NCBI GenBank assembly: GCA_030539495.1
Contig: JAUNRX010000025.1
Span: 1-34,425 of the forward strand
DNA: 34,425 nucleotides
Source of the DNA: a bacterium
GTDB lineage: Bacteria > Bacillota > Clostridia > Lachnospirales > Lachnospiraceae
Direction: 5' to 3'
Below the pieces are notes generated by a model. That model ran no database searches, was not told where the DNA came from, and worked only from the letters and a program-made list of their open reading frames with translations. Positions within the stretch are counted from its first letter, which is position 1. Every line of letters begins with the position of its first letter. Both the position numbers and the translations under genes were made by a program. Positions 1 through 34,425 of the stretch are shown here, piece by piece.

Positions 1-1
1 G

Positions 2-412
2 GCAATCGGTGCTTTAGCTGTATTCGGTTCTTCTTTCATGAACTTCGTATTCTTCCACAAAATGAAATTCGGTTCTAAGAAAGATACTATCGCTGTAGCA
101 ATCGAACCACTTACTCAAGCTGATATCATCAGTGCTAACCCACTTCCAGTGTATGTAACTAACTTCATTGGTGGTGCAATGTCTGGTATCATCGTAGCAT
201 TAATGGGTCTTGTAAACGGAACTCCAGGTACAGCAACTCCAATCGCTGGTTTCGCTGTAATGTTCGCTTACAATGATGCTATCAAAGTATTAATCGCTGC
301 TGCTGGCTGTATCGCAGTAAGTGTTGCTGGTGGTTTCATCGGTTACTTCATCTTCAAAAACAAGAAGATCATGACTGCTGCTGAAATCCGTGGAACTGAA
401 GCAGAAGCTTAA
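2..412 (+). CDS. PTS EIIC-like membrane protein, C-terminal part (5' truncated by window edge)
   Basis: The reading frame is open from the window edge, so the gene begins upstream; the ATG at 38 is internal. The visible 136 residues hold about three hydrophobic segments, a glycine-rich stretch GLVNGTPGTATPIAG followed by FAVMFAYND, and a short charged cytoplasmic tail. This composition resembles the PTS_EIIC_2 family of sugar-transport-like membrane proteins (family knowledge); the substrate cannot be told. Codons are highly biased (GCT, GGT, ATC, AAC), as in strongly expressed genes. The stop at 410-412 is followed by an intrinsic terminator shared with the convergent peroxidase gene. Membrane protein is near certain; the exact family is probable. 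Confidence 0.7.
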   Translation, partial: AIGALAVFGSSFMNFVFFHKMKFGSKKDTIAVAIEPLTQADIISANPLPVYVTNFIGGAMSGIIVALMGLVNGTPGTATPIAGFAVMFAYNDAIKVLIAAAGCIAVSVAGGFIGYFIFKNKKIMTAAEIRGTEAEA

Positions 413-440
413 GAATTATTTTATATTATCGGAAACACAA

Positions 441-477
441 AAAGACATCAAATCATTTGATCTGATGTCTTTTTTTT
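441..477. terminator. Bidirectional intrinsic terminator
   Basis: A perfect 10-bp stem pairs AAAGACATCA (441-450) with TGATGTCTTT (463-472). An A-run lies on the left and a T-run of about eight on the right, so it can stop transcription of the EIIC gene on plus and the peroxidase gene on minus. Confidence 0.88.
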
Positions 478-507
478 ATATTGAAAAATACTCTTTCTCT
501 CGTTACT

Positions 508-1038
508 CTATAATAACTTCTCGATCTCTTCTCCAATTTTCTCTGGAGTTACAGTTGGTGCAAATCGTTCTACTACTTTTCCATTACGGTCAATTAAAAA
601 CTTCGTAAAGTTCCATTTGATCTCTTCTCCTTCTGAAGTGAATCCTAATCCTTTTAACTTGTCATAAAGAGCTTCGGAGTCTTGGTCTTCTTTTGCTGCC
701 GGTGCCTCTTTCTTTAAATAACGATATAATTCATGTGCATTATCACCATTTACTTCTAACTTGCCAAATGTCTCAAATGTAGTATTGTAATTTGTCTGAC
801 AGAATGAAACAATTTCTTCATTGGTTCCTGGTGCCTGTTCAAAGAATTGGTTACATGGGAAATCTAATAATTCAAAGCCTTGGTCTTTATACTTATTATA
901 TATTTTTTGAAGTCCTTCATATTGAGGTGTAAGTCCACATCCTGTTGCTGTATTTACAATTAATAATACTTTTCCTTTATATTTCTCTAGGGATACCTCA
1001 TTTCCTTTTGTATCGAATACCTTAAAGTCATAAATCAT
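508..1038 (-). CDS. Glutathione peroxidase family (thiol peroxidase type)
   Basis: This cytoplasmic peroxidase reduces hydrogen peroxide and organic hydroperoxides; bacterial members of this type usually take electrons from thioredoxin rather than glutathione (family knowledge). The 176-residue protein has the family's usual length and a thioredoxin fold. Seen: [12 protein letters not shown] with the peroxidatic Cys34, FPCNQFF with the catalytic Gln64 and Cys62, Cys80 in SFCQTNY as a likely resolving cysteine, and WNFTKFLID supplying the catalytic Trp and Asn. The residue at 34 is Cys, not selenocysteine. I chose the ATG at 1038 because AGGAG lies eight bases upstream; the longer frame opens with a GTG inside that ribosome site. 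It is a single-gene unit with its own terminator. Confidence 0.93.
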
Positions 1039-1110
1039 ATTCTTTTCTCCTAACACAATGTTTTATAATAAGAGTATTGGTCGATTTATCTGATTTTATT
1101 AACGAGAAAA

Positions 1111-1151
1111 AGCACCATATGCAGATTGTATTAGCTTTTGCATATGGTGCT
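1111..1151 (-). terminator. Intrinsic terminator of the GT2 gene
   Basis: A 13-bp perfect stem pairs AGCACCATATGCA (1111-1123) with TGCATATGGTGCT (1139-1151). On the minus strand the stem is followed by TTTTTCTCG. It lies six bases past the stop codon of the glycosyltransferase. Confidence 0.85.
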
Positions 1152-1156
1152 TTCTT

Positions 1157-2134
1157 TTATTGATTCTCGTTGTCTTTATCTTTATCCCAAGTTCTTTCAC
1201 TAATGATATATCTTGGTCTTGCTTTTACTTCCATATAAATCTTACCAATGTATTCACCAAGAATACCTAAGCATATTAATTGAATACCGCCCATAAAGCA
1301 TACGATACATACTGTACTTGCCCATCCGGAAATACTATTTCCTAAAAGAGCTGTAATGACTGCCCAAATAGCACCGATAAAACTTAACATGGAAACAAAT
1401 AAACCTAGTCCAGTGATAATTCGAATTGGCTTAATGCTAAGACTTGTAATACCATCAAATGCTAAGGATAACATTTTGGAAAGTGGGTAATGAGATTCTC
1501 CGGCCATTCTTTCATGACGTTCATAATATACGCTTGAGCTCTTAAATCCAACTAGTGGAATCATTCCTCTTAGGAATAGATTTACTTCATGGAAATTAGC
1601 AAACTCCTTAAGTACTCTAGATGAGATTAAACGATAATCTGCATGATTATATACTACTTCTGCGCCCATTTTATTTAAAAGCTTATAGAAGGACTCTGCT
1701 GTAAATCTCTTAAAGAACGTGTCTGTCTGGCGTTTGCTACGAACACCGTATACAACTTCACTTCCTTCATAGTATGCATCTACCATGGATTCCATTGCCT
1801 TAATGTCATCTTGTCCATCGCAATCAATGGAGATTGTAATATCTGCAATATCTTTTGCTTCCATTAGACCTGCTAATACTGCATTTTGATGTCCACGGTT
1901 TCTGCTTTGGCAAATACCAATAATATATTCATTTTCTTTGGATAATTCCTCTATGATTTCCCAAGTGCGGTCTTTACTTCCGTCATTTACAAAAAGGATT
2001 CTACTTTGATTGCTGATTTTTCCTTTTTGAATAAGATCTTTGATTTCTTCAATAAATAGTTTTGATGTTATTGGCAATACTTGTTCTTCATTGTAACAAG
2101 GAATTACCATATATAAAACTGCATCTTTTTTCAT
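1157..2134 (-). CDS. GT2 glycosyltransferase with C-terminal membrane anchor (polyprenyl-phosphate glycosyltransferase type)
   Basis: The 325-residue protein has a GT-A catalytic domain (about 1-225), with YMVIPCYNEE at the N-terminus, FVNDGSKDRT for nucleotide-sugar binding, and SIDCDGQDD in the place of the DxD metal site. Two hydrophobic helices follow at about 240-265 and 275-300, and a basic tail. This is the DPM1/GtrB/YkcC layout: such enzymes move a sugar from UDP- or GDP-sugar to undecaprenyl phosphate on the inner face of the membrane (family knowledge). No flippase is adjacent; the GtrA at 29817 or a distant one could serve. The start at 2134 is set by GGAGG five bases upstream (2140-2144); an upstream TTG overlaps that site. 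The sugar is unknown. Confidence 0.9.
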   Translation of the reverse strand: MKKDAVLYMVIPCYNEEQVLPITSKLFIEEIKDLIQKGKISNQSRILFVNDGSKDRTWEIIEELSKENEYIIGICQSRNRGHQNAVLAGLMEAKDIADITISIDCDGQDDIKAMESMVDAYYEGSEVVYGVRSKRQTDTFFKRFTAESFYKLLNKMGAEVVYNHADYRLISSRVLKEFANFHEVNLFLRGMIPLVGFKSSSVYYERHERMAGESHYPLSKMLSLAFDGITSLSIKPIRIITGLGLFVSMLSFIGAIWAVITALLGNSISGWASTVCIVCFMGGIQLICLGILGEYIGKIYMEVKARPRYIISERTWDKDKDNENQ

Positions 2135-2170
2135 TTCTACCTCCAAGCACGTTTGAAAAAATTACCCTAC

Positions 2171-2207
2171 GTCAAAAAAGAGATGCATCACCATAGAACA
2201 TCTCTTT
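2171..2207 (-). terminator. Terminator-like hairpin in the leader of the GT2 gene (possible attenuator)
   Basis: On the minus strand, AAAGAGATG pairs with CATCTCTTT (2177-2185 with 2199-2207) and the run TTTTTT follows. It lies between a promoter candidate at 2268-2296 and the GT2 start at 2134, so full-length transcription has to read through it. Confidence 0.6.
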
Positions 2208-2267
2208 CTCTTACACTTAATTTTTATCGTAATGGTATTAAACTTTACTTGCTTTATTATGTGATTT

Positions 2268-2296
2268 ATTGTAACATTATTGGATTTTATTTGCAA
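2268..2296 (-). promoter_or_regulatory. Candidate sigma-A promoter of the GT2 gene
   Basis: On the minus strand, TTGCAA (2291-2296) and TACAAT (2268-2273) are separated by exactly 17 bases. It sits downstream of the peptidase terminator and would give a leader of about 125 bases. Confidence 0.5.
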
Positions 2297-2314
2297 TTGC
2301 TTTTTTTATTATCA

Positions 2315-2350
2315 AAAGAGCAGGTTTACCATGTGGCAAACCTGCTCTTT
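2315..2350 (-). terminator. Intrinsic terminator of the M60 peptidase gene
   Basis: A 13-bp perfect stem pairs AAAGAGCAGGTTT (2315-2327) with AAACCTGCTCTTT (2338-2350). It begins two bases past the peptidase stop codon. The T-rich tail on minus is interrupted (TTTTGATAATAAAAAAA), so termination may be partial. Confidence 0.8.
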
Positions 2351-2351
2351 G

Positions 2352-5300
2352 CTATTTTGTAGCCATATAGATTGTGTGTACTCTAATGGAACGACTTTCA
2401 TCTTCATAAGTAACTCGAATTGAGTTTACTCTTCCAGTTAATAGGCCTCCATTGATTACAATCTTTCCATCTTGAAGTACTTCATCAGCTTCTATTACTG
2501 TAATAGAACTTCCTGTACCAATTCGTACTTCGCTTGGAAGTAACTTAGCTCCTGTTTGATCTATAATTTCATCTGCAATGACAACATTTTGTCCTTCTTC
2601 CTTTGCCATCCCTACTGTAACATATTGATCAATCGCACTAAATTCTGTTAACTTTTTAAGCTCAGAAAGTACGCTGTAATCTGTAATCTCATTATAGTCT
2701 ACATTTAAAGAAGTTAAGTTCTTTGCATATTGTAGGCCTTCTAAGCTTGTAATTGCTTCTGCGCTGGCATCTAAGCTTGTCAGTTTTAACATATCACCTA
2801 CTGTGATTGTATTTGTGCTAAGCTTTAATGCAGATTTAACTTGTTGTAATAAAGCCTTGTCTTTAATTACTACTTTTTGAGTAAGGTCTACGCGTACTAA
2901 TGCATTATATGCTTCTTGTAATGCTGTAAGATGAGAGTTGATCTCTGCTTGATCATAACCATCTGCCATTCCTGCATTTACTTGATCTCTTACTTCAATT
3001 AAATGAGCATATGTTTCTTCTGTACATTCTGCTTCATTTAATCTATTTACAGTTTCTAATAAGCTTACTAATTCAGAACGGTCAATACCTTGTGTACTAC
3101 TGTTTGCGTAAACAAGTTTTGTGTCACCCCAGTCTGCATGGTCAGAACCTTGGCCATTTCCACCGTCTGTAACTACAAGTTTTAATTCTTTCGCACCGTT
3201 AATATCTACTTCTACATATTTTTGTGCTTGTTTTGATGTCATAATACCTGAGTTGAACTGTAATTCTCCATCTACATAGACTTTGAATTCTACACTTCCT
3301 ACACTACCAAACATTCTACGGTCAACCCCTACATAAGAAGTGAAGTAGTCGAAGTTTTTATCTGTTAAGTCATATACGATTGTTGACGTAGAGTGGGCGC
3401 CGATTCCCTTTTCATACGTAACTTCCCCACCATTTTCATCCGTTAATCGTAATGCATATCCGCTTGTTGCTTTATCCATTACCGGTCTTGTATAGCTGTT
3501 TGTTGTGGATGCATATGCATAGTCAGATAAATATTTATAATCGTTCATATCGACAACTGCTATTGTTCTTGTTTCCGATACTGTATTACCATCGCTGTCT
3601 GTTACAGTATACGTGATTGTATATTCGCCTGGCTGATCGAAATCTACCTCTCCAGTTACGCTTACCTTGTTTGTAAGATCACCATCTTCCTTATCCTGTG
3701 CTTCGAATGCACCTTTAAAGTCAATAGGTTGTCCTACTTTTGTGGAGCAGTATTTTGGAATTGTGATTGTTGGGAATTTCGCACGGATTAATTTTTCTGC
3801 TAATACAAAATCACTTTCAAACATGCTTAAAGCTGGGTAGTCTTTTAAGCTTTCTTTAAATGCTGCAAGCTTTTCAAGGGTATTATATTCTGGATTTAAA
3901 TCAGCTTTCCCGCTATCTGTAAATAATCCATTTAATAATTTGTCTGCTACTTTGTCTTCTTTGTAGAATGTCATTTCGCTGATACTTGCCCAAGCATTGT
4001 AAGCATTTACGAATTCAAACTTTACTCTTCTTGCTTTTGTCTTTGACATTGTCATTACGATCTTGTCATTAATGCTTCCGTTATAAGAACCTGTTCCTGC
4101 TAAGAAGAAGTCATCTCCAGATTCCTCATTGGATACGTAAATATTGAATTGTGTTGCAAATCCTTTACCACCACTTCTTGCTGCATAAGCAATTCGGTTA
4201 ATCTCTTGTTCACTGCCGAAATCAAAGATTACGTGGTTTTTGAATGTGTTGCTGTTGGCAACTCCAGTTTCCCAGTGCGTTGCTAAATTACCGTCAATTG
4301 CATATTTAATTACGCTAGAACCATAATTTCTACCATTGTTTGTAATGGATGCCACTGGAATTTTGAACATTTCATTGTAATCATTTAGATTGGTAAATGT
4401 TCCGTATTTTGATTTTTCTACTGCTAAATCTTCGTAAATCGTAACGTACGTAGATTTGTCTACTGTGTTTCCGTCGCTGTCTGTAACACGGTATACTACT
4501 TCGTAACGTCCTGTTTTTGTTTCATCAATTGTATTTTTTACAATCTCAACTTTATTAGTTAAATCACCATCTTCTACATCGGATGCGCTCAATTCATCAC
4601 GAAGCTGGATTGTATCGCCAAGTTTATATGTCTTATTCGTTGCTGTCATAACCGGCTTTTTATTATTGGTTGTAAGTCTTGTTGCTGCTACAATACCATG
4701 ATCGGAAGTATTCCCGTTGCTAGAGTCATTTACTACGATCTTAAGTTCTTTAACATCAGTTAAATCAATGGAAACGAATTTGGCTTCTGTCTGATGTTTC
4801 ATTACTCCTGAGTTATATACTTCTGTTCCGTCTGCATAGAATTTAAAGGTAATACTGGAGTTATTTTGCTCCACAATGGTTTGGTCCACGCCTACATAAG
4901 CTTCAAACGTATCATATCCAAGGTCGGAAACATTGTATACAATTTCTGCATTGGCATGTGCATAAAAACCTTTTTCAAAGCTTCTTACTTTGCCGTTCAT
5001 CAATAAGGATAAATTTTGATTTTTACGTATGCTTCCCCATTGAGTGGTCGCTTTTTCCCAATTCAAGTCAGATAAGGAATCATATCCACTTACTACCTGT
5101 ACGTTTATTGTCTCTGTCTTTGTATAGCCGTTGCTTGTAATGGAATAAGTTACTTGATACGTTCCTTTTTGGGATGTATCAACGTTATGGCTTACTATCA
5201 CGTCCGTAATTGCTTCTCCCCTATGGTCAACTGCATTCACGAATTCTAATGGATTAAACTTGCTGTGTAATTCAAGTGTAATCTTTTCATCTGTCATAAG

Positions 5301-7715
5301 TGTTGGTTCGAAGTTACTTACTGTCTTTGTATTTGTTGTGGATAAATCATATCCGTAAGCAATTACTTCATAAACTGCTTCTTTGTCCTGGCTTGCTTTT
5401 GTATCGGTATAGCTATTTGTAGATGTGAATGCAACTAACTTGCCATCTTTATATACCTCGTATCCCATAACGTCAGACTTATCTTCTTCATTTACGGAGA
5501 ATGTTAATTGAAGTTCTGTTTCAGATTTTACATTCTTCACTACATTTACGCTTGTGTTTTCATTTACACCATCGCCTTTGTAGTTAATTGCATAGGTGTT
5601 AAGATACCAGATCTTGTCCTCTGGTTTACTGTAAACACTTACTTTTTCTTTTGTTTCATCATTTACGGTAAATCCATGACGTGCAAAGTGTTCACTAAGA
5701 TCTTTGCCTAAGATTTCAGAAGAGAACTCAATTAAATATTGTTGTTTTGAATTTTCTTGTTCAGCTGGATCAAGTGTTACATTTCTTTCACGGTACATTT
5801 GATTGAGTCTTGCCCAATATCCTGGATAGTACATTTCTAACTGCCAGAATACACCGATACGTTCAAAGAAGCCTTGGCCTGCAAATGCTGGTGGGTTCTC
5901 AGAAACTACGTTTTTATAAATATGGCTTTCATAAGGTGTTCTGCGATCGATTGTATTGTAAATTACAGACGTATACATCGCTAACATATTATTTGTGGAT
6001 TCACCATAAAGTCTTGTGTTAACATCCATTCTATGGCCGATTTCATGAGTAAGTCCCCAGTTTCCGCCACCTTGTTCAAATGGAGTTAAGAAGCTTGTTA
6101 CATGGCTTCGTTGTATACCAATATGATTTCCTGCCGCATATAATGCACCAAATGGCTGTGCAAGTCGAACGTTCTCTCTAATATTCATTGGATCATTTTG
6201 AAGGCTGCTTCCATCTAATCCGTAGAAGGAGAAGAGATTTTCCATGTAAGTTGTGTAAGAGCTTACTGTTTCTGCTGGATTAACACCATTTTCAACATAT
6301 GCTTTATAAGCGCCTGTTGCGGTACCTGTAAATACAAGATGTTTTGTTACAAATTCAAAGGTATCGATCATAGTACGGTCTTCTACATTTGGATGTGCTT
6401 TCACATCTTCATCTAGACGTTGTTTGTAGTCTTTTAAATATGCAATAAATGCTTCCGTATCTGTTTCTTCTGTAAGGTAAGGATGTCGCTCTCCGCCTTC
6501 AAAACGAATGATTGGAGCACTTCCTTGCTGCTCTGGAGTATAAGGGTTATAGATATAAAGCGGTCCACCCTTTGTTACGGAATGAGCATACCAGTTGTCT
6601 GTTGGTACTTCTGGGACTTTGATTACATTCTTACCCTTTTTAAGAGTTACAGAACGTTCCCAGTTTGCAAAACTACCTTCTTGTTGTGAAAATGCGATTT
6701 TTGGTAATGGTTTACCATCTTCTACATCTACATAGATTGTAATTGTATCTCCTGGCAATGCTGTGATGCCTGTTGGTTGATAATTGTTACCAAAACCAAA
6801 CTTTAAGTTTTGTGTTGCATGTTTATGACGGTCACCATATTGTTCCGCCTTGATAACTCTTCCTTCAAAGTTTACGCCGCCTTCTACGATCTCAATCGCA
6901 AGGTCAATTTGGCCTGCCAACTCTTCGGAAAGAGGATGATTACTTACTTGTTCTTTTAACTCTGTTAAGAAGTCAACGGAAGCATATTCTTCATTCACTT
7001 CCATATACGCTTGATTCGTAAATAAATTATTTACTTGATCTTTTACCGTATCTTCGCGATAGAATTGGATCTCAGACGCACTTGCCCAACCTTCTCTGGC
7101 TTCCTTAAATACTAATTTCACCTGTTTCATAGTGGTAGGCTCAAATTTAATTTCTACAATATCCCCTGTAGAACCTGTATACTTGGATGTTCCAAGTAAC
7201 TTAAAATCTGAAGCATCATCTGTCTCAGAAACATAGATTTCTAAGTTTGTCGCAAATCCTTTTCCTTTTGCTCCATCTTGTCTTGCTGCATATACTAATC
7301 TTGAAATCGTATCTGCCTCATTAAACTTAACAACTACTTCATTTGTGAAGCTTGTACTATTTGGTTTCCCTGTTTCCCAGTGAGTAGAGAAATCACCATC
7401 AATCGCTTTATCAATGGAGCTGGATGCATATTGCCCACCATTTTGACGAATAGATGCAATATTAGATGCTGCTACTTTAAATACTTCATTATAACTTGCA
7501 AGATCTTTGTGGTTATAAAGATCGAATGTAGTTACGCTCAAGCTTCCTGCTTCTGTAGTTTTTGTTTCTTCTGTCTTTGACTCTTTGTTTGCCGCCTCAG
7601 TGTTTAAGAAATTAATCGTATTCACTGCTGGGGATGCATATGCTGCTACTGGTGCAATTCCTTGATTTAATACCATCGCTGAAAGCATACACATTGCAAT
7701 TTTTCTTCTGTACAT
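2352..7715 (-). CDS. Secreted multidomain M60-family zinc metallopeptidase (mucinase-like)
   Basis: The 1787-residue protein has an N-terminal signal peptide (basic MYRRKIA start, hydrophobic stretch, AYA-S cleavage region). Module order: F5/8C-like carbohydrate-binding domain (about 65-230); M60/enhancin-type peptidase (about 300-730) with the gluzincin motif HEIGH at 557-561 and a third zinc ligand Glu572 ten residues on; fibronectin-III-like domain (about 740-820); Ig-like domain; NPCBM (about 880-1020); DUF5011-type Ig (DGDLTNKV, near 1050); second F5/8C (about 1095-1255); second DUF5011; second NPCBM (about 1400-1540); FIVAR-like helices (1550-1610); short leucine-rich C-terminus. M60 enzymes cleave O-glycosylated mucin-type proteins (family knowledge), so host mucin is the inferred substrate. 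No LPXTG anchor is seen, so it is probably released. The start at 7715 has GAGGAAG upstream; an in-frame ATG at 7766 lies at the U-tract of the leader terminator. Confidence 0.92.
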   Translation of the reverse strand: MYRRKIAMCMLSAMVLNQGIAPVAAYASPAVNTINFLNTEAANKESKTEETKTTEAGSLSVTTFDLYNHKDLASYNEVFKVAASNIASIRQNGGQYASSSIDKAIDGDFSTHWETGKPNSTSFTNEVVVKFNEADTISRLVYAARQDGAKGKGFATNLEIYVSETDDASDFKLLGTSKYTGSTGDIVEIKFEPTTMKQVKLVFKEAREGWASASEIQFYREDTVKDQVNNLFTNQAYMEVNEEYASVDFLTELKEQVSNHPLSEELAGQIDLAIEIVEGGVNFEGRVIKAEQYGDRHKHATQNLKFGFGNNYQPTGITALPGDTITIYVDVEDGKPLPKIAFSQQEGSFANWERSVTLKKGKNVIKVPEVPTDNWYAHSVTKGGPLYIYNPYTPEQQGSAPIIRFEGGERHPYLTEETDTEAFIAYLKDYKQRLDEDVKAHPNVEDRTMIDTFEFVTKHLVFTGTATGAYKAYVENGVNPAETVSSYTTYMENLFSFYGLDGSSLQNDPMNIRENVRLAQPFGALYAAGNHIGIQRSHVTSFLTPFEQGGGNWGLTHEIGHRMDVNTRLYGESTNNMLAMYTSVIYNTIDRRTPYESHIYKNVVSENPPAFAGQGFFERIGVFWQLEMYYPGYWARLNQMYRERNVTLDPAEQENSKQQYLIEFSSEILGKDLSEHFARHGFTVNDETKEKVSVYSKPEDKIWYLNTYAINYKGDGVNENTSVNVVKNVKSETELQLTFSVNEEDKSDVMGYEVYKDGKLVAFTSTNSYTDTKASQDKEAVYEVIAYGYDLSTTNTKTVSNFEPTLMTDEKITLELHSKFNPLEFVNAVDHRGEAITDVIVSHNVDTSQKGTYQVTYSITSNGYTKTETINVQVVSGYDSLSDLNWEKATTQWGSIRKNQNLSLLMNGKVRSFEKGFYAHANAEIVYNVSDLGYDTFEAYVGVDQTIVEQNNSSITFKFYADGTEVYNSGVMKHQTEAKFVSIDLTDVKELKIVVNDSSNGNTSDHGIVAATRLTTNNKKPVMTATNKTYKLGDTIQLRDELSASDVEDGDLTNKVEIVKNTIDETKTGRYEVVYRVTDSDGNTVDKSTYVTIYEDLAVEKSKYGTFTNLNDYNEMFKIPVASITNNGRNYGSSVIKYAIDGNLATHWETGVANSNTFKNHVIFDFGSEQEINRIAYAARSGGKGFATQFNIYVSNEESGDDFFLAGTGSYNGSINDKIVMTMSKTKARRVKFEFVNAYNAWASISEMTFYKEDKVADKLLNGLFTDSGKADLNPEYNTLEKLAAFKESLKDYPALSMFESDFVLAEKLIRAKFPTITIPKYCSTKVGQPIDFKGAFEAQDKEDGDLTNKVSVTGEVDFDQPGEYTITYTVTDSDGNTVSETRTIAVVDMNDYKYLSDYAYASTTNSYTRPVMDKATSGYALRLTDENGGEVTYEKGIGAHSTSTIVYDLTDKNFDYFTSYVGVDRRMFGSVGSVEFKVYVDGELQFNSGIMTSKQAQKYVEVDINGAKELKLVVTDGGNGQGSDHADWGDTKLVYANSSTQGIDRSELVSLLETVNRLNEAECTEETYAHLIEVRDQVNAGMADGYDQAEINSHLTALQEAYNALVRVDLTQKVVIKDKALLQQVKSALKLSTNTITVGDMLKLTSLDASAEAITSLEGLQYAKNLTSLNVDYNEITDYSVLSELKKLTEFSAIDQYVTVGMAKEEGQNVVIADEIIDQTGAKLLPSEVRIGTGSSITVIEADEVLQDGKIVINGGLLTGRVNSIRVTYEDESRSIRVHTIYMATK

Positions 7716-7768
7716 TTTCTTCTTCCTCTCAATATACCCATCAAACACAGTCACAGAGTCATACATAC

Positions 7769-7835
7769 AAAAAAAGAGAATGCTAGCACTTTAAGATCAC
7801 AAAGTTTTCTGTTCACCTAAAATACTACATTCTCT
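7769..7835 (-). terminator. Leader terminator between the c-di-GMP-I aptamer and the M60 gene
   Basis: On the minus strand AGAGAATG (7828-7835) pairs with CATTCTCT (7775-7782). The stem continues with TAGTATTTTA against TAAAGTGCTA, allowing two G-U pairs and one bulged G, and is followed by TTTTTTT. It lies about 55 bases before the peptidase start and about 70 bases after the aptamer, the usual place for an expression platform. Confidence 0.85.
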
Positions 7836-8233
7836 AATACTATTTATTCATAACCGATTCCATGCGTTAGGAATCGAACATTTACTAAATAAACAAAAAG
7901 TAAGATGTACTCTTTGGCAACTGGCTGACATAGTATCGTATGATACGTTAGTCCCTATAGCTTTGCGTCCCTAAGTTTTCTTAGGTTTGCCTATGAAATT
8001 ATTTCGAAGTCATTCTAACATAAAGATTTTTTAATTCCTATATGGGATAATGAACAATATTTTCGACATAATTCTACATGTTTTTTGTTTATTCTCGTCA
8101 ATAACTGGGACTGTTAACTTAATTAAACTAATTTTTTAGTATATTTCCCTAGTTCTAAGGTCCTAGTCCTATCTTTTATCCATTTTATCCCATGACTGCT
8201 TGTTCCACTTAAGCGATACACTTTAATTTCCTA
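7836..8233. other. Intergenic region between peptidase leader and phosphofructokinase gene
   Basis: Besides the riboswitch, this stretch holds a secondary hairpin (CGATTCC/GGAATCG near 7853-7876, minus strand) between aptamer and terminator that may belong to the switching platform. A weak promoter-like TAGAAT (minus, 8012-8017) sits just before the aptamer. The remaining 8020-8233 is AT-rich with no gene and no clear terminator for the phosphofructokinase gene. Confidence 0.5.
7906..8003 (-). ncRNA. Cyclic-di-GMP-I (GEMM-I) riboswitch aptamer
   Basis: Read on the minus strand, the element holds the conserved core in order: GGCAAACC (7984-7991), a short hairpin with an A-rich loop (CCTAAG-AAAA-CTTAGG), GGGACGCAAAGC with the ligand-contacting region (7960-7971), a second arm with CTAA and TATG in the places of a tetraloop receptor, capped by GTATC-ATAC-GATAC, then CAGCCAGTTGCC (7916-7927). 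GGCAA (7987-7991) can pair with TTGCC (7916-7920) to close the element. These are the signature segments of the GEMM-I class, which binds cyclic di-GMP (established knowledge). It is followed on the same strand by an intrinsic terminator and the peptidase gene. Whether the ligand turns expression on or off cannot be told by eye. Confidence 0.9.
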
Positions 8234-9460
8234 TTACTTATCTAAATAAATATGCTGTGGCAATCCATCAATAAAAATTGGGGATAATTCTGCCTGGATT
8301 AATGGTCTTGCATAGTCTAAAAATTCCTGTGTCATGCAAGTATGATCTTTATTTAACCATTCAATTGGGACTTTCTTTTCGAAGTTTGCAACCTGGTGAA
8401 TATCCACTAACTGAGTCGTACATTGATATGGGTCGTTGGAAAGACGTACTAAGGATACCATTTCCCCTGTATGGCCTTCAAATGCTGCTTTTACTGCTGC
8501 CCCACCAACTTGGAATGCCTCTGTAATATCTGTCCTGCTTGTCATGTGGGATGCACAACGTTGTAACGTAGAAAGCTCAATTGCTCTTGTCTTCGTATCT
8601 AATGCAGCTGCAACCCTGTTTGCCAAGTATTTTGCTGTGCCTGATAAGCTAGTATGTCCAAAGGAATCAACAAAACGTGCATCATCCGATAACTCACACA
8701 CATATCTTCCATCTGCAACCTTAACTCCTTCAGAAACTGCGATCACGATGGACTTCTTTTCTTTTTGCATACGTTCTACCTTAGCAATAAAGTTTTCTAC
8801 ATTAAATGGGTACTCTGGAAGACAGATCATATCTACCCCTTCACAGTCCGGACCATTTGCAAGACTTGCTGCTGAAGTAAGCCATCCAGCATTTCTTCCC
8901 ATGATTTCTACGATGGTAACATAATTTGTTCCATATACTGTAGCATCACGAACTAATTCTTTCATTACTACTGCTATATATTTTGCTGCTGAACCATATC
9001 CTGGTGTATGGTCTGTCACTGCTAAATCATTATCAATTGTCTTTGGAACACCGATAAAACGAATATCGCTTCCAATGGATGCTGCATAGTCAGATAACTT
9101 CATAATCGTATCCATACTATCATTTCCACCTATGTAAAAGAAATAACCGATATCTAATTTCTCTAACTTTTCAAATATCTTCATATAAATCTGCTCATCT
9201 TCAGTTACCGAAGGAAGTTTAAATCTACAGCTTCCTAGATAAGAGGATGGCGTTCTTTTTAATAATTCAATTTCTACTTGTCCGGAGATCTTTTCTCCCA
9301 TATCAATATAGTCATCATTAATAAATCCTTCAATCCCATGACACATTCCGTAAATTTTGTCTGCCCCACGTCGAAGCGCCGCCTGATACACCCCTGCCAA
9401 CGTCGCATTGATTACTGCCGTAGGTCCTCCACTTTGTCCAACAATTACATTCTTATTCAT
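8234..9460 (-). CDS. 6-phosphofructokinase, probably pyrophosphate-dependent
   Basis: The enzyme phosphorylates fructose 6-phosphate to fructose 1,6-bisphosphate in glycolysis. The 408-residue protein opens with VIVGQSGGPTAVINATLAG (phosphate donor loop) and has IGGNDSMDT, PKTIDND, EIMGRNAGWL and SEGV. In E. coli ATP-PFK the first two are GGDGS and PGTIDND. Asp in the second position (GGND) and Lys in PKTIDND are the residues that block ATP and mark pyrophosphate users (established for the family), so PPi is the inferred donor. It is longer than the 320-residue ATP enzymes, as expected for that clade. An AGGAGG six bases before the ATG fixes the start. It appears monocistronic. Confidence 0.88.
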   Translation of the reverse strand: MNKNVIVGQSGGPTAVINATLAGVYQAALRRGADKIYGMCHGIEGFINDDYIDMGEKISGQVEIELLKRTPSSYLGSCRFKLPSVTEDEQIYMKIFEKLEKLDIGYFFYIGGNDSMDTIMKLSDYAASIGSDIRFIGVPKTIDNDLAVTDHTPGYGSAAKYIAVVMKELVRDATVYGTNYVTIVEIMGRNAGWLTSAASLANGPDCEGVDMICLPEYPFNVENFIAKVERMQKEKKSIVIAVSEGVKVADGRYVCELSDDARFVDSFGHTSLSGTAKYLANRVAAALDTKTRAIELSTLQRCASHMTSRTDITEAFQVGGAAVKAAFEGHTGEMVSLVRLSNDPYQCTTQLVDIHQVANFEKKVPIEWLNKDHTCMTQEFLDYARPLIQAELSPIFIDGLPQHIYLDK

Positions 9461-9496
9461 TTACTGACCTCCTGATATATTGGTTCAACTATTATT

Positions 9497-9534
9497 TTGC
9501 ACAACCTTTTTTCTTTTCCCTGTAAATTGCACAA
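9497..9534. repeat. TTGCACAA direct repeat upstream of the phosphofructokinase gene
   Basis: The octamer TTGCACAA occurs at 9497-9504 and 9527-9534, 30 bases apart (about three helical turns), in the only upstream region of the gene. It could be a regulator site; two eight-base matches in AT-rich DNA may also be chance. Confidence 0.3.
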
Positions 9535-9585
9535 TTCCCATTCTACCATCAATTTTAAGACAACACAATTTGTGATAGCAAAAAA

Positions 9586-9620
9586 AGCAGTTTGGTTGTA
9601 ATATTTACGCCCAAACTGCT
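9586..9620 (-). terminator. Intrinsic terminator of the 784-residue membrane protein gene
   Basis: A 10-bp stem pairs AGCAGTTTGG (9586-9595) with CCAAACTGCT (9611-9620). On the minus strand it is followed by TTTTTTGC. It lies just past the stop codon at 9626. Confidence 0.85.
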
Positions 9621-9625
9621 CTTTA

Positions 9626-11980
9626 CTAATTCCAAAAATTCACTGCATATAGAATACGATAGTAAAACTCCGCACTTCGTAAGGTCAAGAAACTGCTTCC
9701 GTTTGAAAAAGCAAGACAAACATTATAAATTACTGTAATGATAGACATCGCTGCATATGCCTTATGCCATCGTCTAATGGAACTCTCTTTTTTTGTCTCC
9801 TGCATCTTTTCCTCTACTGCAAATACGATAAATACTGCAGCAATATAAAACAACCAACTAAAATCGCAAAGATATCTTGGTAAAATTCCCGCTCCTCGAA
9901 TATCAACTAGTACCAAACCAAAACCAAATATTATAAGAAGGTTCAGTATTGTATAGATTTGCTTACGCTGTAACTGCTCCTTCACCTTTCCTTTTAGTAC
10001 TAAACACCATAATATTGCACTATTGATCAATAGCCCTCCATACATGGTTTCATATATATTCATTCCAATAAATGAAAAGTTCTTACTACTGCTTAAAATA
10101 AACGGAAATTGCATTCCTACATTGACTGGCTGCAATAAGTAAGTGAATAGACCCGCAATGCTTAGTTTCATACTAAAAATACGATTTGTCATATCATTTG
10201 TTGTAAGATTGTAATTTGCTCCAAAATCAAATGGAGAGTTGAATCGTGCATAATTATAATACATCAATCCTGCTGCCACTAGAACAAATGGAACAACTGC
10301 CCCTATCGTTACACCTAAACTCTTCTTACTAAATAAATTCCTCTTCTCAACAATCTCCTTCCAGAATAAAGGAAATGCTAAAAATGCAATGATAATCAGC
10401 TGTGGTCTACATCCGGCTATTAATGCTATACATAAAGAACCGAAAAACATGTAGCCCCCTGAGATCTTAGTTTCCTTAATGGACGAAATCCAAAAACATA
10501 AACCGGTAATTGCAAACAGTAAACCACATGCAATTGGCATACAGTAAAAATCTGCATGAGTCATAAAATACATAAGTCCCATACCATTGATCATAGCTAC
10601 TGTAATCATCAGGTATACTAGATAGGAGGTTTTTCTAAACCAACGTTCCAATATAATACGGTTCAGCTGACTTACAGCAATCATTAATAATAATGCTAAA
10701 ATACAGATTCCAACACTAGTATTAAAATCCTGTCCCGTAATCAGATAATATGGCAAATAAAAAATCAATTCCGGTACAACGCCAAAATACACATAGTACT
10801 TTCCATTATAATAAGCATGGTCCCAACAGTATGATTCTCCCGCTTCCCTCAATGTCTTATCTCTTAGATGACGATCGTATGGATTAACTATTTCATTTAA
10901 CGTTTGTGATACCGGCCTGTCGATGGATAACTTTCCATTTGCCATTGAATGTGCTAGCTCCTGATATTGCCTGTGATGATCCCATTGCGGATACTTTATA
11001 CTCGTATTGGAATACACTACTACACAAAACAGAACAATCTCTACTGCTATGACACAAGCTGTAACTGCCCATTGTATTTTGCTCTTCTTAGAAAATTTAA
11101 CGCCATATAATTGAGAGCTGGGACGAACAATATATAGTACGGTAAGGCCAGCAAAGATTGCTATTATTCGAAGCCACATAAATTCAAATGGAACTACCGT
11201 ATTCAGCCCCATATTATTTATCGTTATGATATCCTCTTTTTCTGCATCCAAGGTCAATCGAATACTCTTTGAATTTCCTGATAAAGATACCATTGCATTG
11301 TGGCTTCGCTCTACTTTACCAACAATCTCTCTTTTACCACAATAAAAGAATGTTGCATTGGCTGCGTCGGTTGCTGCAAATCTAACAGTTGTCGCCATAT
11401 TTGCATCTACAGTTGGTGAATAGCGATTGATATCAAATAATATATTCTTAATATGTGCATCAAATTCATCAAAGATTACTGTGACATCCTCTTTTGATAC
11501 AACCTTATACGTATTACCTTTAATCTTCTCAAGTCCTTTTCCCACTGTAGTATTACTTTCTACATATTGGTTATTCCTTGTTATAATGTGTTGATAATTA
11601 AATAGTACGATCTCGAGTACGATTGCAATCATCGCAAACTTACAAAGTGCAAAAACAAACTTCCACTTCCTATTTTCTACTTTCCATGTAACAAACTTAT
11701 TTCTTCTATTTAATATTTCATATACTACAAACATAATCACACCTGTACATCCCATGGATAACAGCATATATTCTGCTATTGAGCATTTCTGTAATTGGTC
11801 ATTTCCTATGTAAAGATAAATACACACATAACTAAGCAGCATTCCAACAATACCGTGGAGTAAATACCTTGCTATGTTCACCTTAAAACGGTCTCTGTCT
11901 TGTAAATAGTTTATTGCCCATTCGTTTAGTAGTCCCATTGCAATCTGGACCAATAAAATAGTCGCAAGTAATTTCATCAT
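9626..11980 (-). CDS. Large polytopic membrane protein, GT-C-like, function unknown
   Basis: The 784-residue protein has about four N-terminal membrane helices (to about 135), then an extracytoplasmic, mostly beta-type segment (about 140-265), then some nine more helices. A conserved-looking loop near 350-410 reads NPYDRHLRD ... CWDHAYYNGKYYVYFGVVP, with acidic residues just after a membrane helix. Many-helix proteins with acidic first loops are typical of lipid-linked sugar (GT-C) transferases, but no diagnostic motif is clear, so this is inference only. GAGGAGAA precedes two adjacent ATG codons (11980 or 11977); either may be used. It has its own terminator and lies alone between the PFK and the ABC cluster. 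Confidence 0.7.
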   Translation of the reverse strand: MMKLLATILLVQIAMGLLNEWAINYLQDRDRFKVNIARYLLHGIVGMLLSYVCIYLYIGNDQLQKCSIAEYMLLSMGCTGVIMFVVYEILNRRNKFVTWKVENRKWKFVFALCKFAMIAIVLEIVLFNYQHIITRNNQYVESNTTVGKGLEKIKGNTYKVVSKEDVTVIFDEFDAHIKNILFDINRYSPTVDANMATTVRFAATDAANATFFYCGKREIVGKVERSHNAMVSLSGNSKSIRLTLDAEKEDIITINNMGLNTVVPFEFMWLRIIAIFAGLTVLYIVRPSSQLYGVKFSKKSKIQWAVTACVIAVEIVLFCVVVYSNTSIKYPQWDHHRQYQELAHSMANGKLSIDRPVSQTLNEIVNPYDRHLRDKTLREAGESYCWDHAYYNGKYYVYFGVVPELIFYLPYYLITGQDFNTSVGICILALLLMIAVSQLNRIILERWFRKTSYLVYLMITVAMINGMGLMYFMTHADFYCMPIACGLLFAITGLCFWISSIKETKISGGYMFFGSLCIALIAGCRPQLIIIAFLAFPLFWKEIVEKRNLFSKKSLGVTIGAVVPFVLVAAGLMYYNYARFNSPFDFGANYNLTTNDMTNRIFSMKLSIAGLFTYLLQPVNVGMQFPFILSSSKNFSFIGMNIYETMYGGLLINSAILWCLVLKGKVKEQLQRKQIYTILNLLIIFGFGLVLVDIRGAGILPRYLCDFSWLFYIAAVFIVFAVEEKMQETKKESSIRRWHKAYAAMSIITVIYNVCLAFSNGSSFLTLRSAEFYYRILYAVNFWN

Positions 11981-12062
11981 TTCTCCTCTGTAATTATATT
12001 CTATAAAGATAAAATCCGTACAATTATATCATTCTCCTGTATTTCTGTAAAGTTTTATAATA

Positions 12063-12104
12063 AATAGGGAGTCAATCATACTGAACTATGATTGACCCCC
12101 TATT
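12063..12104 (-). terminator. Intrinsic terminator of the CPCC-type gene
   Basis: An 18-bp stem with one mismatch pairs 12063-12080 with 12087-12104 (AATAGGGAGTCAATCATA against TATGATTGACCCCCTATT). It begins ten bases past the stop codon; the minus-strand tail is T-rich (TTATTATAAAAC) rather than a pure T-run. Confidence 0.7.
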
Positions 12105-12114
12105 CTTCTATTTA

Positions 12115-12327
12115 TTAAAACCCAGATACTTGAGCGATTCTAAAATATTTCATTCTAGCCTGGTTTAGACTTAATTCATTTGCTCCGCCCATGTAATCTG
12201 GATTGTCATACTGCATTTGATCATCTTCCCATCCGCAGATACTGCAGATTTCAGATGTACCTGGTGGCATTTTCTCTAATGTATAATTTCTACAACATGT
12301 ACATTGGTATCTTTTATAACTCTCCAT
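12115..12327 (-). CDS. CPCC-family small cysteine-rich protein
   Basis: The 70-residue protein has two cysteine pairs, CTCC near residue 9 and CSIC near 28, then GWEDD, YDNPDYMGGAN and SLNQAR. This is the layout of the CPCC cysteine-rich family, a probable one-zinc ribbon of unknown function; the first pair reads CTCC here instead of CPCC. The four cysteines fit metal binding (inference). The ribosome site AGGAG lies about 12 bases from the ATG, rather far. It follows the permease gene on the same strand after 170 bases with a weak hairpin, so it may be a separate unit or a read-through member of the export operon. Confidence 0.8.
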   Translation of the reverse strand: MESYKRYQCTCCRNYTLEKMPPGTSEICSICGWEDDQMQYDNPDYMGGANELSLNQARMKYFRIAQVSGF

Positions 12328-12454
12328 TTGAATAAACCGCTCCTTTATATCGACTAACCAAATAAATTCCCATACTATTTATTTCCGTTAGTTTACAATT
12401 TCTTTATTTACGGTAATATATTATAGCATAAAATAAAACTGCTTTGGTTACAAA

Positions 12455-12471
12455 ATTAGATACAATCTAAT
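12455..12471 (-). terminator. Weak terminator-like hairpin after the permease gene
   Basis: ATTAGAT (12455-12461) pairs with ATCTAAT (12465-12471), followed on minus by TTTTG. The stem is short and AT-only, so termination would be leaky. Confidence 0.35.
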
Positions 12472-12498
12472 AAAAAGGGGCTTTTTTCTAAAGTTCTT

Positions 12499-14829
12499 TT
12501 ACTCGGTTATTAACTCATATGCAGAAATCTTCTTAATCCTTCTTGATACCAATAAGGAACTGAAGAATGCTACTGCAATTACTGCTGCTAGTACCAACAC
12601 AACCATTGGAACTGGAACGATAAATCCTATCTTCAATACTCCTAATAAATGAAATACATTTGCAATTACTGAATTCATACATAAGTAGCTTACGATTGCT
12701 CCTATCACTCCGCCAAGACATACGATTGGAAGCAAGCTGACTGCTGTCTGAAGAATTAGCTGGTTGGTTGTAAATCCAATGGCTTTTGCAATTCCGAAAT
12801 CTACTTTCTTTCTTATTATAATTGTCTTGATTACCATATATAAGATGATAAGGATCATCGCTATGGTGATACCGATGATAAAGGCACATAATATGCCGGA
12901 AATCATTTTAAATGTCTGAAGTGAGCTTTCTATGGACTTCGCTGCATTTACACTTGAAAGAATCTGCCCTCCATACTCTTTGGTCAGCTCATCAATATAC
13001 TCTGAAGTAACACTCTCATCCTTTAGATAAATATTCAATGCCTGCTTCTTATACTCTGGGTCGATTTTTTTATATGCTGAAGTCGTAAGCTCTACACAAA
13101 CTCCATTACTATCTACTGACTGTATAAAACCGGTTATCATGTAGTCCTCGGCATTTGTTCCATAATTAATTGTAAGTTTATCACCAATCTTTAAATTATG
13201 AGATTTCTCTAACTCGGAACCTACGGCAACCTCATTCGCATGTTCCGGATTTCTTCCCTTATAGCAGATGTCATTATCCATCTTACTAAAATCATCGGTA
13301 ATAAACGCTGCAATATTTTCTTTATCAATCATGACAGATGCTCCATCATAATATAATGCTTCCTTTACATTAGAATTACTTTTTATTTTATCCAAAAGCT
13401 GTGTATCCTCTGAATTTGCCACATTCAATGTAATCGATTGCTTTGTCTCTACTAGGGCATTGATAAATGCATTTGCATCTACACTAATGTTATAAAACAT
13501 GGTTCCTGCAAATATTCCAGCAAACATGACTGCAATTAAAAGTAAGAATAATAATACATTCTGCTTTCCATTGGTGAGCATCATTTTACATGACATAATA
13601 AAACTAACCGTTCCCTTGGTCTCCTCCATAGGAAAATGATTTTTCTTAAAGTCGTGGGCTTCTTTTCCTCCGCGAAGCGCTATGATTGCTGCCATCCTAC
13701 GGATCTTTCTAGCTGTCAGATAACTAAATGCGGTAATTAAAGCAACCACTACGAAAAGGACGATTCCTCCTGCTACTACGTCAATTCCCTGCTCCCAAAT
13801 AACTCCTGTCTGAGCCGTGTAGATCATCTGAAGGACTGGAACTACGAAGTAGGAAGCAATAATTCCAATTAAGGATGCAACGATACCAACCACTATATAT
13901 GGCATGATCATGGATAAGATAATCTGATTTCCCGTATATCCTAATGCCTTCAATACCCCCATGTTCTTAATTTCTTCTTCAATACTGCTATTAATCCTAA
14001 AGTTGCTGACTAATAAGCTTACTACTAAAACAATTAGTGCAAATGCAATAAAGATGGCACCAATCATATTGGCAGTAATCGTCCTTCCATTTTTACAAGC
14101 TTCAAAATAACTATTCTTATAATAGCCACTTAGTTTTCCCATTAATAAATCGGCAATCTTGGAAGAAACCGTCTTTCCTGCCTCTTTTGTCTTACACTTG
14201 GTAAAGATACTGACTGCTTTTGCCTCTTCTCCTGTTTCTTTCTGTAATGCCTGATACGATTTCTCTGGAAGGTAGACACTGACTAATCCAAGACTCTGTC
14301 CTCCATAAACCATATCCTCCACAAATCCATCAATAATAAAGCTGTATTCCTTCTTTTCCACAGTATAAGTATAGGTATCTCCAAGCTTATATCCAGCATA
14401 ACTTAAATACTGGGAAACATAAGCACTCTGCTCTGTCTGATTTCCGGTCTTCTCTACAACCTGAATCTCATTTAGGCTGTGTGACTCATCCTTATTGAAA
14501 AAGACATTCTCAAGGTCCATAGCATTATCATGAAACTTAAAGGATCCTTGCAGAAGAAGCGCCTCTCTTGTCTCTACACTCTCCACATCATTTATTTTCT
14601 TAATCTCATCCAAATAGTTTGGCTGGTAGTCAGACTTCATCATTACAGTAAACGTATCTGGGCTATGATAGTCCTCCCACTTCTTATCAAATGACTTAGA
14701 AAAGTTAAGCTGAGAAAGCAATCCTAGATGAAACATAACGACTGCCAGGATTAAGATAATTCCAAAGGATATATACTGACTCATATTCTTTCTTATATTA
14801 CGTGCTGCTAATATTCCATATTGTTTCAT
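12499..14829 (-). CDS. ABC transporter permease, FtsX/MacB type with two FtsX domains
   Basis: The 776-residue integral membrane protein starts with a TM helix (about 19-40), then a large extracytoplasmic domain (to about 255), three helices (about 260-375) with the cytoplasmic coupling segment MGVLKALGYTGNQ, a fourth helix near 425, a second extracytoplasmic domain (about 450-645), and three final helices with KAIGFTTNQ as the second coupling segment. Duplicated FtsX modules of this kind move lipids, peptides or antimicrobial compounds, or transmit force, with a MacB/LolD-type ATPase (family knowledge). The ATPase gene ends 18 bases upstream. GGGGGG serves as the ribosome site. Substrate unknown; linkage to a two-component system suggests a cell-envelope or peptide stress role. 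Confidence 0.92.
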   Translation of the reverse strand: MKQYGILAARNIRKNMSQYISFGIILILAVVMFHLGLLSQLNFSKSFDKKWEDYHSPDTFTVMMKSDYQPNYLDEIKKINDVESVETREALLLQGSFKFHDNAMDLENVFFNKDESHSLNEIQVVEKTGNQTEQSAYVSQYLSYAGYKLGDTYTYTVEKKEYSFIIDGFVEDMVYGGQSLGLVSVYLPEKSYQALQKETGEEAKAVSIFTKCKTKEAGKTVSSKIADLLMGKLSGYYKNSYFEACKNGRTITANMIGAIFIAFALIVLVVSLLVSNFRINSSIEEEIKNMGVLKALGYTGNQIILSMIMPYIVVGIVASLIGIIASYFVVPVLQMIYTAQTGVIWEQGIDVVAGGIVLFVVVALITAFSYLTARKIRRMAAIIALRGGKEAHDFKKNHFPMEETKGTVSFIMSCKMMLTNGKQNVLLFLLLIAVMFAGIFAGTMFYNISVDANAFINALVETKQSITLNVANSEDTQLLDKIKSNSNVKEALYYDGASVMIDKENIAAFITDDFSKMDNDICYKGRNPEHANEVAVGSELEKSHNLKIGDKLTINYGTNAEDYMITGFIQSVDSNGVCVELTTSAYKKIDPEYKKQALNIYLKDESVTSEYIDELTKEYGGQILSSVNAAKSIESSLQTFKMISGILCAFIIGITIAMILIILYMVIKTIIIRKKVDFGIAKAIGFTTNQLILQTAVSLLPIVCLGGVIGAIVSYLCMNSVIANVFHLLGVLKIGFIVPVPMVVLVLAAVIAVAFFSSLLVSRRIKKISAYELITE

Positions 14830-14847
14830 TATCCATTCCCCCCGTCA

Positions 14848-15618
14848 CTAATAACCCATCTCATTTAAAAATGCATCTAGCTTATGTCGTCTTTCTAGAT
14901 CTTCTTTCTTAAATTGTCCAAGATCACACTCTCCTTGTATCTGGCCATCCCGAAGATAAATAATTCGGTTTCCACGCATTGCGGAACGTAAGTCATGGGT
15001 AACCATCACAATGCTCTGCCCTTCCATATGAAAATCAGAAAAGACATCCAGCACTGCTTCTGAGTTACTTGAGTTTAATGCTCCGGTTGGCTCATCTGCA
15101 AACAATACGCTAGGCTTATTAATTAATGCGCGAACAATGCCTGCACGCTGTGCCTCTCCACCAGATACCTGGGTTGCTGTCTTTTTATAAGTCACTGGCT
15201 CTAGATTTACCTTAGAAAATAGCTCCTTTGCATAAGTTGCTACTTCCTTCTTATTTTTTGAAATCAATAATCCGCTGGCCATTGTATTATCAAACAGGCT
15301 CATATTATCCATCATATAAATCTGTTGGAATACAAATCCACAATTTCTTCGACGAAATACTGCTAACTGGTCATCGGATAACTTAGTAATCTCCTGACCG
15401 CAAAAACTAATCTCTCCCAGTGTTGGCTGATCCATTCCAGACAGCGCGTACATCAATGTACTCTTGCCGGCTCCTGAGGAACCCATAATAATGGTAAAGT
15501 CTCCCTTATAAATCTCTACCTCTAAGTTCTTTAGAATATGCTGCTGTACTCCTCCATTGGAAAATGTCTTACATAACTGCCTTGCCCGTAATACAACTTG
15601 CTTCTTTGTTTCACTCAT
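14848..15618 (-). CDS. ABC transporter ATP-binding protein (MacB/LolD/BceA type)
   Basis: The 256-residue cytoplasmic ATPase energises the adjacent FtsX-type permease. Seen: Walker A GSSGAGKST (about 44-52), Q-loop FVFQQIYMM, signature VSGGEAQR, Walker B VLFADEPTGAL and the switch histidine in VMVTHDLRSA. The ADEPTGAL form and the length are typical for this export subfamily. GGAGGAG lies eight bases before the ATG. The gene is separated from the kinase by about 104 bases that contain an 11-bp-phased direct repeat and a promoter candidate, so ATPase and permease are probably induced separately by the response regulator. Confidence 0.95.
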   Translation of the reverse strand: MSETKKQVVLRARQLCKTFSNGGVQQHILKNLEVEIYKGDFTIIMGSSGAGKSTLMYALSGMDQPTLGEISFCGQEITKLSDDQLAVFRRRNCGFVFQQIYMMDNMSLFDNTMASGLLISKNKKEVATYAKELFSKVNLEPVTYKKTATQVSGGEAQRAGIVRALINKPSVLFADEPTGALNSSNSEAVLDVFSDFHMEGQSIVMVTHDLRSAMRGNRIIYLRDGQIQGECDLGQFKKEDLERRHKLDAFLNEMGY

Positions 15619-15704
15619 TTATAACTCCTCCTTGTTTTTCTCTTTTCATTGACTTAATCATATAGATAATGGAGGATTTATTCTTTATCCGGCTCTTGTT
15701 TAAA

Positions 15705-15721
15705 CCTTAATTATTCCTTAA
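15705..15721 (-). promoter_or_regulatory. Direct-repeat operator candidate for the response regulator
   Basis: On the minus strand TTAAGG is repeated exactly with an 11-base period (15716-15721 and 15705-15710, spacer AATAA). OmpR/PhoB-type regulators bind such head-to-tail half-sites one helical turn apart (established). TAAAGA (15682-15687) lies 17 bases after the second half-site and could be a -10, as at activator-dependent promoters. The site starts two bases past the kinase stop codon and precedes the ABC genes. Confidence 0.5.
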
Positions 15722-15722
15722 C

Positions 15723-16877
15723 TCAGACTAGCTTGAATTTTAACTGCACCACAAATCCCTGCCTGCTTGGCAGAATTTCCAGATCCCCCTGCATCTTTTG
15801 CATAAAGTAACGGGAGATATATAGTCCAATTCCTGCTCCGCTCTTTCCTTCTCCATTCTTTCCTCTGTAATACTTATTCACAACCAGCAATCGTTCCATA
15901 TCAGATACTCCACACCCATAATCCCTGATTTCTACAAATAAATTGCCTTCTTCCAAATAAGACTCCACTTCTATCTTTGTACCTGCATATTTATAGGAAT
16001 TGCTGATAATATTGTCAAACACTTGCTGTAAGCGGATCGGATCACAGTAAATCAGCCCCTCCTCTATTGCAAAGCTAGTAACCAGTCCTCTGTCATCTGC
16101 CTCTTTGATCATGTTTGCTAATCCCGTACTCTCATATTCCTTTTTCTCCACCTTAAGTTCTTGTAACTCTTCTAATGTAGAGTGAAGCAAGTTATTTACA
16201 AGGACTTGAATATGGTCTGCCTTATCTGAAATAGCCATTAGTTTTTTCTTCGCCTTTTCCTCATTGGATGTGACCGTAAGTAATTCTGCCATAGCCTTGA
16301 TCGATGCAAGCGGTGTCTTAATATCATGGCTAAGGGAAGCGATTAACTCCTTTTTACTTTCGTTTACTCGTCTTTCATTCTCCCTGGCCTTGGCTAATTG
16401 TTCCCGCATTAAATCAAAGCTCTCTGTAAACTCTCCGAATGCATTCCCTTTATCCTTTTTAAGGGGTAGATCTAAGTTACCTGCCGCCATATGTCTTGCA
16501 AATAGGTTAAGCTCCCCAAAAGGCTCAATTAATGTATGTTTTAAGTACCAGAGATATAGGAGATTTAATACCACTAGTACCCCGATACAAAGACCAAATG
16601 TCCAGATTATCTTATACTTTGCACTATGAAACTCCTCCTTTGTATTGCTATATACTACAATCGTATCCTCCTGTTCAAGGACTTCCACACCATATTTCTG
16701 GGACTTTTCCCTTACCACATCTGACTGTAGACCACTCTCCTTAACTGATTGAACCACATCATTGATATCTACTGCGCTTGGCTCTTGAATCTCCTTTTTG
16801 CTTATTACTAATAGAAAGAACACGCAAATACATGCATAGAACAAAAGGATTGTAATTATGACCTTCTTATTCTTCAT
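15723..16877 (-). CDS. Two-component sensor histidine kinase
   Basis: The 384-residue membrane kinase has TM1 (about 6-26), a small extracytoplasmic sensor of about 60 residues, TM2 (about 89-113), a HAMP linker (about 113-165), HisKA with the phospho-acceptor His184 in SLSHDIKTPLAS, and a HATPase domain with N-box NIISNSYKYA, G1 RDYGCGVSD and G2 GKSGAGIGLYISRY. It autophosphorylates and passes phosphate to the regulator encoded just upstream. The start overlaps the regulator's 3' end by 11 bases, which implies translational coupling. The sensor is larger than in intramembrane BceS-type kinases, so it probably has a ligand-binding extracellular domain. Signal unknown; the downstream ABC exporter is the likely target. 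Confidence 0.95.
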   Translation of the reverse strand: MKNKKVIITILLFYACICVFFLLVISKKEIQEPSAVDINDVVQSVKESGLQSDVVREKSQKYGVEVLEQEDTIVVYSNTKEEFHSAKYKIIWTFGLCIGVLVVLNLLYLWYLKHTLIEPFGELNLFARHMAAGNLDLPLKKDKGNAFGEFTESFDLMREQLAKARENERRVNESKKELIASLSHDIKTPLASIKAMAELLTVTSNEEKAKKKLMAISDKADHIQVLVNNLLHSTLEELQELKVEKKEYESTGLANMIKEADDRGLVTSFAIEEGLIYCDPIRLQQVFDNIISNSYKYAGTKIEVESYLEEGNLFVEIRDYGCGVSDMERLLVVNKYYRGKNGEGKSGAGIGLYISRYFMQKMQGDLEILPSRQGFVVQLKFKLV

Positions 16878-17547
16878 AGCAGTATCCCCTGCCCCAAATT
16901 GTCTTTATATGTACCGGCTCATTTGGATTTTCCTCAATTCGCTCCCGTAAATGCCTAATATGCACATTTAGTGTGCTATCTCCTGTAAAACTGTCTCCCC
17001 ATACTTGTTCAAATAATTCTTCCTTTGAAATAATACAGCCTTTCTTCTGGATTAGATAGGTCAGCAGCTTATATTCCATTGCCTTTAAAATCACTTCACT
17101 TCCCCTTACATATACCTTACCTGTTATGTAATCAATGGTGAGATCCTCACTCTCATAGTTATCTTCCGGCGAACTGCCCCTCTTCTTCATCCGTTGAAGT
17201 ACCGCCTTTACTTTTGCCATTAAAATCTGCAAGGAATAAGGCTTGTGGATATAGTCATCTCCACCAATTCCAAATGCAATCAGTACATCCTCATCTCGGT
17301 CTCTGGCACTGATAAACAAAATCGGCATATCATATTCAGATCGAATTTTTTTACAAAGTTCAAAGCCTGAATGGCTGGATAGATTAATATCTAATAAAAT
17401 CAAATCCGTACTATTTTCTTGTAAGAATTTGATACATTCCTCATATTCTGTTACAAATGCTGTTTTTACATCAAATAGGTTAAAATACTCGCTTGTGCTC
17501 TCCGCTAATTCTAGCTCGTCATCCACAACTAGACAGTTATAATGCAT
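16867..17547 (-). CDS. OmpR/PhoB-family response regulator
   Basis: The 226-residue regulator has a receiver domain (about 3-118) with the acidic pair Asp9-Asp10, the phospho-acceptor Asp53 in LILLDINL, the switch Ser in ISARD and Lys in YIHKPYS. The winged-helix DNA-binding domain (about 130-225) ends with STLNVHIRHLRERIEENP and TIWGRGYCYEE, typical of the family. It is the partner of the overlapping kinase gene. I chose the ATG at 17547 with GGGG six bases before it; a GTG at 17559 lies inside the GAGGAAG ribosome site. A TATAAT-like box lies about 60 bases upstream, with no convincing -35. Its likely target is the TTAAGG repeat before the ABC genes. Confidence 0.95.
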   Translation of the reverse strand: MHYNCLVVDDELELAESTSEYFNLFDVKTAFVTEYEECIKFLQENSTDLILLDINLSSHSGFELCKKIRSEYDMPILFISARDRDEDVLIAFGIGGDDYIHKPYSLQILMAKVKAVLQRMKKRGSSPEDNYESEDLTIDYITGKVYVRGSEVILKAMEYKLLTYLIQKKGCIISKEELFEQVWGDSFTGDSTLNVHIRHLRERIEENPNEPVHIKTIWGRGYCYEE

Positions 17548-17629
17548 AATAATCCCCACTTCCTCATTTTCATTCTGATTCTGATTTTACTATACTTGTG
17601 GATTATAGAAAAGTTTTTATCTCAAATGA

Positions 17630-17658
17630 TTGAAATTATTGAGAAACAATGGTATGCT
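17630..17658 (+). promoter_or_regulatory. Sigma-A promoter of the ABC-F gene
   Basis: TTGAAA (17630-17635) and TATGCT (17653-17658) are exactly 17 bases apart on the plus strand, about 95 bases before the ABC-F start codon. Confidence 0.55.
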
Positions 17659-17698
17659 ACGAACGGTAAACATAATTTTTGACATAAAAAGACATAAT

Positions 17699-17728
17699 AT
17701 AAGAGGGCCTATTTTATAAGCTCTTTTT
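17699..17728 (+). terminator. Leader hairpin with T-run before the ABC-F gene (possible attenuator)
   Basis: AAGAG (17701-17705) can pair with CTCTT (17721-17725), extended by a C-G pair across a two-base bulge, followed by TTTT. No plus-strand gene ends upstream, so a terminator here would act inside the ABC-F leader. The stem is short and its strength uncertain. Confidence 0.4.
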
Positions 17729-17751
17729 TGCTAATAAAGAAAGGTAATACT

Positions 17752-19491
17752 ATGATAAAAGTTGAAAATCTATCCTATTCATTTCCTGAAAAGGATTTAT
17801 ATACTGATATTTCATTTACATTAGAACCTGGCGATCACTGTGCATTTATCGGGACAAGCGGTACTGGTAAAAGTACGTTAGTCGATATCCTTATGAATCC
17901 AGACCGTTATATGTACGATGGGAAACTAACGATTGAAGAAAACTGTCGTATCGGCTTTGTAAGCCAGTTCTCCCAATTAGATGATAAAAAAGAAATTACG
18001 GTATTTGAATATCTTGCAGAAGACTTCCTTAAGATGCAGGATGAAATCACAGCAATCTGCGAAGAAATGGGAACTACTTCTGATTTTGATGCAGTAATGG
18101 AACGCTACCAAGATGCATTAGACGCATTTAGCGCAATCGATGGCGATAACTATGAAAGCAACATTACAAAGAACCTTAACCTTGCAAACTTAGGGCAACA
18201 CAAAGATTTACTTGTTTCCAAACTTAGTGGTGGTGAATTCAAGTTAATCCAAGTAATTCGTGAAATGCTTCATGCACCAGAAGTTATGATTATGGATGAG
18301 CCTGACGTATTCTTAGATTTCGAACATGTTAATTCCTTAAAAGCTCTTATTAATTCCCATAAAGGAATCTTACTAATCATCACTCATAACAGATATCTAT
18401 TAAATAACTGTTTCAATAAGATTATCCACCTTGAAAACAAAGAACTTCAAGAATTCAACGGAAGATATATTGATTACAACTTTGCTTTACTTCAAGGAAA
18501 GATTGAGTTACAGGAAATCGTTGCGGAAGAAGAAGAAGAGATCGAACGTCAAAAGAAGATTATTGATAAATATAGAACGGATGCAACTTTCTTCACTTGT
18601 GCTTCCAGAGGCCGCGCACTTCATGCCAGAGTATCTCTTTTAGAACGATTAGAAGCACGTAGATTAAAGGCACCTTTTGTTGAAATCAAACAGCCAAAGA
18701 TTAATTTAGCGACATCCAATGAAATCGAAGAAACAACTGCATTAAAAGTAACAGACTATAGCGTTGGCTTTGACCATCCATTACTTGAAAATGTAAGCTT
18801 TGAAATTAAATCCAATGAAAAAGTAGCAATCATCGGCCCAAATGGTACTGGTAAGACAACATTACTTCGTGAAATCTATCGAAATGATAATCCTGCTATC
18901 GAAGTAAATGAAGACATTAAGATGGCACTTTTATCCCAGCTTCAAAGCGATATGTTAAATGAAGCAAATACCGTTCAAGATGAATTCTTTGATGCCGGCT
19001 TTAACACATATGATGAAATCAAAGCCCACATTGCAGATTATGGTTTTAGTGATGAAGTAATGACACAAAAGATCTCCGACTTATCCGGCGGTGAAAAAAA
19101 CATCCTTCAACTAGCAAAAGTTTCTGCAAGCGGAGCAAATATGTTACTTCTTGATGAGCCTACCAGCCATTTAGATACGTATTCCCAATTAGCACTGGAA
19201 GAAGCGATTGCAAACTATAATGGTGCAGTCATTATGATTTCCCATGATTTCTATTCCATCGTTAACTGTGCGGATTATGTATTGATCATCGAAGATAAGA
19301 ACATTCGTAAAATGAGCATGCGTAAGTTCCGTCAAATGATCTATGCAAAACATTTTGATAAAGATTATTTAGAAATTGAGAAAAAGAAAAAAGAAGTAGA
19401 AACAAAGATTGCACGTGCATTACAAGACAAAAACTTTGAGCTTGCAAGACAGTTATCTGAAAAGTTAGAAGAATTCAATAAATTACTTTAA
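17752..19491 (+). CDS. ABC-F family ATPase (ribosome-associated or antibiotic-resistance type)
   Basis: The 579-residue soluble protein has two ATP-binding cassettes and no membrane segment. First cassette: Walker A GTSGTGKST, signature LSGGEF, Walker B MIMDEPDVFLD, switch His in ITHNRYL. A charged linker follows (about 255-310, EEEEEIERQKK). Second cassette: GPNGTGKTT, LSGGEK, LLLDEPTSHLD, ISHDF. A coiled tail ends the protein (about 545-579). ABC-F proteins bind the ribosomal E site to adjust translation or displace antibiotics (family knowledge). DEPDVFLD in place of DEPTNHLD sets the first cassette apart. The ATG at 17752 has AAAGG upstream; the frame extends to a TTG at 17728 inside the leader hairpin. 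It is transcribed away from the two-component operon. Substrate drug, if any, unknown. Confidence 0.88.
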   Translation: MIKVENLSYSFPEKDLYTDISFTLEPGDHCAFIGTSGTGKSTLVDILMNPDRYMYDGKLTIEENCRIGFVSQFSQLDDKKEITVFEYLAEDFLKMQDEITAICEEMGTTSDFDAVMERYQDALDAFSAIDGDNYESNITKNLNLANLGQHKDLLVSKLSGGEFKLIQVIREMLHAPEVMIMDEPDVFLDFEHVNSLKALINSHKGILLIITHNRYLLNNCFNKIIHLENKELQEFNGRYIDYNFALLQGKIELQEIVAEEEEEIERQKKIIDKYRTDATFFTCASRGRALHARVSLLERLEARRLKAPFVEIKQPKINLATSNEIEETTALKVTDYSVGFDHPLLENVSFEIKSNEKVAIIGPNGTGKTTLLREIYRNDNPAIEVNEDIKMALLSQLQSDMLNEANTVQDEFFDAGFNTYDEIKAHIADYGFSDEVMTQKISDLSGGEKNILQLAKVSASGANMLLLDEPTSHLDTYSQLALEEAIANYNGAVIMISHDFYSIVNCADYVLIIEDKNIRKMSMRKFRQMIYAKHFDKDYLEIEKKKKEVETKIARALQDKNFELARQLSEKLEEFNKLL

Positions 19492-19514
19492 AGAAGAACT
19501 AAGTATGTATTCAA

Positions 19515-19552
19515 AAAAGAGCCCTCGTACCAATTGGAACGAAGGCTCTTTT
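19515..19552. terminator. Bidirectional intrinsic terminator
   Basis: AAAAGAGCC (19515-19523) pairs with GGCTCTTTT (19544-19552), extended by TCGT/ACGA. A-runs and T-runs flank both sides. It serves the convergent ABC-F and hydrolase genes. Confidence 0.88.
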
Positions 19553-19571
19553 TCTATATGAATTATAGTTA

Positions 19572-20675
19572 TTATTTCTGTAAAGTACCATCTAGGAAGC
19601 TGAATACGCGATTTAAATAGATACGTAATGTCTCGTCTTTTTCTCCCCACATTTCATGTTTTGCATGTTCAAAACGGATTACATAACAATCTTTTGCATA
19701 TTTTGCAAATGTATTTTGTCCGCCATCTTCAACTAAAGTATCTTGACCAGCTTGGAATAAAAGTACTGGAACTTTAACTTTTTTCGCTTCGGAGCTGGAA
19801 GTTGCCTTTTTCGTTGCATTGAAGGATTCATTTAACCATTGATAAGAGTTTCCGCCTGTTTGTAATGCTGGGTTTGCAATTCTTGTTTCCCATGCTCTTG
19901 TGTAACGTACTTCTGATTTTGTATGGCATCCTGCAAAGTTATAGTCTGGATTGAAGATACCGTCACCCATTACATATTTGTTTTTAAATGGTGTAATGGA
20001 AGCTCCACTAGCTAATAATTTTGCGAAGAATGGAGGTACAGAACCAGTATTGATTTCTAACATTGGTGCAGAAAGGATTGCCGCATCAAATACGTCTGGG
20101 TATACTTCTAAAAATCTTGCTCCAATTCCGCCACCCATAGAGTGAGCGAATAAGTATAAGTTTTCTTTTCCTGAAGAAGGAATAACGATTTGATCAACGA
20201 ATGTCTTTAAATCTTTGTAGTAGTAATCGAAAGATTCTACATAGATTTGATAGTTATCAACTCCTAAACGTCCGGAACGAGCATGTCCACGGTGTTCAAT
20301 TCCGTATACGGAATATCCCATGTTTAAGAAGTAATAGATCATTTCATCGTATTTTTCTAGGTTTTCACCATTACCATGGCTGATTACAACAGAACCTTTT
20401 GCATCTTCTTTTACATACTTTTCATAGTATAAAGAAGCATTTTTCTGTCCAGTAATGTAACCAGTTTGTTTATACGCATCAATATATGGCACTGCTACAG
20501 TCTTCATTGTTTCTGCATAGTGATTTTCAGATATGTAAATATCCTCAATGCTGGTGGTTGCTTTTGATGCAAACGCTTGACCTGGTAAAGCTGTTACAAG
20601 AGTAACTGCTGCAAGAGTCGCGGCTGCAAATCTCTTAAGTACGTTTCGGCTATTGCCTAAAATTGTTCTTTTCAT
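19572..20675 (-). CDS. Secreted alpha/beta hydrolase (lysophospholipase / monoacylglycerol lipase type)
   Basis: The 367-residue protein has a Sec signal peptide (basic NVLKRF, hydrophobic stretch, cleavage near AFA-SK at about 37). The hydrolase domain shows ISHGNGEN (oxyanion region), EHRGHARSG, the nucleophile elbow AHSMGGG with Ser179, Asp in AGQDTLV and His in AKHEMWG as the rest of the triad. EHRGHGxS-type motifs are typical of the PldB/MGL branch (serine aminopeptidase S33 fold), which cleaves acyl esters of lysophospholipids or monoglycerides (family knowledge). Action outside the membrane is inferred. The ribosome site AGAGAG is weak. TATAAT (20712-20717, minus) upstream is a possible -10. 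Confidence 0.88.
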   Translation of the reverse strand: MKRTILGNSRNVLKRFAAATLAAVTLVTALPGQAFASKATTSIEDIYISENHYAETMKTVAVPYIDAYKQTGYITGQKNASLYYEKYVKEDAKGSVVISHGNGENLEKYDEMIYYFLNMGYSVYGIEHRGHARSGRLGVDNYQIYVESFDYYYKDLKTFVDQIVIPSSGKENLYLFAHSMGGGIGARFLEVYPDVFDAAILSAPMLEINTGSVPPFFAKLLASGASITPFKNKYVMGDGIFNPDYNFAGCHTKSEVRYTRAWETRIANPALQTGGNSYQWLNESFNATKKATSSSEAKKVKVPVLLFQAGQDTLVEDGGQNTFAKYAKDCYVIRFEHAKHEMWGEKDETLRIYLNRVFSFLDGTLQK

Positions 20676-20780
20676 CTTTTGTTCTCTCTTTCGTTTTTAG
20701 TAGCATGGAATATTATACACTATTTAGGAGAAAAAAGGAAGATGCAATGTAGATTTTATGAATTTTTTGTGTCTTTATGT

Positions 20781-20828
20781 AAAAAAGTGAACATTTACTC
20801 CTATTTTTAAGAAGAATAAATGCTCACT
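20781..20828 (-). terminator. Intrinsic terminator of the AMP-ligase/acyltransferase gene
   Basis: AGTGAACATTTA (20786-20797) pairs with TAAATGCTCACT (20817-20828) with one G-U pair; the minus-strand tail is TTTTTT. Confidence 0.83.
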
Positions 20829-20834
20829 TCTATA

Positions 20835-23342
20835 TTAAATTGCCAGCTTCTTTGTCTCACTAACGACTTTTTCAATTAATTGTTCTGGAGTCATATTTCC
20901 TGGAAGAATTGGTTCTCCATAGACCACTTCCAGTCTGTGTCTACGACATTTTCTCATATTAAAAAGCGTAGGCATGCTTTGACCTGGTGGGAAGATTTCA
21001 TGTCCACCCTTGATATAGGCTGGAATAATTGGTACGCCACTTTCGATTGCTAAGACAGCTGCACCTTTCTTATATTCTCCCATCACTCCATCCTTGCTTC
21101 TTGTTCCTTCCGGATGAATTAAGATTCCCCAGTCTTCTTTCAGCTTGCCAGTTACTGCTTTCATGGCAGAAGATGCATTTCCTGAACGATCTACCGGAAT
21201 CATACCTGCCGTATGGACTAACAGACGATGCACCCATTTATCCTTAAAGAGTTCTTGTTTTGCCATACAGCCAAACTGCTGAAACTCTTTCTTTCTAAAC
21301 TTTTGGGTTAAGATTAAATAATCAAAATTAGTCACATGATTGGCGCATAAGATATACCCCTGTTCCTTCGGAATCACATGATCATTATGAATTTTCACCT
21401 TATAAACAAATCCAACTAGCCATCGGTGGAAAGCAAAGACTCCATAATGAAGCCCCTTCTTCTCCATTGGATAACGGTTAGGATCGAGCTCCTTCTCCTG
21501 TACTACATTACCGCTTTCTATAAGTGCAAGCAATTGTTCCACGGTCATCTCTTTTGTAAGATGTCCAGTAACATTGATGCCTGCATATTCTTCAATCTCT
21601 AATGCAAGTTCAATGGAGCTTAAGGAATCAATAGTAAGCTCTTGAAATAGACGGGTCTCTTTCTTTACTTCCGCTTCACTTACTCCCGCCACCTTGGCGA
21701 TTGCCTTGATTACAAATTCCGCTAAGGTAAGCTGTTCTTTTCTTGCTTCTTCAACCTCTTTCTTTACCTTATGGCTAATTGCCTTTTTAAGCAAATAACG
21801 TTTTGGCTTTTGAAGAGAGGTCTTTGGAATCTCTGTCACAAAATGAATTTCCCTTAACTTCATATTCTGACTTAATGTTCTTCCACGTTCTTTTATCCTC
21901 TGTCGAATGGTTGCTTCTTCTTCCTTGTCTGCAACTACAAATGCATGTACATGGTCATGTCCGCCCTCTTCATCTGCAATTCCACAAATGACTAACTCTT
22001 TCACACCAAGGATGCCATCATATGCATTCTCAATATCATCCGGAGCAATCTTCTTTCCTGTAGAAAGTACGATATTGTCTTTACATCTTCCGTTAATACG
22101 AACATCCCCATTTTCATCAATGGAACCTAAGTCACCGGTCTTAAACCAGCCATCTTCTGTAAACGCTTCCTCCGTTGCCTTCTTATCATCAAAATAACCA
22201 AGCATCATATATGGTGACTTGATCAAGATTTCTCCACTGTCATCCAGCTTTATGGTTACTTCAGGATATGGTTTTCCACAACTGTCCACCGTTATATGGT
22301 CTCCATAGTTTCCAATGGTCGGAATACTTGTTTCTGTTGCACCATACGTAATTAGCATATTAAATCCAACGCCATAGTAAAACTCTGCTGTCTTAACATC
22401 CATCGGTGCACCTGCGGAAGCCATGATCTTCATCTTTCCACCAAATCCTTTATGAATGGAGCCAAAAATAAACTTACCAAGATTGATACCAGATGTCTTT
22501 CTCTTCTTTAAACAAATTGGGAAGAACGTATCAAACATCTTCTTCGTACTTTTATTAGACTCAATCTTCTTCATAATATTCGTCTTTAACAGCTCAAATA
22601 CTTTTGGAACTGCTGGAAATACCGTTGGCTTATAACCTTGTAATGCGCCTAAAAGACAGGCAGCATCTAAGCTTTCGATAAAGCACACGCTCCCCCCTAA
22701 GATTAATGGTGCAATTACTTGTGTATACAGTCCATAAATATGGCTATTTGGCAGAATACCGAAGAAACGGTCACTCCCATCTACACCATTGTTATTTACA
22801 CACATTAAGGAAGAACCAATAATTCCATCATGCCCGTGCATAATGCCGGATGCCACCTTTGTAGTTCCCGAAGAAAAGATAATGGTTGCAATGCTTTCAT
22901 CGCCATCCATCTGATTTTCTGTACATTTCTTTTTATTTACTCTCCCACCGCCATTGGATACATTAAGAATAGGGGTCTCCTCATTCTCGATTACCTTTTC
23001 TAACTGAGTGGAGGATACATAAATTGCACTTACTTTGGACTTCTCCAATAGTACATGCAATTCTTCCTTTGGAAGAGATGCATCTAACAACACTGCTGTT
23101 GCTTTCTTCTTTAAAATTGCCAGGTATGCATATACCCATTCTGGCGTACTTTCTGCAATAATAGCTACTCGATTTCCTGCTTCCACACCAATCTGGTTAA
23201 GCACTGTAGAAAAAGAGGCAACCTGCTGCATCAAGTTTCCATAAGTAACTTCTATATTATTTCCCTTTGCCTGCCACAATACCATTGCAGTCTTACTAGC
23301 ATTCTTGAAACTTACTTTCTCAATCTCGCTATATATATTCAT
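20835..23342 (-). CDS. Fused acyl-adenylating enzyme, acyl carrier protein and PlsC acyltransferase
   Basis: The 835-residue protein joins three modules. Residues 1-515: ANL adenylate-forming domain with FSSGTTKVASG (variant A3 loop), YGATETS, TGDLGSIDENGD, NGRCKD and the C-terminal lysine region QKPKRYLL. About 535-615: acyl carrier domain with LTIDSLSSIEL, Ser573 being the phosphopantetheine site. About 640-835: PlsC-type acyltransferase with HVTNFD (HX4D, near 666), HPEGTRS (near 740) and VPIIPAYIKGG. The likely reaction is ATP-dependent activation of a fatty acid, loading on the built-in carrier, and transfer to a lysophospholipid or glycerol phosphate, like E. coli Aas but with a carrier domain and reversed module order (inference). 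No membrane helix is obvious. GGGAG lies eight bases before the ATG. Monocistronic. Confidence 0.9.
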   Translation of the reverse strand: MNIYSEIEKVSFKNASKTAMVLWQAKGNNIEVTYGNLMQQVASFSTVLNQIGVEAGNRVAIIAESTPEWVYAYLAILKKKATAVLLDASLPKEELHVLLEKSKVSAIYVSSTQLEKVIENEETPILNVSNGGGRVNKKKCTENQMDGDESIATIIFSSGTTKVASGIMHGHDGIIGSSLMCVNNNGVDGSDRFFGILPNSHIYGLYTQVIAPLILGGSVCFIESLDAACLLGALQGYKPTVFPAVPKVFELLKTNIMKKIESNKSTKKMFDTFFPICLKKRKTSGINLGKFIFGSIHKGFGGKMKIMASAGAPMDVKTAEFYYGVGFNMLITYGATETSIPTIGNYGDHITVDSCGKPYPEVTIKLDDSGEILIKSPYMMLGYFDDKKATEEAFTEDGWFKTGDLGSIDENGDVRINGRCKDNIVLSTGKKIAPDDIENAYDGILGVKELVICGIADEEGGHDHVHAFVVADKEEEATIRQRIKERGRTLSQNMKLREIHFVTEIPKTSLQKPKRYLLKKAISHKVKKEVEEARKEQLTLAEFVIKAIAKVAGVSEAEVKKETRLFQELTIDSLSSIELALEIEEYAGINVTGHLTKEMTVEQLLALIESGNVVQEKELDPNRYPMEKKGLHYGVFAFHRWLVGFVYKVKIHNDHVIPKEQGYILCANHVTNFDYLILTQKFRKKEFQQFGCMAKQELFKDKWVHRLLVHTAGMIPVDRSGNASSAMKAVTGKLKEDWGILIHPEGTRSKDGVMGEYKKGAAVLAIESGVPIIPAYIKGGHEIFPPGQSMPTLFNMRKCRRHRLEVVYGEPILPGNMTPEQLIEKVVSETKKLAI

Positions 23343-23463
23343 GTAATGTCTCCCTTAAGGTAAGTCTCATGTTTTATTTTATCTATCTAAGCTTCATTAT
23401 AGATAACATGGTATATGCTGTCAATTCACAATATACGGTAGCATTTTTTGTATTATTTTTACA

Positions 23464-24303
23464 TTATTCAACGGAATAACATTGTTTTGCATCATATCCT
23501 TTGGCTCGGAAAGAAGAGGAGAGAAACTCATAGCTGTCAGGGCAGATTTTAAGTACATTCATATCGATTGGAAGTTTTGCAAGTGTCTCTGGCTTTATTC
23601 CCTTCTTTTGAAATGCTTCTAGGTACTCTTTGCTGTTAACCTCTACTAGTTTGGCCGTCCCCATAATCTGAAGTCCATTTAACTCTGCCATTGTCGTATA
23701 TGGCTCAAATACCACCACTGATACCTTGGGATTTTTGAGAATCCCAATAAACTTATTCCCACCTTCTGTAATAATATAAAGGGAATTATTTTCATACTCA
23801 TATTCAATTGGAGTACAGCGAACATAATGATCTGCACCTGTTGCTAATCCACAGGTGTTATGCTTCTTTAAAAATGCCTCCACAGCCTCTAAGAACTCAT
23901 CCTTTGGCATTGGCTTCTCCGGCTGATTGATTAACTTAGCAATTCCGGCGGCGACCTCTGCCATGCTCTCTCCCTTATCAATTATAACAACTTGAGTTTC
24001 TGCACCTGGATCTATTTCTTGAAGCAGCTGTCTTACCTCTTTGTTATCATTACTTCCCTGTCCAACTAATACAAGCACTATCTGATTTAATTTACCATTG
24101 AACGACACGCTGCCCTTTACAGTCTCTATGGATGCTGTTGCATTGTCATATGTAGTAATAAGAATTACATTCTTATAGTTTGAAAACGTCTTCTGCTTGT
24201 TGCTGATTGGTACCTGCTTTGTGTTAATTACAATACTTCCAATCATTTGGCATATGTGCTTTACTTCTTCAACCTCTTCATTAAAAATTAACGTATTGCC
24301 CAT
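23464..24303 (-). CDS. PNPOx-fold flavoprotein with N-terminal flavodoxin-like region
   Basis: The 279-residue protein has two parts. Residues about 1-125 look like an alpha/beta flavodoxin-type fold (NVILITTYDN, QIVLVLVGQGSN), without a clear FMN phosphate loop. Residues about 135-275 match the split-barrel pyridoxamine-phosphate-oxidase-like family: CGLATGADHYVRCTPIEY, LYIITEGGNKF, NPKVSVVVFEPY, LQIMGTAKLVE. Such domains bind FMN or F420 and often serve in redox or stress reactions; true PNP oxidase activity is not implied. GGGAG precedes the ATG. A perfect palindrome 25 bases upstream suggests a repressor site. Function otherwise unknown. Confidence 0.8.
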   Translation of the reverse strand: MGNTLIFNEEVEEVKHICQMIGSIVINTKQVPISNKQKTFSNYKNVILITTYDNATASIETVKGSVSFNGKLNQIVLVLVGQGSNDNKEVRQLLQEIDPGAETQVVIIDKGESMAEVAAGIAKLINQPEKPMPKDEFLEAVEAFLKKHNTCGLATGADHYVRCTPIEYEYENNSLYIITEGGNKFIGILKNPKVSVVVFEPYTTMAELNGLQIMGTAKLVEVNSKEYLEAFQKKGIKPETLAKLPIDMNVLKICPDSYEFLSSSFRAKGYDAKQCYSVE

Positions 24304-24327
24304 ACTTCCACTCCCTTATAAATAATT

Positions 24328-24346
24328 GTTGTAAAACTTTTACAAC
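24328..24346. promoter_or_regulatory. Perfect 9-1-9 palindrome before the PNPOx-like gene (operator candidate)
   Basis: GTTGTAAAACTTTTACAAC is an exact inverted repeat around one central base. It overlaps a possible -35 (TTGTAA on minus), with TATAAG farther on, just before the ribosome site. It resembles sites of dimeric repressors. It could also form a weak hairpin after the preceding gene, but no T-run follows. Confidence 0.5.
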
Positions 24347-24380
24347 GATTATCATAAGCTTATTTTTCACTTGAGTCAAA

Positions 24381-24821
24381 CTATCTAGAGACAAAGCTTG
24401 ATTCAAAATATTCTAAAGCGCTTCGCAGTTTTCCCATTTGCTCCTTTTCTGCCTCTGAGCAATTTTCCATATCAACACCATCTGCAAATGCTACTTTGGA
24501 ATTTCCATAGTAATCATGGGCATTCCAAATCTGTAATCCAAATAGTTCATTATTATTTAACTTTAGAAGCGCAATGCTATCACTAAAGTCACTACGCATC
24601 TGCTTTAAAGCCTTAAATGGTTCTTTATACATAGGATATCCATCTTTATTTAAGGCAAGCTCATAGGGTTGTCCAGAAGGCAGGTTCTCCTGCCACTTAG
24701 CGACATCACCATCATGATAGGAATATGGCGTATACCTAACATAAATTCTTGTTCCTGTTATCATGAATAAAAGTACTACAAGCCCAATCATACTTCCTAT
24801 GATTACTTTTTTCTTTTTCAT
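24381..24821 (-). CDS. Membrane-anchored hypothetical protein
   Basis: I do not recognise the family. The 146-residue protein has a basic start (MKKKK), one hydrophobic helix (about 6-25) and no lipobox, so it is a signal-anchored or secreted protein with an extracytoplasmic domain of about 120 residues. That domain is rich in aromatic and acidic residues (RYTPYSYHDGD, IWNAHDYYGNSKVAF) with one cysteine near the end. GGGAG lies eight bases before the ATG, so it is a real gene. It runs toward the PNPOx-like gene (77-base gap) and could share its transcript. Confidence 0.7.
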   Translation of the reverse strand: MKKKKVIIGSMIGLVVLLFMITGTRIYVRYTPYSYHDGDVAKWQENLPSGQPYELALNKDGYPMYKEPFKALKQMRSDFSDSIALLKLNNNELFGLQIWNAHDYYGNSKVAFADGVDMENCSEAEKEQMGKLRSALEYFESSFVSR

Positions 24822-24926
24822 GTTTTCTCTCCCTTATACGTTTTTCTCCTAACGACATACTTCTAATTATACCTAATTTTTATAACTATGCATGTGAAGA
24901 TCGTATTAAGATGCTTAATATTCTCT

Positions 24927-25511
24927 TTATATACACTCCAACTGATACTCTGCTAGTGTCTCATTAATTGTATATCGATTATAAATATTGCGTTGTAGGA
25001 AGAACTTTATTATGATATCTGTCTCATAGCTATTAGATAAGGAATATCCTGCTGATTTCAATAGCTGCTCCGTCTCTATCACCGATAACTCCAGTGCAAT
25101 CGCAAATGCAAATACAGTGGCCTTCTTTGGCATATAATCCGGATTTTTACGTATCTTTGAAAAATGCTTTCGGTCAATTCCTGCGCTCTTATAAATGTCC
25201 GAATCCTTCTTTCCTGATTGATCAATCAATGTAAGCAGAGTCTCTGAAAACTTCCTGTCCCTTTTAGCAAGCATCTGATCAATACGAAAGTATGGAATGC
25301 ACTTACAACCTGAAAAATCATAAACATGGATTCCCTTTTTTGTAGTCTGTGTGCTCTTACTCTCTACAACCGTTCGCACTGGTCGTTCTGGTCGTTTCGC
25401 TCTTTCTAGCTCTCTGTTTTTTTCTTGTAACTCAAAGAGCTCATCAAACTCGTCATAGTCCTCATCCTCTGACAGCTTTAAATATCCGATCAAATTCCTT
25501 AATAAACTCAT
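24927..25511 (-). CDS. SepF-like N-terminus joined to an Xre-like helix-turn-helix domain
   Basis: The 194-residue protein opens with MSLLRNLIGYLKL, a short amphipathic helix, then an acidic run SEDEDYDEFDEL. This is the layout of the SepF membrane-binding helix and acidic linker. Instead of the SepF core there is a linker (about 30-85) and a helical domain (about 88-194): FSETLLTLIDQSGKKDSDIYKSAGIDRKHFSKIR fits an HTH with recognition helix near DRKHFSKI, then AFAIALELSVIETEQLL and SAGYSLSNS. This C-terminal domain resembles XRE-like modules common in Lachnospiraceae proteins. Role unknown; a membrane-tethered nucleic-acid-binding protein is the inference. It follows the SepF-like gene by 139 bases. 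GAGGA lies about 11 bases before the ATG. Confidence 0.7.
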   Translation of the reverse strand: MSLLRNLIGYLKLSEDEDYDEFDELFELQEKNRELERAKRPERPVRTVVESKSTQTTKKGIHVYDFSGCKCIPYFRIDQMLAKRDRKFSETLLTLIDQSGKKDSDIYKSAGIDRKHFSKIRKNPDYMPKKATVFAFAIALELSVIETEQLLKSAGYSLSNSYETDIIIKFFLQRNIYNRYTINETLAEYQLECI

Positions 25512-25650
25512 TCTCTAATTTTCCTCTTCCGTTATAAATTCTCTCAAAATAAAAACTACCAATCAGCAGAATAGATATCCTCTCTCCACTGATCGATAGT
25601 TATGTCAATTCGTTATTCTTATGATAGTTATATCGGCTTATGTAATGATT

Positions 25651-26016
25651 TTATTCACATACAAAATAGATATCTTCATTTACCTGCTTCAGCCTTTGAT
25701 CCTTACTATAACAATATCCGGTAATCATATCGATCACTCTTTGCTTATTTTTATGTTCTATCTTTTCTAAATTAAACATGACACCATCACCTTGTAGTAA
25801 ATGATCGATAATTTCAGTTACCTCCTCGACCTGATATGGCTTACAGACTTGAATTCTTTTTGGAGGTGATGTCTGTTTCCTCTGCTCTCTGTTTTTGCCA
25901 AGACCAAATGGCAGCACATTGCCTGTTCCCGCATCCACTTCCTCTTCTTCTATCGCTACTATGTCGTCATTCTCTGACTCCGGTATCATAATATATTCTT
26001 TCAAACGTTTCCACAT
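25651..26016 (-). CDS. SepF-like cell-division protein (divergent)
   Basis: SepF anchors the FtsZ ring to the membrane in Gram-positive bacteria (family knowledge). The 121-residue protein has an N-terminal amphipathic helix MWKRLKEYIMI, an acidic linker, and a core from about 55 matching the SepF fold: IQVCKPYQVEEVTEIIDHL, GVMFNLEKI, QRVIDMITGYCYS, LKQVNEDIYFVCE. The glycine in DMITG corresponds to the conserved core glycine of SepF. It diverges from typical SepF (MFNLEKI for VVNLE, YCYSKDQ for xYALxG) and lies outside the usual ylm division cluster, so it is probably a second copy with a special role. GGAGG lies eight bases from the ATG. It is divergent from the spore-coat genes. Confidence 0.75.
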   Translation of the reverse strand: MWKRLKEYIMIPESENDDIVAIEEEEVDAGTGNVLPFGLGKNREQRKQTSPPKRIQVCKPYQVEEVTEIIDHLLQGDGVMFNLEKIEHKNKQRVIDMITGYCYSKDQRLKQVNEDIYFVCE

Positions 26017-26195
26017 CCTACGTTTCCTCCCGTACTATCTCATTTACTTTGATTATACCTATTTGAAATTCGATGTGGTCTCCTGATAGGCGACAAATGG
26101 AAACGTTCAATTATTATCATGTAGTGAATAATATACCTTTTATGGCACAGACTAATACCATTCATGATTTTTTATAAACTATAAGGAGTGATTTT

Positions 26196-26414
26196 ATGAA
26201 ACAACTGACAGAAGTTGAAATTCTATCTTTAACTGCCATACTAACTGCAGAAAGCGATGCTCTAAAAATGCAGCGTGCTTTAAATACGATTATTACAGAT
26301 GAGGATCTGAAACGACAATCCGAAGCATCCATCTTAGCCTGCGAAGGTCGTCTGAATGGACTAATTCAATTTATTGATGAAAATAATGTATTTCATGTTC
26401 AGGAGGGCCAATAA
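26196..26414 (+). CDS. Small helical protein, partner of the CotF-like gene
   Basis: The 72-residue protein is almost wholly helical (LTEVEILSLTAILTAESDALKM ... ASILACEGRLNGLIQFI in broken form), with no membrane segment. AAGGAG lies eight bases before the ATG. Its stop is followed after one base by the start of the CotF-like gene, and the second gene's ribosome site AGGAGGG lies inside its last codons, so the two are coupled. From this context it is probably a spore-coat component; its own sequence is not diagnostic. Confidence 0.75.
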   Translation: MKQLTEVEILSLTAILTAESDALKMQRALNTIITDEDLKRQSEASILACEGRLNGLIQFIDENNVFHVQEGQ

Positions 26415-26415
26415 G

Positions 26416-26718
26416 ATGATGAAAATAGTTAGTGATTTAGTCAAAGGTAATATGAATATTGATGATAAAATGCTCTCAGAAAGCATGATGACTACTGCCA
26501 AAGAAGGTGCTATGCTGTATCTTACTTCCGCCAAAACAAGTACTACTCCAGAACTTAGAACCCTTTATACTGCTGCTGTTGGCCAAATGCTTGAAGGTGA
26601 TGCCGCACTTACTGCACTTGCGATTAAGAAAGGCTGGCTAAAGCCATATGAAAGTCCGGTCAATCAATTAGGCTGTGCATATAACTGTGCGAAAGATACT
26701 GTTAGCAAACAAGAGTAA
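26416..26718 (+). CDS. CotF-family spore coat protein
   Basis: The 100-residue protein matches the Coat F domain: DDKMLSESMMTTAKEGAMLY, SAKTSTTPELRTLYTAAVGQ, a long helix, then KKGWLKPYESPVNQ at the C-terminus, the most typical part of the family. CotF-type proteins are deposited in the spore coat by the mother cell (family knowledge), which implies that the organism sporulates. I chose the ATG at 26416 (next ATG 26419) because AGGAGGG lies eight bases before it; a longer frame from 26374 overlaps the upstream gene. Expression is probably sporulation-specific, but no sporulation sigma-factor site is convincing by eye. Confidence 0.88.
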   Translation: MMKIVSDLVKGNMNIDDKMLSESMMTTAKEGAMLYLTSAKTSTTPELRTLYTAAVGQMLEGDAALTALAIKKGWLKPYESPVNQLGCAYNCAKDTVSKQE

Positions 26719-26737
26719 TTTTCATTCTAATAATACA

Positions 26738-26781
26738 AATAGACACGTCACAGTGCTTCTCAACAATGTGACGTGTCTATT
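26738..26781. terminator. Perfect 15-bp inverted repeat between convergent genes
   Basis: AATAGACACGTCACA (26738-26752) pairs exactly with TGTGACGTGTCTATT (26767-26781). It sits after the coat gene and touches the stop codon of the minus-strand desulfidase gene. T-runs are weak on both sides, so it may act as a bidirectional terminator or mRNA stabiliser. Confidence 0.7.
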
Positions 26782-27427
26782 ACTCTTGCTGTTCATTTTC
26801 TACTTCTTCAATATCGTTTTCTTCTTGTTCACGTTCTATTTTCATTCCGAATTCTTCTGTAATTTCAAGCAACTCATCCAGCTGATGAAAAAACTGAATG
26901 GTTCGTTCGGAGCTCATGCTCTCTTTTACTGGTGCTTCTAGATAAGGAATTTCAATTCCTTGCTCTTTTAACATCTCGTCTAATACTTCTGTCATAACAC
27001 CATAAACGGTTGGCTCATCCTCCGAATTTGTATCCTCCATCATAGATTCTGTTTTGTATTTATTCCTTTTATGCTTTCCCCAGAATATACTGCAGTTTGG
27101 ACTGCCTTGTATTCCTATAAAGCATAGTGGAGTATTTGCATTATTTCTTAGTTCACAGATCATGTCGACATAGCTTTCCAATGACTCTCGGCAATGCTTT
27201 CGAAAAAACACATTATCATACTGCTGCCTTCCCTGAGGATTTCGCCAATACCCCATTGCCGTAAATTCTGGACAGGGAAGCTGAATAATGGAAATATGTT
27301 TCCCCAAAAAGTAACTGGTGACTTTCTCCGCAACCTGATAGCGCCTTCCTAATAAATGTACTCTGGTTGATGGGTTAAGTAGACAGTGCGATACTATAAT
27401 AAAATAACGTTTTTTAGCCACATGCAT
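26780..27427 (-). CDS. TudS-related putative desulfidase (CD3072-like)
   Basis: The 215-residue protein has three cysteine motifs spaced as in TudS/DUF523-type iron-sulfur enzymes: SHCLLNPSTRV near the start, QLPCPEFTAMG near 55, and GIQGSPNCSIFWG near 110. In TudS, three cysteines hold a [4Fe-4S] cluster that takes sulfur from thiouracil (established for that family). This divergent branch matches the CD3072-type of clostridia, whose substrate is unknown. A long acidic, Glu/Gln-rich tail (after about 190) is probably unstructured. Start uncertain: ATG at 27427 with AAAAGG close before it, or GTG codons at 27442/27439. Desulfidase activity is inference. Confidence 0.75.
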   Translation of the reverse strand: MHVAKKRYFIIVSHCLLNPSTRVHLLGRRYQVAEKVTSYFLGKHISIIQLPCPEFTAMGYWRNPQGRQQYDNVFFRKHCRESLESYVDMICELRNNANTPLCFIGIQGSPNCSIFWGKHKRNKYKTESMMEDTNSEDEPTVYGVMTEVLDEMLKEQGIEIPYLEAPVKESMSSERTIQFFHQLDELLEITEEFGMKIEREQEENDIEEVENEQQE

Positions 27428-27531
27428 CTTCCTTTTCACCACTTGACTTAGTACTATTATTATCTGTATTTTTCTTATACACTACACTCATAAGATTTTA
27501 CCATGTCGTTATTTTTTAACGAGTTTGTTAC

Positions 27532-27580
27532 GAAAAAAAAGACATCACATCATAACTACATTGAAAGTTATGATGTGATG
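27532..27580 (-). terminator. Intrinsic terminator of the GGGtGRT operon
   Basis: A 15-bp perfect stem pairs CATCACATCATAACT (27543-27557) with AGTTATGATGTGATG (27566-27580). The minus-strand tail is TCTTTTTTTTCG. Strong terminator. Confidence 0.9.
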
Positions 27581-27613
27581 CCTTTTTATTTAAAAATATT
27601 AAATGCTAATTAA

Positions 27614-28624
27614 TTAGAATTTACCAGCGTCAGCAGCTTCTTGGATAGAAACAGCTACAGCAACTGTAGCACCAACCATTGGGTTGTTACCCATACCGAT
27701 TAAGCCCATCATTTCTACGTGAGCAGGTACGGATGAAGAACCAGCGAATTGTGCGTCAGAGTGCATACGTCCCATAGTATCAGTCATACCGTAGGAAGCA
27801 GGACCTGCTGCCATGTTATCTGGGTGAAGAGTTCTACCAGTACCACCACCGGATGCTACTGAGAAGTATTTTTTACCTAATAACTGACATTCTTTTTTGT
27901 AAGTACCAGCTACTGGATGTTGGAAACGAGTTGGGTTAGTTGAGTTACCAGTGATGGAAACGTCAACGCCTTCTTTGTGCATGATAGCAACGCCTTCACG
28001 AACATCGTTAGAACCGTAGCAGTTAACTTTTGCTCGAAGACCAGTGGAGTAAGCTTTTTTGTAAACTTCTTTCACTTCGCCAGTGTAGTAATCAAATTCA
28101 GTTTCAACGAAAGTGAATCCGTTGATACGGGAGATGATTTGTGCTGCATCTTTTCCAAGACCGTTTAAGATTACTCTTAATGGCTCTTTACGAACTTTGT
28201 TTGCTTTTTCAGCAATACCGATTGCACCTTCAGCAGCTGCGAAAGATTCGTGACCTGCTAAGAATGCGAAACATTTAGTTTCTTCTTCTAATAACATTTT
28301 ACCTAAGTTACCATGTCCTAAACCAACTTTACGATCGTCAGCTACAGAACCTGGGATACAGAAGGATTGAAGACCTTCACCGATTGCTGCAGCAGCATCA
28401 GCAGCTCTTCTAGCACCTTTTTTGATTGCGATTGCAGCACCTACAGTGTAAGCCCAGCATGCATTTTCAAAACAGATAGGTTGAATGCTTTTTACTAAGT
28501 TATATACATCAAGACCTGCATCTTTTGTGATCTTTTCAGCTTCTTCGATGGAAGCAATTCCATAGCTGTTAAGAACAGCGTTGATTTGGTCAATTCTTCT
28601 TTCATATGATTCAAATAATGCCAT
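27614..28624 (-). CDS. GGGtGRT protein (conserved, function unknown)
   Basis: The 336-residue protein carries SVASGGGTGRTLHPDN (about 260-275), which gives the family its name, and glycine-rich stretches LGHGNLGKML and AGHESFAAAEGAIG. It has no membrane helix. The family is a widespread conserved protein of anaerobic Firmicutes with no known activity. It is nearly always beside the NifU-like scaffold gene, as here, 21 bases downstream. Codon use is very uniform (GCT, GAA, AAA, GTA, TTA/CTT), like ribosomal protein genes, so strong expression is inferred. GGGAGG lies before the ATG. A role in iron-sulfur or sulfur metabolism is suggested only by the partner. Confidence 0.85.
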   Translation of the reverse strand: MALFESYERRIDQINAVLNSYGIASIEEAEKITKDAGLDVYNLVKSIQPICFENACWAYTVGAAIAIKKGARRAADAAAAIGEGLQSFCIPGSVADDRKVGLGHGNLGKMLLEEETKCFAFLAGHESFAAAEGAIGIAEKANKVRKEPLRVILNGLGKDAAQIISRINGFTFVETEFDYYTGEVKEVYKKAYSTGLRAKVNCYGSNDVREGVAIMHKEGVDVSITGNSTNPTRFQHPVAGTYKKECQLLGKKYFSVASGGGTGRTLHPDNMAAGPASYGMTDTMGRMHSDAQFAGSSSVPAHVEMMGLIGMGNNPMVGATVAVAVSIQEAADAGKF

Positions 28625-28645
28625 TTTTAATTTCCTCCCTCTTCC

Positions 28646-29338
28646 TTATTGTTTTCTAGGATCGATGCATTTTACAGCGTCAGCTACACGGCCGTATTGA
28701 CCTCTAGCTTTTTCCATTGCTGTGTTAGCGTCGTCGCCAGCTTTAATGAAGTCCATCATTCTACCGAAGTTGATGAATTTGTAACCAATGATTTCGTTAT
28801 CTTCATCTAATGCAACTTCTGTTACATAACCTTCAGCCATTTCAAGGTAACGAGGACCTTTTGCAAGAGTTCCGTACATAGTACCAACTTGAGATCTAAG
28901 ACCTTTACCTAAATCTTCAAGACCAGCTCCGATTGGAAGACCGCCTTCAGAGAAAGCAGATTGAGTTCTACCATATACGATTTGAAGGAATAATTCTCTC
29001 ATAGCAGTGTTGATAGCATCACATACTAAGTCAGTATTAAGAGCTTCTAATAAAGTTAATCCTGGAAGGATTTCGGAAGCCATTGCTGCAGAGTGAGTCA
29101 TACCGGAACATCCGATAGTTTCTACTAATGCTTCTTCAATAATACCGTCTTTTACGTTTAATGTTAATTTACATCCACCTTGTTGTGGAGCACACCAACC
29201 GATACCGTGAGTTAAACCGTTAATATCAGTGATTTGTTTAGATTGTACCCATTTTGCTTCTTCTGGGATTGGAGCAGCTCCGTGATGAACACCTTGAGCT
29301 ACTGGACACATTTGTTCTACTTCGTGTGAATAGATCAT
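28646..29338 (-). CDS. NifU-like iron-sulfur cluster assembly scaffold protein
   Basis: The 230-residue protein has the IscU/NifU-like features: an N-terminal part with GWCAPQQGGCKLTLNVKDG, the second site TIGCSGMTHSAAMAS, and later SKxxCD-like LVCDAINTAM. These cysteines suit cluster or metal binding; the family is annotated as a scaffold, though this branch is paired with GGGtGRT rather than with IscS. The C-terminal half (about 130-230) is an extension beyond the 130-residue IscU core. The ATG at 29338 has AAAGGAG eight bases upstream; an upstream frame extension to 29362 overlaps that site. Same strong codon bias as the next gene; co-transcribed with it. Confidence 0.85.
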   Translation of the reverse strand: MIYSHEVEQMCPVAQGVHHGAAPIPEEAKWVQSKQITDINGLTHGIGWCAPQQGGCKLTLNVKDGIIEEALVETIGCSGMTHSAAMASEILPGLTLLEALNTDLVCDAINTAMRELFLQIVYGRTQSAFSEGGLPIGAGLEDLGKGLRSQVGTMYGTLAKGPRYLEMAEGYVTEVALDEDNEIIGYKFINFGRMMDFIKAGDDANTAMEKARGQYGRVADAVKCIDPRKQ

Positions 29339-29454
29339 GTTGAAACTCCTTTCAATATACATTTTTATAAAGCAATAGACCTAAATTACGCCAATTTCGT
29401 AATTTAACTACTGTTACGCTTCTTCTTCTGTGGCTATTTAATTGTAAAATCCAT

Positions 29455-29483
29455 ATTATATGTATTTATAATACAAAATTTAA
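29455..29483 (-). promoter_or_regulatory. Promoter candidate of the NifU-like/GGGtGRT operon
   Basis: On the minus strand TATAAT (29455-29460) is preceded at 17 bases by TTAAAT (29478-29483). The -10 is perfect, the -35 poor. The leader would be about 110 bases. Confidence 0.45.
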
Positions 29484-29753
29484 CATTACTGCCTAATAGA
29501 TACTGCTCATCTATATTTATCCACAGACGAGACTATTTTCTCACAAAATTTTCGATTAGTCTATAGGTTTTGATAATTTTTTTTCAATTTTATGGTTTTT
29601 TCAGAAACTAAAAACAGCAATTTTTTTATAAAAATCTTGTTTTTTATTAGATACAATCAAGGTTACGGCATTATTTTCAAATTATTAATGTTCATAGTTT
29701 TTTCTTTTTTCCCTTTATATACCATATTGATTTTTACGCTGTTTTTATATCCT

Positions 29754-29810
29754 AAAAAAAGACTTGTCAACAAGCTAAAAGGAAGCAATGAATACTCACT
29801 GCTCCCTTTT
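29754..29810 (-). terminator. Tandem intrinsic terminators after the GtrA gene
   Basis: First hairpin: 29796-29810 with 29777-29791 (AAAAGGGAGCAGTGA on minus, two G-U pairs). Second: CTTGT-TG-ACAAG at 29763-29774, followed on minus by TCTTTTTTT (A-run 29754-29760). Confidence 0.8.
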
Positions 29811-29816
29811 CTATCT

Positions 29817-30281
29817 TTACTGGCTATAGGATTCGTTTTGCTCTAAATCCTTTTTCTCTCTAAATACAAATAATTTACTAAGGACGTAGTTCATAATTAC
29901 AACAAGAACACTGATTGCAATCTTTGCTGCAAATCCTTTAACACCAAAAATCTCTTGTTTTAGCCCAATCGCCATCAAAACTCCTGGCCCAAAGATTTCA
30001 AATATACCAGAGCATATTCTGGCAATAAAGAAACTTACTGCTTCCTTTACGACGTCTTTAAGTTTTGTAGATTTACTTTCAAATACAAATATCTTATTTG
30101 TAATGTAAGCAAAGATGACAGCCCCGATCCATGCAATTGCATTTGCAACCACGACCGTGTTACTAACCTTTACTACGCCTATGTATATCAACCAGTTCAC
30201 AATGGTCGTAGACACACCAAATACTAAATATAGTATAACTTCTTTATACTTCTTATAAATTCCCAATATAGTATCATACAT
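29817..30281 (-). CDS. GtrA family membrane protein
   Basis: The 154-residue protein has four hydrophobic helices and matches GtrA/GtcA: YLVFGVSTTIVNWLIYIG, NAIAWIGAVIFAYITNKIFVFES, and MNYVLSKLFVFREKK at the end. GtrA proteins are thought to flip undecaprenyl-phosphate sugars across the membrane (family knowledge). The ATG at 30281 starts one base after the GT2 stop codon, with GAGGAGGAA inside the GT2's last codons, so translation is coupled. A longer frame from 30356 would run inside the GT2 gene and is rejected. Works with the GT2 and probably YfhO of the same cluster. Confidence 0.92.
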   Translation of the reverse strand: MYDTILGIYKKYKEVILYLVFGVSTTIVNWLIYIGVVKVSNTVVVANAIAWIGAVIFAYITNKIFVFESKSTKLKDVVKEAVSFFIARICSGIFEIFGPGVLMAIGLKQEIFGVKGFAAKIAISVLVVIMNYVLSKLFVFREKKDLEQNESYSQ

Positions 30282-30282
30282 C

Positions 30283-31233
30283 TTACATTTCCTCCTCTTC
30301 CTCAGAATAGGATAAAATGTTTTTTGCAATATAGATTGGTCTATTCTTACCTTCAATATATAATTTGGCTAAGTATTCACCGATAACTCCTAATACGAGT
30401 AATTGTATACCACAAAGTAACAGGATGATGCCTATGATTAAGTCCCCTTGTGACATACCGTTTCGATTTATTAAATAGTTAACTAAATTCACAATAAAAT
30501 ACACGATTGATCCAAAGCTTAAAATTCCACCCACACCTGTGGCTACTTTTAATGGTGCAGTTGTAAATGCCATAATTCCTTCTACTGCATAACGAAATAG
30601 TTTAATAAATGACCACTTAGAGGTACCGCCTTCTCGTTCCTGCACCTCATATGGCATGTAGAACACTTCAAATCCAACCCAGGAAAATATTCCTTTGGAA
30701 AATCGATGATACTCTGTCATATTTAGAATTGCTTGATTTACCGGCTGGCGAAACGTACGGAAATCACTCGCTCCGGATACGAAATCTACCTCTGCCATTT
30801 TATTGATTAATTTATAAAAGGAGCTTTTGAAAAAGCTTAATACTTTCCCTTCTCTTCTCTCTGCCTGATAAGCCGCTACACAGTCAATCTCCGGCTTATT
30901 ATCTAATACTTCGACCATTTCTAATACTACTTCCGGTCTCTGCTGCAAATCTGCATCAATGATGGTTACATATTCGCCCACTGCTTGTTTCAAGCCCGCA
31001 AACATTGCCGCTTCCTTACCAAAGTTTCTTGAAAAACTTATTACTTTAATATTCTCTTCTTTCAAATTATAAATTTGATGTAGTTTATGTAACGTTTGAT
31101 CTTTACTTCCGTCATTTACAAATATTAATTCATATTCCTTAATATGATTAATGAATGCGTTCTTGACTGCTTCGTAAAATTTCTCTACTGTTTCTTCCTC
31201 GTTATAACAAGGAACTACTAGGGATAGTTTCAT
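30283..31233 (-). CDS. GtrB/CsbB-type GT2 undecaprenyl-phosphate glycosyltransferase
   Basis: The 316-residue protein has a GT-A domain with SLVVPCYNEEE, FVNDGSKDQT, IDADLQQRPEV (metal DxD) and a gate region with YEVQEREGGTSKW, then two membrane helices (about 232-255 and 262-290). Enzymes of this type make undecaprenyl-phosphate-linked glucose or GlcNAc from the UDP-sugar in the cytoplasm. The C-terminus ends in a run of Glu that carries the ribosome site of the GtrA gene. With GtrA and YfhO it forms the set known for teichoic-acid glycosylation in Bacillus and Listeria. Sugar identity unknown. The ribosome site AGAGAG is weak. Confidence 0.93.
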   Translation of the reverse strand: MKLSLVVPCYNEEETVEKFYEAVKNAFINHIKEYELIFVNDGSKDQTLHKLHQIYNLKEENIKVISFSRNFGKEAAMFAGLKQAVGEYVTIIDADLQQRPEVVLEMVEVLDNKPEIDCVAAYQAERREGKVLSFFKSSFYKLINKMAEVDFVSGASDFRTFRQPVNQAILNMTEYHRFSKGIFSWVGFEVFYMPYEVQEREGGTSKWSFIKLFRYAVEGIMAFTTAPLKVATGVGGILSFGSIVYFIVNLVNYLINRNGMSQGDLIIGIILLLCGIQLLVLGVIGEYLAKLYIEGKNRPIYIAKNILSYSEEEEEM

Positions 31234-31354
31234 TATAAAACGCTCTCTTTCTTACGTAATATTGCAAACGTAAAAATTTTACCACTTATTTAGTGTGAAT
31301 ACAATCTTATTTATTATTTTCTTAATATATGTTACATATTTTTCTTTAAAAATC

Positions 31355-31388
31355 GGAGGAGTATAAAAGTATCAATTTATACTCTTAC
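31355..31388 (-). terminator. Terminator after the YfhO gene
   Basis: GAGTATAAA (31359-31367) pairs with TTTATACTC (31376-31384), with an outer GGAG/CTCC; the minus tail reads GATTTTTAAAG. It separates YfhO from the GT2 gene; some read-through is possible. Confidence 0.7.
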
Positions 31389-31411
31389 ACTCCTTCAAAT
31401 TATTGTTACTG

Positions 31412-34294
31412 CTATTTTTTCTTTCTATAGAAAATAATCACTCCAAGATATATAATCAGTCCAATCATAGAAACCATACATCCAACTAAAATTTTTGGTG
31501 TCTGATATCTAAATTCCACTGTATGGTCTCCATCGCCAAGTTCCACAGCCATATACATGGTATTTGCCTGTTTTACCTCTGTTTTTTCGCCATCAACATA
31601 TGCCGTCCATCCCTTGCTATAAGGGATAGACATACATAAAATCTTGTTACTGTCACAGGTAATCTTTCCTGATATTGAATTATTCTTCAGAGTAACCTGC
31701 TTTAATTTATTCTGTTTTAATTTTTTTGTATAACTATTCATTTTTTCCATAGGTTGACAGACGATACTCATATCGTTAAACTCATACGTCCCCACTTGAT
31801 TAAATGAAAGGGTGATTTTCTTGATTTGCCCCTTATTATATCCTAAATTTACTAAATAGTTAGATTTTCCCGAATAGAACGAATAATCTGGGGTAAATGT
31901 CGTCACTGTCTTTCTCACATTTGAAGATGCTACAACAATCTCACCGGTACTATTAAACAAATGACTCCAATCCGAATACTTATTTTTTAATACTCTCTTC
32001 TTATAGACTGACATTGTGTCCCATAACGCATCATTATATAAATCCAATGGATTTTGAGCCGTATATCTTAGTTCATCAAAAACTACATATGTTTCACTAT
32101 TCTCCAAGCCCTCAAATGAAAGCGTTACCCTTGCATCTTTATCATTTACTTGGAATTTTCCTTCTTCAACTGTAATATCACCTGACATCTCCACTGTGTA
32201 AGGAATTTTCTTATTAGTAAGCACCAATGAAGTTTCTGGGAAACTTGATTTCTCTAAGACTACTCCTTGTAGCAATGCTTCCTGCTTATCTGATACTGAC
32301 ATCTTCTCATACTCTTCACGGCTAATGCAAGTATCATATGTGTATCCTATCGGCAAACTATTGTTTGTTTTATATAGTTCGTATACGTCCGATTTTACTG
32401 TCACTTTTCCACTCTTTTGATCTACTCCACTCTTTCCTTCGGAATCCAACTCAAGTCCGGTTTCTTTTTCCGTACGTTCTACCTTCTCTAATTCTACTGC
32501 ATCTATCTGTTTTCCAATAAAGGTGTATGGTAAGTACGAGCGCTTACTTTTAGGAATAATAAAGTACTTTACGGAAGCCAATGTATCAAGAATTGTTCTT
32601 CCATCTAAATCATAATATTTCTGTTCAATCGGAATATTTATATACATTTCATCAAAGAACTGCGTAATATATCCATTATTTAAACTAAAATAAAACTCTG
32701 TACTATAAAGATTGTTCTGCATGGCGGAGTTATACATTTTAGCAGCACCAAACTGATCATAGCGGACTATTCCCTTATCCTTCTGATCTTTTACCATCTG
32801 GCTTGGTAGATTTTCTGTTAACTTCTTGTAAGACTCTCCTTGCTCTACAAATTCATTTACATAGTTTCCATTTTGCGTTGAAAAGTTATACTTCGCATTT
32901 AGGAAAATTGATACTACCGTAATACTAAAGCATAAAACACTCATATATTTCTTAGTCTTCTCAAAGACAGATGTATATAATAAAAATATAGCAAAACATA
33001 ATACGATAATTCCACTTACCATGTTACGTTCCGTTCTAGTATACTTGCTTACTATAAGTACAATGAAATATAAACTCAGGCAGCCTATGATTCTCCCAAT
33101 TTCTTTCACTGTTAGCGTTTCTAGCTCTGGTACTATTTTGACCACAATATATGCAACTAACATTGCATATCCCCATGACCAGCGGTTAGATACATAAGAA
33201 AATCCATTCATGACATGCCCAAGATAAGGAACCATAAGCATTATTGTCATGATAATAAAAGCAATTTTAAGCTCTTTATTCTTATTTTTCTTTACAAATA
33301 ATGTAACAACTCCAATAATGCTAATTGCACTAAATCCAAGAAATGTAGAATATGCGTTATTGGTCGTAGTGAAGTTTCCTAAGAATTTCAAATAATAATC
33401 CAGTGGATATACGAGGAAGATATGATTCGCCGCTGCCATTCGATTTGTATTCATTAAAAATCCTACGATCGGCACCATGATAATGCCAGCAATCGCTATA
33501 CCTATCAATGCAAAAAATACAAATTTAAAGAACATCTGTAATGCTTCTTTAATTTGGAACTTATGTATCTCTGAAAAATATCGTACAACAACATAAATTA
33601 CAGTCAATAGGCAAATCATATAAGCAAAATAGAAATTACTGATACATGCAATTCCTAACATTCCAATAAATATCGTTGGCTTTTTCCCTGCTAAAATACG
33701 ATCTGCTCCAATAAGAATAATTGGGAAATAAATCATTGGATTAGTAAAATACGGATGCCTAATACCAATGATCAATATGTATCCACAGAAACAATATACT
33801 AGTGTTCCTATTAGTGTAGCTGCCCTTTTATTACTATGTGTTCTTGCATAAACTGAAAATGTAAGGCCTGCAAGATATATTCTTAAAATGATCAAGAACT
33901 GATATAAGTATTCGGAATAACGTATTGGTACCAATATTGATAATAAATCAAGTGGATCTCCAATCGCATAATAGTGCAATGTTGTTATAATATCCGCTCC
34001 GTATCCAATTGATAAATCCCACATAGGCACTTCAAACTTATGCTCAAAAATTATTGTTCGAACAATTTCACGAAGCCATCGTCCATAGTAGCCCAATGCA
34101 TTCATATGCTGTGTTAAGCCATCCAAATGCCAAACTAAAGATTTCCCATTTAAAAAGAAAAATGAGAATATTGTTGTAGACATAAGCATGAATACTAATG
34201 TATACAACAAATAATAATTCATATTCTGAACATGCTTTTTTGTTATTGCAAAGACTTTTCTTCCTCGTTCTCTGCACCCTTGTATATCTTTCAT
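31412..34294 (-). CDS. YfhO family membrane protein (putative GT-C surface glycosyltransferase)
   Basis: The 960-residue protein has a cytoplasmic start (1-25), about 12-13 membrane helices up to about 470, a large extracytoplasmic domain (about 480-925) and a last helix near 935-955 with a basic end. The first loop holds HLDGLTQHMNALGYY and MWDLSIGYGADIITT, the conserved YfhO/GT-C acidic loop. YfhO in Bacillus/Listeria transfers the sugar from undecaprenyl phosphate to lipoteichoic acid outside the cell (family knowledge); the acceptor here is inferred. It precedes GtrB and GtrA on the same strand (178-base gap). AAAGGAG lies six bases before the ATG. Confidence 0.9.
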   Translation of the reverse strand: MKDIQGCRERGRKVFAITKKHVQNMNYYLLYTLVFMLMSTTIFSFFFLNGKSLVWHLDGLTQHMNALGYYGRWLREIVRTIIFEHKFEVPMWDLSIGYGADIITTLHYYAIGDPLDLLSILVPIRYSEYLYQFLIILRIYLAGLTFSVYARTHSNKRAATLIGTLVYCFCGYILIIGIRHPYFTNPMIYFPIILIGADRILAGKKPTIFIGMLGIACISNFYFAYMICLLTVIYVVVRYFSEIHKFQIKEALQMFFKFVFFALIGIAIAGIIMVPIVGFLMNTNRMAAANHIFLVYPLDYYLKFLGNFTTTNNAYSTFLGFSAISIIGVVTLFVKKNKNKELKIAFIIMTIMLMVPYLGHVMNGFSYVSNRWSWGYAMLVAYIVVKIVPELETLTVKEIGRIIGCLSLYFIVLIVSKYTRTERNMVSGIIVLCFAIFLLYTSVFEKTKKYMSVLCFSITVVSIFLNAKYNFSTQNGNYVNEFVEQGESYKKLTENLPSQMVKDQKDKGIVRYDQFGAAKMYNSAMQNNLYSTEFYFSLNNGYITQFFDEMYINIPIEQKYYDLDGRTILDTLASVKYFIIPKSKRSYLPYTFIGKQIDAVELEKVERTEKETGLELDSEGKSGVDQKSGKVTVKSDVYELYKTNNSLPIGYTYDTCISREEYEKMSVSDKQEALLQGVVLEKSSFPETSLVLTNKKIPYTVEMSGDITVEEGKFQVNDKDARVTLSFEGLENSETYVVFDELRYTAQNPLDLYNDALWDTMSVYKKRVLKNKYSDWSHLFNSTGEIVVASSNVRKTVTTFTPDYSFYSGKSNYLVNLGYNKGQIKKITLSFNQVGTYEFNDMSIVCQPMEKMNSYTKKLKQNKLKQVTLKNNSISGKITCDSNKILCMSIPYSKGWTAYVDGEKTEVKQANTMYMAVELGDGDHTVEFRYQTPKILVGCMVSMIGLIIYLGVIIFYRKKK

Positions 34295-34313
34295 TCTTTC
34301 TCCTTTGTTGTGA

Positions 34314-34350
34314 AATAGAGCATCTCCTATTTAACAGAAATGCTCTATCT
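34314..34350 (-). terminator. Terminator-like hairpin upstream of the YfhO gene
   Basis: ATAGAGCAT (34315-34323) pairs with ATGCTCTAT (34340-34348). It lies just after a stop codon at 34363 on minus, so it likely ends a gene that begins outside the window. The T-run is short. Confidence 0.55.
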
Positions 34351-34362
34351 TTACTACTATTT

Positions 34363-34425
34363 CTATACTTCTCTTTTTCCTGCAACTTCGCCAGCTTTTT
34401 TATAAATGCTGTTTTCTGCAACAAA
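34363..34425 (-). CDS. Probable C-terminal end of a gene beyond the window (partial)
   Basis: From the window edge one minus frame reads 20 residues ending in YKKAGEVAGKREV and then TAG, followed at once by a terminator-like hairpin. The other two minus frames either stop at once or run over the hairpin into YfhO. It is too short to name. Confidence 0.35.
   Translation of the reverse strand, partial: FVAENSIYKKAGEVAGKREV

Follow-up and report, generated by a model that had tools for sequence, protein, structure and literature searches.

A c-di-GMP-I riboswitch is a likely transcriptional OFF switch of a secreted M60 peptidase gene in a Lachnospiraceae bacterium

The gene of a secreted M60 peptidase, located on the minus strand of the DNA stretch analyzed here (34,425 nucleotides of contig JAUNRX010000025.1, hereafter the window), is preceded by a c-di-GMP-I (GEMM-I) aptamer and by an intrinsic terminator. 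We consider it likely that these elements constitute a transcriptional OFF switch of a secreted M60 O-glycopeptidase, a reading in which we infer ligand binding, the direction of control and the substrate from what was computed here, that is, the aptamer, the terminator, the enzyme and the recurrence of their pairing. When c-di-GMP is low, by analogy in motile cells, the 5′ arm of the terminator would be paired with the 3′ strand of the aptamer and with the adjoining tail (GUUGCCAAAGAGUACAU); upon formation of this antiterminator, RNA polymerase would read through and the enzyme would be made. At high c-di-GMP the ligand would hold the 3′ strand within the aptamer and the tail would form its own hairpin, so that the terminator would form and the enzyme would not be made. 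Known targets of c-di-GMP riboswitches are flagella, pili, adhesins and one protease that sheds adhesins. If M60 enzymes are recurrently linked to such riboswitches in several families, the switch between motile and sessile life would be coupled directly to the breakdown of host or environmental glycoproteins.

The coordinates of the leader and of the gene are given in Table 1. A covariance search aligned the minus strand with RF01051 along the whole model (positions 1–87 of 87) and well above the gathering score of 35, which bears out the original prediction of a GEMM-I aptamer on this strand; the interval 7769–8003 proposed at that time comprises aptamer and terminator together. Within the 34-kb window, no other Rfam match was obtained at the gathering threshold. 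The leader (8003–7716) folds better than 200 out of 200 shuffled sequences (z −4.2). A simple terminator scan of the window returned 0 terminators, probably because it permits loops of only 3–8; folding then located the stem at 7835–7775, where an intrinsic terminator following the aptamer had been anticipated. This stem begins 80 nt past the GCC of the aptamer, with which it has no strand in common. The tail hairpin (CAAAGAGU...ACUUUUUG) is conserved across seven aligned platforms, six of the genus of the window and one of family f64 (families are referred to by handle, f1 being that of the window), and presumably keeps the tail sequestered in the ligand-bound state. The inner part of the spacer hairpin (CGAUUCC..GGAAUCG, 7855–7876, minus strand) is missing in the orthologous leader (L015/L011) and is hence probably dispensable; judged from this comparison, the gap shows a site where the platform would tolerate insertions. 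A promoter scan of positions 7000–9000 returned zero minus-strand promoters. The position that distinguishes c-di-GMP from cGAMP, which we take to be G20 in the numbering of Vc2, appears to be a G in the window when read by eye from the RF01051 alignment. A G20A change has been modelled with cGAMP bound (passage in PMC6274999). The neighboring genes look ordinary: a family 2 glycosyltransferase (1157–2146) lies downstream and a phosphofructokinase of the diphosphate type (8234–9460) upstream of the leader.

Table 1. Features of the leader and of the M60 gene in the window, with the basis of each assignment
Feature	Position	Strand	Basis
Extended −10-like element TGTTAGAAT, 5′ of the aptamer	8012..8020	−	By inspection; clear −35 absent
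c-di-GMP-I (GEMM-I) aptamer	7913..8001	−	RF01051, 78.1 bits, E 6.3e-14
Proposed antiterminator strand A: aptamer 3′ strand GUUGCC plus tail AAAGAGUACAU	7900..7921	−	Role inferred
Aptamer 3′ tail hairpin CAAAGAGU...ACUUUUUG	7894..7916	−	Alignment of 7 platforms; pairing by inspection and in folds
Spacer with hairpin	7841..7895	−	Outer limits by inspection
Intrinsic terminator: stem-loop 7835–7775 (−25.7 kcal/mol) and U-run 7774–7769	7769..7835	−	Folding
Proposed strand T: AUGUA...GGUGAAC in terminator 5′ arm and loop, candidate partner of the aptamer 3′ strand	7811..7830	−	Sequence comparison
Shine-Dalgarno-like GAGAGG ahead of ATG 7715	7725..7730	−	By sequence
Secreted modular M60 peptidase, 1787 aa, ATG 7715	2352..7715	−	Frame correct; Pfam; secretion judged by eye
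Peptidase_M60 domain (PF13402)	5679..6359	−	64.3 bits on protein (cut-off 25.8); 68.3 bits in genome search

The frame assigned to an M60 peptidase in the original prediction proved correct. Pfam recognizes in the protein, besides the M60 domain, two F5/8 type C, two NPCBM and three Ig-like modules. The catalytic motif is intact, with HEXXHX10E at residues 557–572 (H557, E558, H561 and E572), the range of the M60 motif being HEXXHX(8,24)E. Residues 60–796 match PDB entry 7jfs at 1.3e-181; for PDB chains with the molecule names ZmpA and ZmpC glycopeptidase the values are 1.7e-73 and 1.3e-72, and residues 1327–1776 match entries 7jrl and 7jrm. The protein is thus kin to the M60 glycopeptidases of solved structure ZmpA, ZmpB and ZmpC, which it closely resembles in the sequence of both the catalytic and the ancillary modules; no paper linking these three enzymes to a riboswitch was found among the listings and passages returned by the literature search. 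M60 enzymes cut O-glycoproteins, and the solved Zmp structures are presumably those of C. perfringens enzymes that cut mucin-type O-glycoproteins, the PDB table giving molecule names only. The enzyme probably cuts sugar-coated proteins such as those of mucus; the label "mucinase" follows only from its kinship with the solved glycopeptidases and from its carbohydrate-binding modules. By inspection, its N-terminus, which is basic and hydrophobic with AYA, resembles a signal peptide. The gene is the only M60 gene found in its own genome, which is rated 91% complete.

Other M60 genes were then searched for GEMM elements upstream, as had been proposed for the original prediction. A draw of 397 genomes from the family of the window contained 41 genomes with M60, at 42 places, 41 of them above the cut-off. 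RF01051 was searched in 42 M60 genomes (40 from the draw plus G002 and G003) with stricter filters, at which weak matches are lost, and was found in at least 15 of them. Outside the genus of the window, GEMM-I lies directly upstream of M60 in 1 of the 40 genes above the cut-off (genome G165). A draw of 391 genomes from the class contained 33 with M60, at 38 places, 31 above the cut-off and 30 when the window is excluded. RF01051 was found in 15 of 32 M60 genomes of this draw, and GEMM-I precedes directly 7 of the 30 genes (in G707, G612 twice, G725, G742, G743 and G824), spread over families f77, f87, f64 and f81; a rough chance expectation, for which 2800 genes per genome were assumed and not counted, is 0.015 cases. 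The distance from the aptamer to the longest M60 frame ranges from 70 to 196 nt in G165 and in the class-draw cases. Across these loci, the sole same-strand frame of at least 80 aa between aptamer and M60 is a mechanical 89-aa TTG frame at locus L175, overlapping leader and gene start. Each of the two adjacent M60 genes of G612, found at this locus, is preceded by a GEMM-I leader of its own, the two leaders being almost the same.

Stretches of up to 5 kb upstream of 60 other M60 loci served as a control, and at the gathering threshold none of the Rfam riboswitch families was found in them; five stretches (L186, L189, L211, L220 and L238) are shortened by contig ends, and the control leaves out two M60 places in G700 and another in G562. 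As 39 of the 40 M60 genes of the family outside the genus are without GEMM-I, control by c-di-GMP is no general property of M60 genes. On a tree built from 70 M60 domains, the 10 rows with GEMM require 6 changes, at least 5 of which the starred branches make necessary; so low a number was reached by 0 of 500 shuffles. The nearest rows to the window are its orthologue and G742, a genome of another family (SH-aLRT 98); other joins are uncertain owing to several long branches, and the f64 M60 genes found later are left out of the tree. Because the pairing of aptamer and M60 recurs in several other bacterial families, the change from swimming to settling probably turns off this kind of enzyme. In agreement with the original prediction, for which no such case was known, the listings and passages returned by the literature searches describe no c-di-GMP riboswitch ahead of an M60 gene, and the "M60" of PMC6200980 belongs to a DOI; the riboswitch class is known, and M60 as its target looks unreported in the literature searched. 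In C. perfringens, the gene of an F5/8 type C protein lies 507 bp from a GGDEF-type gene, the passage in question not stating if the protein is an M60 (PMC2879425); this adjacency may be a hint of the same link to c-di-GMP.

The leader of G742 and that of the window have in common the aptamer, the tail CAGCCAGTTGCCAAAGAGTACAT...ACTTTTTGTT and an M60 gene of one clade, and it appears likely, though not proven, that riboswitch and gene moved together between families. Allowing up to one mismatch, the tail occurs in 20 of 206 genomes of family f64, to which G742 belongs, at 24 places; the pattern shortened by one base is present in 4 of 145 genomes related to that of the window, all four belonging to its genus. 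The tail precedes M60 in 12 of 18 f64 loci, namely G742 and 11 of 17 others, 16 of them covered over about 9 kb and L275 over only 1.35 kb, as detected with an HMM made in this analysis and with the first ATG frame of at least 150 aa scored per locus; six further f64 places were covered over 1.5 kb only. Among these six, the tail type of the window precedes flgB-flgC in L255 and L257 and a GGDEF/EAL protein in L248, the latter arrangement being a possible feedback loop. At L256 and L263 the conserved tail is present and the aptamer core is absent within 75 nt upstream; these may be decayed or rearranged copies. The gene behind the M60-type leader of L265 is apparently a shortened one; its product, of 567 aa, begins like a Zmp enzyme and lacks the M60 motif.

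The direction of control can be compared with that of described systems. In C. difficile, the seven functional class I switches are all OFF (passage in PMC6366702). Cd1 of the C. difficile flgB operon is an OFF switch whose antiterminator joins strand A of the aptamer to strand T of the terminator (PMC9262584). Cd1, likened here by its description and not by its sequence, and the leader in the window share the aptamer class, a separate downstream terminator and, as proposed for the window, an antiterminator made of a strand A and a strand T, and near relatives of the platform of the window precede flgB-flgC; they differ in that the target is here an M60 peptidase and that the putative antiterminator is weaker.

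The terminators of family f64 differ from that of the window. In 21 of 24 f64 platforms there is an 8-bp pairing between the tail AAAGAGUA and the sequence UACUCUUU of the terminator's 5′ arm, with single-locus shuffle p values from 0.007 to 0.223; the pairing fails in L246, L253 and L263, the last of them without an aptamer core. Tail variants AAAGGGUA and AAAGAGUG and the arm variant UGCUCUUU preserve it by means of G-U pairs, and since the changes are one-sided they do not represent true covariation. By analogy with OFF switches such as Cd1 (PMC9262584), this pairing is their A-to-T antiterminator. The 8-bp match of f64 type is absent in the window, where the longest run is of 7 with G-U pairs (p 0.037), and the tail/arm runs are chance-like in the paralogues L001 (p 0.997) and L008 (p 0.977).

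As for the antiterminator, which the original prediction had proposed to look for by folding, the window has a likely candidate of different composition, GUUGCC with GGUGAAC plus UACAU with AUGUA, the duplex energy of which is not significant alone when compared with shuffles (p 0.056; 0.17, 0.35, 0.11 and 0.009 for the other four platforms of the genus). Comparison supports it: all five platforms of the genus having the window-type terminator retain the motif GGYNAAC (GGUGAAC, GGUGAAC, GGUUAAC, GGUGAAC and GGCGAAC), and a sixth, L010, has another terminator and lacks the motif. While the 3′ arm of the terminator is incomplete, the antiterminator state of the window is computed to lie 1.1–2.8 kcal/mol below the isolated aptamer plus the rest and to make up 18–40% of the ensemble; once the leader is complete, the terminator state is the more stable one by 11.6 kcal/mol. 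In this model, the ligand could reverse the small advantage of the antiterminator. It cannot block the terminator directly, as the latter lies 80 nt off and does not overlap the aptamer.

A second layer could be added to termination, the Shine-Dalgarno site being hidden by a strand behind the terminator that the tail of the aptamer can peel off; we regard such two-layer control as unlikely. It is suggested by the f64 M60 leaders, in which the strand AAUGURC(U) after the U-run continues into a stem that hides the Shine-Dalgarno site. Pairing between this strand and the tail is seen in 11 of the 12 confirmed f64 M60 leaders vs. 1 of 9 others, with single-locus p values of 0.013–0.050 in the 10 M60 leaders computed. 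The counts leave out L241 (M60 motif absent) and L256 (gene cut by the contig end), both strand-bearing, and L263 (no aptamer core); L243 and L257, without a recognized terminator and outside the opening computation, were judged by eye, the former counted as pairing and the latter not. With the first 12 bases unpaired, the unpaired fraction of the Shine-Dalgarno site rises from 0.16–0.33 to 0.77–0.95 in nine confirmed strand-bearing M60 leaders (L244–L247, L249–L252 and L258). However, L264 shows the same opening (0.31 to 0.92) without the strand, and opening is therefore not specific; in L242, where the strand is displaced, there is no opening (0.02 to 0.04). The non-M60 leader L255 has, moreover, a 7-base match of other sequence (p 0.052) which, if counted, raises the others to 2 of 9. 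Fisher's p is 4e-4 with 1 of 9 or 2e-3 with 2 of 9, relatedness not being corrected for. In the window itself the match between tail and post-terminator strand is no better than chance (p 0.365; 0.46 in the orthologue), with a predicted opening of the site from 0.50 to 0.88, and a translational layer is not supported there.

A wider scheme would unite these elements: a dedicated riboswitch and M60 unit, probably moved horizontally, in several families of the class, with a tail used three times (own hairpin, antiterminator and release of the Shine-Dalgarno site), by which mucin-type O-glycopeptidases are made only at low c-di-GMP, alongside flagella. We put it forward tentatively, as a possibility that we doubt somewhat more than we believe. 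If true, cells would cut through or off glycoprotein surfaces when leaving.

The opposite direction of control, an ON switch in which c-di-GMP favors read-through and the enzyme is made by sessile cells, for instance to graze mucin glycoproteins while attached, appears improbable to us. A mucus-degrading role of attached cells is plausible, and class I switches can indeed be ON, as Bc2 is, or work without termination, as in V. cholerae (passage in PMC6366702). The terminator overlapping the 3′ strand of the aptamer that an ON switch needs was encountered in 4 of 27 family platforms for which a terminator was found. This survey left out loci without the exact core GACGCAAAG and kept 81 distinct platforms, 46 of them without a recognized aptamer end, 8 without a terminator and 27 with one. 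The terminator of the window, however, is not of this kind, given its distance from the aptamer, and the tail-to-5′-arm antiterminator of related platforms, two of which precede flgB, fits an OFF switch.

The OFF switch predicts that M60 enzymes are shut off as c-di-GMP rises. The original prediction had pointed to a secreted protease of C. difficile under a c-di-GMP riboswitch, and this parallel holds: a class I riboswitch, Cdi1_12, precedes the gene of the secreted zinc metalloprotease ZmpI/PPEP-1 (CD2830), which is repressed by c-di-GMP through it (passages in PMC4591827). The predicted logic is the same in the window, with a secreted protease made at low c-di-GMP. ZmpI/PPEP-1 belongs to a peptidase family other than M60. 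It differs also in its role, as it sheds the adhesins of the cell itself (PMC4591827).

The genome of the window, searched by family and by stretches, contains three GEMM-I copies: that of the window, one at C206 preceding a stretch without a long frame, and one at C149 preceding a transglutaminase-like secreted protein. Three of the four genomes of the genus have M60, and GEMM-I lies immediately before it in the genome of the window and in G002. In record JAUNJY01, which is probably G002, the M60 protein is 84% identical to that of the window in the best segment, and its leader carries a GEMM-I element of equal score. In G003 (76% complete) the M60 is a different one, and the contig carrying it contains no GEMM-I. 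The same type of GEMM-I platform precedes about 400–500 nt without a long frame in 4 of 4 genomes of the genus. It is very unlikely that the aptamer is intact and its control of M60 weak or lost, or that it senses another cyclic dinucleotide: the M60 leader could be a copy of those platforms, of the 16 c-di-GMP riboswitches of C. difficile only 11 are functional (PMC6366702) and cGAMP-sensing riboswitches were originally annotated as c-di-GMP-sensing (PMC9262584, both in passages), but the aptamer of the window scores the same as its paralogue (78.1 bits each), the orthologue in G002 retains aptamer, tail and terminator, and the base deciding for c-di-GMP appears by eye to be present.

The non-coding stretches behind GEMM-I, at L001:1708–2141 (G000, C206), L008, L009:150–592 (minus strand) and L010, each end in a terminator of their own, which by inspection is strong in L001, L008 and L009. 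With the terminator included, their folding z is −7.2 (L001) and −6.8 (L009), for an RNA of about 430 nt, and no Rfam match was obtained for the stretch at the gathering threshold. We regard the stretch as a candidate for a non-coding RNA under c-di-GMP control. A precedent for such leaders is provided by RCd11 and RCd12, non-coding antitoxins of C. difficile prophages under class I riboswitches (passage in PMC11477304); the RNA of this genus differs in measuring about 430 nt and in having a terminator of its own (L001, L009). A role as CsrA sponge is not supported: three of the four genomes of the genus possess CsrA, and GGA counts do not exceed the dinucleotide-shuffle level in any of the five stretches tested, the count in L010 being above mononucleotide shuffles only (12 vs. 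6.6, p 0.0135). AGGGA is mildly raised in the five stretches (3, 4, 4, 4 and 1 vs. dinucleotide-shuffle means of 1.0, 1.0, 1.7, 1.0 and 0.3; p 0.066, 0.024, 0.094, 0.010 and 0.318, in the same order).

Two further arrangements were observed next to these paralogous riboswitches. At L001:177–1448, a gene ending just 5′ of the riboswitch and its non-coding stretch encodes an HD-domain protein (Pfam HD_5) with the motif HHExWDGTGYP, HD-GYP-like by eye. At L005:3880–4220 there is a 6S RNA (RF00013), followed 85 nt on by the third GEMM-I of the genome and then by the transglutaminase-like secreted protein.
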